Of a stretch of DNA of 64,000 bases, positions 1 to 64,000 are shown piece by piece. Source of the stretch: Rhizobium sp. 32-5/1 (lineage in GTDB: Bacteria > Pseudomonadota > Alphaproteobacteria > Rhizobiales > Rhizobiaceae); assembly GCF_029537235.1 (NCBI RefSeq), contig NZ_CP120639.1:1-64000 (forward strand). Reading direction: 5' to 3'. A program made the translations under genes and the position numbers. Numbering within the stretch: the stretch's first letter is position 1; the number at the start of each line of letters is the position of its first letter. The notes under the pieces were generated by a model. It was given only the letters and a program-made list of their open reading frames with translations, searched no databases and was not told the DNA's origin.

Positions 1-2462
1 ATGAACCGCCAACTGAAACCCGGTGAAGCCATCCGCTACTGGCAACTCGGGAGGATTGCCGAGGAACGCTTCGACGTGCCCGACGCGCCGATGAAGGGCG
101 AGATGGATCCGTTTTTCTTCCTCACCAAGCACAAGAACTTCATTCCACATGAATATCCCTGCCGCACACTCTTTGCTGAGGAGTATCGCGGCAAGCGCCC
201 CGATGTGCGAGGTGCCTTCGAGGCCGCCCGCTGGTGGCTGCCTTTCGGCTCCCCACGGCTAGACCTTTCAGGTTTCTGGTTCCGCCCGACACGCCTCGCC
301 ACCTTCGCCCGCACCTTCATCGCTACAGAAAAGGCAGGCATCGCGAAGATTCGTCTTGGCACTTGCGGCGGCGCGGTCCTTTGGCTGAATGGCACGGAAG
401 TTGGCTGGATGGCACCCTATAGCCGAAATCTCGAGGCAAAAGCCGAATTCGACCTGCCGCTGCAGGAGGGGTTGAACGAGGTCACCATCTTCTTCGACGA
501 TCTTGCAGAACGCGATGCCCGCTATTTCTTCCAGCTTGACTACCTCGACGGCCCGGCCGCGAGCGTTGCCATGCCCGTGCCGATCGACGGCAAGGTCGCC
601 GAGACGATTGAGGCGGCGCTCGAAAACATGCATTTCGACCGTACGGCCTATTTCGAAAGTGACATCACCCTTCTGCTCGCCGAGCCGCTGCCGGTCGATG
701 TCGCCGTCAACGTCACGATCGAGGGCGACTTCATGTCAACCGAACACGTCGACTACGATTTCGTCCTCAAGGCGGGCGAAGCGCGACTGGTGATCGGCCC
801 TTCGGAAAAGGCGCCTGCCGATTTCCGTCATTTTCGCATCACCCTCAAGGCCGGCGGTTTCGTGGCCTCGCGCTCGCTCGGCATCGAAATCTGCCACACT
901 GGCCGCCAAGGCAAAGCACCGGCCACGCTTACTGAGCGCATTGCCGAGACACTGAACGAAGTCTCAGAATTCTCCGAACGCGATACGGTCCGTGCTTTCG
1001 CGCGGCTCGCAAACGGCCTTGGCGGCGCCGACACCGACGCGATGATCGAGGAAATCCTGCCGTCGATTGAGGATTGCCACGACTGCGCTGACTTTTCCCT
1101 CGTCCCGCTGATCTGGTCGCGCACCGTCTGGGGCAATGATATCGGCAAGGCGACACGCGATCACATTGACCGTGCCATCCTTGGTTTTCGATATTGGATG
1201 GACGAGCCCGGCAATGACGTGCAGTGGTATTTTTCAGAAAACCATTCGCTTCTGTTCCACACCTCCGCCTATCTCGCCGGGCATCTTCTCTCCGGCGAAA
1301 CCTTCGCCCGCTCTGGCCGCAAGGGCACCGCGCAAAGCGCCATAGGTGCCGCCCGTGTCCGTGCCTGGCTCGATCATTTCGAGGCTTGGGAAATGGCGGA
1401 ATTCAACTCCGCGCCGTACTTCCCGATCGATCTTAAGGGACTGACGGCGCTAGCGGCCTTGTCGCCTGACCCCGATATCGCCGCGCGCGCCACAAAGGGC
1501 ATCGTTCGTCTCTGCGAAGTCATCGCCCGCTCGGCCCATCACGGCATGGTCACGGCAGCACAGGGGCGCTCCTACGAGCACACGCTGTGCGCCGGCCGCT
1601 CGCTGGAGCTTTCGGGCGTCGCCCGTCTGCTCTGGGGAACAGGCTGGTATGGGCGGCGCGTCCACGCTTTGCCGCAGCTTGCCGTCTGCCTGCGTGATCA
1701 TGGCCTGATCATCCCTGAAACACTTGCCACCGTTGCCAGCCATCAAGCGGATGAGCATCAGGAATGGCGGTTTGCGCAAGGCCAGGACCGGTTCGCAGCA
1801 CTGTATCATTACAAGGGCCGCGACTTCGCCATGGGTTCTGCTGCTCATTACCGCTGGAACGAATGGGGCTATCAGGAAACAATCCTGCATCTACGCTTGG
1901 GCCAACGGCCGGAAGCAGCCGTCTGGATCAATCATCCCGGCGAAACAATTCAGTTCGGGTACGGCCGGCCGTCTTTTTGGGGTGGTTGTGGCACCCTCCC
2001 TCGCGCCCACCACTACCGGGGGCTGGCCGTACTCGACTTTCTGACCTTCGAAGAGCAACCGGATTTCACCCATGCCTGGTTCCCGGTCGCTGAGTTCGAC
2101 GAAAGTACAGTCCGCGGAAAGCTTGCCATGGCCCGCAGCGGTGGCGGCGGGGTGATCCTTTGGGCAGCACCGATCTGCAGCCGGTAACGACAGGCCCTTC
2201 GGCCAATGCCGAATTGCGCCAGTACGGCCAGAACACCCGCTGGATCGTGCGCGTCTGCGAAGCGCCGGATCTTGCAACGGTGGAAAGCCGGTTTGCATCG
2301 CTTTCCGTTGAAGAGACGGCCGATGGCTCACTGGTCATCGAAGACCCCGATTATGGCACCGTCACGTTTCGCAAGGACGGCGCGGTAGATGCGGAAGGTC
2401 GGACGATTGTTCCGAAAGATTTCACGATCGCCGGCGAGGTCACCATGCTCGCCACACACTGA
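1..2462 (+). pseudogene. large uncharacterised protein heading a uronate/sugar operon, frameshifted
   Basis: Opens with ATG at the first base (anything upstream lies outside the window) and reads 728 codons to a stop ending at 2187. The protein clearly continues in the next frame from 2160 to 2462. Restoring one G to the run at 2162-2164 joins the two into about 820 residues. I do not recognise a named family. Residues about 85-185 look like a beta-sandwich of the type attached to carbohydrate enzymes (LWLNG at 127-131, then a Leu-Asn-Glu-Val strand). The middle part is helical and carries ENH near 413 and RSYEHT near 523. No signal peptide is visible. It precedes a CUT1 sugar importer and KduD on the same strand, so cytoplasmic attack on an imported uronate-containing oligosaccharide is my inference, not a family assignment. 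Confidence 0.6.
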
Positions 2463-2545
2463 CGAGACAGCGCCGGCATGGAGAAGCTGGCGATCATTCG
2501 AATGTGGGCAAGGAGAAGGCCCGCACCCTGAGGAGGAGAAAGACA

Positions 2546-3814
2546 ATGACCAGAACCAGAACGATGCTTGCGGCATTTGCCGTCGGGCTTTTGACATCCA
2601 CGGCGGCCATCGCCGGGGACGTGCGTATTATGTGGTATTCCGATGGCGTCGAAGGCGAAGTCCTCAAAGACCTCGTCGATCGCTTCATGAAGGACAATCC
2701 GGACATCAATGTCATCATCGACAATGTGTCCTTCAGCGTCGTGCGCGAACAGCTGCCGGTGCAGCTCGAAGCTGGCGACGGGCCGGATATCGCCCGTCTC
2801 GCCAATATCAAGGCGCTCAGCAAGCATTGGCTCGATCTGCGGCCTCTCGTGGAAGATCCTGCTTACTGGGATACGAATTTCGGCGATCAGGCCGACTGGA
2901 TGCGTCCCGACGGCTCCAACCAGATTTCCGGCTTCATGACGCAAATCACGCTTACCGGCGGCTTTGCCAACAAGACATTGTTCGACCAGGCCGGCGTCGC
3001 CCTTCCCGGCAAGGACGCAACCTGGGACGATTGGGCAAAGGCTTCCAAACAGGTCGCCGAAAGCCAGCAGATACCGTTCCCGATGGCGCTCGACCGATCG
3101 GGGCATCGTCTGACCGCGCCCGACCTTTCGTTTGGCGCGAACTATATCGGAGCCGACGGCAAGCCGGCACCGCTGGATGATGGCGCGAAGGGCTTCATAT
3201 CCAAGTTTATCGGCTGGATCGAAGACGGCACGATGAGCAAGGACATCTGGGTCTCCGCCGCAGGCTCGACCTACCGCGCCGGCGCCGACGACTTCATCAA
3301 CGGCCAGGTCGCCTACTACTATTCCGGCTCCTGGCAGGTGCCGAACTTCTCGACCAAGATAGGCTCGAACTTCGACTGGGTCGCGACAGGAAGCCCATGC
3401 GGCCCGGCAAACTGCACCGGCATGCCTGGCGGCGCCGGCCTCGTGGCGATCAAATATACGAAAAACCCGAAGGACGTCGCCAAGGTCATGGATTATCTCG
3501 CAAGCGAGCCGATCGTGAAGGAGTTTTCCGAACGCACGCTGTTCCTGCCGGCGCACAAGGGCGTGATCGAAAAGGGGCTGGACTTCAAGACTGACGACGC
3601 TCAGGCCAAAGCGGCTCTCGACATCTTCGTAACGGCAACGACGGGCTTGTCCGATCTGGCACGCAAACTGCCGGGTTGGGCTTGGTCCGATACCGTCTAC
3701 GGCGCGCTCGTCACGCGCGTCAGCCAGGCGGCGGCGGGTGAAATGACGCTGGATGAGGCCTATACCCGCATTGACGCGGATATCGCCGCCAAGGTCAAGG
3801 ACTCGGCTCTCTAG
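2546..3814 (+). CDS. sugar ABC transporter substrate-binding protein (CUT1)
   Basis: Periplasmic binding component of a CUT1-type (MalE/UgpB-like) importer that delivers an oligosaccharide to the two permeases downstream. 422 residues, usual for the family. I place the start at ATG 2546 because AGGAGGAG sits about 7 bases upstream and the protein then begins with a textbook Sec signal peptide (MTRTRT, a hydrophobic core, Ala-Ile-Ala cleavage region near residue 23). The in-frame extension to 2504 has neither. The mature part has the two-lobe pattern of solute-binding proteins, with a C-terminal helical region ending in LDEAYTRIDADIAAK. First of four transporter genes reading the same way. The substrate is not readable from sequence; the adjacent KduD suggests an unsaturated uronide or pectin/glycosaminoglycan oligomer. 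Confidence 0.9.
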   Translation: MTRTRTMLAAFAVGLLTSTAAIAGDVRIMWYSDGVEGEVLKDLVDRFMKDNPDINVIIDNVSFSVVREQLPVQLEAGDGPDIARLANIKALSKHWLDLRPLVEDPAYWDTNFGDQADWMRPDGSNQISGFMTQITLTGGFANKTLFDQAGVALPGKDATWDDWAKASKQVAESQQIPFPMALDRSGHRLTAPDLSFGANYIGADGKPAPLDDGAKGFISKFIGWIEDGTMSKDIWVSAAGSTYRAGADDFINGQVAYYYSGSWQVPNFSTKIGSNFDWVATGSPCGPANCTGMPGGAGLVAIKYTKNPKDVAKVMDYLASEPIVKEFSERTLFLPAHKGVIEKGLDFKTDDAQAKAALDIFVTATTGLSDLARKLPGWAWSDTVYGALVTRVSQAAAGEMTLDEAYTRIDADIAAKVKDSAL

Positions 3815-3918
3815 GACACGAATACGCGGGCGGCGGCCATCACGACCAGCCGTCCGCTTGATGTCAACCTTGGCCGAGCATGTGCGCCGTTTACCGGGCA
3901 AAAGGAAAGTGATCAACG

Positions 3919-4959
3919 ATGGCAGAGATATCCCGCCAGACCAGCCAGCGCCGGGCCGGCCAGAACCTAGGCGACATGGCCATGGTGCCGGTTCGCCTTG
4001 CTATGGGCCTGATCGACGCGCCCTTGCGCTGGGTCCAGAAGACCTTCGGTCTCGGCGGCATGGCCGCATTTTTCCTGCTGCCGAACATGCTGATCTTCGG
4101 CATCTTCGTTCTTCTGCCGTTCTTCATCAACTTCGCCTATTCCATGACCGGTGGCACGGCGCTGTTCCTCTCGGACCGCAGCTTCGTCGGCTCCGATCAA
4201 TATGCGCGGCTGTTCGATTGCTCGAACTACCTCAACCCCAATACCTGCGCCGAAGACACTTTCTGGACGGCTGTCAGCAATACCGGCTGGTTCGTCATCC
4301 TGCAGGTCACGCTGATGATCGGCTTTTCGCTGGTCACCGCCCTGATCCTCAATCGGGACCTGATGGCGCGCAGCTTCTGGCGGGCGGTGTTCTTCTTCCC
4401 GGTGCTGCTGTCGCCGGTGGTCGTCGGTCTCATCTGGAAATGGATTCTGCAGCGGCAGGGTCTTTTGAACTTCGGTCTATATGGTTTCGGCTTTGAACCG
4501 CATGTCTGGCTCACCGATAGGAACTGGGCCTTTGCGGCAACCGTCGGCGTATCGATCTGGGCGCATATGGGCTTCTATACGCTGATCATTCTCGCCGGGC
4601 TGCAGGCTATCCCGAAGGACCTTTACGAGGCGGCCGAGATGGATGGGACGCGCGCCATGCGGGTCTTCACCCGCATCACCCTGCCGCTTTTGATGCCCAA
4701 TCTGCTCGTCGTCATCGTGCTGGTCCTCATCCGCGCGGTTCAGATCTTCGACGAGGTCTATGTACTGACCGGCGGCGGGCCGGGCACCAGCACGCTGTTT
4801 GTCACGCAGTACATCTATGAAACCGGCTTTGCGGCGCAACTGCGCAATCCCGGCCTTGCCGCCGCCGCCTCGATCCTGATGGGTTTGGTGCTCGTTCTCC
4901 TCACACTCATGCAGCTCGGGCTTAGCCGTTCGAGCGAAAAGAAGGGAGCCCGCAAATGA
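3919..4959 (+). CDS. sugar ABC transporter permease (MalF/UgpA-like)
   Basis: Inner-membrane permease of the CUT1 importer, 346 residues. After a basic cytoplasmic N-terminus come about six hydrophobic helices, beginning with MAAFFLLPNMLIFGIFVLLP. The cytoplasmic EAA loop that docks the ATPase is visible near residue 237 (EAAEMDGTRAMRVFTRITLP). The extracellular loop after the first helix holds two Cys (CSNYLNPNTC), which may form a disulfide; that is inference. It starts about 100 bases after the binding protein and its last codons overlap the next permease by 4 bases (ATGA), indicating translational coupling. Confidence 0.92.
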   Translation: MAEISRQTSQRRAGQNLGDMAMVPVRLAMGLIDAPLRWVQKTFGLGGMAAFFLLPNMLIFGIFVLLPFFINFAYSMTGGTALFLSDRSFVGSDQYARLFDCSNYLNPNTCAEDTFWTAVSNTGWFVILQVTLMIGFSLVTALILNRDLMARSFWRAVFFFPVLLSPVVVGLIWKWILQRQGLLNFGLYGFGFEPHVWLTDRNWAFAATVGVSIWAHMGFYTLIILAGLQAIPKDLYEAAEMDGTRAMRVFTRITLPLLMPNLLVVIVLVLIRAVQIFDEVYVLTGGGPGTSTLFVTQYIYETGFAAQLRNPGLAAAASILMGLVLVLLTLMQLGLSRSSEKKGARK

Positions 4960-6008
4960 GCCGGGCCATCGAATTCCTGTTTCGCCGCAGGGGCGGCAAA
5001 GGCTGGCACTGGACGGATATCGTCACCTGGATCTGGCTCATCGTCGGCCTGTTCGTGATGTTCGGCCCGGCGGTGTGGCTGACGGCATCCTCGTTCAAGT
5101 CGCCGGCGGCGCTGGCGGAATTCCCGCCGACCATACTGCCCTATGTCACCCAGAAGGTGACGGTCGAAGGTTATGACAAACCGCTCGATCTTTACACCGT
5201 GACGCTTGACGACGGCAGCACGGCAACGCTTGCGGAGATCCGCCGCATTGGAACCGTCAGCCAGATGATCGATCCCGATAAGCCCGCCGAGATCGTCAAG
5301 GTCAATATCGCCAAGCGCACGCCAGTCCGGCAGATGTCGTTCGCGACCGAGAACTATACAGAGCCGTTCATCCATTTCGATTTTGTTCGCTACCTCTGGA
5401 ATTCCGTCTTCGTCACGGTGACCGCAACGCTGATCACGCTTGTCGTCAACTCCATGGCGGCGTTCGCGCTGAGCAAATACGAATTCCGCGGCCGGACCTT
5501 CGCGATGCTGTTGATCCTCGCGACACTGATGGTGCCGCTGTCGGTCATCATGGTGCCGCTCTATTCGATCGTCTCGGCACTCGGCCTGTTCAACAATCTC
5601 TGGGGCGTTATCCTGCCGACGGTGGCGACGCCGACCGGCGTGTTCATCCTGCGCCAGTATATGTTGACCATTCCCGATGAACTGCTCGACGCCGCCCGCA
5701 TGGACAAGGCATCGGAATGGCAGATCTACTGGCGCATCATCCTACCCCTGACCGCACCGGCGCTCGCCGTCCTCGCTATCTTCTCCGTCGTCTGGCGCTG
5801 GAACGACTTCCTCTGGCCGTTGATCGTGCTCTCGCGCAAGGAGCTTTATACGCTTCAGGTGGGTCTCAGCATCTATTCCGGCGAATTGAACGTGCAATGG
5901 CATTTCATCCTCGCGATGACCGTCGTGACCATGATCCCCGTCGTCCTGGTCTTCCTCTTCCTGCAGCGCTTCATCACCACCGGCATCGCCGGAACCGGCC
6001 TGAAATAA
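4956..6008 (+). CDS. sugar ABC transporter permease (MalG/UgpE-like) with long periplasmic insert
   Basis: Second inner-membrane permease of the CUT1 importer, 350 residues, larger than the usual 270-300. The extra length lies between the first membrane helix (about 24-46) and the conserved core. Residues about 52-130 form a hydrophilic, strand-rich insert (for example KPLDLYTVTLDDGSTATLAE) predicted to lie in the periplasm, where it could contact the binding protein. The EAA loop is at about residue 246 (DAARMDKASEWQIYWRIILP). Start overlaps the stop of the first permease as ATGA. Ends 9 bases before the ATPase gene. Confidence 0.92.
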   Translation: MSRAIEFLFRRRGGKGWHWTDIVTWIWLIVGLFVMFGPAVWLTASSFKSPAALAEFPPTILPYVTQKVTVEGYDKPLDLYTVTLDDGSTATLAEIRRIGTVSQMIDPDKPAEIVKVNIAKRTPVRQMSFATENYTEPFIHFDFVRYLWNSVFVTVTATLITLVVNSMAAFALSKYEFRGRTFAMLLILATLMVPLSVIMVPLYSIVSALGLFNNLWGVILPTVATPTGVFILRQYMLTIPDELLDAARMDKASEWQIYWRIILPLTAPALAVLAIFSVVWRWNDFLWPLIVLSRKELYTLQVGLSIYSGELNVQWHFILAMTVVTMIPVVLVFLFLQRFITTGIAGTGLK

Positions 6009-6017
6009 GGGTGCACC

Positions 6018-7103
6018 ATGGGACACATTAAGCTCACTAACATAACAAAGTCATTCGGCGCGATCGACGTGATCCACGGTATCAACCTGGAGATCGCGGA
6101 TGGCGAACTGATCGTCTTCGTCGGACCATCCGGCTGCGGAAAGTCCACGCTTCTGCGCATGATCGCCGGCCTCGAGAAGCCGACAGGCGGTGAACTCCTC
6201 ATTGATGGGACGTTGGTCAACAACATGCCTGCCTCCGACCGGGGCCTTGCTATGGTGTTCCAGTCCTATGCGCTTTACCCGCACATGAGCGTGCGCCAAA
6301 ATCTCGCGTTCGGGCTCGAAAACAGCAAGATGCCAAAGGGCGAGATCGACACCCGCATCACTGAGGCCGCCCGCATGCTGGAGATCGAACACTATCTCGA
6401 CCGGCGGCCGGGGCAACTCTCCGGCGGCCAGCGCCAGCGCGTGGCCATTGGCCGCGCCATCGTGCGCCGCCCGGTCGCCTTCCTGCTCGACGAACCGCTG
6501 TCCAACCTCGACGCCGAACTGCGCGGCTCCACCCGCGCCGAACTGGCAGCCCTGCATGCCCGGCTTTCGGCAACCATGATATATGTGACCCATGATCAGA
6601 TCGAGGCGATGACCCTTGCCGACCGGATCGTCGTCCTGCGCGCCGGCCGCATCGAGCAGGTGGGTACGCCGATGGAGCTCTACAATACACCCGCCAACCG
6701 CTTCGTCGCGGGCTTCATCGGCTCGCCGCACATGAATTTTCTCGAAGGTACGGTGGAAGCCTCATCCTCCGCCAAGGCCATCGCCACCTTTACTGGAGGC
6801 AACAGGCTGGAACTGCCGGTGGCCGGAGAAAGCATAGGCAACGGCGCGCGCATCACGCTCGGTGTGCGCCCGCAGCACATTTCTATCGGCTCCGGCACTG
6901 AGGGCATCCCGGCCAGGATCACGCTAGTCGAGGCACTTGGTTCCGAAACCATCGTCCACACCGATGTTTCGGGCCAGAAAATACTGGTCGTCGCCCCCGG
7001 CCAGCACAACCTGATCCCGGGAACGGATATCCGTCTGTCGCTGTCGGAGGCTCCACTGCATCTGTTCAATGAGAAGGGGTTGCGTCTTGAACACGCTGTT
7101 TGA
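6018..7103 (+). CDS. sugar ABC transporter ATP-binding protein (UgpC/MsmK family)
   Basis: ATPase that energises the CUT1 importer, 361 residues. Walker [10 protein letters not shown] at residues 36-44, Q-loop in [14 protein letters not shown], signature [14 protein letters not shown] near 134, Walker B AFLLDEP near 155, and H-loop YVTHDQ. The C-terminal third (from about 235) is the TOBE/MalK regulatory region. Complete and in frame. Its end overlaps the beginning of the dehydrogenase gene, so transport and catabolism are transcribed together. MalK-type ATPases are sometimes shared between importers; this one lies with its own permeases. Confidence 0.93.
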
Positions 7104-7845
7104 TCTGTCCGGCAAGATTGCGCTGGTCACCGGCGCACGAACCGGCCTCGGCAGGGGCATGGCCTTGGCGCTTGCTCGCGCAGGCGCCGATATTGCAGCG
7201 CTCGGCTCCAGCGCGATGCCGGAAACAGCCGAAGCCATCCGCCAGATAGGCCGCCGTTTTCACGCGCTCCAAGTCGATCTTTCCAGGAAAATCGATACAG
7301 GGGCCATCCTGAATTCGATTGCCGCAGAACTGGGCGGGATAGATATCCTCGTCAACAATGCCGGCATCATCCGCCGGGCCGATCTGCTCGACCATTCGGA
7401 AGAGGACTGGGATGCTGTCATCGACGTCAACCTGAAATCCGCATTTCTGCTATCACAGGCCGTTGCCCGACACATGGTCGAGACGAAGCGTGCCGGACGC
7501 ATCGTCAATGTCGCGTCGATGCTGTCCTTCCAGGGTGGCATTCGCGTGCCGGCTTACACTGCATCCAAGCATGGTATCGCCGGACTGACGAAGGCGATGG
7601 CCAATGAACTGGCACCGCATGGTATCACGGTGAACGCCATCGCGCCCGGCTATATGGAAACCGACAATACCGAAGCATTGCGCAACGATAAGAACCGAAA
7701 CGCCCAGATTTCTGCCCGCATTCCAATAGGGCGCTGGGGTGTACCGGATGATATCGCGACATCCATCCTGTTTCTGACTTCCCCTGCCTCCGGCTACGTT
7801 ACCGGCATCACCGTGCCAGTCGATGGTGGCTGGCTGGTGCGGTAG
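7087..7845 (+). CDS. kduD: 2-dehydro-3-deoxy-D-gluconate 5-dehydrogenase
   Basis: Short-chain dehydrogenase closely matching KduD, which interconverts 2,5-diketo-3-deoxygluconate and 2-keto-3-deoxygluconate with NAD in the degradation of unsaturated uronic acids from pectin and related polymers. The nucleotide-binding motif TGARTGLG starts at residue 15, NNAGIIRR and [13 protein letters not shown] follow, and the catalytic Tyr157/Lys161 are in YTASK. I choose the TTG at 7087, preceded by GAGAAGGGG, rather than the upstream ATG at 7069; this gives 252 residues against about 253 for the known enzyme, and [12 protein letters not shown] aligns with its N-terminus. Last gene of the operon starting at base 1. 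The overlap with the ATPase gene supports co-expression. Confidence 0.9.
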
Positions 7846-8211
7846 TTAAGAACTCAAATGGCACCCCTGCTTGTTCGACCTTGGGTCGTCAAGATCTGCC
7901 GAGTGAGGCCCTGATGGACGTGTTGCAAAGATCCTGACGACGATCACGTCAACATTGATTTTGGCCCTACGGAGCCACCAAAATTGCTTCATTCATCGAT
8001 ATGGGAGCAGGTCGCTCAACGCCTTCGCGGGACGCACGCAGGATCCTGTGAGTCCACGAACATTCTACCCACAAGCGTCGCGCGCGCTGCCGGTCTCCAC
8101 ACCCTCAGACACTCCAGTACCTCGCCCAGCCGTCTTGAGTACCGCGCGCAAACCGCGTGTTGTCAGACAAAATATAATAATGTCTAACATCCATTGTTTA
8201 GGGAGTCGTCG
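7846..8211. other. 366 bases without a recognisable gene
   Basis: No open frame here has a convincing start or resemblance. No hairpin terminator is evident after kduD. The only suggestive element is an AT-rich patch (AAAATATAATAATG, around 8169-8182) shortly before the antitoxin-like frame, which could hold its promoter. Confidence 0.5.
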
Positions 8212-8561
8212 ATGACAAAACAGAGCCGCCAAAAAACATCGCATCTTCATCGCCGGGCGGACTTCTGACAACGGCGGCCCGGTCCGCGAAGGCTGGGCAA
8301 TTCGTAACGCTCAGCAAGGCCCGGTTCGAGGCCGTGATGAAAGCCGCTGAACATTCCGGCTTGCTGGGTGAAAAGAGCAAGCGGATAGGCGGCCGCATCA
8401 GCCCTGCTCTCATTGAACAGGCGAAAAAACATACGGGTATCGAGACAGACACAGATCTGATCGAGTTTGCACTGGCAAATGTGGCCCTGGACGACAATTT
8501 CGGAGCCACGTTCCGAAAGACGCAAGGCACAGTAGATCCCGATCTGAAGCTGGGTTTCTGA
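8212..8561 (+). pseudogene. putative antitoxin partner of a PIN-domain protein, frameshifted at start
   Basis: Small protein of about 116 residues whose body is open to a stop at 8561. In its frame there is no ATG before 8337, although the coding pattern extends back to about 8212. The ATG at 8212 (MTK...) is in the neighbouring frame and hits a stop after 18 codons. Adding one A to the run at 8217-8220 would connect ATG 8212 to the body. The C-terminal half (ISPALIEQAKKHTGIETD, then DLIEFALANVAL) is helical, as expected for a small DNA-binding or neutralising partner. The next gene starts 1 base after its stop, typical of toxin-antitoxin pairs. Function is inferred only from this arrangement. 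Confidence 0.5.
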
Positions 8562-8562
8562 A

Positions 8563-9131
8563 TTGTCAGACTTTGATTTCGACGCGGCGGTCCGCTGGGC
8601 TCGCTTTGATCCCTATCGAACTCTTGCGCGACGTCAGGACGATGAACTCCCTTTCGCCAGCGATCGGGCAGATAGCGGCCAGGAGCTTCTTCTCGATACG
8701 TGTGTGTATATCGACGGCCTGCAGGGACGTGCGCCCGACATCGTCGCCGATCTTCTGGATATTAGAATAAGCAATCATTCGACCGTGGCTATTCAGGAGT
8801 TGATGCACACTGTCGGCGTCCTGGATCCCAAGCATGCAGGGACCAAGCGAGCGGTGCGGCAGATCGGCGTGACCATCACGGACATGAAGCCGCACCGCAT
8901 TTTCGCGCCCGATCCAGACGTGCTGGGCCCGGCAGCACTCCTATCCGGCATGCTATGCCGCCTTCAGGGCTATGAAAAAGATGCGCGTCTGCGGGCACTG
9001 CATGACTGTGTTCTTTTTTGCAGGCACAGAAAATGGGCTTTACGGTCCTCACGGCCAACGTCAGCGACTTTGACTACCTTCTGCAGTTGATCCCGACCGG
9101 ACGGGCTTTGTTTTATAGAGCCGCGCAGTAA
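8563..9131 (+). pseudogene. PIN-like domain protein (probable toxin), frameshifted near C-terminus
   Basis: Begins with TTG one base after the upstream small gene. LLLDTCVYIDGL near residue 45 is the first acidic motif of PIN-type ribonucleases, followed by IQELMHT and a helical region. The frame as read ends at 9090 after an arginine-rich tail that looks like noise. In the next frame the protein continues as LQAQKMGFTVLTANVSDFDY, the usual last acidic motif of PIN domains, to a stop at 9131. One missing T in the run at 9014-9019 accounts for the break. If intact it would be about 189 residues with a roughly 35-residue N-terminal extension. Role as a VapC-like RNase toxin is inference from the fold and pairing. 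Confidence 0.6.
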
Positions 9132-9367
9132 CCTGAGTTACCAAATGTTGAGGTTTGTTCAATAGGTTCGGCTGGCGCGTTAAGTTGTGCGTACGCGCGA
9201 TCCTTTGCCTGTCTCGGCCTAGAAGCTGTTTTGGCAGCATTACATCGGTCCGGCCGTGTCTCCCTATGGAATAATCAGTTGCGGTAGAAGGCAGACATCC
9301 CGTCCTTTTTACGCGGAATCACTGACGCTGATTTCACCCTGGGAAAAGATCAAACCGCACTGGGTTC
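9132..9367. other. 236-base stretch without a recognisable gene
   Basis: No supported coding region. The last codons before 9368 are open back to a TGA at 9329 but do not resemble the upstream part of a DUF4143 ATPase, so the fragment that follows appears truncated here. Confidence 0.4.
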
Positions 9368-9691
9368 TTGTTCGAAACGTATGTCTATACTGAGCTTCTG
9401 AAATCGCTCGCCATGCGGCGGGACGAATGGCGGCTCTTCCATTGGCGAGACCGAAACGGCCCCGAAATCGATATTCTCGCGGAGAATGGAAATCTTCTCG
9501 TAGGACTGGAGATGAAAGCGTCTTCTACCGTGACATCCAGTGACTTCAAAAACTTTCGGTTATTCAAGGATGGTCCTGGAAAAAATGGGACTTCATTGGA
9601 TTGGTCATTTACATGGGACCAGGTATTGGTTTTTGGTGATCTACATTTCGCACTGCCCATATCAATTTTCAGCTCGTTTTCTCCGGACTAG
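9368..9691 (+). pseudogene. C-terminal fragment of a DUF4143-type AAA ATPase
   Basis: About 107 codons matching only the end of bacterial AAA ATPases that carry a C-terminal DUF4143 domain: FETYVYTELLKSL, then RDRNGPEIDILAENGNLLVGLEMKAS, the restriction-endonuclease-like tail. The P-loop ATPase part is absent, and only a TTG could serve as start. Within the tail the neighbouring frame reads WDFIGLVIYMG over 9597-9630, closer to the family than the frame quoted, so two small indels may be present. I regard it as a non-functional remnant next to a decayed toxin-antitoxin pair. Confidence 0.65.
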
Positions 9692-10018
9692 CCTACGTTA
9701 GACCGCCAATTGCAATCTTAGGTAACCCACAAGCTAAAAATCCCGTCTTGCAGCATTTGCTACATAACTCCGCGGTTTCGGGCGGGCTGGACTGCAGCGC
9801 ATATTCTGAACTAGGCAGCGATGTTTGTGGAATTTGCACCATATTGCCGCAGATTTGGGTACCAATGAGACTATTTCCGGGGTCGCCCGACTTCGCAAAT
9901 TACCTTCTTGCATTTTTCGACTTTGACAACATGATTAGTTGTGTGACTTGTGCAGAATGTGCAGGTAAATATTGCAAGTGCACTATTACGCCGTTAAGCG
10001 CGCATTTCGGAGCTGAGA
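9692..10018. other. 327-base intergenic region upstream of the caspase-like gene
   Basis: No coding region I can support. Lower GC than the flanks. It must hold the promoter for the 10019-13842 operon; a TTTGACA at about 9921 is a possible -35 element, but I see no convincing -10 partner. Confidence 0.35.
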
Positions 10019-11425
10019 ATGCAGCAATATAATGGAAAAAGTGCGATCCTCTGCAGTCTCTCGGCGCTTTTCTTTCTTTCATTTATTGTTCTAGCGTCGC
10101 AAGCTTTGGCTCAAGGAACAGCCTCACATAAAGCACTTGATGGTGTGGCGCTCGTGATTGGGAATTCCGCCTATCAATCTGCCGGTGCTCTGGCCAATCC
10201 CGCCAACGATGCGACGGCAATCGCTGAGAAGCTTCAGGGCCTGGGATTCAGGTTGCATACGGCCGTTGATCAGCCGGGAGACGTTCTCAAAGAGACGATA
10301 GATGCCTTTGCGCGTGACCTTTCGAGTGCCGATGTCATATTCGTTTTTTATGCCGGTCATGGCATGCAGATCGACGGCCGAAATTTTATAGCGCCGGTCG
10401 ATCTTGCAAGAACCGGCGGCCCGAAGCAATTGATTGCCGTCGATACCATCCTCTCAACGATCGAGGTTCATGCCAAGCCGGATGCGGCCAAGATCATCGT
10501 TCTCGACGCATGCCGCGACAATCCATTCAGCGAGCTCGGGCACGGCGGTGAGACATCGCGCGGCCTGGCAAGGATCGAGCTGCCGAAGCCGGCAGTTACT
10601 GGATCCGCAGGGGGCTATTTTCGAGTCGTGGCCTTTGCCACGGCGGCAGGGCAAGTAGCGTCCGATGGTAACGGTCAACACAGTCCCTATACCGAAAGCT
10701 TGCTTCGCTTCATCGACCAGCCTGGTCTTGAAGTCTCCGAGATGTTCCGGATGGCGGCTGGTGACGTGCTTGCCAGCACGGGTGGCATGCAAAAACCGGA
10801 ATATCTCGTTCAGACAAGCCGGACGCTGTTCTTCCGGCCGCCCAACATAACAGAATGCGATCGATTGGCAGTGGATGCCCGCAACTTCATTGGGATGAAA
10901 GGAATCTCTTTCGAGGACATCGATGCGATCAAAGCGGTTCCGGCTTGCCTCGAGGCGGTGGCGACCGAGCCCGCCAGCGCGCGATTGACCCACAATCTGG
11001 CGCGATCGCTGGAAAAAGCCGAGCGACTTTCCGAAGCTTTGGAACAATATCAAGCCGCGGCCGACAAAGGACACCCGGCCGCAATCAATGCTCTTGGTAT
11101 CATGTATCTCGCCGGTTGCGGCATGGCCAAACCGGACGTCGGGAAAGCGCTCCAGCTGATCTCCCGAGCCCGTGATCTGGGGGACCTGGAGGCCGGTGCC
11201 ACGCTCACGTCGCATGATCTCCTGCCCTTTTTGTCAGACGACGGCAAGACGGCTCTTGCCGATGCACTGTCCAATGCGGGTATCTCAGCACGCCCGGATG
11301 CTCTGGGAGCGGCCGTTTCCGCATTCCAGGAGCAGGAGCGATTGAAGATTGGCGGGCTGACGCTCGAGACGGTTCATGCCTTGAAAATCTACGAAACCGT
11401 ACCGGCGGGTTTCCGGTGCCACTGA
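10019..11425 (+). CDS. exported caspase-like (peptidase C14) protein with TPR/Sel1-type repeats
   Basis: 468 residues. The N-terminus is a signal peptide or signal anchor (basic start, hydrophobic 10-31, Ala-Gln-Gly), so the protein should act in the periplasm or at the membrane. Residues about 40-270 form a caspase-like domain: VALVIGNSAYQ at 43, FYAGHGMQ with catalytic His114, and VLDACRDNPF with catalytic Cys165, both dyad residues intact. From about 310, helical repeats of TPR/Sel1 type follow (EALEQYQAAADKGHPAAINA, GIMYLAGCGMAKPD), then a tail resembling a peptidoglycan-binding helix bundle (FQEQERLKIGGLTLETVHAL). Bacterial caspase homologues usually cleave after Arg or Lys; the substrate here is unknown. 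The next gene follows after about 20 bases, and two LprI-like exported proteins complete the unit. Confidence 0.85.
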   Translation: MQQYNGKSAILCSLSALFFLSFIVLASQALAQGTASHKALDGVALVIGNSAYQSAGALANPANDATAIAEKLQGLGFRLHTAVDQPGDVLKETIDAFARDLSSADVIFVFYAGHGMQIDGRNFIAPVDLARTGGPKQLIAVDTILSTIEVHAKPDAAKIIVLDACRDNPFSELGHGGETSRGLARIELPKPAVTGSAGGYFRVVAFATAAGQVASDGNGQHSPYTESLLRFIDQPGLEVSEMFRMAAGDVLASTGGMQKPEYLVQTSRTLFFRPPNITECDRLAVDARNFIGMKGISFEDIDAIKAVPACLEAVATEPASARLTHNLARSLEKAERLSEALEQYQAAADKGHPAAINALGIMYLAGCGMAKPDVGKALQLISRARDLGDLEAGATLTSHDLLPFLSDDGKTALADALSNAGISARPDALGAAVSAFQEQERLKIGGLTLETVHALKIYETVPAGFRCH

Positions 11426-11446
11426 AGGGTGGCAGGAGGGGAGACG

Positions 11447-12697
11447 ATGAGAACACACATGATGACGGCCGCGCTGCTCTGCGCGTCGATACCTCCCGCA
11501 TCGGCGGGTGGGCTGATCGAAAATTTCAAGACACCGGCTGAATGCCAAGACGCAGGCGACCTCAAGATTGAGACTTGCCTGGCAGCACTCGGTGGGGGCC
11601 TTGATGCGGAGGTTGATAGCCGGCTTTCAGCCGTGCTTGCCGCGTCTGCTGAGCCGGACAGCGTGCGTGCCGCGCAGGACGCCTGGGTCGCTTACCGGAA
11701 AGCGACATGTGATTACTTCGCCGGTCAGGAAGGTATAGCTGGAATTATCCAAGGGCTGCAGTGCCTTCGCTGGACATCTTGGGGCCGCATGAAGGAGCTT
11801 GACGGACTTCTTGGCATAAGGCCCGCCGAAGATGACGGCGAAGGCGAGGCTGCTGGCGGGCTCGAACCCGACTTCGCCACGCTGGCCGATACGCAGTATT
11901 CCGGTCGGGCTTTCTCCTTTGGCGACTTCAGCTGGTACATCAAGAAGCGCTATGGCGCGGTGCTCGTCGAGAAGGCGCTTGCGGCTCGAGGATTTGATCG
12001 TGAAACGGCGAAGGCCCTTGCCGGAAATTGGGATGCCTGGCGCTATCATCCGGAAAATGGACAGCCGCTGATCGAGAGCGCACCGCTCGGCGCCAGCGAT
12101 ACGGATCTTCAAGGGTTGGCAGCCAAGTTTCCGGAATGCATGCGTGATCTTGGAAAGGCCAATTGCAGGATCAACTATTCGATCGAGATTGGCTGCAAGC
12201 TGGACCCGGCCGTTGCCCAGGAATGCCAAGGCGTATTCGATGTTCGTCAGTCTATTGCCGCTGGCTATCAACGCGATGGGCGCACCGCCTACATGCTCTC
12301 CGGCTTCCAGCCGCAGGGCGTCTACGATATGGCGGGCTGCATCATGGAAGGTGGCAAGGGTGCCGGCGTCCCGCTTTTTGCGCCTGACAATGCCGAAACC
12401 GTTGCCAAGCTCACTTTCATTGCCCAACCGGACGCGGTCGCTACAGAACAGAAAGTGGTTGATATCGAGGCTCTTCCTGAGCGAGATGCCGAGCTTTGCA
12501 GTGTTGCCGCAGGCTGGAAATTGGACGAAAACGGCGCTCAGACGTCAAGCGGATTGTTGGATCTGGCTCCGTTCACCCAAGACGGCGTGTTTTCGCAATA
12601 CCTGGAAGAGGGCCTGACGCCTGACGCCTCCCGCGATGCAGACTATAACGATTTCCTGCAACGGGTGACGAAAGCTGTCGGGGAGGTCAGACAATGA
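11447..12697 (+). CDS. exported LprI-like (DUF1311) protein, paralogue 1
   Basis: 416 residues from ATG 11447, preceded by GGAGGGGAG; the in-frame GTG at 11429 lies before the ribosome site. Signal peptide MRTHMMTAALLCAS...ASAGG. Residues about 25-120 are an LprI/DUF1311-type domain (RAAQDAWVAYRKATCDYF with paired Cys, then CLRWTSWGRMKELDGLLG), a fold first known from a lysozyme inhibitor. The C-terminal two thirds are shared with the next gene: WDAWRYHPENGQPL, then FPECMRDL...CRINYSIEIGCKLD, with many conserved Cys that suggest disulfides in the periplasm. Located between a caspase-like protein and its own paralogue, overlapping the latter by 4 bases. Substrate, inhibitor or chaperone of the protease are all possible; no function is established. 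Confidence 0.75.
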   Translation: MRTHMMTAALLCASIPPASAGGLIENFKTPAECQDAGDLKIETCLAALGGGLDAEVDSRLSAVLAASAEPDSVRAAQDAWVAYRKATCDYFAGQEGIAGIIQGLQCLRWTSWGRMKELDGLLGIRPAEDDGEGEAAGGLEPDFATLADTQYSGRAFSFGDFSWYIKKRYGAVLVEKALAARGFDRETAKALAGNWDAWRYHPENGQPLIESAPLGASDTDLQGLAAKFPECMRDLGKANCRINYSIEIGCKLDPAVAQECQGVFDVRQSIAAGYQRDGRTAYMLSGFQPQGVYDMAGCIMEGGKGAGVPLFAPDNAETVAKLTFIAQPDAVATEQKVVDIEALPERDAELCSVAAGWKLDENGAQTSSGLLDLAPFTQDGVFSQYLEEGLTPDASRDADYNDFLQRVTKAVGEVRQ

Positions 12698-13842
12698 GAC
12701 GATTATCAATAAGCCTCGCGCTCATCGCGATCTGCATGCTTCTAAATCCGAATATCGCCGGCGCGCAGGATATTTCCGATTGCGAGCGCAATGCTCTTGG
12801 AACGGAGCGTTGTGCGAACTGGCAGGCTGCCGTCCAGGCCGTGTCCTTGCAACAGACGGTCGAGCGGCTCGATAGCCACATTGCGGAGCTTGCCAAGGCC
12901 GGTCGCATCGCGCCCGAAGATGCCGAGGCACAACGCCGGAAGCTCGTCGCCTCGCAGGCCGCGTGGGAAATCTATCGCGACAGGCAATGTGCACTCGTCG
13001 GTGCGCATCCTGAAGGGCCAGCCGCTTGCCTCCGCATCTTGACTGAGGCAAGGGTCCTCGAATTGCAGGATCCCGATATACCGGAGCAGAGTTTCAAGCA
13101 CAGGAGCTGGTCCGAACGCAGATTGCTGCAGGGCCAGTTCCAGCCGCAGGAATTGGTCATGTTGCGGCTTGCCGGACCGCCGCTGCGAACCGTGGCCGAC
13201 CGCGTAGCCCTCGCCAAGGGGCCGCGCCAGACGCAAGACTGGAATTTCCGGAAATCGGTAAGCGACCTCCAGCAGAAACTCCGCGAGGTCAGCCGCTTTG
13301 GCCCTCTCACCTCCAGTTTCATAGCCGCTGAATGGGATGCGCTGCGATACGATCCCGAGACCGGCGCACCCCTGCATCAGTTCCCCGAACGCATCGAGGG
13401 TAGTCCGGCAGACAACACCTGGGACAAAAATGAGTCTCAGGCTTTCGCTGCGCGACTGCCTTCCTGCTTGCGCAATCTGGCCGATCCCCAATGCAGGGTA
13501 CAGTATTCGACCGAGCTCGGATGTCGCTATGACACCGACATGGCAGCCTTTTGTCAGTCGAAACTCGACGGCCTCAAAGAGGTCTTCCAGTCCTATTCCG
13601 TGACAGACCCGCGGCACCGGGACGAGGTCTACAAAGCCATAGCTTGCCTCACACCGGCTCCGCTGGATCAACCCTTATCGGGCACCTTTCTCGTTCCAGA
13701 CACTGCTCAAAACGCAAGGCTTGAGCCGGGTAACGTCGAAGGCAGGCCGTGCTCAGAGCTTGGCCTGGAGGTGGATGGCGACGGTTGGTCGGCGCGTTCA
13801 GTACGAGTTTTCGACTCGACAATGGATCTAGAGATCCGCTAG
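12694..13842 (+). CDS. exported LprI-like (DUF1311) protein, paralogue 2
   Basis: 382 residues. Start ATG 12694 overlaps the previous stop (ATGA). Signal peptide MRRLSISLALIAICMLL...AGAQD. An N-terminal LprI-like domain (CERNALGTERCANWQ, SQAAWEIYRDRQCALVG, CLRILTEARVLEL) is followed by the same C-terminal module as paralogue 1: WDALRYDPETGAPL, LPSCLRNLADPQCRVQYSTE, LGCRYD. The spacing of Cys and aromatic residues is conserved between the two, so they arose by tandem duplication and diverged strongly. Together with the upstream caspase-like gene they form a tight three-gene exported unit. I do not know a described function for this module. Confidence 0.75.
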   Translation: MRRLSISLALIAICMLLNPNIAGAQDISDCERNALGTERCANWQAAVQAVSLQQTVERLDSHIAELAKAGRIAPEDAEAQRRKLVASQAAWEIYRDRQCALVGAHPEGPAACLRILTEARVLELQDPDIPEQSFKHRSWSERRLLQGQFQPQELVMLRLAGPPLRTVADRVALAKGPRQTQDWNFRKSVSDLQQKLREVSRFGPLTSSFIAAEWDALRYDPETGAPLHQFPERIEGSPADNTWDKNESQAFAARLPSCLRNLADPQCRVQYSTELGCRYDTDMAAFCQSKLDGLKEVFQSYSVTDPRHRDEVYKAIACLTPAPLDQPLSGTFLVPDTAQNARLEPGNVEGRPCSELGLEVDGDGWSARSVRVFDSTMDLEIR

Positions 13843-14029
13843 CGCGAGAACCACAGCGGAAATTGTATGGGCGGTGGTTTAGTCACCCGGAACCAAAATA
13901 TGCTTCATTTTGTTCGGCTTCTGTCACAAGAGCAGGACTATGATCTATGGTTGGCAGGCAGGCGGACCTCGTCGTTGTGAGCGACGCAGATAGACGTTTC
14001 CTCGTATCTCAGTGCGCCGACACAAGCTG

Positions 14030-14440
14030 GCATAAAGTACTGGGCTCCTTGTCGGATCGCAGTTGCATGGTCTTGCTGGGCGCAGGGCTTGCAAAGCAAA
14101 AAGGTTGCCGAACGTCAGGGTGTTCGCGAGCACACGGTTGGCAATTGGCGCGACCATCGAAATGGTCAGTGCGCTCGAACAGGAGAAGGCCAAAGGCGGA
14201 GCAGGCCAGATCTCGGTGACCTTGGTCTGCCTCCTAGACGAGTTGGGATACCTGCCGTTCGGCGCCTCGGGCGAAGCACTGCTGTTCTACCGGTTGAGCA
14301 AGCTCTATGAGCGGACCAGCGTGGTGATCGCCACCAACCTCGGCTTTAGCAAATGGGCAACCGTCTTCGGCGACCCAGAACGACCACCGCTTTGCTCGAC
14401 CGCTTGACCCACCGTAGCGGAGGCGGAAATCATGACCGAT
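14030..14440 (+). pseudogene. istB: IS21-family istB (transposition helper ATPase) remnant
   Basis: Contains the second half of an IstB ATPase: MVSALEQEKAKGG, a Walker B-like CLLDELGYLPFG, SKLYERTSVVIATNLGF and WATVFGDPE. Then, after a frame change, come traces of TALLDRLTHR. The P-loop half is missing or scrambled, no istA is present, and no terminal repeats were found. IstB normally forms a DNA-bound ATPase helping the IstA transposase choose its target; this copy cannot work. It separates the caspase-like operon from the diguanylate cyclase gene and marks an old insertion. Confidence 0.65.
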
Positions 14441-14503
14441 TTTGTACAAAGTCGAGCTTAGAGAACATTTAATTAGACGGTGCGATAATTCGCTCTGATT
14501 GAA

Positions 14504-16225
14504 TTGAAGATCCTGCGGCGTACCGCAGAGACGGAATGGACTGGATCAGTTTATCAGATGCTGAGGGCAGAACTTGAGAAATCTTGGGTGGAATGTGGTT
14601 CCGGCGAGCCGCTTCAAGCGCTCGCCCGCCTCCGATCCGTCGAGGTTTTCGTTACTGCACAAAACGACCCACAACTGCTGTTTCGCTACGAGTGGCTGCA
14701 GGGTTGGATTTTGTTCCAGCTGGGAGAGACCGAACAGGCTTTCGGTCATGTCCAGACGGCACGCGCCCTCTCGGCAACCCTTGATCACTCTTCGCAAGCG
14801 AACGCATTGACCCTGGGGGCATGGATCCTATCCAACCTTGGTCTTTTGGACGAAAGCTATTCGGTCGCCCGCGCGGCTGTCAATCTGGCGGAAACAGGCG
14901 ACAATAACTTCGCGCTGGCGCTGGCCTTACACGTTTTTGCGCTCATCGCCTGGATGGGAGGCGACATTCCACTGGCGCTGGACACTTCGCAGCGGGCCAT
15001 TGCGATCGCCCGAACACTTGCCGACACCCATGTCCTTTGCTGGTCTCTGTTTGGGCGTGGGTGCATGGTGGCCGACGAGGCAAGGGAAGCGCGCCAAAAC
15101 GGCGACGACACCATTTTCGTTTCGGGCCATGAGGACGCAATTGCGCTTACCGACGAATCTTTGGCGCTGTCACGCGACAATTCAGACAGCTGGGCGCGTC
15201 GCGTATCCCTTACAAACAAAGCCGAATACTTTTGTTATATTGGGCGCTTTGCGGAAGCACACTCCGCCCTTGAAGAATGGACGATGGTGAAAGGACCCGT
15301 CTCCAACCGTCGTAGGATCCAGTATCTCAAGACGTATGCGGAAATCCTGCAGCGGGAGGGCCGCATCGGGGAGGCGCGCGAGTATTGCGAACAAGCCGTT
15401 CAGTTGACGGCCAACATTGGAACTGCCGATCTAAAGCATCTGTGCACCAAGGCACTTTCGGAAATCCACGAAACCATGGGTGACTTCGAGAAGGCGCTTC
15501 AACTTCATAAACGATTCTTCCGGGAGGTTCAGCAATTTGAGGGCGAGAAGGTCAAATGCCGGGCGCGCGTGGCCGAAATCTTCTACGAGGCGGAAAAGCT
15601 CCGCGAACGGGCCGAAATGTCTCGCCAAGTTGCAGAGCAGTCCAAGCGGGAGGCTTTAACTGATTCACTCACCGGCGTTGCCAATCGCCGTTGGATGGAA
15701 CAGGAATTCGATGGTCTGATTGCCAGCGGTACCTGGTTCGCCGTCGTTTTCGCTGACCTTGATCACTTCAAAGCGGTTAACGACACATATTCTCATGCCG
15801 TAGGCGACGAGGTTATTAAGGCCTTTGCGAATATGGTCTCGACTTGCTTCCGCGCCAACGATCTGGTTGCCCGTATCGGGGGTGAAGAATTTGTGGTTCT
15901 GGTCAAAGACGCCAAGGAGCACAACCTGTCATTAATTGGGGACAAGCTTCTGTGTTGCACGCGCAGCTATGAATGGACGCGTATCGCCCCCGGCCTAAAG
16001 ATAACAACCAGCATCGGCCTGGCGTGTTCCAAGGAAGTAGTCGGCCGGGATGCCTTGTTGGCCCTGGCTGACGCCAGACTATATCGTGCGAAGACCACGG
16101 GACGCGACCGCTACGTGTCCAAGGGAGAACTCCCTCGATGTTGCATGCAGTGTAGCAAAGGTTTGGGTCCCGTTTATCAGCCCTTCATGTTAGAAAGTTG
16201 CAGAACTGATCGAAAGGCACCGTAA
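14504..16225 (+). CDS. diguanylate cyclase with N-terminal TPR region (GGDEF)
   Basis: 573 residues from a TTG at 14504; an ATG at 14558 is an alternative start, and neither has a strong ribosome site. Residues about 20-370 are TPR-like helical repeats (AFGHVQTARALSATLDHSSQ, ESYSVARAAVNLAETGD, EAREYCEQAVQL). A coiled linker (EAEKLRERAEMSRQVAEQ) leads to the GGDEF domain at about 385-545: TDSLTGVANRR, DLDHFKAVNDTYSHAVGDEV and GGEEF at 459-463. The RxxD inhibitory site (RAND, 450-453) lies five residues before it. It should make cyclic-di-GMP from GTP with product inhibition. No membrane segment, so cytoplasmic. The TPR part probably senses a protein partner, as in other TPR-GGDEF proteins. Confidence 0.88.
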   Translation: MKILRRTAETEWTGSVYQMLRAELEKSWVECGSGEPLQALARLRSVEVFVTAQNDPQLLFRYEWLQGWILFQLGETEQAFGHVQTARALSATLDHSSQANALTLGAWILSNLGLLDESYSVARAAVNLAETGDNNFALALALHVFALIAWMGGDIPLALDTSQRAIAIARTLADTHVLCWSLFGRGCMVADEAREARQNGDDTIFVSGHEDAIALTDESLALSRDNSDSWARRVSLTNKAEYFCYIGRFAEAHSALEEWTMVKGPVSNRRRIQYLKTYAEILQREGRIGEAREYCEQAVQLTANIGTADLKHLCTKALSEIHETMGDFEKALQLHKRFFREVQQFEGEKVKCRARVAEIFYEAEKLRERAEMSRQVAEQSKREALTDSLTGVANRRWMEQEFDGLIASGTWFAVVFADLDHFKAVNDTYSHAVGDEVIKAFANMVSTCFRANDLVARIGGEEFVVLVKDAKEHNLSLIGDKLLCCTRSYEWTRIAPGLKITTSIGLACSKEVVGRDALLALADARLYRAKTTGRDRYVSKGELPRCCMQCSKGLGPVYQPFMLESCRTDRKAP

Positions 16226-16263
16226 ACTCATCGGGCCTCGGGTCAAGGTATGGCACGAGGTCG

Positions 16264-16680
16264 GCGTTCAGGCTATCTGAAGATCGGCGATCTCGCTCCA
16301 CATCTGCATCGCGCCCCTAGCAGCTCGCAACAACGGTGAAATGGCACGTCGTGGCGGAAATTTGGAAGAGATTGGTGATCGGGTCGTGGATTGAAACGAA
16401 GCGCTGAAGTTGGCGCGGTGACTTAACCGCTTCATGACCCTCTCCCGCCCGATTGTTAAGGTCCTCGTGCGAACGTTGTTCGACGCCGGGCATGATCTCC
16501 CGCTTCGCCGCATCTTGGGATCGAAGAATGTCAGTGATCATCCCGCGCGGGCAGTACCTTGCCTTTTCAAAAGCTTTCGCATCAATCGCTTGGCAGCCCT
16601 GGCAGCGCGGCGGCTGGACCAGTGTTTTTCCCCGACCGGTGATGACGACCTCGACGAGGTACGATCTATCATTGAGCCTG
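16264..16680 (-). pseudogene. IS6-family transposase remnant
   Basis: On the reverse strand the sequence resembles the C-terminal half of rhizobial IS6-family transposases: GMITDILRSQDAAKREIMPG, VEQRSHEDLNNRA, then SPRQLQRFVSIHDPITNLF, and after a further frame change a trace of AAMQMWSEIADL. Upstream, KTLVQPPRC fits the preceding stretch only loosely. Frameshifts and substitutions are scattered, the N-terminal DDE part is missing and no inverted repeats were seen, so this is a dead fragment. Confidence 0.65.
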
Positions 16681-16916
16681 TAGGCTCATCGCCTTCGAAT
16701 ATTATTGGCGAACTGCCTGCCGAATTTCTCCGCCCACAATCTCACCGTCTGGCAAGAGACGAGGGTGCCGGCCGCCAGCCTATCCCTACCGTGGGCAGGC
16801 TGAGCGGAAATAGAGCCATACACCATGGACAATCACTTCCGCTTGCAAACCGGCGGCGGCGACGGAACGAACCTTCAATTCGAGGATTGTTATAGCGCAA
16901 TCGTCAGGAGGCCAAA

Positions 16917-17174
16917 ATGCTCGTACATTTTACATTCAACGACGGAAACGGTGTCCAACAGGACGGGACGCAAAGTTTTGAGGACGTCACTGCTGCAAAG
17001 CGAGAGGCTCTTTCAGCATTGGCTCAATCGCTACAGGAGGATTTGCGAAGTTCAGGCGAGATTCTCGGGAGTGTGGCGGGGCTTGACGAAAGCGGTCAGC
17101 CTCTTTTTAGCGTCACTATGAGAGTGATGATCGATGATGTCTCGCCGGAAAAAGTCGGGCAGAGTTCGCCTTGA
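16917..17174 (+). CDS. small DUF6894-like protein
   Basis: 85 residues starting at ATG 16917 with CAGGAGG a few bases upstream. The pattern (short strand FTFNDGNGVQQDGT, FEDVTAAKREALSALAQSL, then a second strand LFSVTMRVMIDD) is that of the DUF6894 family, very common in Rhizobiales and of unknown function. Cytoplasmic, single-gene unit. A related broken copy lies at 56683-56920 on the other strand. Confidence 0.7.
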   Translation: MLVHFTFNDGNGVQQDGTQSFEDVTAAKREALSALAQSLQEDLRSSGEILGSVAGLDESGQPLFSVTMRVMIDDVSPEKVGQSSP

Positions 17175-17376
17175 TAGCCAGACGCGGACAATGGACTCAA
17201 CGACTGAGTCTGATCACCGGGCTCTCTTGCGCTAGGCCACTTTGGTCTGATCGTAAAGTCAGCGGTAGTTCCGGTGTTTTAATGGAGCAAGGCTTGGTCA
17301 TGCGTGTTTCCATATTGGATTGTCCTTGGCGGCTTCGGGGTTCGCCCTACCTTCAATCGGGAAAAGGGAGGAAGCA

Positions 17377-17730
17377 ATGGTGGTTCAGAAATTCCGTATA
17401 TCGGACGCAGAGTTGGTGAAGTCACCGGGACAGGATGCCGATATCTTTGTCGGAAACCTGGTTGACGAGAGGCATGGCGGTCCGGTCACCATCGGGTATG
17501 GACGCTACGCGCCCGGCCAGTCGCTCACCGAGACGATGGCCGTACACGACACGATGATCATCCTTCAGGGTCGTCTGTCCGTTTCGACGGGCGACGGGAC
17601 CGTGACGGCTGGACCAGGCGACATCGTCTACATGCCCAAGGGAGAATCCGTGACGATCACCACGGAAGGTGAGGGCGCACTAACGGCCTATGTGACCTAC
17701 CCGCATTGGGCTGAGGCGCACGAAGGATGA
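17377..17730 (+). CDS. single-domain cupin protein (EutQ-like)
   Basis: 117 residues from ATG 17377, which is preceded by GGGAGGAAG; the longer frame to 17320 has no such site. Beta-barrel cupin pattern: GYGRYAPGQSLTETMAVHDT, IILQGRLSVSTGDGTV, AGPGDIVYMPKGESVTI. It resembles EutQ-type cupins. Only one of the usual metal-binding His positions is clearly present (AVHDT), so catalytic metal binding is doubtful. No neighbour indicates a pathway. Confidence 0.7.
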   Translation: MVVQKFRISDAELVKSPGQDADIFVGNLVDERHGGPVTIGYGRYAPGQSLTETMAVHDTMIILQGRLSVSTGDGTVTAGPGDIVYMPKGESVTITTEGEGALTAYVTYPHWAEAHEG

Positions 17731-17975
17731 TGGAAATTGCCGCATCACCAAAGGCTGGGCATCATTCGCGTGCAGTCTGACTATGGCCAACTCTACCTTG
17801 TGGACAAAGAAGACGAGGCTTTCGATCCTCCCAGGGAGACCAAGCCGAGACTGAGGCGAGGCGCCTGTTCGTGATGCCCTTGCGTATCACCGTATATACG
17901 CCGCCATGCCTGGCCTCGCGGGTCCCAAAGAATTGATCATTGGATGACGGAGGGATGCCTGGTGACCCTTACACA

Positions 17976-19700
17976 TCACAAGGGCGGGGTCCGTGGTGGC
18001 GCGGTACGGCGGTTGCCCGTCGCTTCGAAGGCTGCGGCAAGTGTGAGCAGGGCGATATCGCTGTATGCGCGGCCGGCGAAAGTGAGGCCGACAGGCATGC
18101 CGATATCGGCCATCGTTCCCATGGGCACGGTGACGGTGGGAATGCCGAGATGGCGGATGGCGAGATTGCCGTTGGCCACCCAAACGCCGTTTCTCCAGCC
18201 GAGCTCTGCACTTATAGGATTGACGTCCATGTCAGCCGCGCCGACATCGGCCACAGCCGGGAAGATCACCACGTCCAGGCCTAGCCGGTCCATCCATTGT
18301 TCGAGGTCGATCCGGCGGGTCTCTTCAAGCCCGCGCAGACCTTCTGCCATATGCGGGATGTCGGTGACCTTAGCGTAAGGATGGTCACGGACCTGCGCGG
18401 GGTAATCGGGAAGGTAGTCGTCGAACCCGGTATAGCGGTCGGGCAAGGCGCCCTGCGGATGCGGAAAGATGCGCTTGCCATCGATGTCAGCAAGTGTGAC
18501 CAACGCCGGGTCGTTATTGGCGGCGAGGAAGTCGTCCCAAGCCCAGGCTGAAAGATCGAGGATTTCGCGGTGCAGGAAATCCGGACTGACTAGGCCGCGC
18601 GACAGGATTGACGGCGTGCCCGGCCGGTCGGATTCATAGTTGGTGACGACAGGGAAGTCCACTGCCTCCACCGTAGCGCCAGCCGCTTCCAGATCGCGGC
18701 ACGCCTGCTGCCACAGCGCTATGATCGAGGCGCGGGTCTCGATGGATCTGCCCGTGGAGCCGCCGATGCCCCCTTCGGGGTTGGAGCCTGCTTCAAGGTC
18801 GGCATTGATATACATGCGCGGCACGCCGAAGCGTTTGCCGGCGAGTGTCTGTTTTGCTGCGGACGGGCTGGCCGGTGCAAGCGATAAATAGGAAGCGGCA
18901 CCCATGGCCGGCGTTCGGCCAAGGTCGATCCAGGGCTGAGCACGCCAGAAATCGCCGCGCTTTTCGGGATCATCGGCGACGATGACGTCGAGCAGTTCCA
19001 GCATGTCGGCCATGCTGCGGGTGTGCGGCACCACGACATCCATGGTTGGCACCAGTGGCCAGTTGCCGCGCACCGAGATTACCCCACGTGAGGGCGTATA
19101 GGCGCAGAGCGCATTGTATGATGCCGGCGCTCGACCGCTCGACCAGGTTTCCTCGCCCAGGCCGAACGCAGCGAAGCTGGCGGCAGTGGCGGTACCCGAG
19201 CCATTTGACGAGCCGGACCCGAATGCGCTGGTCAGCCAGTCGGCGCTATAGGGGCTTTCTGCGCGGCCATAGACACCGCGCTGCATGCCGCCATTGGCCA
19301 TCGGCGGCATGTTGGTGAGGCCGAGGCAGATTGCGCCGGCGCCACGCAGTCGCTCGATGGTGAAAGCATCCCGCTGGGCCACCAGATGCGCGAAGGTCGG
19401 GCTTCCGGCGGCAGCCGTCAGCCCGCGCACCAGATAGCTGTCCTTGGCGGTGTAGGGAATTCCATCGAGCGGTGAGAGAGGACAGCCACGCGTGCGCCTG
19501 TCATCGGAGGCTTCTGCCTCTGCCAGCGCATCAGGGTTCATCACCACCATGGCATTGAGCGCCGTCTTGGTGCCTGCTGCGTCGTAGGCCGCGATCCGGG
19601 CAAGATAGGCTGTGACGAGGCCGACACTGGTCACTTCGCCCGCTTCGAGTGCTGCCCGGAGTTCGGCGATGGACTTCTCGACGACATCGAAATGGCTCAT
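17976..19700 (-). CDS. amidase signature family enzyme
   Basis: 574 residues, within the family range. The Ser-cisSer-Lys triad is visible: Lys86 in IPYTAKDSY, the Gly/Ser loop FGSGSSNGSGT at 160-170, and the nucleophile position in TWSSGRAPAS (Ser188, where most members have GGS). Hydrolyses a C-N amide bond in the cytoplasm. It lies 4 bases after the end of the agmatine deiminase gene on the same strand. Because agmatine deiminase yields N-carbamoylputrescine, and the usual partner AguB (nitrilase family) is absent, this amidase might act on that product or on a related glutamylated polyamine. That is inference. Confidence 0.85.
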   Translation of the reverse strand: MSHFDVVEKSIAELRAALEAGEVTSVGLVTAYLARIAAYDAAGTKTALNAMVVMNPDALAEAEASDDRRTRGCPLSPLDGIPYTAKDSYLVRGLTAAAGSPTFAHLVAQRDAFTIERLRGAGAICLGLTNMPPMANGGMQRGVYGRAESPYSADWLTSAFGSGSSNGSGTATAASFAAFGLGEETWSSGRAPASYNALCAYTPSRGVISVRGNWPLVPTMDVVVPHTRSMADMLELLDVIVADDPEKRGDFWRAQPWIDLGRTPAMGAASYLSLAPASPSAAKQTLAGKRFGVPRMYINADLEAGSNPEGGIGGSTGRSIETRASIIALWQQACRDLEAAGATVEAVDFPVVTNYESDRPGTPSILSRGLVSPDFLHREILDLSAWAWDDFLAANNDPALVTLADIDGKRIFPHPQGALPDRYTGFDDYLPDYPAQVRDHPYAKVTDIPHMAEGLRGLEETRRIDLEQWMDRLGLDVVIFPAVADVGAADMDVNPISAELGWRNGVWVANGNLAIRHLGIPTVTVPMGTMADIGMPVGLTFAGRAYSDIALLTLAAAFEATGNRRTAPPRTPPL

Positions 19701-19704
19701 GGTG

Positions 19705-20738
19705 TCAGGCCTTCAGCGACGGCTGCTGCTGGGTAATACAATGGATGCCGCCCCCGCGAGCAAAGATCGGGCGGGAGTCGATTGTCACAACGCGGCGGCC
19801 GGGATAGGCCTGTTCCAGAACATCGCGGGCATCCGCATCCGCCTTGGTATCGCCAAAGCCGCAGGCAACGACGCCGTCATTGACAACGAGATGATTGACG
19901 TAGCTGTAGTCGACGAAGCCGTCTTCGTCGCGGATTTCCGCGGGTGCATCAAGATCGAGGATCGTCCATTTGCGGCCGGCGGCATCCGTGGTGCCGGCCA
20001 AATAGGCACGGATATCGCGCATCACCTGGTGATCAGGATGTTCGGGGTTTGGCTGGCGGTGAACAAGCAAAACACCCGGCGAGGCTATGGTAGCGACGAT
20101 ATCGACATGACCGGATGTGCCGAAATCTTCGTAGTCCCGAGTTAGGCCGCGGGGTAGCCAGATCGCCTTGGTCGTCCCCAGCGTGCGGGAAAGTTCGGCC
20201 TCGACGCGGGCCCGGTCGGCATAGGGATTGCGGCGCGGGTCGAGCTGGACCGTGTCGGTGACGAGCACCGTGCCCTCTCCATCGACATGGATGCCGCCGC
20301 CTTCATTGACCAGCATGCTCGAAACCAGTTCGGCGCTGCAGTGCGCAGCGATCAGGCGGGCGATCTTGCCGGATTGCTTCCATTCGGCCCAGCCGTGATC
20401 CCCCAGCCGTTGAAGATCCAGTCGACCGCGCCGAGCCCACCGGGGCGTTCGTCATCGACCACGAAGGTCGGGCCGACATCGCGCATCCAGAATTCGTCGA
20501 GCGGAATTTCGATCTGTTCAATGTGGCTGCCCAGCATCCGGCGCGCACGTTCACGCTCGGAGGGATCGACGACCATTGTCACGGGTTCGAATTCGGCGAC
20601 GCTGTGCGCCACGGTTGTCCAGGCCTCGTAGCCCGTCTGTTTCCAGGTGTCGCCCTCGCCGAGCGTGGTACCGGCACGTGGAAAGGCCATCCAGGTGCGT
20701 TCGTGTCGAGCGGTTTCGGACGGCATGCGCCAAGTCAT
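19705..20738 (-). pseudogene. aguA: agmatine deiminase, frameshifted
   Basis: Agmatine deiminase (peptidyl-arginine deiminase superfamily), converting agmatine to N-carbamoylputrescine and ammonia. First half from ATG 20738: MPSETARHERTWMAFP, DEFWMRDVGPTF and FNGWG. Second half in another frame from 20316 region: LVNEGGGIHVDGEGTVLVTD and the catalytic Cys in GGGIHCITQQQP near the end. Restoring one base in the run of five C (plus strand, 20400-20404) turns the garbled stretch into FNGWGDHGWAEW and joins the halves into about 345 residues, normal for the family. All catalytic motifs are present, so the gene is probably intact except for this base. Same strand as the amidase and binding-protein remnant. 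Confidence 0.8.
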
Positions 20739-20835
20739 GGATGATAGCCCCAGAGTGGTGCGCGCAGCGCACGGATGTCTTGGTGTTCGTTGCGACGATA
20801 CCCGGCTGAATCGCTCCAGCCAGGTATTCTTTGGC

Positions 20836-21262
20836 TTATTTCGTCAGGTCGGTCCAGATGCGGGTGTAGATCTGCTGGACATCCGCCGGGCAGGTCACAA
20901 GAAAGTGAGCAGCCGTCTTGAACTCGGCCGGAATGTTCATCTCGGGCGCATCGGGCAATCCCTTGTCCATGAATTTTTCCGATCCGAGGATCGCATTGCC
21001 ATAGCGCGTATAGTTGGAAATCAACGCTGCATTTTCCGGCTCCATGATGAAGTTGAAGAACAGCTTGGCATTGTCGACATTCTTGGCGTCCGCCAGAATG
21101 GCGACATTGTCCTGCCAAAGCGAGAAGCCTTCCTTGGGATAGCCATAGGCAAAGCCAGGGTTTTCGGCGCGAATGCGCATGGCGGCACCGCTCCAGAACA
21201 CCGATGCGTTCAGGTCTTCCTTTATGAACTTCTCGAAGCTCGGATAGTCGATCGAGGCCCAG
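20836..21262 (-). pseudogene. C-terminal part of a spermidine/putrescine-type ABC binding protein
   Basis: About 140 codons matching the end of PotD/PotF-like periplasmic proteins: [34 protein letters not shown]-like text, AKLFFNFIMEPENAALISNY, then YTRIWTDLTK at the end. The frame is open upstream to 21366 but that part (proline/arginine rich) belongs to the opposite-strand dehydrogenase remnant, so the N-terminal signal peptide and first lobe are gone. No permease or ATPase genes follow. It ends 97 bases before the agmatine deiminase start, consistent with an original polyamine uptake and breakdown operon cut by a rearrangement. Confidence 0.75.
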
Positions 21263-21464
21263 TGCCCCCGGCCTCTTCCTAACCCCGTTGGTTCAATCCT
21301 TGCCGCAGGAGGCACAGCAGAGCCTGGCGGCCGCCATTCCCTTTCCTCCGAGGCTGGGCGATCCACTGGAGTTTGCCGATGCGGTCCGGTTCGCGATCGA
21401 AAACGACTATCTCAATGGTGAAGTTATCCGCCTGGATGGCGCCATCCGGATGCAGCCTCGTTAG
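21261..21464 (+). pseudogene. 3' fragment of a short-chain dehydrogenase (3-hydroxyacyl-CoA type)
   Basis: In frame with the stop TAG at 21462-21464 the plus strand reads [20 protein letters not shown], then [20 protein letters not shown], then [16 protein letters not shown]. This is the characteristic end of type II 3-hydroxyacyl-CoA dehydrogenase-like SDRs. Everything upstream of about 21261 is replaced by the oppositely oriented binding-protein fragment. It is a non-functional end piece, too short to fold, with its stop only 4 bases from the GntR gene stop. Confidence 0.7.
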
Positions 21465-21468
21465 ATTT

Positions 21469-22119
21469 CTATAGTGCGTCGTTGCCGAGGGTCTGCTTCA
21501 ACAGGTGGATTGCGTCCAGGATATCCGCCTTGATCGCCACGCCCAGCGCTTCGGCGTCCTCCCGGCGAATGGCTTCTAGTGTCATCTGGTGCTTGTCGAC
21601 AATGCGTGTCGTTTCGCTCATCTCATAGACGCTGCGCATGAATGGGCCAAACTGCATCCATATGCTCTCCAGCAGCGCGACCAGGACTTCAGACCCTCCA
21701 GCTCGATACAATTCGAAGTGAAAGAGATAGTTTTCGCGCATATAGGCGTCCGCATCCTTGGCTCCATAGCTTTGGTTCATGCGGTGGTCGAAGGCCTCCA
21801 TCGCCGCAATGGTCTCTGATGTCACAAAGGGCAGCGCCCGGCATGCGCAAAGCGGCTCCAGCTGAAGCCGGGCTTGCATAAGCTCCTCGAAACGCCGGCG
21901 CGTGAGTTCGGGAATGCAGACCCGGCCATTGCGGCGCACTTCCAGCGCGCGCTCGCCGCCGAGCCTCGTAATGGCTTCGCGGACAGGCATGAGCCCGACG
22001 CCCATGCTTTTGCTGAGGCCCCTGAGACTGACGCTCGTTCCCGGAGAAAAGCGGCCGGAAATGAGCTGCTCGCGCAGCGCCTGATACACCTGTTGCTGTT
22101 GTGTCGATAGTTCCCGCAT
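21469..22119 (-). CDS. GntR/FadR-family transcriptional regulator
   Basis: 216 residues from ATG 22119 (MRELSTQQQQVYQALREQLI); a longer frame to 22239 adds a Cys-rich stretch unlike the family. The N-terminal winged helix-turn-helix (about 5-75; SGRFSPGTSVSLRGLSKSMG, VREAITRL) is followed by a helical FCD ligand domain (LQLEPLCACRALP, ENYLFHFELYRAG). FadR-subfamily proteins bind palindromes with a GT-N-AC core, which matches the two TGTGATCAC sites upstream of the aminotransferase gene. It is therefore the likely repressor of the adjacent polyamine/aldehyde operon on the same strand, released by a pathway intermediate; this link is inferred. Confidence 0.85.
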   Translation of the reverse strand: MRELSTQQQQVYQALREQLISGRFSPGTSVSLRGLSKSMGVGLMPVREAITRLGGERALEVRRNGRVCIPELTRRRFEELMQARLQLEPLCACRALPFVTSETIAAMEAFDHRMNQSYGAKDADAYMRENYLFHFELYRAGGSEVLVALLESIWMQFGPFMRSVYEMSETTRIVDKHQMTLEAIRREDAEALGVAIKADILDAIHLLKQTLGNDAL

Positions 22120-22347
22120 TACTTCATAAGCCTTGATACGATCGGCGCCCGCTGCCCTGCCGCCATAGCGGCAAGCCTTGCAGCTATTCTTGGAGGCAGA
22201 AAGGTCGATTGCCGGATCGCGACCCCTAGCACATTGCAAGGCTCGACAACCAGCTTATCCGAAGCAATAGCCGTCCGGATATGGCAACTGAGCACTTGAA
22301 AACGTCCAGCTTCAGCCTTGTCTTTGTGAGTTTCCGGTTCCGGAGGT

Positions 22348-23798
22348 TTAATCCGGAATGCCGCTGATGGCCTTCACCTCCATGAAGTCCTCAATGCCGA
22401 AGTGGCCGCCCTCTCTGCCGATGCCCGATTGCTTGTAGCCGCCGAATGGTGCGCCGATCGCGCGGCTTGCCCCGTTGATTCGGACCATCCCCGCACGCAG
22501 TGCCCGAGACACGCGCCGAAGCCGGTCCTTGTCGCCCGACTGGATATAGGCGGCCAAGCCATAGGGTGTGTCATTGGCGATCTCTATGGCTTCTTCCTCA
22601 GTATCGAAGGGAATGATCGATAGCACCGGTCCGAAGATTTCCTGCTGTGCAATAGCCATCTTGTTGTCAACGTCGGCAAAGACCGTCGGCCGCACGTAAT
22701 AGCCGCGATCGAAACCGGACGGTCTGCCCACTCCACCCGCAACGAGGCGCGCACCTTCCAGGATCCCGCGCTCAATCATGCCTTGCACCTTGCCGAAGTG
22801 CCTTTCCGAGCTGACCGGACCGATATGGTCTCCATCAAGTGACGGGTCGCCAACCCTGGTCTTCTCCGCCACCTCCGCCGCAATCGCCACGGCTTGGTCG
22901 TATACCGAGCGCTCGACGAGCATGCGCGAGGGGCGTTGCAACTTTGACCCGTATTCTCGAAAATGGCTTCCACACCCTTGCGAACCGCTTGATCGACATC
23001 AGCGTCTGCAAAAATCAGGTTGGGCGACTTACCGCCAAGCTCGAGCGCAACGCGCTTGACCGTACCTGCCGCGGCTTTGGTCACGGCAATGCCGGCATCG
23101 GTCGAACCTGTAAACGACATCATGTCGATGTCAGGATGAGAAGACAACGCGGCGCCGACCGCCGGTCCGTCCCCATTCACCAGATTGAAAACACCGGCAG
23201 GCAGTGCCGAGGCGTTGATGATGTCGGCGAAGATGAGCGAGGAAATGGGCGCCAGTTCAGAGGGCTTGAGAACAACCGTGCAGCCTGCACTGACGGCAGC
23301 AACCACCTTCAGCACAACCTGGTTCATCGGCCAGTTCCAGGGCGTGATCAAGCCGCAGACGCCGATCGGTTCATAGATGAGCACCGCCTGCGCGCCGCGC
23401 ATTTCATGTCGACGCTCGAACTCGAAGGTCTCCAATGCGTCGATGAAATTCCTGATGTGGAAGGTGCCGGAGGCGGCCTGTTCGTCGATCGCGAGCCTGA
23501 TCGGCGCGCCCATTTCGGCGGACATGGCCTCGGCGAGGTCGACCGATCGACGCTCATACTCGTCCAGCAAGCGATGAAGCCATGACAGGCGCGTCCCGCG
23601 ATCCGTTGCGCTCCAGGCGCCGAACGCACCTCGCGCGGCCAGCACGGCCCTGTCGACATCGTCAGCCGATCCAAGTGAAATGATGGCAAAAGCCTGTTCT
23701 GTGGCCGGATTGATCACCGCGCAGTCATTGGCGGCGATTGGCGCGACCCAATGGCCATTGATATAGAAATCGGTCTTGCGAAGCATGTTCTCTCTCAT
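22348..23798 (-). pseudogene. aldehyde dehydrogenase (PuuC-like), frameshifted
   Basis: NAD(P)-dependent aldehyde dehydrogenase, about 483 residues. First part from ATG 23798 (or 23786): FYINGHWVAP, TPWNWPMNQ, FTGSTDAGI, catalytic Glu in LELGGKSP and catalytic Cys in NTGQSCNAP. It then runs out of frame. The second part, in the next frame to the stop at 22348, reads RMLVERSVYDQAV, QEIFGPVLSIIPFD, NDTPYGLAAYIQSGD and GGYKQSGIGREGG. One missing base in the G run 22930-22933 (plus strand) explains the break exactly at NAPSRM. Start overlaps the SDR stop by 4 bases. Likely oxidises the aminoaldehyde produced from glutamylated or free polyamine. Confidence 0.85.
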
Positions 23799-24589
23799 GA
23801 TTTGGCTGGGTGTTCAGGGGCCAGTTGGACCTTGCGTTCCTGCAGGACATTGCCACCATCGACGACCAGCATGGCGCCGTTGACGTAGCTTGCTTCGGCG
23901 GATGCAAGAAAGGCAGCGGCGGCCGCGACCTCATCCGGTGTTCCGGCGCGTCCTGGCGGCGTGTACCGGGCAGCGATCCGTTCGTCCTCAGTGGAAGCCC
24001 CTGTGTCGATCCAACCCGGGGCGATTGCATTCACCGTCACTCCGTAGGGGGCAGCTTCGAGCGCCAGAGCATGGGTGAGCCCGACCATACCGGCCTTTGC
24101 CGCCGAATAGGCAGCCTCGCCGGGATTGGAAACCAACGGTCCGGTGACAGAGGCGATATTTACGATACGGCCGCGCCGATTTTCAATCATCGACGGCAGA
24201 AAGGCGCGCGTGACTAGAAACGCCGTCTTGAGGGTGACGTCGATCCCGGCATTCCAATCGGCTTCGCTCAGCAATAGGAATTCCCGTTGCAGGGCAGGCA
24301 CCGCCGTGGATCCCATGCCTGCATTGTTGATCAAAACATCGACCGGCCCCACCCGCTCGCGTAGCCGCATGACCTCTTCCGCCTTGGTGAGGTCTGCGAC
24401 ATGGGAGGTTACATCATAGCCCTGCGCCCGCAGTTCTTCCTCCCGCAGGTGGACCCGATCGCTGGCACCGGTGATGAAAACAGCAAGACCATTCCGCGCA
24501 AGCTTGCGGGCGATCGCAAATCCTATGCCGTCAGGCCCTCCCGCTCCGGTAACTAGAGCCGTGCGAAACTTGACCTCGCACGCCGTCAT
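23795..24589 (-). CDS. short-chain dehydrogenase/reductase
   Basis: 264 residues, classical SDR: cofactor motif TGAGGPDGIGFAIA near residue 15, NNAGMGS, catalytic YSAAKAG, APGWIDTG, and a typical end NGAMLVVDGG. Cytoplasmic NAD(P)-linked oxidoreductase with unknown substrate. It sits between puuA and the aldehyde dehydrogenase, overlapping both by 4 bases (ATGA), so it is part of the same translationally coupled operon and presumably acts on an alcohol or aldehyde intermediate of the same pathway. Confidence 0.88.
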   Translation of the reverse strand: MTACEVKFRTALVTGAGGPDGIGFAIARKLARNGLAVFITGASDRVHLREEELRAQGYDVTSHVADLTKAEEVMRLRERVGPVDVLINNAGMGSTAVPALQREFLLLSEADWNAGIDVTLKTAFLVTRAFLPSMIENRRGRIVNIASVTGPLVSNPGEAAYSAAKAGMVGLTHALALEAAPYGVTVNAIAPGWIDTGASTEDERIAARYTPPGRAGTPDEVAAAAAFLASAEASYVNGAMLVVDGGNVLQERKVQLAPEHPAKS

Positions 24590-25968
24590 ATGACGTCGCC
24601 ATAATAGGCAAATTCTTCATCTGTCACCTGACCGGAAAAGAACCGGTGTTCCACACGCTTCAGCGCCACGAAGACCGAGGCCATACGTGCCCCGAGAGCC
24701 ACCTTCAGAAAGTCGGATTGAGCGGCCTGGTCGATCGCCGTGCCCCAGTCGCGTGGCAGCATCGAGTCCCTGTCGTTGCTGTAGGTGGATGATTCTGCAT
24801 CTGGCTCGATCTGGTTTTCGATCCCTTCATACATTCCGGCAAGGACCGTCGCGGCAACCAGATACGGGTTGGCATCGACACCGGGGGAGCGATGCTCCAG
24901 GTGGCGGTTGGCCGGGTTGCCTGCCGGAACCCTGATGGCGACGCTCCGGTTGTTGCGTCCCCAGGTGGGAGCTGTCGGCGCATAGCTGTTGCGTGAAAAA
25001 CGACGCCAGGAATTCAGATTGGGGGCAAACATCAGCATCGAATCTGCCATCGTCCGCTGCAGCCCGCCGATGGCGTGGCGCAGCATCGGTGCGAGATCGT
25101 CGTCCACGTCGGCGAACAGATTTCGACCCGACGGGTCCGCAAGACTGGCGTGAAGATGCATGCCGGAGCCGGCCTTGTGGGCGAAGGGCTTGGCCATGAA
25201 GTTGGCGCGCATGCCATGTCGAAGCGCAAGGCCGCGAACGAGACGCTTGAGCATCACCAGGTCGTCCGCCGCTCGCAGGCCCTGGGCCTGATGACGCAAC
25301 GTGAGTTCATACTGGCCGGGGGCATATTCGGAAATGATCGTTTCGACAGGCAGATTCTGAGCGGCTGCGGCCCGGTAAAGCGCATCGATAAACGGCTCGA
25401 ACTGATCCAGCACGGCAACACTGTAGACATGGTTCTGGTTGGATGCTGTTCCCGAGAGAGGCAGGCGGGCTGCCTTTGGTTTCCCAAGAGCATCTGTTTC
25501 CGTGTCGAGAAGATAGAACTCCAGCTCGAACGCCAGCACCGGGAACAGGTTTTTCGCTTCAAATCGCTCGATCTGGCGCACTAGAGCCTGCCGGGGATCG
25601 GCGCCCATGGCCGAGCCGTCGAGTTCGTACAGCATGACGCGAACTTCACCGCGTTCGGGGGATGTCCAGGGCAATGTCGTCAATGAACCGGAGATCGGCC
25701 ATGCAATTCTGTCGGCGTCTCCGTCGTCCCAGGTCAGACCGGTCTCATCGACATCAGCGCCGGTAACATCCAGTCCCAGAATGGAGCCGGGCAGATGCCG
25801 GCCGGAACGGAACAGTGGCAAGAGTTCATGACGACGGATAATCTTGCCGCGTGCAACCCCATTTGGGTCGATGAGCACGAGGTCGAAGGCTGCTATGTCC
25901 GGATGTTTCTCCAGGAACGACTCGGCTTCCTCTATAGGTGCCGCATTGAGGGGACGTGTTCCGATCAT
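24586..25968 (-). CDS. puuA: gamma-glutamylpolyamine synthetase (glutamine synthetase family)
   Basis: 460 residues, glutamine synthetase-like fold of the PuuA/GlnA4 branch, which joins glutamate to an amine such as putrescine using ATP. Beta-grasp N-terminus with DLVLIDPNGVARGKII; catalytic core with FELEFYLLD, the ATP/ammonia region KPFAHKAGSGMHLHASL, and NRSVAIRVPAGNPANRHLEH. The adenylation loop of true GlnA is absent. Lies 1 base after the aminotransferase stop and overlaps the SDR start. Together with the aminotransferase and aldehyde dehydrogenase it implies a glutamylated amine route; the exact amine cannot be told from sequence. Confidence 0.85.
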   Translation of the reverse strand: MIGTRPLNAAPIEEAESFLEKHPDIAAFDLVLIDPNGVARGKIIRRHELLPLFRSGRHLPGSILGLDVTGADVDETGLTWDDGDADRIAWPISGSLTTLPWTSPERGEVRVMLYELDGSAMGADPRQALVRQIERFEAKNLFPVLAFELEFYLLDTETDALGKPKAARLPLSGTASNQNHVYSVAVLDQFEPFIDALYRAAAAQNLPVETIISEYAPGQYELTLRHQAQGLRAADDLVMLKRLVRGLALRHGMRANFMAKPFAHKAGSGMHLHASLADPSGRNLFADVDDDLAPMLRHAIGGLQRTMADSMLMFAPNLNSWRRFSRNSYAPTAPTWGRNNRSVAIRVPAGNPANRHLEHRSPGVDANPYLVAATVLAGMYEGIENQIEPDAESSTYSNDRDSMLPRDWGTAIDQAAQSDFLKVALGARMASVFVALKRVEHRFFSGQVTDEEFAYYGDVI

Positions 25969-25969
25969 T

Positions 25970-27360
25970 TTAGGCAGCCTTCGTCATTCGATGCAAAATT
26001 TTCTCAAGGCTGGCGACAAGGCCAGCGACATGCTCTTCGCTGGTGGTCGGCGCCACAAGAACCATATTGTGGAACGGAGTGACCAGATATCCGAGGTTGA
26101 GGAACGCCGTATGCAGCGCCTTCTGAACCGTCGGATTGGCTGCGGCGTGTGCTTCACTTGCGTTCTGTAGCGGATGAGGCGCGAACACGATTTCGAGCCG
26201 GGCGCCAACGCGGCCGACGTGCCACGGCAATTCGTATTGCTTGATGGCTGAGGAGAAGCCCCTCTCGATGGTATCAGCAAGTCGGTTCATTTTGTCGTGA
26301 GCCTCGACCGTCATCACCTCTTCGAGGCACGCTCTGAGGCAGGCAAGTTGCAAAGCGCTACCCGAGAGCGTCGTGCCTATGCCTGAGTGGCCCGTACCCG
26401 TATTCGACGCGCGCACGGCGTCAAACCGGCTCGCCACATCGTCCGTCATGCCCCATACCGCGACGGGGATGCCTCCGCCTACTGGTTTTCCAACAACAAA
26501 GATATCCGGATCGAGGCCGTGAACTTTCGTATATCCGCCAAATCCGGTCGAAACTGTATGCGTTTCATCGATGTGAAGGAGCGTTCCGGTGGAACGCGTC
26601 AACTCCCGCAGAGCGTTATGAAAGCCGGGTAGCGGAAGGATCATGCCGCAATTGGTCATAACAGGCTCCGCGACCACGCAAGCGATGTCACCATCGCTCA
26701 GCGCAGCCTTAAGAGCAGGAATATCGTTGAAGGGAATAGACACAGTCGTCTCGGCCAGATCCACCGCCTGACCTAGCAAGCCGTTGCGAGCGACGGTCTG
26801 CCCATCAACGAGGTCCACCAGCGTCTCATCGGCGGCCCCATGATAGCAACCATCAAATACAAGGATTTTTTACGGCCAGTGACCGCCCGTGCGACCCTAA
26901 AGGCAAAGCGATTGGCGTCGCTTGCTGTTGCTGTCACCTGCCACATTGACATGCCGAATGTACTACGCAACAGGCGACCAACGGCAGTCAGGTCTTGGGA
27001 GGGCAACATAGTGGTAAGGCCTATAGTGCCGACGCTGGCCAGCGCATTCAAAATCGGCTGCGGTCCATGCCCGAACATCGCACCGCTGTCTCCCAGACAA
27101 AAGTCAATCGCGTGGTTTCCATCGATGTCCCAAACCTCGCTCCCGGTGGCTTTGGCGATCACGACTGGGAATGGCATTGGCCAGTCCCGCATCCAATATT
27201 GCGGCACCTGATTGAAGAATCCGGAGGACGGCGCATCGAAAACGTCCTTGCTGCGCGGCCGCCGGCTCCTGAAGGTCACAATTTCTTCGGCAAGAATCCG
27301 CTTCGCGGCTGCAAGGACAGGACCCGAGTCCAACGGTCTTGCGGGTGAAATGTTTTGCAC
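25970..27360 (-). pseudogene. class III PLP-dependent aminotransferase, frameshifted
   Basis: About 463 residues related to glutamate-1-semialdehyde aminotransferase-like class III enzymes. N-terminal part from ATG 27360: VWDIDGNHAIDFCLGDSGAM, GLTTMLPSQDLTAVGRLL, TASDANRFAFRVARAVTGRKK. It then loses frame, and continues as LVFDGCYHGAADETLVDLVDG, DETHTVSTGFGG and VGKPVGGGIPVAVWG, which includes the PLP-binding Lys. One missing base in the T run 26867-26872 (plus strand) restores GRKKILVFDGCYHG. First gene of the coupled operon leading to puuA; a 16-base palindrome lies 25-40 bases upstream of its start. Likely removes the amino group from a polyamine or its derivative. Confidence 0.85.
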
Positions 27361-27384
27361 GGGTCAACGCCTCTCAAGTTGAAT

Positions 27385-27400
27385 TAATGTGATCACATTA
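27385..27400. promoter_or_regulatory. perfect 16-base palindromic operator (GntR-type)
   Basis: TAATGTGATCACATTA is a perfect inverted repeat lying 25-40 bases upstream of the aminotransferase start. The GT-N-AC layout is the known FadR/GntR operator form, and a GntR/FadR gene is in the same cluster, so repression of this operon is the likely role. Confidence 0.7.
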
Positions 27401-27504
27401 TTGGAGCGACTGCTTCGGTGTCAACTGGATCTCGAGCTGGAATCTCAGTAGATCCGTCGTAAATGATCCCAAGGTACTGTAGAGGGAGTTGAAGCTCAGC
27501 AATG

Positions 27505-27516
27505 ATGTGATCACGT
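27505..27516. promoter_or_regulatory. second GntR-type operator half-site pair
   Basis: ATGTGATCACGT repeats the core of the site at 27385-27400, with one mismatch in symmetry. The two centres are 118 bases apart, compatible with looping or with control of the oppositely oriented gene remnant. Confidence 0.55.
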
Positions 27517-27536
27517 TAGAGGTGTCAGGGAATCAT

Positions 27537-27870
27537 TTGATCCGGCTCACGGCAGCATTCTTTCCGGACACTACCAAGCCATGGGTCATGCGCATCTGAT
27601 TTCCAAAGGGTGCGACTGTGGCATGAACATGCAGGACGCCATCGACCTGCCGCGCCTGGTGCCGGCAAGCGGCCTTTGCGCCGCAGATCGAGGTGGAGCA
27701 GATCGTTCTGGCGGCGACCATCGCCGAACTTAAGGCGGGGGCTCTGATCGTGCCGGCAGAGGACCCTATCGGCGGCGCGCAGGTGATCCGCAACGACTTG
27801 GAAAACGGTACGCTGACCGGTGCATCGGAATCGCGCAAGGACGAGAATGCGCTCGCTATTGATCCTGTGT
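27537..27870 (+). pseudogene. gamma-glutamyltransferase C-terminal remnant
   Basis: Plus-strand text matching the small-subunit end of gamma-glutamyltransferase: LSGHYQAMGHAHLISKG, MNMQDAIDLPRLVP; then in another frame VPAEDPIGGAQVIRND and TGASESRKDENALAID. Start, catalytic Thr region and most of the protein are missing, and the frame breaks near 27665. A complete copy would cleave gamma-glutamyl bonds, which fits the glutamylated-polyamine theme of the neighbouring operon, but this piece is dead. Confidence 0.6.
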
Positions 27871-28294
27871 GTCTCACCAGGAATGATGGACGCAGGACCG
27901 CTTGCGTCATCCCGTTCAGGCCGGTGCCTCCTAACGTCAAATATCGACGGGTCCCCGGGGAATAGGCTTGGTCTGCTGCCTGAGGAAAAATCGGCAATCT
28001 GGAGACGGTTTGGAGAACTCGTAGCGCGCAGAACTTGACAAAGGGCGTCTTCACTAAGGTAATCACGGTTAAGGTAATTATTTACCAGAAAACAGGCATA
28101 TGCAGTTTCTCGGGCGCGAACGTGAACCCAAGCTGGTGCGGACCGAATAGGATTCGCAACGACCTTCTCTCATCCTGCCGGCAGTTGGGAAGCAGTGTCG
28201 CCTCGTTCTATGCCACCTCTTCAAAGCTTACCCTGGCGTCTAACTCGCCTTTCCCGACAGGCCTTGGCGATACCACGCCATGGGCAAAGAGGGA
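27871..28294. other. 424-base stretch without a recognisable gene
   Basis: No supported coding sequence on either strand. A short direct repeat, TAAGGTAAT, occurs twice near 28057-28080. Nothing else of note. Confidence 0.4.
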
Positions 28295-29115
28295 TCAGAC
28301 CGCTTTGCGGGACTTGAGCTCCTTCGCCACCGACTTCTTCAACGCATCCATAATGTTGATGACGTTGTTTTTTCCTCGTTGCCGCCCTTGTCAGACTTCG
28401 AAGCCTTGGGTTTGGTGGGTTTCTTTGCCTTGCTTTTGTCTGCTATCAGCTTCAGCAAACTTTCTTGGATCGGGTCGGACACCATTTCGGGTGACCAGTC
28501 TTTCAGACGCTTTTTGATGGCCGCCTCAAGTGCTGAAACGTTCTTTGCGTCCGACTTTTTGTCAATGCCGGCAAAATACTCGCTCTCCGGCCGCACTTCG
28601 TCGCCAAAACGGAGCGTCCAGACCACGATGCCTTCGCCCCTCGGTTCGAGCATAATCGCTCGTTCCCGGCGACCCAGGACGACACGAGAAATGCCAACGA
28701 CGTTCTCGGCCTCCATGGCTTGGCGGATGACTGCGAAAGCTTCGTCGCCGATTTTGTCGTTCGCGGTGAGGTAGTACGGGGTTTCGAGATACACCCACTC
28801 GATGCCGCCACGCGGGACGAATTTTTCGATGTCGATCGTACGGACCGTCTCCAGCTCGACGGATTCTAGATCCTCGTCAGTCAGGATTACGTATTCGTTC
28901 TCGCCGCGCTCATAACCCTTTGCCTCGTGCTCATCCTTCACGGGCTTGCCGGTTACGCCATCCACGTATTGAGAGACCACGCGGTTTCCCGTATCCTTGT
29001 TGAGCGTATGGAAGCGGACTTTTTCGGAGTCTGATGTGGCCGGTGTCATTGCCACAGGGCAGGTGACGAGCGATAGCTTGAGGTATCCTTTCCAATATGG
29101 GCGACGCGGTGCCAT
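28295..29115 (-). pseudogene. ku: Ku protein, non-homologous end joining, frameshifted at C-terminus
   Basis: Ku-like end-binding protein of bacterial non-homologous end joining; dimers thread onto DNA ends and recruit LigD. Begins MAPRRPYWKGYLKLSLVTCP with the Ku core beta-barrel (VRFHTLNKDTGNRV, YVILTDEDLESVE, IEWVYLETPYYL, GEGIVVWTLRFGDE). The frame as read stops at 28339 after STLWMR. One missing base in the T run 28368-28373 (plus strand) would give NNVINIMDALKKSVAKELK to a stop at 28295, the usual Lys-rich Ku tail, about 273 residues. Follows the other Ku gene by 3 bases, so the two are co-transcribed. Confidence 0.88.
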
Positions 29116-29118
29116 CGA

Positions 29119-30006
29119 TCAGCTCGCTTTCTTGCTTGCGGTCTTTGCGCGGCTCTTTGTGGAGTTGGAAGCTTTGACCTTTTTGCCCGAGTTGGCATTG
29201 GCGGCCTTCGACTTGCCTGCCGACTGTCTGTCCATGCCAGCGCTCTCACGCAGAGCTTTGAGAAGGTCGTTGGGCTTGGATGCCTTGATAGGCTTGGGCT
29301 TCGGAAGGGTCTTGCCCTCCGCCTTCGCCTTCACCAGAGCATCGAGGGCATCCTCGTAGCGGTCATCGAATTTCGCCGGATCGAACTCGCCCTTCTTCGT
29401 GGTGATGATGTGCTTGGCCAGATCGAGCATCTCGGTTTCGACTTTGATCTTCGCCACGTCTTTGAAGACTTCCTCTGATGGCCGGACTTCGTAATCGTAG
29501 TTGAGGGTCGTCGCGATCATGCCTTTGCCATGTGCCCGGATCAGGACAGTTCGCATTCGGCGGAAGAGCACAGTGCGAGCAATCGCCGTGGCACTTGTCT
29601 TGCTCAGGGCATCCCGGATGCTGATGAAAGCATCCTGGTCGGCCTCGTCGACCGGCACCAGATAGTAGGGCTTGTCAAAATAGACGTCGTCAATCTTGCC
29701 GCAGGGGATGAATGCTTCGGCTTCCAACATTTTGTCCGAGTCAGGCACAACCGCTGCCACTTCATCGGGATCAATCATGATGTAGTCGCCGTTGCCAGTC
29801 TCGAAGCCCTTGACCTGTTGGCCGCGCTCCACGACCTCCTCTGTCTCACTGTCGATGAACTCGCGTTTCAGACGGTTGCCGGTGCTCTCGTTGATCATAT
29901 GGAAGCTGATCCGCTCGGAAGTCGAGGTTGCGGTGTAGAGGCCAACGGCACAATTGAGTTCACCGATCTTCAGGTGTCCTTTCCACTGAGCGCGATGTGC
30001 TGCCAT
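29119..30006 (-). CDS. ku: Ku protein, non-homologous end joining
   Basis: 295 residues, complete. Ku core: WKGHLKIGELNCAVGLYTAT, ISFHMINESTGNRLKREFID, QQVKGFETGNGDYIMIDPDE, IDDVYFDKPYYLVP, GKGMIATTLNYDYEVRP. It ends in a long Lys/Ala/Ser-rich extension (SAGKSKAANANSGKKVKAS), a feature of bacterial Ku tails involved in DNA and ligase contacts. First gene of the tandem Ku pair, divergent from the small gene and ligD on the plus strand. Tandem Ku genes beside a ligD are known from rhizobia, where different Ku proteins can form heterodimers. Confidence 0.93.
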   Translation of the reverse strand: MAAHRAQWKGHLKIGELNCAVGLYTATSTSERISFHMINESTGNRLKREFIDSETEEVVERGQQVKGFETGNGDYIMIDPDEVAAVVPDSDKMLEAEAFIPCGKIDDVYFDKPYYLVPVDEADQDAFISIRDALSKTSATAIARTVLFRRMRTVLIRAHGKGMIATTLNYDYEVRPSEEVFKDVAKIKVETEMLDLAKHIITTKKGEFDPAKFDDRYEDALDALVKAKAEGKTLPKPKPIKASKPNDLLKALRESAGMDRQSAGKSKAANANSGKKVKASNSTKSRAKTASKKAS

Positions 30007-30259
30007 CTTCTTCCTCCATCTCTGTCAGGAAACTCGACACCGCCTCATTGGTTCCAGCGCTGTTCATCGATCAGTGAGAGCTCTGGCCGACGGCAGCATC
30101 AAGGTGCCCGTCGCCGCGCAGCTTAACGTCTTGCCACTCGGATTTGCAGGGTCGACCGGTCCGCCTATCCGGCATTTGTGGTGCCGATGAGTTTGGTCGC
30201 GAAACCATGGGGCGTTTGCGGCGTTTGTGAAGGCGATGGAACACAAAGGAGAATTTGAC

Positions 30260-30568
30260 ATGGCAGACGATAGCACCACTACAATTCGGGCAACGTTCGA
30301 AACGAGGGCGGCGGCGGACCTTGCGGTCGAACATCTCGTTCAGCAACACGGTATTTCCAGACCCGACATTTTTATCCAGTCTTCGACCGACCAGAACACC
30401 GTCGGCTCCAGGCCGTCCGGCGGCGATGCCTCGCATGAAGATGGCGCTCGCCATGATGGGGCTCTCGAAGGCGAGATCGAGCTATCCGCAGATATAGCTG
30501 CCAGCCGGTTCGCAGTTGTCCAGCGCAGCCTAGGCGACGCAGGTGCGATCCGGGTCTCAGGACGTTGA
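30260..30568 (+). CDS. small conserved-looking protein between ku and ligD
   Basis: 102 residues from ATG 30260, preceded by AAGGAG. Acidic, with a ferredoxin-like strand-helix pattern (TTIRATFETRAAADLAVEHLVQ, then HGISRPDIFIQSS) and a low-complexity middle (GGDASHEDGARHDG). I do not recognise a named family. It lies between divergent Ku and LigD genes and reads with ligD, 62 bases upstream, so it may share a promoter and be involved in or regulated with end joining; no direct evidence. Confidence 0.65.
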   Translation: MADDSTTTIRATFETRAAADLAVEHLVQQHGISRPDIFIQSSTDQNTVGSRPSGGDASHEDGARHDGALEGEIELSADIAASRFAVVQRSLGDAGAIRVSGR

Positions 30569-30630
30569 CCGGGTGCAGAGCCGGCATGGAGCCGGCTCTG
30601 TCTGCAGTTGCGGAAAGGATCATCGAACTC

Positions 30631-33292
30631 ATGGCCGACACCCTCTCTACGTACCGTGCCAAGCGCGATTTCAAGAAGACCGCTGAACCCAGCGGCCAAG
30701 CCAAGGTCAAGGCGTCCAATCGTCATCGGTTCGTGATCCAGAAGCATGACGCAACACGGCTGCATTACGATCTGCGGCTGGAGCTCAACGGTGTGTTCAA
30801 GTCCTGGGCGGTGACGAGAGGCCCGTCTCTGGACCCCGGCGACAAGCGCCTCGCGGTCGAAGTTGAGGATCATCCACTCGATTACGGCGATTTCGAAGGC
30901 ACGATCCCGAAAGGCCAATATGGCGGCGGCACGGTGATGCTGTGGGATCGCGGCTACTGGGAGCCCGAAGGAAAAAGACGCCGGAAGAAGCGCTTGCCAA
31001 GGGCGATTTTAAGTTCACGTTGGAAGGCGAGCGACTGCATGGCAGCTTTGTCCTCGTGCGCATGCGCCATGATCGCGACGGTGGCAAGCGCACCAATTGG
31101 CTGCTGATCAAACACAATGACGACTTTTCCGTCGTGGAGAACGGCGCGGCGGTGCTTGAGGAGAACTTTACCTCCGTAGCGTCCGGTCGAACGATGGATG
31201 CGATTGCAGCAGGCAAAGGAAACAAGCCAAAACCGTTCATGCTGCAAGGCGGCGCGGTTGAAGCGGACGCGGTGTGGGACAGCAGTCATGGTCTAGCCGC
31301 CGAAGAGCGCAAGTCGGGTACAAAGTCAGCCGCTAAGGCATTGCGGAAACCAACCGCAGCCATGCGCGCGAAATCCATGATGCCGGATTTTGTCGCGCCG
31401 CAGCTTTGCGAAAGTCTGGCGCGCCCCCATTGGCAGGTGGCTGGATCCACGAAATCAAGTTCGACGGCTACCGCATCCAGATGCGGGTCGAAAATGGCGA
31501 GGTCACGCTGAAGACTCGCAAAGGACTTGACTGGACCGCGAAGTGGCCTGTGATCGCTCAGTCAGCCTCCGCGCTGCCCGACTGCATCATCGATGGCGAA
31601 GTTTGCGCTCTTGATGAAAACGGCGCTCCCGATTTTGCTGCCTTGCAGGCAGCGCTTTCGGAGGGCAAGACGGACGATCTCGTCTATTTCGCCTTCGATC
31701 TTATATTCGTGGGCGGTGAAGATCTCCGCGAATTGCCGCTGGCAGAGCGAAAGGACGGATTGGCAGCCCTGCTGTCGGATGCTGGTGTCGATCCCATCCT
31801 TCGATTTGTTGAGCATTTCGAGACGGGAGGCGATGCTGTGCTGAAATCCGCCTGTCGACTATCGCTGGAGGGCATTGTCTCGAAACAAGCTGACGCGCCT
31901 TATCGGTCCGGTCGGACAGAGACATGGGCCAAATCGAAATGCCGTTCGGGCCATGAGGTGGTCATTGGCGCGTATGCCAAGACAAACGGCATGTTCCGAT
32001 CGCTTCTCGTCGGCGTCAACCGCGGCAACCACTTCGTCTATGTCGGCCGGGTCGGCACGGGTTTTGGCGCGAAGGTCGTCGAAACACTTTTGCCGAAACT
32101 GCAGGCGATGGAGACTTCGAAGTCACCATTCACAGGTATCGGCGCGCCGAAGAAGACATCCGACATTGTCTGGCTCAAGCCTGAACTGGTCGCCGAGATC
32201 GAGTTCGCTGGATGGACGACGGATGGTCAGGTCCGGCAGGCGGCGTTTAAGGGTCTCCGGGAAGATAAACCGGCCGACGAGGTGGAGGCTGAGGTTCCTG
32301 CATCTCCGCTCGAAAGCGAGGTGCCAGATCCCGAGCCCCTCAAACCGGCTCCCAGGCGTTTTCGAAAAGGCGCAAAGGTGGAAGTGATGGGTGTTATGAT
32401 CTCCAGCCCAGATAAGCCGCTTTGGCAGGTTTCCGGCGATGACGAGCCGATCACCAAAGTCGATCTGGCTCGCTATCATGAGGCTGTCGGCCCGTGGATG
32501 ATTGAGCATATTAACGGCCGGCCCTGTTCGATCATCCGCACGCCCGATGGCATTGGCGGCGAGCAGTTCTTCCAGCGCCATGCCATGCCCGGAACGTCCA
32601 ACCTGCTTGAGCTCGTCACTGTCTTCGGCGACAAGAAGCCGTATCTGCAGATCGACCGGGTGGAGGGGCTGGCTGCGATCGCCCAGATCGGCGGCGTCGA
32701 ACTCCATCCATGGAACTGCGAGCCCAACCAGCCAGAAGTGCCGGGCCGACTGGTCTTTGACCTTGATCCTGGCGAAGGCGTTGAATTCTCCAGTGTTGTC
32801 GAGGCCGCGCGAGAAATTCGTGATCGCCTTGAGGAACTGAGGCTTGTCAGCTTCTGCAAAACAACTGGCGGCAAGGGCTTGCATGTCGTCACGCCCTTGT
32901 CCGTGCCGAAGGGCAAGAAGCTGAGCTGGGACGAGGCGAAAGGTTTTGCCCATGACGTTTGCCAGGAAATGGCGCGCGACAACCCGGATCTCTATCTGAT
33001 CAAGATGGCCAAGAACCAGCGCGAAGGCCGCATCTTCCTCGATTATCTCCGCAATGACCGCATGGCGACGGCGGTTGCACCTTTATCGCCGCGCGCACGT
33101 CCAGGCGCGACAGTCTCGATGCCGCTTACCTGGAGGCAGGTCAAAGCGGACCTAGATCCCAAGGAGTTCACGATCCGCACGGTGCCCGACCTGTTGAAGC
33201 AGACCACCGCCTGGCAGGACTATTGTGATGGCCAGAGGCCGCTGGAACAGGCGATCAAGCGGCTGGCAAAATCCAGAAAGAAACCCGCCTAA
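30631..33292 (+). pseudogene. ligD: ATP-dependent DNA ligase LigD (PE-LIG-POL), two frameshifts
   Basis: Multifunctional end-joining ligase of about 888 residues. Order: 3'-phosphoesterase (RFVIQKHDATRLHYDLRLEL, DYGDFEGTIPKGQYGGG), ATP-dependent ligase with the adenylated Lys in KFDGYR (about residue 277) and [14 protein letters not shown], and a C-terminal primase-polymerase ([34 protein letters not shown]). Two breaks split it. One is in the A run 30972-30976, where one base restores EGKKTPEEALAKGD. The other is in the C run 31424-31428, where one base restores ESLARPPLAGGW. Start at ATG 30631 (MADTLSTYRAK). All catalytic motifs are present. Works with the adjacent Ku proteins. Confidence 0.9.
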
Positions 33293-33330
33293 GGTCTGTG
33301 GGCACGAGCAGTAGAGCCATGGAAAGAGAA

Positions 33331-34199
33331 ATGACAAGCCGCAGAGAGGGCGAAGCACCCGTCGGAGCGACCACGGACCTTCCTCATGATCGCATCACGG
33401 TTCAACGGTTTCGTCAGTCATTTCCGCGCGCCCGTTGGAGCGATAGCCTGAACGCATGGTTCGTGCCGGGTAGAACTGCCGGCAAGCGCATCGGACGCTG
33501 GCTCGCCCGGATGGAAGCCGACGCGGATGCCTTTGCCGACGAGAAGGGCAGGGATGCTTTTGCCTTCGATCCGATTAAAAGCCGTTATCTCGACGCTGCC
33601 CCGTCCGGTTTGCACGTCCGTACGCCCTATTCGCGCACAGTCGTCACCGAAATCCGGGAGATTCCGCTTGCGCGCTGGGACGCAGATCGCCGTCTATGGA
33701 CCGTCCCATACAGATCCTTGGATGAGTTACGAAGACGATGGCCTGCGATAGAGGCGGCGGCCGAACGAAATGAGCCTGCAGTGCAAAAGGCGCGGCGCGA
33801 GGCATTGAGAGGCACGGACCAAGAAGAAGTCGCGAAGAGGAGAACCCGTGAGCGCCGCCTGAAACGCTATCCCGTGCCGATTGATGCTGTGCCGCCATTT
33901 GAGCGCGCAATCAGTACGTATGCAGGCGTCGTTATCTTCACGGGCACGCATGGCGAGCTGGCAGATCCGGAAACCATGACCGAGTTCTATTTTTTCCAAC
34001 GCCAGATGAGGAATATGTTTGGGCTGCTTGGCGGCCCGGGTCTCTCGAGGAATTGGTGACGACGTGGCCAGCGCGCACGGGTCCCGGCGAGCGGGAAATG
34101 GCTCGTGGTTGGTGGTTGCCGGATCTCGACGAACTGCGGGCTGCGCGGCAGAAAGCGAGATCGAAACGGCGGGCGGAGCAACGACGACGGGGAGATTAG
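33331..34199 (+). pseudogene. HARP-like domain protein next to ligD, frameshifted
   Basis: About 289 residues. Two tandem HARP-like modules can be seen: VQRFRQSFPRARWSDSLNAW near residue 20 and HVRTPYSRTVVTEIREIPLA...RWDADRRLWTVPY near 90. HARP modules occur in annealing helicases such as SMARCAL1 and its bacterial relatives and bind forked DNA; no helicase is attached here. A basic helical region (RRTRERRLKRYPVP) follows. The frame stops at 34059, but one base added near 34035-34040 lets it continue as LEELVTTWPARTGPG to a stop at 34199. ATG 33331 has GGAAAGAGA upstream; 33319 is possible. Just after ligD, so a DNA-end role is plausible. Confidence 0.55.
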
Positions 34200-34234
34200 G
34201 TGCGATAGGAGACACCGTTGAGCGGGTATAGACG

Positions 34235-34732
34235 ATGAACGAGATGGAAAGATTCAAGGAGCTTCCACCTGTGGAGCTGTATGAGATGATCGGACTGTGG
34301 ACTGGCCGGGATATTCCGTCCGGCCACCCTCTTGATGGCGTCCTTGAAAACCTCGGCTGGTTTGGCAAACGGTTCTCGGGTCAAATGCGTGCCGATGCGC
34401 TGTTGTTCCGTGGTGGGGAAAAGCGCGTGGTCGCCATCGATCCGGCCTGGATACCACTCCGTCTTGCCCTTCGTTTCCACGAGCTCGGAAGGACCCGAGC
34501 CGCACGCTACCTGTTTTCCTACCTGTTGCGCAGGCTCACAGCCAAGGGTCCGGTAGCGTCGTTAAAAGCTATGCCGTTTCAGGGGGTGACAAGTGCAGCG
34601 ATGGTCTACGACACGCAGACCATCGTCGATTATTTCCGCAAGATTGACGATGATCGCGTCATGGGTGCCATGGTGATCGAAGGCGACGACCGCGTCTATT
34701 TCTTTGAACTCGCGCGTGTTGAAGAAGTCTGA
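34235..34732 (+). CDS. GXWXG/DUF4334 domain protein
   Basis: 165 residues. The N-terminal GXWXG motif is visible as GLWTGRDIPSGHPLDG, followed by the DUF4334-type second half (VYDTQTIVDYFRKIDDDRVM, YFFELARVEE). This two-part architecture is found as short stand-alone cytoplasmic proteins of unknown, perhaps lipid- or small-molecule-binding function. Complete and in frame. It follows the HARP-like gene by 35 bases but shows no obvious functional tie to DNA repair. Confidence 0.75.
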   Translation: MNEMERFKELPPVELYEMIGLWTGRDIPSGHPLDGVLENLGWFGKRFSGQMRADALLFRGGEKRVVAIDPAWIPLRLALRFHELGRTRAARYLFSYLLRRLTAKGPVASLKAMPFQGVTSAAMVYDTQTIVDYFRKIDDDRVMGAMVIEGDDRVYFFELARVEEV

Positions 34733-35351
34733 ACCAATACGGTAAGGCAGGCCCGCCCTGTCTGGCTACACTGCGCATCGAATAGCGGGTCGCCGTTGCG
34801 ACTATTGCTGAGCCACCAAACAGCGGATTTCCAGTGCTGGCAGATCATGCTTTTGGCAAGCAAGCGGTCGCCAGAGCCAACTTGCCTGCCATCTGCCGTG
34901 CCGTCATCAGCGCCCCCGCCATCCTCATGACGGGAACCCGACGTGCCCCTGCGACGCGTAAATTCGAACGGCAAAAAACAGTTCTGCCAAAGTGGTCGCT
35001 AAGGCGGCACTACTGCGGCAAGTGGCAGCATCGCTCGATCATCGCTGAGTCCGGCTTGACTTACCCAATGGCGGACGAAGCAAGACCGTTTCTGGGGACG
35101 TTCCATCCTCCGGTCGATCAGCTTGTTCATTCGACCAAGTTTCGCAAACTGAACCCCGAACATGAGGGCGGCCAAGGCCGGTTGTGCTTTCGTGGGGGCA
35201 AGCGAAGGCGCTGCAGAGGCCCTTTGTTGGCAGTCGCCTGACATTTATTCGGCGCACATTGCAATTTTTCTATTCCGCCGACGTGCGATCCGCATCCTTT
35301 TGCCGCCGTCTGCGTTGTGCTTTTCCAATAACCAGAACGAAGGACAACGGT
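34733..35351. other. 619-base stretch without a supported gene
   Basis: Open frames exist on both strands (the longest 34834-35241, plus) but their translations are compositionally odd, lack ribosome sites and resemble nothing I know. No repeats or hairpins stood out. Confidence 0.45.
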
Positions 35352-35675
35352 ATGCAGAACGGCGGCAAGATTACAGGCAAGATCGATGAGATAGACGAAT
35401 ATTTCAAAGATCCCATCGATACGAACGAGACCGGCGAGGGAAAGCCCGTAGCGTCTCAAAACAGCAACGACGAACACCGTGAAGAGCTTCGTCGCTTGTT
35501 TGCCCTTGTGGCACATTTGCGCGATCAAGTTCGTGAAAGACAATCCCAGCCAGATACCAACAATAAACCCCACCGGAATGGTTCGGGTCTGGCAATGATT
35601 TCAACGGTGCTTTTTGCGGCGGGTCTGGTTGGCGCCTTCTTGACCCTGCAGACGGGAGCACTCCGGAGGAGATAA
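35352..35675 (+). CDS. small single-pass membrane protein
   Basis: 107 residues from ATG 35352, preceded by GAAGGA. Acidic N-terminal half (KIDEIDEYFKDPIDTNETGE), an amphipathic helix (HREELRRLFALVAHLRDQVR) and one C-terminal transmembrane helix (GLAMISTVLFAAGLVGAFLT) followed by a basic end. Family unknown. The next small gene follows after 13 bases, so they likely form one transcript. Confidence 0.55.
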   Translation: MQNGGKITGKIDEIDEYFKDPIDTNETGEGKPVASQNSNDEHREELRRLFALVAHLRDQVRERQSQPDTNNKPHRNGSGLAMISTVLFAAGLVGAFLTLQTGALRRR

Positions 35676-35688
35676 AAGGAGAACAACC

Positions 35689-35886
35689 ATGTCCGTCAAA
35701 GCTGTCGCAAAGTCGCTTGTAATAGAGGTTGCCGGTCCTGAAGAAAAACAGCCAAAATCCGGTGTGGAAGACGGCATTATAGCGACCGAAAAGCGGAAGG
35801 CCAAGCTCAAGCGCCCGGACGTAAAGAAAGTGGGCACAGATGAAGTCCAAAATCCCCTTTACGTCAAGCGTGGCGGCAGTCCCTAA
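35689..35886 (+). CDS. small hypothetical protein
   Basis: 65 residues, Lys/Glu rich (EKRKAKLKRPDVKKVGTDEV), with the strong ribosome site AAAGGAGAA 8 bases before ATG 35689. No recognised domain, signal peptide or membrane helix. Probably co-transcribed with the preceding small membrane protein gene. Confidence 0.5.
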   Translation: MSVKAVAKSLVIEVAGPEEKQPKSGVEDGIIATEKRKAKLKRPDVKKVGTDEVQNPLYVKRGGSP

Positions 35887-36016
35887 GCCGCTGCCGATGA
35901 CCGTCGGATCCTTTAACGTCACCTGTCAATGAGAATCAAAGTCTAAAATGGTCGGGTTATCCTCAGGGCGAAGCGGGCCGAGGACTTTTGGTTGTCGAAT
36001 GTCGGCATTCTGGCGG

Positions 36017-37117
36017 TCACACCAATTGAAAGACTGATGCCGCGATAAACCGTTCGTCGGTTTTTGGGCAGTTGAAATAGTAGACAGCTACAATCTTGCC
36101 ATCTGGGCGCACCACGGTACGCGGATAACCCAGGTCCGGCCCGCCGCCATCATCGCGAATGATCAATGGAGCGGTCCATGACGTTCCATTGTCTGAACTA
36201 ATTACGGCGCGGATACCGAAAGGAAAGCTCCGATAACCATAGGTCAAGACCAGCCTGCTGCCTGCCTGCGCAAGGGCGGGCGGATTTCCCATGAAGCCGG
36301 TGTCGATCACCGGACGTCCAGCAAACGTCCATGTTCGGCCCTTGTCGATCGACTTATAGGCATCGATCCAGCCGCGCCTGCCTTTGTCGTTGCAACGCAC
36401 GAGCGTAAGGACAGCGCCATCGAGCAGGCGCGCAGAGGCCGGCATGATCGCATAGCCTCCCTGGGCCTTACCTAAGAAGGTCTGGAATTGAAATGACCTG
36501 GCGCCGTCGCTCGTACGAGCGCAAAAGACCCTGCCTTCCGTTCCGTCATCCTTCGTTGTTGTGAGCAAAAACAAGGCATCGTGATGGTCGAGCGCTACAA
36601 TGTCTGTCCGCGCGGAAATACCTCCAGCGAGCTCCAGACCGTTGAATTTGAAAGGACCTTCCCATGAATGCGCACGATCCCGGCTGACGTAGAACCAGCT
36701 TGTCGGCCGTCCCACTATCCCGGTACGAGCCGCGAGAATGATAACTTCGGCATCCAGAAAGTCGACGGGTTCGACCAGCGGCTGGAGATCCTGAGCGGGT
36801 ACGATTGTCTTGCGGGCCTTGAGGGTCTCATCGACATGCTCGTCCGCCGATAAGGTCTCAGCGGCGGGGACCAGTGCATTGAACTGCTCTTGCTTCCACG
36901 TCCGTCCTCCATCGATGCTCCTGGCCTGAGCTGGCTTAAATGGGTGGCAGGGATCTTCGAGATGAAAGTTGCCATCGGGCGATCCGACACGTCCGATCGC
37001 AAATACGCAGACAATCTCATTGCCCCAGTTCCAAAGACCGTAGTTGGCCGGCCAGCCGGCGAAATTTCCGCGTCGCCGATAGACCTCTGCATGGGCGACC
37101 ACAGCCCCCGAACTCAT
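36017..37117 (-). CDS. BNR-repeat sialidase-like protein
   Basis: 366 residues from ATG 37117, which overlaps the SemiSWEET stop as ATGA; a longer frame to 37231 is shadow. Asp-box (BNR) repeats of a six-bladed propeller are clear: SIDGGRTWK, SRDRAHSWEG, SIDKGRTWTF and SSDNGTSWTAP, spaced as in sialidase-fold proteins. PRTVVRPDGKIVAVYYF near the end resembles exo-alpha-sialidase-like proteins of environmental bacteria. No signal peptide, so a cytoplasmic glycosidase or sugar-binding role is suggested. Coupling to a SemiSWEET sugar transporter points to carbohydrate use. True sialidase activity is not shown; the arginine triad cannot be assigned with confidence. Confidence 0.75.
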   Translation of the reverse strand: MSSGAVVAHAEVYRRRGNFAGWPANYGLWNWGNEIVCVFAIGRVGSPDGNFHLEDPCHPFKPAQARSIDGGRTWKQEQFNALVPAAETLSADEHVDETLKARKTIVPAQDLQPLVEPVDFLDAEVIILAARTGIVGRPTSWFYVSRDRAHSWEGPFKFNGLELAGGISARTDIVALDHHDALFLLTTTKDDGTEGRVFCARTSDGARSFQFQTFLGKAQGGYAIMPASARLLDGAVLTLVRCNDKGRRGWIDAYKSIDKGRTWTFAGRPVIDTGFMGNPPALAQAGSRLVLTYGYRSFPFGIRAVISSDNGTSWTAPLIIRDDGGGPDLGYPRTVVRPDGKIVAVYYFNCPKTDERFIAASVFQLV

Positions 37118-37407
37118 TTGCGGGATGCCCCGTCGCCGCGCGCCTCGCCCGGTCGAGGTCCGCGAATTTTGCGAAACAGGATAAACCCGGAGAGGACGAA
37201 ACACACAGAGTTGGTCAGTATTATCGGCCACTCATCTCGCATCACGCCGAACGCTGTCCACAGCGCGAAGCCCGTAACCGTCAAGGTGTACATTCTCGCG
37301 GAAATGGCATCAGTGTCGCCCGTTCTGACGACCTTGTACGCCTGCGGCACGAAGCTGCTCATGGAGCAGAATGAAGCGAGATAACCGACGATCAGGGCAG
37401 TGTCCAC
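37114..37407 (-). CDS. SemiSWEET (PQ-loop) sugar transporter
   Basis: 97 residues with three transmembrane helices: LIVGYLASFCSMSSFVPQAY carrying the PQ motif, a second around MYTLTVTGFALWTAFGVM, and a third ILTNSVCFVLSGFILF with the conserved Asn. This is the size and pattern of bacterial SemiSWEETs, which work as dimers for facilitated sugar movement. First gene of a two-gene unit with the BNR protein. Confidence 0.85.
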   Translation of the reverse strand: MDTALIVGYLASFCSMSSFVPQAYKVVRTGDTDAISARMYTLTVTGFALWTAFGVMRDEWPIILTNSVCFVLSGFILFRKIRGPRPGEARGDGASRK

Positions 37408-37700
37408 GATGTTCTCCGGATGTACTGCGCCAACCCCCAGTCATGTGGATTGTTCCCTGCTTGGCACTTCGGCGCGTTCCGCCGAAGGAAGGCGCCTTTG
37501 CGCCTCAAGGAAACATGCGCCTTTCTTGCCGCTTGTCCCAAACGCCTTTTTGGCTCTGCGGGGGCCTGCCTTCCAGAACGGCATCTCAAAAAATCCTTCG
37601 CCGCTTGCATGTTTTTCGTAACCGGTGTTCCGATCCCACATTGTCCTCGCCGCCCTGATCTGTGATCGCCGTTCCATGGACGAGCAACGGGAGTTTCTCC

Positions 37701-38084
37701 ATGGAGAGTACATTGGAGTTTCTCACAACCAGGAAGTCTGGACGTGAGGTTCACCGGCAGTGGCCTGATGAGGTCAAAGCGCAGATCGTGTCTGAGAGCC
37801 TTCGGCCCGGTGCGAAGGTGAATGAGGTCGCTGAACGCTTTGGATTGCGGGCGAACCGCCTTTCGACTTGGCGGACGATGGCGCGGCAGGGCAAGCTTGT
37901 TCTGCCTGCACCTGAGGATGCGAATGAGTTCGCAGCGGTAGTCGTCGATCCACCCGTTTTGGAGCCGCTGATCAAAACTAGCCGCCCCGAGATCATCGTC
38001 GGTTCGGTCACGATCCGCCTGGAAGAGGGCGCGTCTGCCGCCCGCATCGCTGCTGTCGCGCGTGCCTGCGCGGTTCCGGCATGA
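37701..38084 (+). CDS. tnpA: IS66 accessory protein TnpA
   Basis: 127 residues, IS66 ORF1: N-terminal helix-turn-helix (VKAQIVSESLRPGAKVNEVA, FGLRANRLSTW) and the C-terminal conserved VTIRLEEGASAARIAAVARA. Start ATG 37701 follows GGGAG. Overlaps tnpB by 4 bases (ATGA). Required with TnpB for IS66 transposition; exact role unknown. Confidence 0.88.
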   Translation: MESTLEFLTTRKSGREVHRQWPDEVKAQIVSESLRPGAKVNEVAERFGLRANRLSTWRTMARQGKLVLPAPEDANEFAAVVVDPPVLEPLIKTSRPEIIVGSVTIRLEEGASAARIAAVARACAVPA

Positions 38085-38434
38085 CCCTTCCATCGAACCG
38101 GGTTCGGATCATGGTGGCGACCAAACCGGTCGACTTCCGCAAGGGCCACGATGGCCTGGCAGCGCTGGTCAAAAACGAGCTGCACAAGGACCCTTTTACA
38201 GGGACGGTCTTCGTATTCCGCTCGCGCAAGGCGGATCGCCTGAAGCTGATCTACTGGGATGGCAGCGGGCTGGTGATGGCCTACAAGCGGCTTGAGGAGC
38301 ACACGTTCACCTGGCCGGGCATCAAAGATGGCTTGATGACGTTGGGCCATGCTCAGTTCGAAGCGCTGTTTGCAGGCCTCGACTGGCGTCGAGTCCGTTC
38401 CGTAGAGCCGAGACAGCCCGAGGCCATCGAATAG
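38081..38434 (+). CDS. tnpB: IS66 accessory protein TnpB
   Basis: 117 residues, typical IS66 ORF2: VRIMVATKPVDFRKGHDGLA, FVFRSRKADRLKLIYWDGSG, RLEEHTFTWPG. Complete and in frame, translationally coupled to tnpA. Needed for transposition; its biochemical function is not established. Confidence 0.92.
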   Translation: MTLPSNRVRIMVATKPVDFRKGHDGLAALVKNELHKDPFTGTVFVFRSRKADRLKLIYWDGSGLVMAYKRLEEHTFTWPGIKDGLMTLGHAQFEALFAGLDWRRVRSVEPRQPEAIE

Positions 38435-38502
38435 ATGCGGCACGATGACTCGGGCGGTAAATTCCAACGGCGAAGCGACGCTAGCTTTGATAGACTTCGG
38501 CC

Positions 38503-40046
38503 ATGTTGGACGCCGCCAATCTTCCCGACGATATTGCTGCCTTGAAGGCGATGCTGATCGCGGCGCAAGCGCGTGAAGTTCGCAAGGATGAACGGATCGA
38601 GCGACTAGAGAAGCTGGTCGCCGCCTTCAAGCAAGCCGCCTTCGGCCGCAAATCCGAGAAAGCTGACCCAGAGCAATTCGATCTTGCGCTGGAAGACCTG
38701 GAAATGGCCATTGCAACCATCCACGCCGAAGACGAAGCCGATAGCCCTTCTGGGAAGCCGCACCCCAAACCCCGGGCCATCAATCGCGGTTCTCTGCCCG
38801 CCCACCTTCCTCGCGTCGAGGAGATCATCAAGTCGGAAAACTTGATCTGCGCTTGCGGCGGAGGCTTGCATTGCATCGGCGAGGACGTCTCCGAGCGGCT
38901 GGATGTCATTCCGGCGCAGTTCCGTGTCGTCGTCACCCGTCGCCCCAAATATGCCTGCCGTTCTTGCATCGACGGCGTTACTCAGGCTCCAGCGCCTGCA
39001 CGACTGATCCTGGCCGGGTTGCCACGGAGGCAACCATCGCTCATGTGCTGGTGTCCAAATACGCCGATCACTTACCACTCTACCGGCAGGCCCAGATCAT
39101 GAGCCGCCAAGGTATTGATCTGGACCGTTCCACGCTGGCCGATTGGGTGGGTCGGGCTGCTTTCGAACTGCGCCCGGTCTTCGACGCCCTCATGGCCCAT
39201 CTGAAGCGCTCGACGAAGCTGTTCATGGACGAGACCCGTGCGCCGGTACTCGATCCCGGCTCCCGCAAAACTAAGACCGGATACTTCTGGGCACTTGCCC
39301 GTGACGACCGCCCGTGGGGTGGCGGTGCTCCACCAAGTGTGGCCTTCACCTATGCTCCAGGTCGCGGCGGGCTACATGCCGAGCGGATATTGGGAGGGTT
39401 CACGGGCGTCCTTCAGGTGGGCGGCTATGCCGGATATAATCGGCTGATCGCACCGGACCGTGTCGGTCCCGACATCCGGCTAGCCTATTGTTGGGCGCAT
39501 GCCCGGCGTAAACTGGTCGAGATCACCCGCAACGGCTCGGCACCGATTGCCGTGGAAGGCGTGAAGCGGATTGGCGAACTCTATCGCATGGAAGACGAGC
39601 TGCGGGGTCTTTCCCCAGAGGCTCGCCTGGCCGGGCGGCAGGAACGATCAGCGCCACTGATCGCCGACATGCGGATGTGGCTGACGCAGCATCGCGCCCG
39701 CGTCGCTGGCAAGTCGCCGCTTGGCGAAGCTCTGGCCTATATCGCCAAATACTGGGACGGTCTTTGTGTTTTCCTGCCCGACGGCCGCATCGAGATCGAC
39801 AACAACACCGTCGAGAGAACCATCCGACCGATAGCATTAAATCGGAAGAACGCTCTCTTCGCCGGTCACGAGGCCGGGGCCGAGAACTGGGCGACCATTG
39901 CCTCGCTGATAGAAACCTGCAAGCTCAATGCCGTCGATCCGTTCGCGTACCTGTCCGCCACGCTCACCCGCCTCGTCAATAGCCATAAGCAGAGCCGGAT
40001 CGACGAGCTAATGCCGTGGAAGTACCCGGAGCGAACACACGGCTGA
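38503..40046 (+). pseudogene. tnpC: IS66 transposase TnpC, frameshifted and missing a catalytic Asp
   Basis: DDE transposase of about 514 residues. First part: leucine-zipper-like N-terminus and FGRKSEKADPEQFDLALEDL, zinc-finger-like CACGGGLHCIGED and CRSCIDGVTQAPAPARLI. It loses frame near 39009-39010, where one C restores LIPGRVATEATIAHVLVSKY. It continues to LIETCKLNAVDPFAYL and the stop at 40046. First Asp in LFMDETRAP and Glu in IDNNTVERTIRPIAL are present. At 39414-39425, however, the usual QVDGYAGY reads QVGGYAGY, so the second catalytic Asp is Gly. That substitution alone should abolish strand transfer. Confidence 0.88.
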
Positions 40047-40084
40047 AGTCCGCTGTCGGGCCATTACCGCCATCCCGACTATTT

Positions 40085-40502
40085 CTAGGGCATTGGCTTC
40101 CGATTGGGATTCGCGACGAGGAATTCGCCAAGAGCCGGGTCCTCGGCATGGCGTTTCTGCTGATCGATAATCACGAAGTTGGTACCCAACTCGACCTGAA
40201 GCAAAAGCAGAAGCTGGTCCACATCGCTATTGAAGCGGTCGCACCTCGCTTGCGTCCAGAGGCTTGGATCAGGTGGATACAATGGGTTGAGGTAGCTAAG
40301 ATATTCTTGATCAAGACGGTTGATGAGCGAGTGAACGTTGCTTGGCAATAAAAGCCGGGGGAAGTGCGACATCCCCTTGAAGGTCATACACGGTCGCATC
40401 AAGCGGTCCGACGCCCAATTTGGATCGGGTAGCATCATCACCCGCCCACAAGCACCCGCCAGCCCCAAAATCAAAGAAAAATCGTAGTGTGCCTTTTGTC
40501 AT
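40085..40502 (-). pseudogene. hypothetical protein, frameshifted
   Basis: From ATG 40502 the text reads FFFDFGAGGCLWAGDDATRS, KLGVGPLDATVYDLQGDVAL. In the next frame it continues LLLPSNVHSLINRLDQEYL, PDPSLWTQARCDRFNSDVDQ to the stop at 40085. Removing one G from the five-G run 40357-40361 fuses them into about 138 residues. No family recognised. GC is lower than in the surroundings, suggesting recent acquisition. It follows another small orphan frame on the same strand, directly next to the IS66 end. Confidence 0.45.
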
Positions 40503-40737
40503 GGTGGGAATAGTCATGTTTTACGAAATGTCCGCAAGTGGCGCTTGTTGCCATCTCTATCACAGCGGTATTACTCGAAACGGCAATACGCGCATGGTCA
40601 AGGTGCGAGGCCAACAGCGCTAACTGTTTTTCCGCGGTTCTTTGCAGCAAGATCTGAGCGGCTTCAGCCGTCGAGTCGATGGTCAGATACTCAAGCCGTT
40701 TAAGGGTGATTGACTTGTCCCATTGGCTCACATTCAT
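40471..40737 (-). CDS. hypothetical protein
   Basis: 88 residues, helical (STAEAAQILLQRTAEKQLAL), overlapping the start of the next small frame. No recognised family and only a weak ribosome site. It starts 36 bases after the end of the hydrolase gene on the same strand. Moderate GC like its neighbour. Could be one half of a two-gene unit with it. Confidence 0.35.
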   Translation of the reverse strand: MNVSQWDKSITLKRLEYLTIDSTAEAAQILLQRTAEKQLALLASHLDHARIAVSSNTAVIEMATSATCGHFVKHDYSHHDKRHTTIFL

Positions 40738-40773
40738 TTGCCTAAATTTCTTGTCGTCACGGGTCCTTCCAGC

Positions 40774-41646
40774 TCAGCCGGCATGAACCCTTCCGAGAAA
40801 ATCCCGAATAAGGGAGGCGACATCATCGCGATGCGTTTCCAATAACCAATGCCCGCCATCGAGCATATGCAGTTCCGCTTCCGGCAGATCGCGCAAATAG
40901 GCACGCGCCGATTTTTCGGGCATATAGTGATCGTTAGGCCCCCAGACGATCAAACTTGAAGGCTTATGTTCTCGAAGGTATTTCCGGTGCTCCGGAAACC
41001 AGGCACGATTATTCTTCAACCCGGCGATCAGATCGATGGCGATCTGCTTGCGTTTTTCCGTGAGCAGCGACCAATGCAGCTTCCACAGATCAGGCGGTAT
41101 GGTCGCAGCCAGCTCAGGTTTGAGGTCGTTGAGGAACTCCTCCCGGAAAGAGTCTTCGTTCACGCCGTCAACGAGCGCCTTTCTCATCTCGTCTATCGGC
41201 AGGGTCCATGTCGCTTCGATCTCGGCGTATTGCGGACCCAGCGCATCCTCATAGGGGATGTCTCCGTTCTGTATGATGAGCGCCGCGATACGTTCCGGGC
41301 GCCAGATTGCCAGGCGTGCGCCGATGGGCGAACCGAAATCGTGCAGGTGGAGGGCGAAGCGATCGATCTGCAGCGCTTCGACAAACGTGTTCAGGAACTT
41401 TGCATAGCCGTCGAAACTGTAGTCAAAATTCTCCGGGGTTTCACTGTAACCTGCACCTGGAAGGTCCGGTGCGATGAGGCGCCAACGGTCGGCTAGCCGC
41501 GGCATGAGATTGCGGAACTCGTACGAAGAGCATGGATATCCATGCGGTGGTAAAATGACCGGCGCATCCTGCCTGCCAGCCTCGCGATAGAATGTGTCGA
41601 TGCCGGCAACGGTAAATGATCGATGTCGCACGAGATTGTCCATCAT
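40774..41646 (-). CDS. alpha/beta hydrolase, epoxide hydrolase/haloalkane dehalogenase type
   Basis: 290 residues from ATG 41646, with AGGAGA upstream; the frame extends to 41739 but without a ribosome site. The nucleophile is Asp103 in LHDFGSPIG, not Ser, which places it with epoxide hydrolases and haloalkane dehalogenases. HGYPCSSYEFRNLMP forms the oxyanion region, VWGPNDHYMP carries a candidate acid, and DGGHWLLET the catalytic His. Cytoplasmic. Starts 16 bases after a GFA protein gene, with a second GFA gene before it; such zinc proteins handle glutathione adducts, so a detoxification unit is plausible but unproven. Confidence 0.85.
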   Translation of the reverse strand: MMDNLVRHRSFTVAGIDTFYREAGRQDAPVILPPHGYPCSSYEFRNLMPRLADRWRLIAPDLPGAGYSETPENFDYSFDGYAKFLNTFVEALQIDRFALHLHDFGSPIGARLAIWRPERIAALIIQNGDIPYEDALGPQYAEIEATWTLPIDEMRKALVDGVNEDSFREEFLNDLKPELAATIPPDLWKLHWSLLTEKRKQIAIDLIAGLKNNRAWFPEHRKYLREHKPSSLIVWGPNDHYMPEKSARAYLRDLPEAELHMLDGGHWLLETHRDDVASLIRDFLGRVHAG

Positions 41647-41662
41647 ACGTCTCCTTGGATGT

Positions 41663-42067
41663 TCAAAATCGTTCTTTTGTCTCCTCCTCGGGAAGTCCGG
41701 CGCCGATATCTGCCCACTGCAGTCGGCTTTCCACACCATAGTGCCCCGCCGGCCTGATCAGTTCGGGGTGATCGAGGGAGCCTGCGGTCAGCCGTATGAG
41801 GCCGTCACCGTCATATTGAAGGAAGAGTGGCGAACCGCAGGTCGGGCAGAAACCCCGGGTTGCTATGGGTGACGAACGGAAGATGGCGGGCGACCCGTTG
41901 GACCATGTGAGTGAAGCACGGCGAGCCTGCACCAGCACTGCAAATCCGCCCCCGGTTGACCGCTTGCACATATTGCAGTGGCAATAACCCGAGTGGGGCG
42001 GGTCATCTTTGAACTCATAGCGACAGGTGCCGCACAGGCATCCTCCCGTCCAAAGTTTGTCGCTCAT
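41663..42067 (-). CDS. GFA (glutathione-dependent formaldehyde-activating/CENP-V fold) protein 1
   Basis: 134 residues. Zinc-binding Cys pattern of the GFA family: GGCLCGTCRYE, YCHCNMCKRSTGG and FCPTCGSPLF. The fold binds zinc and sometimes glutathione; most members have no proven enzyme activity. Overlaps the upstream GFA gene by 4 bases and precedes the Asp-nucleophile hydrolase. Confidence 0.88.
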   Translation of the reverse strand: MSDKLWTGGCLCGTCRYEFKDDPPHSGYCHCNMCKRSTGGGFAVLVQARRASLTWSNGSPAIFRSSPIATRGFCPTCGSPLFLQYDGDGLIRLTAGSLDHPELIRPAGHYGVESRLQWADIGAGLPEEETKERF

Positions 42068-42441
42068 CTCCGATCTTCCTCGTGTTGCTCGGCACCTTCA
42101 ACCGGGCTGAGCCAGTGCTCGCGGCGCTTGACCCAGAGTTCATAGGTTGGCGTGAGTGGGGTAGGAGCGTTTGAAAGAATGCCAAGCTTGATTTCGGCCT
42201 CCTGCTCATCAGCGGAGAATAGCCGTGCCCCGCAGCGAGAGCAGAAACGTCGACCCTGGAATTCGGCGGTCTCTCCCGAGTGCGTGAACCCCTCGGCAGG
42301 CCAAACCGCGAAGAAGGTGAAAGCCGAGCCGCTCTCCTGTCTGCAATCGGTGCAATGACAGATGCCGATGCGACGCGGTGCTCCGCGAACAGAAATCTGC
42401 ACCTGCCCGCAAAGGCATTTTCCGGAGTAGCGTGTTGTCAT
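42064..42441 (-). CDS. GFA (glutathione-dependent formaldehyde-activating/CENP-V fold) protein 2
   Basis: 125 residues from ATG 42441 (MTTRYSGK); the long N-terminal extension of the frame to 42777 is not family-like. Cys motifs GKCLCGQVQ, CHCTDCRQESG and FCSRCGARLF. First of three coupled genes (GFA, GFA, hydrolase). The two GFA copies are diverged, not recent duplicates. Confidence 0.85.
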   Translation of the reverse strand: MTTRYSGKCLCGQVQISVRGAPRRIGICHCTDCRQESGSAFTFFAVWPAEGFTHSGETAEFQGRRFCSRCGARLFSADEQEAEIKLGILSNAPTPLTPTYELWVKRREHWLSPVEGAEQHEEDRR

Positions 42442-42800
42442 GGTTGAAACGCGCCTTTTTTGCCAAACAAAGAACGATTCCGGCGGAAAACGGTTCCGCC
42501 CGTTGACGGCACCATTGGAATTCAGGCGCCGCACTCTTGTGCTGGTGTCATGGCGGCGTTTCATAGGAATTCGCAATAGCCGCCCGCAATCCCGGTACCA
42601 CCAACCTGGACAGAGTGCGTCGCCGCCCCCTTGTCGTGCTGTCGGGCAGATAGGGGAACATCGCTGGCGGTCTTTCGTCGCGAGCGTAAACATGATCGAT
42701 TGACGGTCAGCACACGCGCTTGGCGCTCCACAGTGGCATAGAATCGCAGAGCTTTCCCAAAAGCCGATCTCGTACAATTTTCCTCAATCCGATGACGGCC
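42442..42800. other. 359-base stretch without a recognisable gene
   Basis: Between the stop of the LacI-family gene and the GFA start. No supported frame; presumably holds the promoter of the GFA-hydrolase unit, although no clear -35/-10 pair is visible. Confidence 0.4.
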
Positions 42801-43892
42801 TTACCCGGCCGTTTCCAGCGATCTTTTCGGCGGCGATCCGACCGAGCCACGTTCGATAATCGACGTCGGCAGAACCAGCCGTTCGGCTGGTCGTGTATCG
42901 CCCTGGAGGCGGCGGATGAGCAGTTCCGCGACACTTTTTCCGAGACTATAGACCGGTTGATCAACGACGGTGATCGGCGGACTGGTAACGCTTGTCCAAT
43001 CGGCGTCGTGGAAGGTGATCAGCGAGATGTCTTTCGGCACGCTCAGTCCGAGCGCCAAGATGACCTTGAAGATTTCCAGCCCGATCAGGCTGTCGGAGGC
43101 GAGGATCGCCGTTGGCCGATCGGATGGCGAGAGCAGCTTGGTCGCAATCCTGCACGTTTCCTCAGGGCTGGTTGCGCCGAGATGGACATGACGCTTGGGA
43201 TCGGCAATGCCGGCATCATGGCAGACCGCGAGAAAGCCCTCGATACGCTCGCGCACCGAGGACGTGTAGATCTGGGTCAAATCACGAAAGCGGCCTCCGT
43301 CGGCATCAACTGCAGTCACGTAGGCGATCTCGCGATGACCGGCCTCAACGAGAATGCGGGTTGCGCGCATGGCAACGTCGCGGTCGTCGACGGTCACCGT
43401 ATCGACATCCAGATCGGGTAGCGCTCGGTCAAGCAGGGCAAGAGGCCTGCCCGAGCGATAGATGTCGCGCAAATGTGAGATGTCCCGTGATTCCGCTGGC
43501 GTGACGATAAGCCCATCGACGCGCTTGCCGATTAATAGGCGAACGGCCGCTTTCTCCACTTCGATCTGTTCACCGGAATTGGCAAGAATGACGTTGAAGC
43601 CGGCAGCGCGTGCTGCATCGCTGATGCCGCGAACAGCGAGACTGAAGAACGGGTTTTCGATATCGCCGACCACGACGCCGATGATGCCGGATTTGCCGGT
43701 CGTCATGCTGCGCGCCAGTTCGTTGGGTCGGTAGTCCAGCGCCTTGGCGGCGGCCATGACGTCTGCATGCACCTTATCGCTGACGGCGCCATAGCCGCCG
43801 AGCACGCGTGCTGCTGTTGCCTTCGAGACTTTTGCTTCTCGAGCCACATCGCTGACGGTGACGGAACGGGATTTGGGCGTTGCTTTTTTCAT
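42801..43892 (-). CDS. LacI-family transcriptional regulator
   Basis: 363 residues. N-terminal LacI helix-turn-helix (VTVSDVAREAKVSKATAARV) and hinge (YRPNELARSMTTGKSGIIGV), followed by a periplasmic-binding-protein-like effector domain (GLIVTPAESRD, ASDSLIGLEIFKVIL, PPITVVDQPVYSLGKSVAEL). It is divergent from the amino-acid importer operon; two identical GAGACCGGTCTC palindromes lie in the shared intergenic region. It should repress that operon and perhaps itself, with release by an imported or oxidised substrate; the effector is unknown. Confidence 0.92.
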   Translation of the reverse strand: MKKATPKSRSVTVSDVAREAKVSKATAARVLGGYGAVSDKVHADVMAAAKALDYRPNELARSMTTGKSGIIGVVVGDIENPFFSLAVRGISDAARAAGFNVILANSGEQIEVEKAAVRLLIGKRVDGLIVTPAESRDISHLRDIYRSGRPLALLDRALPDLDVDTVTVDDRDVAMRATRILVEAGHREIAYVTAVDADGGRFRDLTQIYTSSVRERIEGFLAVCHDAGIADPKRHVHLGATSPEETCRIATKLLSPSDRPTAILASDSLIGLEIFKVILALGLSVPKDISLITFHDADWTSVTSPPITVVDQPVYSLGKSVAELLIRRLQGDTRPAERLVLPTSIIERGSVGSPPKRSLETAG

Positions 43893-43915
43893 CTTGGGAA
43901 GGACTACAAGAGTTG

Positions 43916-43944
43916 TTGACGGAACGTCAATGTCGCTATAACAA
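43916..43944 (+). promoter_or_regulatory. candidate promoter of the amino-acid importer operon
   Basis: TTGACG at 43916-43921 as -35 and TATAAC/TAACAA within 43937-43944 as -10, spacing 15-17 bases. The paired LacI-type operators begin 5 bases downstream, which is where a repressor would block transcription start or escape. Confidence 0.45.
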
Positions 43945-43949
43945 TTATC

Positions 43950-43967
43950 ATTGAGACCGGTCTCAAT
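43950..43967. promoter_or_regulatory. LacI-type operator 1 (perfect 18-base palindrome)
   Basis: ATTGAGACCGGTCTCAAT, symmetric around a central CG as expected for LacI/PurR-type binding sites. Same 12-base core as operator 2; the centres are 21 bases apart, two helical turns. Confidence 0.75.
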
Positions 43968-43973
43968 TAGTGT

Positions 43974-43985
43974 GAGACCGGTCTC
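43974..43985. promoter_or_regulatory. LacI-type operator 2
   Basis: GAGACCGGTCTC, the same perfect 12-base core as operator 1 but without symmetric flanks. Placed on the same face of the helix, so two repressor dimers could bind side by side or cooperatively. Confidence 0.7.
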
Positions 43986-44131
43986 TTTTAGGCAATTGGG
44001 TTCGAAAAGGGATTGGTTTCATCTTCTTAAATTCTGTCGCCGACGCCGCTGGGCGCGCTTCGGCAGGAGGGTGAAAGATCGCGTCTTTTTTCAGAATGCA
44101 AAAGAACAGACCTTCAGAGTGGAGAGAAGAC

Positions 44132-44968
44132 ATGAGCAAGATTGGAATTCTCAGGTCGTTGGTGTCACCGGTGCGGACCGGTGTAATGGCTCTTGTGGTT
44201 GCGTGTGCAAGCTTCGGTGCGCAGGCCCTTGGCGCCGATGACAATCCCTATGGCCTGATCGACGCCAATGTCATCAGCGTCGGCACGATGGGCGATGCCA
44301 AGCCCTACGCCTTCACGCAGGCCGACGGCACGTTTTCAGGATTTGATATCGAGTTCTTCCTGAACGTTGCTGGCCGACTTGGCTTCAAGCCGGAACAGGT
44401 GATCTTCACCGGTCAGGAATTCTCGGCGCTGATGCCATCCGTCGCCAATGAGCGTTTCGACGTTGCCGTCGCAGCCATAGGCACGACGGAAGCGCGCAAG
44501 AAGACCGTCGACTTTTCCGATGGTTACCTCGCCGGCTATCTCTCGGTGCTGACACCCGACAAAGCAATTAACGATGCAGCGGGCCTCAAAGGCAAGCGCC
44601 TCGGCGTCGTCCAGGGCACGTTGCAGGAAATCTATGCGGCGAAGAATTTTACCGAAACTGATCTCGTCAAGTTCCCGGACAACAACTCGGCGGTCTCCGC
44701 GTTGAACAACGGAACGGTCGATGCGCATTTCCTCGACTACGAGGCGGCCAAAGAATACGGCGTGCGTTATCCGGACCTGAAAATCGCCGTGAACATTCCG
44801 TCTTTCGATGCTCCCGCCGGCTTCGTCCTGCGAAAGGGCAACGACAAACTCCGCGAAGCGCTGAACACTGCGCTGCATGCTGCCATGCAGGACGGAACCT
44901 GGAAGACGCTCTATGAAAAGTGGTTTCCGAATTCGCCGATGCCAGATGAATATCTCCCCAGGAAGTGA
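44132..44968 (+). CDS. amino-acid/opine ABC transporter substrate-binding protein
   Basis: 278 residues from ATG 44132 with GGAGAGAAG upstream. Signal peptide ([13 protein letters not shown]...AQALGADD). Family 3 solute-binding protein: [23 protein letters not shown]-like opening, [37 protein letters not shown], and the end [14 protein letters not shown]. Periplasmic receptor for a polar amino acid or opine-type compound, passing it to the permease/ATPase encoded next. Controlled by the paired LacI-type operators about 150 bases upstream. Confidence 0.9.
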
Positions 44969-45059
44969 CCGACAATGGCCGCCGGCGAAGGCCGCCGGCG
45001 GCCGCGCGACACGCTGAAGCCGCGGAACGAACGGCGGCGGCGCATTGAAAGGGGAACAA

Positions 45060-46594
45060 ATGAACTGGCTCGAAAACCTGCGGCGCAGCTTCCTCGATTG
45101 GCAGGCTATGGCGGACATCCTGCCAAGCATGATCACCATCGGCTTGAAGAACACGCTGATTCTTGCGGCCGCCTCGACTGTTCTAGGGGTTATACTGGGT
45201 ATGATCCTTGCCGTGATGAGCATATCGCCATCGCGCTGGTTGCGCATTCCGGCAAGGATTTACACCGACATCTTTCGCGGCCTGCCGGCCATCGTCACCA
45301 TTCTTCTGATCGGTCAGGGTTTTGCCCGTATCGGCCGTGAGCTTTTCGGGCCGTCGCCCTATCCACTTGGCATCTTGGCGCTCAGCCTGATTGCGGGCGC
45401 CTATATCGGCGAGATCTTCCGCTCCGGCATCCAAAGTGTCGAACGCGGCCAGATGGAAGCCTGCCGAGCGCTGAGCATGAGCTACGGGCAGGGCATGCGC
45501 CTGATCATCATTCCGCAGGGCATCCGCCGCGTATTGCCGGCGCTGGTCAACCAGTTCATCGGCAACGTTAAGGATTCAAGCCTCGTCTATTTCCTTGGCC
45601 TTCTGGCCTCCGAACGCGAAATTTTTCGCGTTGGTCAAGATCAGGCCGTCGTCACCGGCAATCTGTCGCCACTCCTGCTCGCCGGCGTGTTTTATCTCGT
45701 CATCACTGTACCGTTGACCCACGTGGTAAACTTCATCGACAATAGATTGAGGCTCGGCACGCACAGAGCGAGCACGTTGACCAGCGGCCTTGCCGAAGTG
45801 AGTGAACTCCAAGGTGTCGTGAGTGGGCTTTCAGTTGCCGAGACGCTGGCGCCAGAAGAGGTGCGCTTCAAGGGCGGCAGCCTTGCTGTCAGCAAGCTCG
45901 ACATGGCTTATGGGGACCTTCAGGTGCTCAAGGGCGTCGATCTGGCAGTCAAACCGGGCACCGTCACCTGCATTATCGGTCCGTCCGGGTCGGGCAAATC
46001 CACATTACTACGCTGCCTTAACCGGCTGGTGGAGCCGAGGGTGGGGATGTGCTGCTCGACGGCGACAGCATTCTTGCGATGAAGCCGGAAAAGCTGCGCC
46101 GGCGGATCGGCATGGTATTTCAGCATTTCAACCTGTTCCCGGATCACACCGCACTCGAAAACGTCATGCTGTCGCTGACCAAGATTAAGGGCATTCCGAC
46201 ACAGGAAGCCGAGCGCATCGCCGAGGCTCGGCTTGCCGATGTCGGACTTGCCGCTCGCGCTCATCATCGCCCGGGAGGCCTTTCCGGCGGCCAGCAGCAG
46301 CGCGTCGCGATCGCTCGTGCGCTGGCAATGGATCCGGAAGTCATCCTGTTTGACGAGGTGACGAGCGCGCTCGATCCCGAGCTCGTGAAGGGCGTACTAA
46401 ATCTGATGGCCGATCTTGGGCGGCGGGGTATGACGATGGTGATCGTTACCCATGAGATGGGTTTTGCCCGCAAGGTCGCAGATCAGGTCGTCTTCATGGA
46501 TGAAGGTCGCGTCATCGAGGCCGGAACGCCCAGTGCAATCTTCGACAATCCGAAAAGTGATCGCTTGAAACACTTCCTTGCCGAAGTGCTGTAG
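45060..46594 (+). pseudogene. fused amino-acid ABC permease/ATP-binding protein, frameshifted
   Basis: About 511 residues combining both inner parts of an importer. Residues 1-220 are a HisM/GlnP-type permease with several helices and the ATPase-docking loop [20 protein letters not shown]. After a linker, from about 265, comes the ATPase: [67 protein letters not shown]. The break lies between, at the G run 46039-46041; one G restores [13 protein letters not shown]. Start ATG 45060 has AAAGGGGAA. Such permease-ATPase fusions occur in some Rhizobiaceae importers. Complete by motif content, so the frameshift is suspect. Confidence 0.85.
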
Positions 46595-46682
46595 CCGTCC
46601 GATCCGTTCGTGCGATCTGTGCACCGGAGCAGCTCTTGCAGACGCGATATAACGCAACACCCATATATCGAGAGAGACTTAC

Positions 46683-47807
46683 ATGACATCAGCCTCATCC
46701 ATCTCAACCGTCGCCGTCGTCGGTGGAGGCATCTTCGGCGTTTCGACTGCTGTCCATCTCGCGCGATGCGGGATCCGCACTACGCTTATCAATGACGGTC
46801 CGCTCGCCAACGGCGCATCTGGACGTTCGCTTGCCTGGTTAAACAGCTCCCGCAGGCGTTCACCGGAGTATCACCAATTGCGCATGATCGGGATTGATCG
46901 CTACCGTACCCTTTCCGCAAAGCATCCGAATGCAAACTGGTTGCGGTTCGATGGCGGCTTGACCTGGGATGCCGACGACGCCTGCAACGAGATTGCCGAC
47001 GTTTTTGCCCATGAGCAGGCACTTGGATACGATGCGCTGCATCTGTCGAGCGACGCGATCGCTGCCGCCACTCCGGGCATCGACGCTAGAACGGTTACGC
47101 GGCAGGGGGCGATCTTCAATCCCGGCGAAGGCTGGGTCGATCTCCCATCCCTGATCGCGATCCTCGCTGCCGAATTTTCGCAACGCGGCGGCATGGTCGT
47201 CACCGATGCCGGCCACGCTTCGGTTATAATCGAGGATGGCCGCGCAACCGGCGTCATGACGACGAGTGGACGACGCTTTGACTCCGATGCGGTTCTTCTG
47301 GCAACGGGTGGTGCGGTTCCGGGCATGGTTGCCGAAAGCGGACGACATATTGCAGACGGAACACCGACTGCTCTTCTTGTGCGCACAAAACCGGTAAATT
47401 TGCCGCTGAGGGCTGTGCTAAACACACCGCGTGTCGCGATCCGTCCCACGCCGGACGGTGCGCTGGTACTTGATTCTGCCTGGTCCGAAGAAGAGATAAT
47501 CGTCAGGGCGGATGGAACCTACGAGATCAAGGATTCCACGGTTCGTGGACTTCTCGATGAGGCATCGAGGGTTCTTGAGGGGAATCCCGCGCTCGAATTG
47601 GCGAACTACGGCGTTGGTCCAAAGCCTATCCCTGGCGACGGTGAACCCGTATTCGGTGAACTGAAAGGGATCAAGGGCTACTACGTGGCTTTCAGCCACA
47701 GCGGGGCAACGCTCGGTCTCATCGCCGGAGAGCTTCTGGCGAGTGAAATTGCTGGTGGGATGGAGCATCCCTTGTTTGCATGCTTCCGGCCGGATCGTTT
47801 CTCCTGA
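46683..47807 (+). CDS. FAD-dependent oxidoreductase (D-amino-acid oxidase family)
   Basis: 374 residues of the DAO family. FAD-binding VAVVGGGIFGVSTAVHLA at residues 10-27, LINDGPLANGASGRSLAW next, AVLLATGGAVPGMV in the middle, and the closing FAD motif GYYVAFSHSGATLGLIAGEL. Such enzymes oxidise a secondary or primary amine (D-amino acids, sarcosine, opines) to imine and H2O2 or reduce an acceptor. Cytoplasmic. It follows the importer by 88 bases on the same strand, so it likely oxidises the imported compound. Which amine is not readable. Confidence 0.88.
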   Translation: MTSASSISTVAVVGGGIFGVSTAVHLARCGIRTTLINDGPLANGASGRSLAWLNSSRRRSPEYHQLRMIGIDRYRTLSAKHPNANWLRFDGGLTWDADDACNEIADVFAHEQALGYDALHLSSDAIAAATPGIDARTVTRQGAIFNPGEGWVDLPSLIAILAAEFSQRGGMVVTDAGHASVIIEDGRATGVMTTSGRRFDSDAVLLATGGAVPGMVAESGRHIADGTPTALLVRTKPVNLPLRAVLNTPRVAIRPTPDGALVLDSAWSEEEIIVRADGTYEIKDSTVRGLLDEASRVLEGNPALELANYGVGPKPIPGDGEPVFGELKGIKGYYVAFSHSGATLGLIAGELLASEIAGGMEHPLFACFRPDRFS

Positions 47808-47884
47808 TACGGGGCAGAGGGACCTGGTTTTTCCAGGAAACGACAAGTCGTCTCAAAACGCGATGCGCGCAGCCGCTGGAAAAA

Positions 47885-48065
47885 TAGGCGCTGGATGGCA
47901 CCCGTTTCGAAGCCCTTCACCTGTTGGTCGCGTTCCACGACCATCTGGGTCTCACGGTCAATGAATGTGCGTTTCAGATGGCTCCCGTGCTTTCGTTGGT
48001 CGTCTGGAGGCTGCTCCGCTTAGATGTCGAAGTCGCCGTGCGGAGCCCAACGGCGCAACTGCGGC
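47885..48065 (-). pseudogene. ku: Ku gene remnant (third copy)
   Basis: Reverse-strand text corresponds to the first quarter of Ku: a degraded NCAVG-like start, then HLKRTFIDRETQMVVERDQQ, VKGFETG, aligned with residues about 20-70 of the intact Ku at 29119-30006. The nucleotide sequence also matches that gene around its FIDSETEE segment, with frameshifts. The rest of Ku is missing. It lies 18 kb from the Ku/LigD locus and shows past duplication or recombination of this region. Confidence 0.6.
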
Positions 48066-48165
48066 ATTTGCTCCATAATGCTGGAAGGGCGGGCAAAGCT
48101 TGAGTTTCGGCATCTCTGTTCCATTTGACGTCCTATACGCCGAACATCACGGAGGATCTGATCGA

Positions 48166-48897
48166 ATGACGCGGAATATCATGGCGCTGGTCTTTGCGGC
48201 CGTATGGGGACTGGGCAGTGTAGGAGTGACGCATGCCGAGCAGTTGGCAGCAAGGTCGGCCACCAGCATTAAGAGTGATCTCAATTATCTGATCTATACG
48301 CCAGACAACTATGCGTCGTCCGACAAGGCGTATCCGCTTGTCGTGTGGCTTCACGGCGGCGATCAGGGTGGGACCGATGTCGAGAAGGTTAGATCGAGCG
48401 GCATTCCGAAACTGATCGAGGACGGAAAGACATTCCCCTTTCTGGTGCTTTCGCCCCAGAACCCGAGTGAAGAACTACTTTATCCAATCGAGAAAGTGGA
48501 GGCGGTGCTCGACGAGGTCATGTCTAAGTATCGTGTCGATCGCACGCGGGTCTATGTCGTGGGGTTCAGCCGCGGCGGTTTCGGTACTTGGGCCATGGCG
48601 GAACAGTTTCCCGATAAATTCGCTGCTTTCGTTCCGATCGCCGGCGGCGGTAATCGCCACTATCTGAGCAGGACGAATGAAAAGGCAGCTTTCTGGGTGT
48701 TCCACGGCACGAATGATGACGTCATTCCCTTGTCGGATTCGGTTGTGCTTTACGAGCGCCTTGTCGGTCTCAAGCGGAATGCTCGGTTGAGCGTTCTGGA
48801 GGGCGCGGATCACTCGGGCGTCGAGTGGGCCGCTTTGAATGATCCGGAGCTTTGGGATTGGCTTTTGAAACAGCGCCTCGAGGTCGTGCCACAGTAG
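48166..48897 (+). CDS. exported alpha/beta hydrolase (esterase, PHB-depolymerase-like)
   Basis: 243 residues from ATG 48166, with GGAGG upstream. Signal peptide (MTRNIMALVFAAVWGLGS...THAEQ), so periplasmic or secreted. Hydrolase motifs: LVVWLHGGDQGG, nucleophile Ser135 in VVGFSRGGFGTW, candidate Asp in FHGTNDDVIPL, His in LEGADHSGVEW. Resembles the poly(3-hydroxybutyrate)-depolymerase/feruloyl-esterase-like group. No neighbour tells its substrate. Complete, single-gene unit. Confidence 0.85.
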   Translation: MTRNIMALVFAAVWGLGSVGVTHAEQLAARSATSIKSDLNYLIYTPDNYASSDKAYPLVVWLHGGDQGGTDVEKVRSSGIPKLIEDGKTFPFLVLSPQNPSEELLYPIEKVEAVLDEVMSKYRVDRTRVYVVGFSRGGFGTWAMAEQFPDKFAAFVPIAGGGNRHYLSRTNEKAAFWVFHGTNDDVIPLSDSVVLYERLVGLKRNARLSVLEGADHSGVEWAALNDPELWDWLLKQRLEVVPQ

Positions 48898-49468
48898 ACC
48901 TTTGAGCCCTTTCCGCGCATCGCGAAATGGCAACTGCAGGGCTTCACTTAGCGCTTTCACTTCAGCTATGGAGGTTCCTTGATTGTATCCAAAACAGACG
49001 CCAGCCGTTTGCCGCGTCTGGCTGATAACGACGGACCTCGTCTCTACTCGCTTTTCTTCCTTTTTCGGGACGGACGCGAACGAATGAAACAGTCCGGAAC
49101 GATGATCGTTGCTCTTTCTAAGAGTGAGAAACGTTTGCGCGGCGGCGACGCTGCGGGGGCAGCCTCACCGCACCGACCAGGAAAGGACCCATAGGCCAGC
49201 GACGGGATGGGATCGGCGCACATGCAGGGGCAAGCATGTCAGAGAAGTTGACCGTATCCCGCTGGATTATGGCAGCGTCGCGTCACCCAAACTGTAGGAA
49301 AACCTGCCTGGTATCACGGTGGGCAGCGATACGATGTGGACAGTTTCCGATGAAGGAAGGGCAATCGAATGCCTCGTTCGATTCGGCTCCTCTGCATTCA
49401 ATGACGAGACATCATAGTCTATGTTCACGGAAGGGCGGGCTATCTCATAACCAACAGCCAACGCACAG
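48898..49468. other. 571-base stretch without a recognisable gene
   Basis: Frames on both strands are short, lack ribosome sites and show no resemblance to known proteins. No repeat or strong hairpin seen between the esterase and TadG-like genes, which converge here. Confidence 0.45.
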
Positions 49469-50737
49469 TCAGTGGACCAGCCGCGGTGTGCTGCCCTGCG
49501 GACCCACACCCTCGGGCACCGGGACAAGTGTTCTATTGTAGTCGGTATTGAGGACGAGGTTGGGGCCTTTCGACAATTGCAGTCTGCGAACGACGATCGC
49601 AGTATAGGCTGAACCATCGGCAACTTTGTTGTTTGCTGCGATAATCAGGTTTCCATTGGGCAAGTAGATCGTCCCAATCAGCTTTCTGGCCTTGTTGCTG
49701 GTAATCACAAAGTCGGTTTCCGGAGACGTTCGGTCCTGAAAGGCGACAAGCCCGGCCAGTGGCCCCGACGTTGGGGCTTCGATATCGACCTGGCTGCTGC
49801 TTTCGAACAGAAAGCTTGCATTCGTGCCCGTAAAATAAAACCCGACGCCCTTTGCCTCGACGGTCGAGCTGGACTCGATGATCAAAGGACCGTCCTTGAT
49901 GATGTAGACGCCCGGCTTCAGGGTAACCTCGGAAGAACTCTTGATCGAAAGCCCACCACAGTAGACGCCTGGCTGAAGTGACCCGATGTAATGGCTGTAA
50001 GCGGCGTCCTTTTCCTTGCAGGCCCCAACGTTCGGAGCCGGCCTTGATGCTAGGGGATCGCTCACAACTGGACAATCGGTGAGCGGTAGCTGCTGATTGA
50101 AATTTTTAGCCATTCCGCCGTATCCGCCTGCCGAACAAGTCAGTTGTGCGATCAGGTTCGCGTTTCCTGTCGATGTGACGCCTGACGTGCTGGCTGAATT
50201 TGAATAGACCGCGCATTTCTGCGCCGAAATCATCGCGTTGGTGTCCAGCGAAACCGTGGCTGTATCAGCCCGATCGAGCCCGATCACGCAGATATTCGAA
50301 CTGTTGTTGGTGCGCGCCGTGGAGGAAACCACGATCTGTGGCGTGCCGACGAAATAACTGGCCACGAAATACGGATGATTGTCCTGTGCCAGCGTTACCT
50401 TAATCTGCTTCCGGACCGCATCGACGTCCACCTCGGCGGATACCTTGCCGTCCCCGCCTGAGCCCTTGTTGGCTTCAACAAGACCGTTCACGATGGACAT
50501 CGCGGCCGTCGGCGACCAGCCGTTCAGGGACGCCTCTTTTGCGGATGCGAGGGCGGCTGCATCGGCCATCTCCTGAAGATTGGTTTTGTTGGTCATCAGT
50601 GCATTGAAGTCAACGGCTGCGCCTGCGACACCGACAAACACTGGTGCCAAAATAGCAGACATCAACGCCATATGACCTTGTCGGCAAGAACATAGTTTGC
50701 TGAGGCGCCGGAAAAGTTTGAACAAACAAAGCTTCAT
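49469..50737 (-). CDS. TadG-like pilus/secretion-associated protein
   Basis: 422 residues. The N-terminus has the Tad_G signature of TadE/TadG proteins: a positively charged start, one membrane helix (MALMSAILAPVFVGVAGAAV), then DFNALMTNKTNLQEMADAAA, LASAKEA. The large periplasmic remainder (about 130-400) is beta-rich with Ser/Thr repeats (GLSIKSSSEVTLKPGVYIIK, GPLIIESSSTVEAKG) like a right-handed helix. Tad systems build Flp pili for adherence; here no other tad gene is present, so it may be an orphan surface protein. Start overlaps the REC-EAL gene stop (ATGA), suggesting cyclic-di-GMP-linked control. Confidence 0.8.
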   Translation of the reverse strand: MKLCLFKLFRRLSKLCSCRQGHMALMSAILAPVFVGVAGAAVDFNALMTNKTNLQEMADAAALASAKEASLNGWSPTAAMSIVNGLVEANKGSGGDGKVSAEVDVDAVRKQIKVTLAQDNHPYFVASYFVGTPQIVVSSTARTNNSSNICVIGLDRADTATVSLDTNAMISAQKCAVYSNSASTSGVTSTGNANLIAQLTCSAGGYGGMAKNFNQQLPLTDCPVVSDPLASRPAPNVGACKEKDAAYSHYIGSLQPGVYCGGLSIKSSSEVTLKPGVYIIKDGPLIIESSSTVEAKGVGFYFTGTNASFLFESSSQVDIEAPTSGPLAGLVAFQDRTSPETDFVITSNKARKLIGTIYLPNGNLIIAANNKVADGSAYTAIVVRRLQLSKGPNLVLNTDYNRTLVPVPEGVGPQGSTPRLVH

Positions 50738-51906
50738 GTCCGAGCGGCCGATAGCTGGCTTAAGACGGCCGGAATTGCCGATGCAGGAAGAGGACGCGAG
50801 AAAAGAAAGCCCTGGACCAGATCGATCCCGGCCTCGCGCACTTCCGCAAGCTCACGCTCGGTCTCAACGCCTTCCGCCACCGACGTCAATTCCAGGTCCC
50901 GCGCGAGGTTCGCGAATGCATGCAGGAATTTACGGGTTATCGGGTCCGTTGCACAGGCTTCGACGATCGATCGGTCAACTTTGATTTCAGAAAAGGGACA
51001 AAGCCTCAGGAGCTCAAAGCTGGACGCGCCCATCCCGTAGTCGTCAAGAGACAGCCGGAATCCGGCCATTCTGAGCCGAATCAACGCCTCGACCAACCTC
51101 GATGGCTCCTTGGGCAAGGATTTCTCGGTCACTTCAAGGCAGATTATCTTTGGGTCGATGTCGAAACCCATGACAGCAGTCTGGATGGATGCCACGATTT
51201 CCGGTTGCTCAAGGACGCAGGCGTCTAGATTGATCGACACACCGCACTTGTCAGCTCGGCCTTGCCATGATTTTGCGTCTGACAGAACCGCCCTTGTAAT
51301 CTCGAGCGAAACTTCGGCGCGCTCGGTCGTCGACGTGATAGACGCGAACAATTGGGCAGGGCCGTGGACGAGGCCGTCTTTTGTCGTGAGCCTGATCAGC
51401 GACTCCAGGCCGACGATCTGACCGGACGTCAAACTGTATTGCGGTTGGTAGTAAGGGGTCAGTTCAAAATCATCGCAAAGCAAGTTGCCGACGAGACTTG
51501 AGGATGCTTTCCGACCTCGGCGCGTCGCCTCATCAAGTGCTGCGGCAATCGCATCGATCTTCAACGGTTTTGGAAGCGTGCCGAGAACGGAGATCCCAAG
51601 CATCTTGCCCATGGCTTCCGCGGATCTGAGCACCGAAGGGGTCTCGCCGCTCGATATGACGATATTTCCGCCAAAACCGGATTCAGAGGCGGCGCGCATA
51701 AATCCGAGACCGTCAAGGTCGGGCATATTCAGGTCCAGGAACACAACATCAAGCTTTGCTCCACCGGTGCGCAAGGCTTCAAGCCCTGAGCTGCCATTGG
51801 ACGCTTTCGCGACAGACCCCGACGTCAGCGACGACAGGATGCTGTCGGCGACCATGACATACATAGGGTCGTCATCGACGATTAAGCAGTTCAAGGAATG
51901 CAACAT
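50734..51906 (-). CDS. response regulator with EAL (c-di-GMP phosphodiesterase) domain
   Basis: 390 residues. Receiver domain 1-125: CLIVDDDPMY acidic cluster, phospho-acceptor Asp58 in VVFLDLNMPDLDG, Lys in GTLPKP. EAL domain from about 140: the signature reads ESLIR (Ala to Ser, ExLxR kept), followed by the metal-site residues in SINLDACVL, CLEVTEKSL, LDDYGMGASSF, KVDRSIV, AEGVETE and GFLFSRPLP. Most catalytic residues are retained, so hydrolysis of cyclic-di-GMP is likely on phosphorylation. Overlaps the TadG-like gene and is divergent from a BarA-type kinase that could be its phosphodonor. Confidence 0.9.
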   Translation of the reverse strand: MLHSLNCLIVDDDPMYVMVADSILSSLTSGSVAKASNGSSGLEALRTGGAKLDVVFLDLNMPDLDGLGFMRAASESGFGGNIVISSGETPSVLRSAEAMGKMLGISVLGTLPKPLKIDAIAAALDEATRRGRKASSSLVGNLLCDDFELTPYYQPQYSLTSGQIVGLESLIRLTTKDGLVHGPAQLFASITSTTERAEVSLEITRAVLSDAKSWQGRADKCGVSINLDACVLEQPEIVASIQTAVMGFDIDPKIICLEVTEKSLPKEPSRLVEALIRLRMAGFRLSLDDYGMGASSFELLRLCPFSEIKVDRSIVEACATDPITRKFLHAFANLARDLELTSVAEGVETERELAEVREAGIDLVQGFLFSRPLPASAIPAVLSQLSAART

Positions 51907-52059
51907 TGCTGGGTCTCCTGCATTTCAAGAGACTTTAGAACCAATAAAAATCCATTACATTGAGCCGTAGGAGAATTCAAATCGCGCCATAAGGTTAATC
52001 TTTTGGTGGCAAGTTGATTAACAAGTTTATGCGATCCTTCCGCACCGAAAGGACTTCGC

Positions 52060-54721
52060 ATGTATCTGGACACACCCATTTCGACCCGTATTTCCCGGAT
52101 CGTCATTGCCGCTGTCGGTTTCGGCATCACCACCAGTGTTGGTCTGTTTCTGCTCTCTGACTTCCAGCGGGCGATGAAGGCCGAGACCGTTCGCTATCAG
52201 AGTGCCGCTTACGCTTTCGCAGCAGCGGCGAGCGATGGCGTTTCCGCTAAGGACCCACGCAAGGTTCTCGAGGTGATCAGGGGGTGCGGGAACTGCATGA
52301 CGTCATCTACGTGACTGCGCTCGATGACAAAGGCGCGGTGATTGCCGAAATTGGCGCGGGTGCCAGTCTGGTGGACGACGGATCGGGGCTCAATTCGTTA
52401 CTTCCGTCATCAATCGAAGTACTTGCGGATGTTCGCAAGGCAGGCAAAACGGTCGGATCGATCCAGATGCGCGCCGAGGTCGGCGGCGTCTGGCACCACT
52501 ACCTTACGGCTTTCGCCTATTCCGGCTTGCTTGGTCTGGTGCTGATCCTCGTGACTTCGATCCTGGCGCGGGCCCACGTGGCACGCGTGGTTCGCCCTTG
52601 CGCTCGCTGGCTGATGAGTTTCTGGATATCGGGGCGCGATCAGACCTGACGCGGCGACTTCAGAAGGTGCGCAACGATGAGGTCGGGGTGTTGGTCGAGG
52701 CATTCAACAAAATGTTCGGCCATATTGATGAGCGCGATAGGTTGCTGCGCAAGCACAGCGAGACGCTGGAGGACACAGTCGAACAGCGGACGGCGGAACT
52801 GCGGCTGGCAAAAGACGAAGCGGATGCGGCAAACGACGCGAAGTCGACATTTCTCGCAACCATGAGCCATGAAATTCGCACACCGATGAACGGCATGATG
52901 GTCATGGCGGAGATGCTTGCAGCAGCGCACCTTGCACCTAGGCACCAGCGTTACGCCGAGATCATCACGCGGTCGGGAAAGAACCTTCTTCATATCATCA
53001 ACGATATCCTCGATCTCTCGAAGATCGAGTCCGGCAAGATCGAACTTGAGGAGATCGAGTTTTCACTGGATGCAATCGTCGAGGATGTCACGTGCCTATT
53101 TGCCGAACGAGCACGGGAAAAAACCTGTCGATGGCGATTCATGTTTCGCCAGAGGTCCCCATCAAAGTTGTCGGCGATCCTGTCCGCCTGACGCAGATTG
53201 TCAGCAATCTCGTCAATAACGGCCTGAAATTTACGGAGACGGGGGCGTGATGATTACGGTTGATGTCGACCCCGATCGAACCGGGCAACTCCGTCTCGCC
53301 GTGGAGGATACCGGGTTGGGGATCGCCGAGGAAAAGATCGGCCGCATCTTCACCAAGTTCTCGCAGGCTGACGCCAGTATCACCCGCAAGTTCGGCGGCA
53401 CTGGCCTGGGGTTGTCAATTTCCAAGCAGCTGACGGAACTGATGGGCGGAAACATCCGGGTGGAGAGCCAAATCGGGATAGGATCGAGGTTCACCATCTC
53501 GGTACCTTTCGTCGTCACGGATCACGCAAATCCTTTCCGCGTCTCCAGGGCGCTTACCGTCGCCATTATTGACAGCGACGACATTTCCCGTCGAGCGATT
53601 TCCAACGGGTTGCGCGACCGCGGGATGACTGTCGTCGACACCGTCGATTGCGTGCATGACGTGGTTTTTGTTCGCGATGGCGATGCCGCGAGCCTGGGCC
53701 TTGCCGAGACGACCCGACCAATCATTCTGCTCCGGTCGTTCGCTGCCAATACGGTAGCGCTTCCAGGTGGAAGACTGCCGGTTCTCGACGTGCCGATGCC
53801 CGTATCGCGAATTTTCCTCGATAAGTTTTGCGAGGCGCTGGATCGGGATCGGCTTTCGACGTTGAAGCCGCAATCAGAGCAAACGGAACGATCACAGATT
53901 CCGGACCTTAAAAGCCTTCGCGTCCTTGCGGTGGACGACGTGGCGGTCAACCGGGAAGTGCTCGGCGAGGCCTTGCGGACCTTCAATATCGATTGCGATG
54001 TCGCGGACAGCGGCCGCGCGGCCATCAATGCGATCGGCGAAGGAGCGTATGATCTCGTCTTTATGGATTGCTCCATGCCGGACATGGACGGTTTTGAGGC
54101 GACGCATGAAATCAGGAAATACGAAGCCGCGAATAAACGGCATCCGGCACTGGTCGTGGCGCTGACCGGGCATGTCATGGGGAGGGATGCCGGACGCTGG
54201 AAGGAGGCAGGAATGAACGGCTATCTGGCAAAACCGTTTAATATTGGCCAACTTCAACAGCTGTTCCTACATCTCGGTGTCATGGATAAAGTCGCTCTTT
54301 CGAGGAAGTCGCTTCTGGTGTCGAAACCTGTGGCTTTGTGGAAGAGCCGCTGCTGTCACCGGACACGTTGGAAATGTTTGAGGTAATCCAGTCGAGTACA
54401 GGCACGGACATTCGGACAAAAGTCTTCGCGTCGTTCTGCGACAATGCATTTTCGGGCTATGAGGTAGCAGTTGCGGAGATCAAGGCGGGGAGCAATGACG
54501 CCAAAAGACTGGTTCACGCCCTGAAGTCGAATTGCTCAAGCACCGGAGCCGCGCGCGCAATGTCAATTTGCGAGCGGGTGGAGACGCTAATGGCTTCAGG
54601 GCACTCTCCAGAAGATCAGCTGTTAGTGACATTAGGAGATGTATTGCAGCAAACATTCAAGGCCATGAAGGCGTATGAACATTCCCACATCTTATCAGGC
54701 GCTATTCTCCAAGTGCGATGA
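52060..54721 (+). pseudogene. BarA-like hybrid sensor histidine kinase (sensor-HAMP-HisKA-HATPase-REC-Hpt), five frameshifts
   Basis: About 888 residues spread over several frames. Order: N-terminal helix (ISRIVIAAVGFGITTSVGLF), periplasmic sensor, second helix (LTAFAYSGLLGLVLILVTSI), HAMP, HisKA with phospho-His in ATMSHEIRTPMNGMM, HATPase (NNGLKFTETG, DTGLGIAEEKIGRIF, GGTGLGLSISKQLTELMGG), a receiver-like module, receiver with VFMDCSMPDMDGFEA, and an Hpt end with KRLVHALKSNCSSTGA. One-base deletions in runs at 52280-52284, 52595-52597, 53118-53123, 53241-53245 and 54298-54300 break it. Every break rejoins cleanly with one base. Divergent from the REC-EAL/TadG unit, so it likely feeds phosphoryl groups to it. 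Confidence 0.85.
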
Positions 54722-54854
54722 AGCCGCCGGCAGCCAAGCAGGAAATGTCGAGGTCATCGGTGGCTATCGACCCCCACATTACAGGCTGCCGTCACCATCA
54801 CCGCCGGACACGACGCTTTTCACCTTGATGCCCTGACCGGGCGGCCATTTCGAT

Positions 54855-55071
54855 CCAACGCGGTGAGCCCTGGTCCAATTGCAACTCCGCTGTACGGCAA
54901 ACTGGACATGTCCACTGCCGATACCGAAACCATGGCCAAGGCCAAGATCCCGGCAGGGCGGTTCGGCAATCCGAGCGAGATTGCCAAAGCGGTAATGTTC
55001 CTGGCGTCCGACGAAGCAAGCTTCACAGTCGGCAGCAGTTCATCATTGACGGCGGCATGAGCACCCTTTGA
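54855..55071 (+). pseudogene. short-chain dehydrogenase C-terminal remnant
   Basis: Reads NAVSPGPIATPLYGKL, AGRFGNPSEIAKAVMFLASD, EASFTVGS, then after a one-base break FIIDGGMSTL and a stop at 55071. This is the end of a classical SDR (product region plus C-terminal strand). The cofactor-binding half and active-site Tyr/Lys are absent upstream. Non-functional fragment downstream of the hybrid kinase. Confidence 0.6.
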
Positions 55072-55146
55072 ACTCAAATGCGGGGCCCTAGGCGACTCGC
55101 GTTCGCGGTCCCCTGCAGATTTCTGTTTGTGGAGAATTCCCCTTCA

Positions 55147-56220
55147 TTAGGAAAGACCGTACCAGGCGCCGCGGCCGGCTCCGTGCAGGACGAGGTGCCC
55201 TTGATCCACGAGTGCCTTGAGATGATCCTTAATGGTGTGACGGCTTGCATCGGTGATCCGTGCAGCTTCCGCGACCGTGATCCGCCCGTGCTCGCGCGCC
55301 AATTCGAGCAATGTGACGGATAATTCCGGCATGTCGGCGAGGATAATACGCTCGCGCTCCATTTTCTTCTCAAGCCGCGTCTTCTGCCGATGCAGGGCTC
55401 TCAAAAAGAACTCGATCCAGGGATTCCAGTCGGGCTCTGCGCTGCGGATCGTTCCTTGCGTGCGTCGAAGCGAGATGTAATAGCTCTCCTTGCTTTGCTC
55501 GATGATGCTTTCGAGCGAGCTATAGGGGACGTAAGCGTAGCCGGCCCTCAGGAGCAACAAGGTGGTCAGAATACGCGATAGGCGGCCATTGCCATCCTGG
55601 AACGGATGGATTTCGAGGAAGACGACAACGAAAATCGCGACAACCAAGAGTGGATGGAGCCGCTTTTCTCGCCCTTGCTCATCCAGCCAGGCGATCAGTT
55701 CTTCCATTCGGCGCGGCGTATCGAAGGGCGATGCCGTTTCGAAAACTATGCCGAGGCTCTCGCCCTGTTCGTTAAACGCTTCCACGTTGTTGGAGAGGGT
55801 TTTGTAGGCGCCGCGATGCCGCTCGTCCTTTGTCGAATGCGCAAGAAGGTCGCGGTGGAGCTGACGGATATGATTGTCGGAGAACGAAATAGCTTCGTAG
55901 GCACTGAAGATGGTCTCCATCACCTCCGCATAGCCGGCAACCTCTTGCTCGTCGCGTGTCGTAAACGACCCCAGGCGAATGTTTGCCAGCAGCTTTTCGA
56001 CCTCTCGGTCGGTGAGGCGTGCCCCTTCGATACGTGTGGAAGAACCGACGCTTTCGATCGTGGCGACACGCCGGAGGCCGGACAGCCGCTCAGGCGCTAT
56101 CCGGCCGATCGCACGCCAAGCACCTTTGAATTCGTCGATTTCGGCGATCAGGGACAGGATTTCGGGCGTGATCCGGACGGTCGCTGTATTTAGAGCTTCC
56201 ATTTGCCCATCCACTCCCAT
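55147..56220 (-). CDS. Fic-domain protein (AMPylase family) with C-terminal winged helix
   Basis: 357 residues. Catalytic Fic motif HPFQDGNGRLSR, His205 to Arg213. The inhibitory helix motif (S/T)xxxE(G/N) occurs before it as S61-TRI-E65-G66, so this is a class II Fic protein kept off by its own N-terminus. The C-terminal part is a winged helix-turn-helix (ELAREHGRITVAEAARITDA, SRHTIKDHLKALVDQGHL) and may bind DNA. Fic proteins transfer AMP or another nucleotide to target hydroxyls; the target is unknown. Cytoplasmic, single gene. Confidence 0.9.
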   Translation of the reverse strand: MGVDGQMEALNTATVRITPEILSLIAEIDEFKGAWRAIGRIAPERLSGLRRVATIESVGSSTRIEGARLTDREVEKLLANIRLGSFTTRDEQEVAGYAEVMETIFSAYEAISFSDNHIRQLHRDLLAHSTKDERHRGAYKTLSNNVEAFNEQGESLGIVFETASPFDTPRRMEELIAWLDEQGREKRLHPLLVVAIFVVVFLEIHPFQDGNGRLSRILTTLLLLRAGYAYVPYSSLESIIEQSKESYYISLRRTQGTIRSAEPDWNPWIEFFLRALHRQKTRLEKKMERERIILADMPELSVTLLELAREHGRITVAEAARITDASRHTIKDHLKALVDQGHLVLHGAGRGAWYGLS

Positions 56221-56682
56221 CCAATTCCTAAGGCCGTGTCATGCACTATTTATTCATCCATTTCCATCCATTTTCCACAAGAGAGTTCGTCAGATCTGTT
56301 TGCCGCGAGCTAGATGACCGGCCATTCCTCACTTGAGCGGAACCAGACTTTCGCAGGAGACGAGAGACGATGTACGAAGATGAGGATTGGGATTTCAAAG
56401 TCTCTGACGCCTCTAAGAGTTCGGATGAGATCGACGCGGAACAACCACGGGGTCGTAGGTTCGACCCCACTCAAGGCGACCCATGTCGACATTCCCAACC
56501 GCATTTCAGAGCGCCATCGATGTCATTGGCATTCTCTTCCTGCGTACCAAAGGATGCTCGGCGTCAGTCCGTCGGCATACCATGACGCCTGCGAGATCAT
56601 GGCGTCGGAAACCGACCTGGAGTGGGAGTTAGACGTTTCGATGTTGCTGCGGCGGCCGCACGGGAAGTGAACCTTGAATTTG
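56221..56682. other. 462-base stretch with only weak reading frames
   Basis: Short plus-strand frames (for example 56370-56585) have patchy protein-like text (YQRMLGVSPSAYHDACEIMA in one frame) but no ribosome site, no family and apparent frame changes. They may be a decayed gene. Nothing I can name. Confidence 0.35.
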
Positions 56683-56920
56683 TCAGCAAGAACCGAGGAA
56701 TACATCAAGACTTAAGCGCACTTCGGCCCGGGTTATACCCTCAACGTCTTGAATTTCGATAGCGATCCTGTTCACAGGGCTGATGGGAAGGAAATCTGAC
56801 GCCAACTCACAAATGGCGACGCGGGCCTGCCCAATAGCCTGCTCCAGGTCGTCAAACACAATTTCATCGTCAGAACTGGGTGCGGCCAGGTCGTACGGGC
56901 TCCTGAAAAAAGATCGGCAA
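56683..56920 (-). pseudogene. DUF6894-like small protein, one-base indel
   Basis: From a TTG at 56920 with TAGGAGGCAAG directly upstream, the reverse strand reads (M)PIFF. In the adjacent frame it continues RSPYDLAAPSSDDEIVFDDL, EQAIGQARVAICELASDF and IAIEIQDVEGITRAEVRLSL to a stop at 56683. One extra T (run at 56906-56911) explains the switch. The pattern strand-acidic-FDDLEQA-helix-strand is that of DUF6894 proteins such as the one at 16917. Function unknown. Confidence 0.5.
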
Positions 56921-57244
56921 ACTTGCCTCCTACTAATGACAGTTTGGCTTGGTGGAAAGTGGGGTTGAGTTTCGTCTCGATTTGCGCCTGGTTGTTGCGT
57001 TGTACCACCTAACTACATTTTTGATGTTGATCGAGAATACTTTCTCGCGGGGTAGGCCGCCCCTCCGAAATGAAAGACTGGATCACCTTCTTGCGATAAA
57101 AAGCAACCACACACGAAAGCGATGAATGACGACAGCATTCGCAGTCATCGATGGGTTGCAGCCGCTGCCAGGAATCTATTGGCTGCCGGTAGTCACGCCA
57201 AAACCATTTCCGTTCACCGTCATCAGTGCCTTTCGAGGAAGCGA
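56921..57244. other. 324-base stretch without a recognisable gene
   Basis: No supported frame on either strand between the small DUF6894-like gene and the end of the hybrid kinase. Confidence 0.4.
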
Positions 57245-58911
57245 TCACTTGCCTCCGCTGTCCAGGGCCGCGCGCACTTTGCGTGCCAGGTCGCCGAGCG
57301 TTGCCGGCTTCTGCAGGAAGATGACACCCGGATCCAGCACACCATTATGGACAATCGCATTGCGGCTATATCCAGTCGTAAATACGACAGGTAGGCCCGG
57401 ACGCTTGCGCATTGCCTCATCAGCAAGCTTGCGGCCATTCATTGGTGCCATGACGACGTCGGTGAACAAACACCTTACATCCGGGCGCTCGCCGATGACG
57501 GTAAGTGCAGCGATCGCTCCATCGACGGCAATCACAGTATAACCGAGTTCCTCGAGCATCCGGGTATGAACTTCCCGGACGCTGGCATCATCCTCTACCA
57601 GGAGGACAATTTCGCTGGCGGACCCGCGAGGCACGCTTTCGTCTTTCAGACATGGCGCGGTCTCGTTCGTCCCATACTCTCGAGGCAAGCAGATCTTCAC
57701 TGTCGTGCCAATGCCTGGCTCGGAGTAGAGTTTCATGTGCCCGTCGGACTGCTTGGCAAAGCCAAATACCTGGCTGAGGCCGAGGCCCGTTCCCTTTCCG
57801 ACCGGCTTAGTCGTGAAGAACGGATCGATCGCCTTCTCTATAATTTCCGGAGGCATCCCGCAGCCAGTGTCGGTAACAGCGATCATGACATACTGACCGG
57901 GTGCAACGTCATGCTCAATCGCATAAGCCTCATCGATATGCACATTCGCCGTCTCGATCGTCAGCTTTCCCCTTCGGGCATAGCGTCGCGAGCGTTGACC
58001 GCGAGGTTTAGGACGGCATTCTCAAGTTGGTTGGCGTCCGCTTTGGTGCGCCACAGTCCCGATGCCAGCACCGTTTCCTTTTGGACTATCTCACCCAGGG
58101 TGGAGGCAAGGATTTCCGCCATATTTGCAACGAGCTTGTTCGCATCCACTGTCTCGGGCGATAGTGGCTGCTGGCGCGAAAAGGCGAGGAGCCGTTGAGT
58201 TAGCGTCGCTGCCCGGTTTGCCCCGTCCAACGCCGCGTCCAGCAGCCTCGGGATGTCGTCGAGCGCACCGCGCGCTATTCGGCGCTGTGCCATGTTCAGT
58301 CCGCCGATTACAACGGCGAGCATATTGTTGAAGTCATGGGCGATACCACCGGTGAGGTGGCCAATGGCCTCAATCTTCTGAGCCTGGTGGAGCGTGCTTT
58401 CCGCGGCGATCTTCTCTTGCACCGCCACCGCAACGCGTTCTTCGAGAGTAGCGTTAAGATCCCTCAACGCTGCCGCTGATCGTTCTGAGGCGCCCCTCGC
58501 TTCTAACAGCTCCTTCTCATACCGACGCCGATCGGTCGCGTTGAAGATGGTGATCCGGATGAACCTAACATCTCCCTCATCCGAAATCCGTGCAACAGCG
58601 TTTACAAGAACAGGCACGCGGCTGCCGTCTGCCTTTACCATGTCGAGAGCCACCTCGTTGAACCAGCCTTGCATCGTCACTAGCGGCGCGAAATGGGTCT
58701 CGAAGTAAATCTTCCCAGGCATTGTCAGGAAATCAATGAATTTGCGGCCAACGATCTTTTCGCCGGACATGCCGAGCCATGAGGACAGTGTTTTATTGGC
58801 AAGGATAATGCGCCCGTCAGGCGCCGCCGAAATATAGCCGCAAGGCGCATTTTCGAAAAGGTCCAGGAGATCGTCTACGTCCTGACCGATATCCGATCCC
58901 GAACTCATCAC
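57245..58911 (-). pseudogene. PAS hybrid histidine kinase partnered with RsbQ-like hydrolase, frameshifted
   Basis: About 555 residues. PAS domain 15-135 (DLFENAPCGYISAAPDGRII, WLGMSGEKIVGRKFIDFL), coiled region, HisKA with phospho-His in GGIAHDFNNMLAVVIG, HATPase ([50 protein letters not shown]) and a C-terminal receiver (VLLVEDDASVREVH, LFTDVVMAPMNG). No membrane helix, so cytoplasmic. The frame stops at 57961; one base in the C run 57969-57972 (plus strand) restores EGGKLTIETANVHIDEAY. Its ATG overlaps the hydrolase stop by 4 bases. In Bacillus an RsbQ hydrolase activates the PAS protein RsbP, so a hydrolase-fed PAS sensor is the likely design. Confidence 0.85.
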
Positions 58912-59711
58912 GCGCCCGCAGCGGCCACGAATGACCTGATTGCGCCGACAGTCTCGTCAGGATGGCTAAGGTTCGGGCAGTGACCGGTGGCTTTCATGAG
59001 GACAAGTTTGCTATCCGGCAATTTCGCATGCAGATAGTGGCCGACTGACACTGGGGCAATCACATCCTCGGCACATTGGAGAATGAGCGACGGAACGGTC
59101 ACTTTGTCGAGGTCGGCACGGTTGTCGGCCATAAATGTCGCTCGCGCAAAATGCTTGGCGATTTCCGGATCGGTCTTGCAGAAACTGTTGGTAAGCTCCT
59201 CGGAGAGCTCGGGCTCCTCAGGATTGCCCATGATCACAGGCGCCATGGCCTGCGACCAACCCATATGATTGCTGTCGAGGAACTCCAGGAGTTCATCTAC
59301 CTGCTCCTGCGTAAAGCCGCCGTGATAGTCGCCATCGTTGATATAACGGGGCGACGGCCCAACGAAAACGAGCTTCGAGAACATGCCCGGCGACCTTAGA
59401 GTGGCAAGCACTCCCATCATAGCGCTGACAGAATGGCCAACGAAAATGCCGCCCTCTATCCGCAGTTCACGCCCAATTTCGACAATGTCGGAAGCATAGC
59501 CATCGAGCGTGTTGTACTTTTGAAAATCATAGGCCGAAAGATCAGAGCCGCCGGCCCCGACATGGTCAAAGGTCACGACCCGAAACTCGTCCTCGAACTG
59601 TGGCGCCACGAAGCGCCACATGTTCTGATCGCAACCAAACCCATGCGCGAAAAGCAAAGTCTGCGTACCGTTACCGGCAATCTTTATGTTGTTGCGCTGG
59701 GTAACCGACAT
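58908..59711 (-). CDS. rsbQ: RsbQ-like alpha/beta hydrolase (D14/KAI2 relative)
   Basis: 267 residues, matching RsbQ in length and motif order. LLFAHGFGCDQNMWRFVAPQ begins the core; VVTFDHVGAGGSDLSAY; the Ser94 nucleophile in VGHSVSAMMG; Asp216 in CAEDVIAP; His244 in KATGHCPNLSHP. This triad matches that of RsbQ and its plant homologues D14/KAI2, which hydrolyse small hydrophobic molecules such as butenolides and signal through a partner. Cytoplasmic. First gene of a coupled pair with the PAS hybrid kinase, an arrangement parallel to rsbQ-rsbP. The ligand is unknown. Confidence 0.9.
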   Translation of the reverse strand: MSVTQRNNIKIAGNGTQTLLFAHGFGCDQNMWRFVAPQFEDEFRVVTFDHVGAGGSDLSAYDFQKYNTLDGYASDIVEIGRELRIEGGIFVGHSVSAMMGVLATLRSPGMFSKLVFVGPSPRYINDGDYHGGFTQEQVDELLEFLDSNHMGWSQAMAPVIMGNPEEPELSEELTNSFCKTDPEIAKHFARATFMADNRADLDKVTVPSLILQCAEDVIAPVSVGHYLHAKLPDSKLVLMKATGHCPNLSHPDETVGAIRSFVAAAGA

Positions 59712-59960
59712 TAATAGAAGCCCCTTTTTCGCCTCGACAGATCGCAGGCTTGGTACGGCATTCGCCGCTTAGTTGATGGGAATCTGAGTGACCGGATATT
59801 TGCCAACAGATTTTTGGCCACCCAATCCCGTCTCGAAAAGCAGTGGCAAGCACAATAAGCAAGCGGTGAAAGCGATTGTTCTGGCACAACGATATTTAGT
59901 GCACCCTTGCTAAAAGTGAAGAACGTCGGTGATGTTTGATCATCGAACGTTCGCCCACGA

Positions 59961-62592
59961 TCATTTGGATTGATCGGTAACGCACCTGATCATTTCCTTG
60001 ACGCGTCGGGCTAACGCCTCGCTTGTAAATGGCTTCGTCATCACCTGCATGCCATGTTCGAGATGACCATGATTGAGGACAGCGTTTTCGGCATATCCGG
60101 TGATAAACAGGATCCTCAGCTCAGGCCGCCAAGACCGGGCCGCGTCTGCGAGCTGGCGACCGTTCATCCCGTTTGGAAGCCCTACATCTGACAAGAGCAG
60201 TGCAATGTCTTTTCGTGACTGTAGGACCTTTAGCGCGGTCGGACCGTCCTCGGCCTCCAGGACGTCATAGCCAAGCTCATCCAGGATTTCGACCGCGATC
60301 ATGCGGACGAGAGGTTCATCGTCAACCACAAGGATCGTCTCGCGCCCCCCACTGATAGGGAGCCTGTCACCTCCGACACTAGATCTTCGGGCTTTGCGTC
60401 TCCCACGTACCGCGGCAGGTAAAGGCAAATCATCGTGCCTTCCCCCATCTGCGACGTGATGCGAACCGTTCCGCCTGACTGGCCCGCAAACCCGTAGACC
60501 ATGGACAGCCCAAGCCCTGTGCCCTGACCCGTGGGCTTTGTCGTGTAAAACGGGTCAAACGCTCGTGCGATAACCTCTGGCGGCATGCCCGTCCCGGTAT
60601 CACTGACGCTGAGCCAGACGTATTGCCCTGCTGACAATCCTCGTTCCCTGGCTTCGCGTCCATCGAGCAAGCGATTTCCCGTCTGGATCGTCACATTGCC
60701 ACCCTCAGGCATTGCATCCCGGGCATTGATACAGAGGTTGAGAAGGGCGTTTTCCAGTTGCCCGATGTCAACGAAGGTTGTCCATAGCCCGTCAGTTGGG
60801 GTGGTCAGAACCTCGACAGCGGGCCCGACGCTGCGCGATATTAGCTCGTGCATTTCAGAGACAATCTGATTGAGGTCGGCTGGTTTGGGGTCAAGCGTCT
60901 GCCGCCTTGAGAACGCCAGCAGTCGCTGGGTCAAACTCGCGGCCCTCTTTACTGCGGATTGCGCCCCAACCATATAGCGGTCGATATCGGCGATACGGCC
61001 TTGGGCTAACCGCTTGCTCATCAACTCAAGGCTGCCGCTGATGCCCGCCAAAATATTGTTAAAGTCGTGTGCAAGGCCTCCGGTGAGTTGGCCGACAGCC
61101 TCCAGCTTTTGGGCATGACGAAGTGCTTCCTCGGCATGAAGCAGTGAGGCGGTCCGCTCCTCCACGCGTGCTTCCAGCGTGGCGTTGAGTTCGGCCAAAG
61201 CTCCAGCCGTTTCCCGGAGTTCCACCTCAGACCTTACGCGCTGAATGTGTGCCCAGGATCTTTCAGTTACTTCTCGAATTAAAACCTGCTCTTCGTCGGA
61301 CCAACGGTGGGGCACCCTGTCGTGAATCGCCATCAGGGCCGCGAGCTTCCCTCTCTGATGAGGGGCATGCAAATGGTCGCTGCAATGCCGATATCCTGGA
61401 ATGTCTTGGCTTCCTCAGGAGCAAGTTCCACGAGATTGTCATTGATGACCAGCGGCAATCCCCGGCTAAGGTTCCAGACGGCCAGCTTCCCAAAAGCCGC
61501 GAGACTGTAGTGGCCAACGATAGACGGCGAGCCCGCCGCCGACCAGTCGCCTCTGATCGTGAACCCATCCTCGTCTTCATCCATATCGGCATAGGCACAG
61601 TTTGAAATCTGCAGATATTCCCCGACCAGTTTGGTTGTGATTGAAAGGATGCCGTCGGCCTCGCGCCTCCATCCCGTTTCCCGAGCGAGGTCATCAAGGA
61701 AGCGTAGCCGCGCTTCTGACTGGCGTAACGCTCGATCGGCCGCGGTCCGCTCGGTGACGTCCACACCCGAAACGAAGATCCCCGTGACATTGCCGGAATT
61801 GTCCTTGACGGGCTGGTAGACGAAATCGACGTAGCAATCGGTGATGGGGTCGCCCGGCGCGGCTTGCACCGCATAATGCGCGGCGACGGCAGAGTAGGGT
61901 TCGCCGGTACGCCAGATAGTGTCGAGTAGGTCCAGATATCCTTGCTCCACGGCGTCGGGAAGAGCTTCCCTCACTGTTTTGCCGACCACATCGCGAGTAC
62001 CGACGAGGTTCAAATATGCCGGGTTTGAGAATTGAATGATGTGCTCGGGCCCAGACAGCATCATCATGAAGCCGGGGGCATTGGCAAACATCTGACGGTA
62101 GCGTTCGGTCTCCGACAAGAGCCGTTGCCGCCCATCGACTGCTTCCGTCGTCTCGATAACGGTATCGATCATTCCGACTACAACGCCCGTATCGTCACGA
62201 ATGGGACTGTAGCAGAAGGTGAAATAAGCCGTTTCGGGCTGCCCATTTCGCGTCGTTTGAAGGGGAAAGTCCCTATAGGAAACCGCTTCGCCACTCATCG
62301 CCTTGTCGGCAATCGGTTTGAGTTCTTCCCAGTTTTCGCTCCAGCTGACGCGGAGCGGCTTGCCCAGTGCTTCTTCCTTATTCCCCAGCATGGGAAGATA
62401 GCCATCATTGTAGACTGCAATGAGGTCGCGTCCCCAGAATAGACACTGTGGAAACGTATTCGAGAGCATCGCATCGACGGTGATCTTAAGAGCGGCGCCC
62501 CACTGTTCAATAGGTCCCAGCGGGGTCTCGTTCCAAGCAAACGAACGAATCTGGTCGGCCATTGTGCCTGTCGATGAAGGAAACGAATTCAA
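59961..62592 (-). pseudogene. PAS-PAS-GAF hybrid histidine kinase with receiver, two frameshifts
   Basis: About 877 residues in three frames. PAS 1 (TPLGPIEQWGAALKITVDAM, LFWGRDLIAVYNDGYLPMLG) and PAS 2 (YRQMFANAPGFMMMLSGPEH), GAF (LDDLARETGWRREADGILSI, ICMPLIREG), HisKA with phospho-His in GGLAHDFNNILAGISG, HATPase (NLCINARDAMPEGG; FDPFYTTKPTGQGTGLGLS) and receiver (ETILVVDDEPLVRM, LLLSDVGLPNGMNG). Breaks: C run 61349-61351 and C run 60345-60350 (plus strand); one base each restores REGKLAALM and SVGGRETILVVDD. Cytoplasmic, no membrane helix; the PAS/GAF array suggests light, redox or small-molecule sensing. No cognate output gene nearby. Confidence 0.85.
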
Positions 62593-63407
62593 TGCCGTTG
62601 CGCCCCAATTGAAAGTTCAAAAATCAAATAGACAAATCAAAAGCAATTGGAAGCGTTGCGAGCCGTAGCCGCGCCATCAAAATGAGACTGCTCCGTTAAA
62701 GGTGGCCGTCGGCGGCGCTCCCTAACCGGCACGATAGGTGCGATGTCTGGTGGCACCGCCACCGGAACGAAGCTAGCACCGCCTGCGATGCGGTTCGTTG
62801 GTCGAAGCTTATCCGGTCTGATCCCGAGCGAATCAAGCTTACCACCAGGAGAGGGTGTTTGCGCTACGTGTAGTTCACAAAAGCGTGTATGCGCAATTCG
62901 GCAGCTCCCAGGGGCCACGTCTCTTACTGCGCAGTCTAGTGCGCAGGGGATGGCATCCAAGGGTCAAGCCTGCGGGGTAAGTTTCATATGAATGAAGTCG
63001 TACACATCCGCGATCTCGTCAAAACACGACGATCGCGGCGCGCCACCGCATGCTTGTCGACGCCAGTACTGGCTCGACGCCCGAGGTTACGTGACCGCCT
63101 GGATACCGGGGCCGCGCGCCGCAAGGGTTACAGCGAGGTAGAGATTGTCGGCGAGCATTTCTAAGTCTTTTACCGCGAGCAAGACCGGGCGACGGGCCTC
63201 CCGCATGCTCTTCAAGGTCGATGGCGAATACGGCGTCCTTCCCTCCGACGGGATCGATGCCGACGAGGATCTGGAGATCGTGCATGAGTATGTGACAAGG
63301 CCCTTTTAGAGCGACGACGCGCGAAGGACCGCGGCAAGGGCAGGCGTGCCTCTAGTCAGTGGACAACTGGGTATTTTCTACATATATTTGGACAAAAGGA
63401 TAGGCGG
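62593..63407. other. 815-base stretch without a supported gene
   Basis: No convincing coding region. Near the right end a plus-strand stretch (about 63205-63309) reads FKVDGEYGVLPSDGID, ADEDLEIVHEYVTRPF and then stops. It looks like the tail of a lost gene, but I cannot name it. Upstream of 63408, TTTGGACA and AT-rich bases could serve the toxin-antitoxin promoter. Confidence 0.4.
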
Positions 63408-63827
63408 ATGCTGAACGTAGTCAAGATCGGTGAGTCAGAGCCTGCAATCGGATTTAAATCCGGCTATGGGCTAGACGAGGTGCGCGCAATGCAACGCACT
63501 GTGTTGAACATATTTGACAGGTGGGGCGTATCTGACGTGGATGCAGCGACGATTCTGGGCGGAATATCGCCCAAAACCTACAAGCGCTGGAAAGACGAAG
63601 ATTATGGCCGAGCCAATCGCGATCTCGCCGACAGAATGTCGAATATCTTAGGCATTCACAAAGCGCTCAGGATCATTTTTGCAGAACCACGAACCGGATA
63701 CGACTGGATGAGTGCGAAGAATTCGGCCTTCGCCGGATTGACTGCGCTCGATGTGATGAGGAGAGGGAGTATGGAGGATATCGTGCGAATTCGCCGTTAC
63801 CTTGATTCAGTGCGCGGTGGCTGGTGA
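63408..63827 (+). CDS. MbcA/ParS/Xre antitoxin-type protein (DUF2384)
   Basis: 139 residues. Helical N-terminal Xre-like region (AMQRTVLNIFDRWGVSDVDA, ATILGGISPKTYKRWK) and C-terminal MbcA/ParS toxin-binding region (ADRMSNILGIHKALRIIFAE, TALDVMRRGSMEDIVRIRRY). It overlaps the following RES-domain gene by 4 bases (stop TGA inside GTGA), the standard order of XRE-RES toxin-antitoxin modules. The antitoxin should block the toxin and repress the operon. Confidence 0.9.
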   Translation: MLNVVKIGESEPAIGFKSGYGLDEVRAMQRTVLNIFDRWGVSDVDAATILGGISPKTYKRWKDEDYGRANRDLADRMSNILGIHKALRIIFAEPRTGYDWMSAKNSAFAGLTALDVMRRGSMEDIVRIRRYLDSVRGGW

Positions 63828-64000
63828 ACGTCATCGTCACAGGGGTCAACTGGCCCCAGACTCATCGTCTGGTCATGTCTCACTACCCACCTATTGATCT
63901 CTACGACGATGTTGCGGACCCACGCGACTGGGAGGCACTGGCCCTTGCCCAGGCGAAAACGAACCCCAGGATTTATGAGCAGATCGGCGACCTTTCGTTG
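63824..64000 (+). CDS. RES-domain toxin, 5' part (cut by window end)
   Basis: Starts with GTG 63824 inside the antitoxin stop and is open to the last base. The available 59 residues match the start of RES domains: VNWPQTHRLVMSHYPPIDLY, DVADPRDWEALALAQAKTNP. RES toxins break down NAD+ (as in MbcT and related enzymes) unless bound by the MbcA/Xre antitoxin. Catalytic residues lie beyond the window. Confidence 0.8.
   Translation, partial: MNVIVTGVNWPQTHRLVMSHYPPIDLYDDVADPRDWEALALAQAKTNPRIYEQIGDLSL

Follow-up and report, generated by a model that had tools for sequence, protein, structure and literature searches.

Three tandem genes in the 64,000-nucleotide stretch of DNA analysed here (the window), from the soil-type bacterium Rhizobium sp. 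32-5/1, encode a caspase-like protease and two partner proteins, all of them apparently exported. Judged by sequence comparison, the conserved partner of this caspase group is a cysteine module, not LprI, and it is the company of a conserved cysteine-module protein that distinguishes the group from the known bacterial caspase homologues.

The three genes and the caspase

The three plus-strand ORFs reported in the first-pass annotation were found at the positions it gave (Table 1), and its view of a real three-gene unit with a signal sequence on every product held up, the signals being judged by eye in all three. The stop codon of partner A overlaps the start of partner B in an ATGA at 12694-12697. 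For A itself, the ATG at 11447 is more likely to be the start codon than the GTG at 11429 proposed earlier, due to the strong Shine-Dalgarno sequence AGGAGGGGA found there. Purifying selection acts on all three genes, with dN/dS values of 0.08-0.24 across nine pairwise comparisons between the window, S. yambaruensis and S. lacus, although dS exceeds 1 in six of the nine and those values are consequently rough. The unit probably acts in the envelope.

Table 1. Features of the three-gene unit (positions in the window)
Feature	Position	Strand	Basis
Caspase-fold protease with signal sequence, 468 aa	10019..11425	+	ORF; Peptidase_C14; Shinella orthologues
Signal sequence of the caspase, approximate	10019..10114	+	By eye: hydrophobic core, ALA-Q
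Caspase domain	10142..10825	+	Pfam; alignments with relatives; MALT1 alignment
Catalytic codons	His114 10358-10360; Cys165 10511-10513	+	
TPR/Sel1-like repeats, weak	10985..11188	+	Pfam, below cut-offs
Degenerate PG_binding_1-like C-terminal domain	11216..11404	+	Aligns with PG_binding_1 stretch of relatives
Partner A: signal (by eye), LprI, Cys module	11447..12697	+	ORF; Pfam
LprI/DUF1311 domain of A	11561..11770	+	Pfam, 22.4 bits (cut-off 22)
Caspase-associated cysteine module of A	11933..12355	+	
Partner B: signal (by eye), LprI, Cys module	12694..13842	+	ORF; Pfam
LprI/DUF1311 domain of B	12799..13065	+	Pfam, 30.3 bits
Caspase-associated cysteine module of B	13240..13662	+	

The caspase fold with an intact His114/Cys165 pair, claimed on first reading, is well borne out: Peptidase_C14 matches residues 42-269 with E=2.4e-34 (119.4 bits against a Pfam cut-off of 21.4), both residues are unchanged in alignments with four and with two relatives, and the His/Cys dyad motifs were found in all 11 caspases of the module-bearing group. 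Orthologues in two Shinella genomes are 77% identical, and in both a signal sequence is likewise visible by eye. In a 2012 survey, N-terminal helices of bacterial caspase homologues are mentioned as possible signals, and a putative PG-binding domain is counted in 11 of 671 such homologues (PMC3501461). The TPR/Sel1 repeats of the first-pass annotation fared less evenly, remaining below the Pfam cut-offs in the window caspase (E about 0.008-0.013), while each caspase scanned from six relatives has one or more TPR or Sel1 models above cut-off. In its caspase domain, His/Cys dyad and TPR/Sel1 repeats the protein resembles the metacaspases and orthocaspases (PF00656). At the C-terminus, PG_binding_1 (PF01471) was undetected by Pfam in the caspases of the window, Shinella WSC3-e and locus L080; it lies above the cut-off in six caspases from more distant members of the group (E 6e-11 to 1.3e-8), and also in a Leisingera caspase (L016) which is outside the group and has no module nearby.

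By sequence, the best relative of solved structure is MALT1 (E=1.2e-9 across the catalytic core), and alignment to it singles out Asp64 and Asp163 as candidate S1 acids, the aligned acids of MALT1 being those that we take to belong to its S1 pocket. Arg/Lys specificity is likely on the basis of these MALT1-like acids. The likeness to MALT1 lies in the catalytic core, whereas the window protein is bacterial, bears a signal recognized by eye and has relatives with a wall-binding-type C-terminus. PDLC02987, a candidate defence 'caspase' model of PADLOC, matches the caspase domain weakly (E=1e-9), and PADLOC models matched neither of the two window partners and none of five partners from relatives.

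A cysteine module beside the caspase

By sequence similarity (BLASTP 28%, E=3e-18) the two partners are paralogues, in agreement with the first-pass annotation, which had described them as joining LprI to a Cys-rich module; the LprI domain passes Pfam in both. Among 15 modules seven columns are invariant, five of them cysteines (Cys258, 267, 277, 287 and 318 of B). The module is homologous between profiles of disjoint sequences (P=97.1, E=6.3e-11), a match that links it to genes adjoining caspase relatives within the same family and order. The module partners found elsewhere carry a lipobox, a bare signal or a different domain at their N-terminus, and the L080 partner comprises 201 aa, mostly signal plus module. 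No Pfam model matched nine LprI-less partners, no NCBIfam model matched the seven scanned, and the module profile gave no match to PDB chains by sequence; structure prediction for B gave a model of low quality (mean pLDDT 46.7).

Recurrence of the neighbourhood, a check suggested on first reading, was observed: Shinella sp. WSC3-e, S. yambaruensis and S. lacus all have the three genes in unchanged order, with differing flanks. The complete three-gene unit is rare, with two loci in a pattern-limited scan of 84,980 species, two of 72,556 plasmid records, and none of 25 other genomes of its genus. Caspase and module together reach further, since genome surveys yielded eight strong module loci, seven of which adjoin a caspase of the window type, with differing flanks and in either gene order. 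At loci outside profile building the caspase adjoins the module in three cases out of four; about 0.9% of the window genome is equally close to a C14 domain, so that the chance of such a result is about 3e-6, a rough figure drawn from one genome. Among the matches listed from 297 genomes, three caspase homologues reach the C-terminus of the caspase query P0001 and all three lie beside the module, these being, with the query itself excluded, the source from which the module was recognized. A search of 19 further caspase loci found no module. At one of the strong module loci (L108), P0001 matched no caspase within the 14 kb stretch; the diverged C14 genes of L131 likewise escaped this query. In plasmids, tblastn with the G722 partner hit one of 72,556 records, in a gene beside a caspase of the group (E=7e-5), and nothing was found there with the L080 partner and one L115 partner; a search of viral contigs with B found none. 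Three weak module matches were left out of all counts: G989 (E 0.0053, no caspase match in a 10.9 kb contig), G938 (E 0.0055, containing stops) and G177 (E 0.009, without a caspase and by eye a glycosyltransferase).

In a caspase tree of 32 rows, the 11 module-bearing rows fall on one side of a branch; this single-origin branch has moderate support (83/51), and its two subclades are firm. Caspase and module distances correlate with r=0.74 and 0.71 over 10 rows and with 0.46 and 0.37 over 8 rows, the correlation being weak (p=0.067) with 8 rows and A copies.

How the partners may serve the protease

We tentatively favor an envelope protease paired with a cognate, co-exported partner, a reading that rests on sequence and is somewhat short of being the probable one. 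The caspase would be exported and probably docked on peptidoglycan through its C-terminal domain, which is of the PG_binding_1 type in distant members and degenerate here, and it would likely cut after Arg or Lys. The five-cysteine module may be the part of the partner that recognizes the caspase, while the swappable N-terminus (LprI here; a lipid anchor, bare signal or other domain elsewhere) may set location or sense the wall. The partner would most likely gate the caspase in trans, as inhibitor or adaptor, and could be released or cut upon envelope stress; A and B, as two diverged copies, may answer different cues.

Less probable, albeit the closest contender, is that the partners are dedicated substrates, cut by the caspase between N-terminal domain and module so that an active fragment is freed. 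Precedents are TPR-CHAT with Csx30, a caspase-clan protease genetically linked to its substrate, and the antitoxin encoded next to MaOC1; the predicted Arg/Lys specificity would suit such a role, as would a basic SWSERR in the linker of B, which is constant across the four sequences (the window and three from Shinella) while its neighbors vary. Nevertheless, that constancy amounts to about three independent sequences and was spotted post hoc, conservation sits in the module and not in the linker, and the L080 partner leaves little to release. Craspase (TPR-CHAT with Csx30) likewise combines a caspase-like protease, TPR repeats and a genetically associated dedicated substrate; it is, however, CRISPR RNA-guided, whereas the window unit has signals recognized by eye and its relatives have wall-binding domains, and the annotations at the Shinella locus include no CRISPR effector.

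The LprI half and the remaining readings

The LprI domain (PF07007) exceeds its Pfam cut-off narrowly in A and more clearly in B, and in B of S. lacus it falls below (18.7 against 22). Its profile, built on 13 seeds and such that distant copies could escape it, scored at four of 32 loci, namely the window and the three Shinella only, and besides the window matched at none of six further loci; LprI was not found at the other module loci and other caspase loci scanned. Since the module accompanies the caspase group and LprI does not, LprI was rejected as the key link, and the emphasis placed on it by the first-pass annotation is not upheld. Broader searches agree with this distribution: partner query A1 had matches in 194 of 394 family genomes (at most four candidates scored per genome), and among the matches listed outside the window's own genome none extends beyond position 163 of 381, that is, beyond the LprI half. 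A class-level search of 385 with A matched five genomes, full-length only in the window's own; the G249 match was set aside as by eye a cytochrome-like frame, and the remaining three match the LprI part only.

The earlier premise that LprI is a lysozyme inhibitor also stands on weak ground, because in one study the LprI domain of Salmonella ScwA conferred no lysozyme resistance and the second domain of M. tuberculosis LprI, MliC, is described as sufficient (PMC7933661). A and B are like these proteins in having an LprI domain and several cysteines, but unlike them they fuse LprI to the cysteine module, adjoin a caspase and have no Pfam match to MliC. It is rather improbable that the two partners guard or regulate wall-lytic enzymes and are degraded or trimmed by the caspase: such a role would accord with the Pfam scores of both partners and with the tie between ScwA, an LprI protein, and cell-wall homeostasis reported in the same text (PMC7933661), and is opposed by the loci without LprI, by the S. 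lacus score and by the lack of support, in ScwA, for lysozyme inhibition by LprI alone.

At related loci a caspase or CHAT protease occurs with a NOX-like flavocytochrome, a multiheme cytochrome c of about 1100 residues and an OmpA protein; a homologue of the cytochrome is present at three of them, full-length and with a NOX-like flavoreductase at two. The window unit could be a stand-alone version of a redox-linked caspase system belonging to a Rhizobiales-type envelope, with the module cysteines acting as a redox switch that releases the protease. We give this little credence, as the cytochrome-linked proteases of L131-L133 lack the module and the window locus has none of the flavocytochrome, cytochrome c and OmpA genes. 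A still fainter prospect is that the partners confer immunity against a caspase that does damage in the periplasm, which would explain duplicated, diverging partners; tandem partner duplicates do occur in two lineages (window/Shinella and G850) and dN of B exceeds that of the caspase, but the caspases of the window, two Shinella, L014, L080, L081 and L082 have signal-like N-termini of their own (by eye), and Pfam scans of module-group caspases revealed no toxin or delivery domain. The first-pass annotation would have called the unit probably incidental if homologous caspases normally lack LprI genes, and normally they do, just as the 19 other caspase loci lack the module; mere neighborhood is nonetheless highly improbable in view of the seven strong module loci in eight that lie beside a caspase.

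The first-pass annotation knew of no description of the combination of caspase and LprI-like partners, and no account of a dedicated secreted caspase partner was found in the literature searched, preprints and most subscription papers lying outside its scope. Should the loci with cytochrome genes prove to be part of this system, one could test in an environmental bacterium whether cytochrome c is linked to caspase-fold proteases, and the redox reading, if true, would amount to a bacterial periplasmic cytochrome c-to-caspase circuit. What prokaryotic caspase homologues do is described in the 2012 survey as largely unknown (PMC3501461), and a conserved secreted partner offers a concrete handle on this question: as a candidate regulator or substrate, it can be purified and put into assays alongside its protease.

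The three-gene unit and its distribution

The genes of the caspase-fold protease and of its two partners, A and B, are packed into 3.8 kb on the + strand of the window, a 64 kb stretch at the start of a 1.09 Mb contig in a genome of 5.62 Mb. Matches to plasmids suggest the Rhizobiaceae as its family. For partner A, the ATG at 11447 is the preferred putative start over the GTG at 11429 because of the strong Shine-Dalgarno sequence at the former. A and B share 28% identity (BLASTP, E=3e-18) and represent two of the three LprI matches in this genome, which also holds 11 C14 matches. Putative Sec-type signals were recognized by eye in all three products, and dN/dS figures of 0.08-0.24 across the three genes point to purifying selection. 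The best plasmid matches of window 1-7845 and 14458-16166 belong to different Rhizobium strains; therefore, the region looks like a mosaic, and due to these flanks the unit was probably moved horizontally.

Features of the unit and of related loci (window coordinates unless another record is named)
Feature	Location	Strand	Remark
Caspase-fold protein gene	10019-11425	+	Peptidase_C14, E=2.4e-34 (Pfam)
Partner A gene	11447-12697	+	LprI narrowly above Pfam cut-off
Partner B gene	12694-13842	+	Overlaps A by ATGA; LprI above Pfam cut-off
DUF4143 fragment flanking unit	9368-9691		Pfam
IstB/IS21 fragment flanking unit	14063-14407
TPR protein with GGDEF diguanylate cyclase domain	14504-16225		91% DNA identity to Rhizobium sp. 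SL42 plasmid
L080, second caspase-module pair in window's genome	G000:C2:184000-198000
L108, orphan partner	G732:C12:5161-6363		Module and N-terminal domain
L115, two tandem module genes adjoining caspase	G850, 7711-9456	-
L116, weak module-like protein	G989:C104:2909-3868		E 0.0053
L047, second caspase of another clade	3-1112	-	~2.8 kb upstream of S. lacus unit
L121, consecutive genes	Roseateles sp. XES5 plasmid, 198635-210946		OmpA, L110-type N-terminal domain protein, CHAT protein, PG_binding_1 protein
L131	G000:C1:365000-384000		NOX-like flavocytochrome, multiheme cytochrome c, C14 or CHAT protease

The first-pass annotation had suggested checking whether a caspase with two LprI-type genes recurs as a neighbourhood, and the same three genes are kept in Shinella. 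In Shinella sp. WSC3-e their order is that of the window, with identities of 79% (caspase), 67% (A) and 52% (B, over two joined pieces), and they are annotated as a caspase family protein and two LprI family proteins; the WSD5-1 record gave equal match figures. When contigs from 84,980 species were scanned with an alignment of the module, under the requirement of one of two short peptide patterns, by which relatives can be missed, two of the 20 candidates were confirmed. They lie in S. yambaruensis and S. lacus, each with all three genes. The flanks of WSC3-e and S. yambaruensis are alike; among the matches listed, S. lacus and the window have only the unit in common with them, besides generic transporter matches. 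The unit is rare, and the module was not found in 25 other genomes of the window's genus.

The cysteine module as conserved partner

The emphasis of that annotation on LprI does not hold, as the domain was found at the window and three Shinella loci among 32 loci scanned (4/32) and, among six later loci, at none besides the window. The conserved partner is instead the C-terminal cysteine module. Among the matches listed, the nearest full-length relatives of the window caspase (C2:190481 of the same genome, 42%; G692, 39%; G722, 37%; a Neorhizobium petrolearium plasmid, 37%) each adjoin a gene whose putatively secreted product, as judged by eye, resembles the C-terminus of A and B. Profiles of LprI-fused modules (A3) and of neighbour-gene modules (A4), built from disjoint sequence sets, matched each other with P=97.1 and E=6.3e-11, and seven columns, including five of cysteine, do not vary across fifteen modules. 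Nine LprI-less partners (L014, L110, two of L115, L080, L081, L082, L108 and L109) matched no Pfam model; seven of the nine matched none in NCBIfam and five none in PADLOC, and a PDB sequence search with the module profile returned no matching chain. No description of the caspase and cysteine-module pair was found in the literature.

The module profile matched 5/394 family and 4/219 order genomes, the window's genome (G000) being in both; two of the four order-survey matches are weak (E about 0.005) and were set aside, which leaves eight strong loci, and one additional weak match among 190 class genomes was rejected. At seven of the eight strong loci (the window pair, G000:C2:191866, G722, G692, G732:C34, G732:C12, G736 and G850, the last with two tandem modules) a caspase of this type is directly adjacent, the exception being G732:C12 (L108), with no caspase match within a 14 kb stretch. 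Three of the four loci outside profile building (G732 twice, G736, G850) adjoin a caspase. With G850, duplication of the partner is seen in two lineages. In a reverse search of 297 family genomes, scoring at most 5 candidates per genome, the listed matches reaching the C-terminus were the window's own and those of G000:C2:190481, G692 and G722; the module lies beside all three of the latter, the loci from which it was recognized. A further 19 caspase loci, some on short contigs, showed no module; they comprise 17 of a set of 20 regions together with L015 and L016. The L080 partner (201 aa) overlaps the caspase stop, with transposase-like ORFs, by eye, on both sides. The L116 protein adjoins a large ORF, TIR-like by eye.

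In a 32-row tree the module-neighboured caspases (11 rows) form one side of a branch with support 83/51, divided into two firm subclades, one of the window, Shinella and L080 (100/99) and one of the remainder (100/98). PG_binding_1 is above cut-off in 6/6 members of the second; of the first, the caspases of the window, WSC3-e and L080 keep a corresponding C-terminus with no Pfam match. PG_binding_1 is not exclusive to the group, since a Leisingera caspase outside it (L016) carries the domain (23.8 bits, cut-off 23). Caspase and module distances correlate over 10 rows (r=0.74 and 0.71, p<0.001) and over 8 rows (r=0.46 and 0.37, p=0.018 and 0.067).

A cytochrome and flavoreductase neighbourhood

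At L014 and L115 the caspase/module pair adjoins a NOX-like flavocytochrome (Ferric_reduct, FAD and NAD domains) and a multiheme cytochrome c of 1092-1157 residues with four CxxCH; an OmpA gene lies between in L014 and a homologue nearby in L115. L081 has a shorter cytochrome homologue, and the window locus is without this wider neighbourhood. In the six strong-module genomes four further full-length cytochrome and reductase pairs were fetched (L131, in the window's genome, to L134), further partial cytochrome matches lying outside this set. A C14 or CHAT gene occurs in the fetched stretch at 5/6 full-length loci, L014 and L115 included, which is not an unbiased rate, as the genomes were picked for having modules; the remaining locus, L134, lies on a contig of just 5,960 bases. 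At L135, where the cytochrome homologue is shorter, the window caspase (P0001) as query found no caspase, and module and LprI are absent from L131-L135. Flavocytochrome, cytochrome c (~1100-1200 aa) and C14/CHAT protease recur as a set in L131, L014, L115, L132 and L133, accompanied in the last four by an OmpA homologue. The L110 partner shares its N-terminal domain with a CHAT fusion in L133 and with an L121 protein that also has a weak Sel1 repeat. Cytochrome matches were found in 25/26 genomes of the genus (E<=1e-60), whereas the window unit is accessory.

A possible mode of action

The catalytic dyad is intact in 11/11 module-group caspases; a 2012 survey (PMC3501461) gives 75% for Alphaproteobacteria. 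Of the proteins with solved structures, MALT1 matches the caspase domain best (E=1.2e-9). Asp64 and Asp163 align to two MALT1 acids, which we take to be those of the S1 pocket, and because of this alignment basic P1 residues are likely to be preferred. The predicted structure of B is of too low quality for use (mean pLDDT 46.7); in it the LprI stretch alone, about residues 41-100, is helical with block means of 65-75. The partner N-terminus varies: LprI in the window and Shinella, an unnamed domain of roughly 170-200 residues in L014 and L110 (likewise, by eye, in L108), lipobox-like starts, by eye, in L081, L082, L109 and L115, and a signal followed by the module in L080. A module that stays the same while the N-terminus is exchanged would be expected if the former contacts the caspase and the latter determines location or input. 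We favour a wall-associated caspase that would be gated by its partner, with the partner as a substrate of the caspase being a close rival. This function is inferred. The unit itself is a real and conserved protease-partner pairing, and it belongs to a wider pair of caspase and cysteine module.
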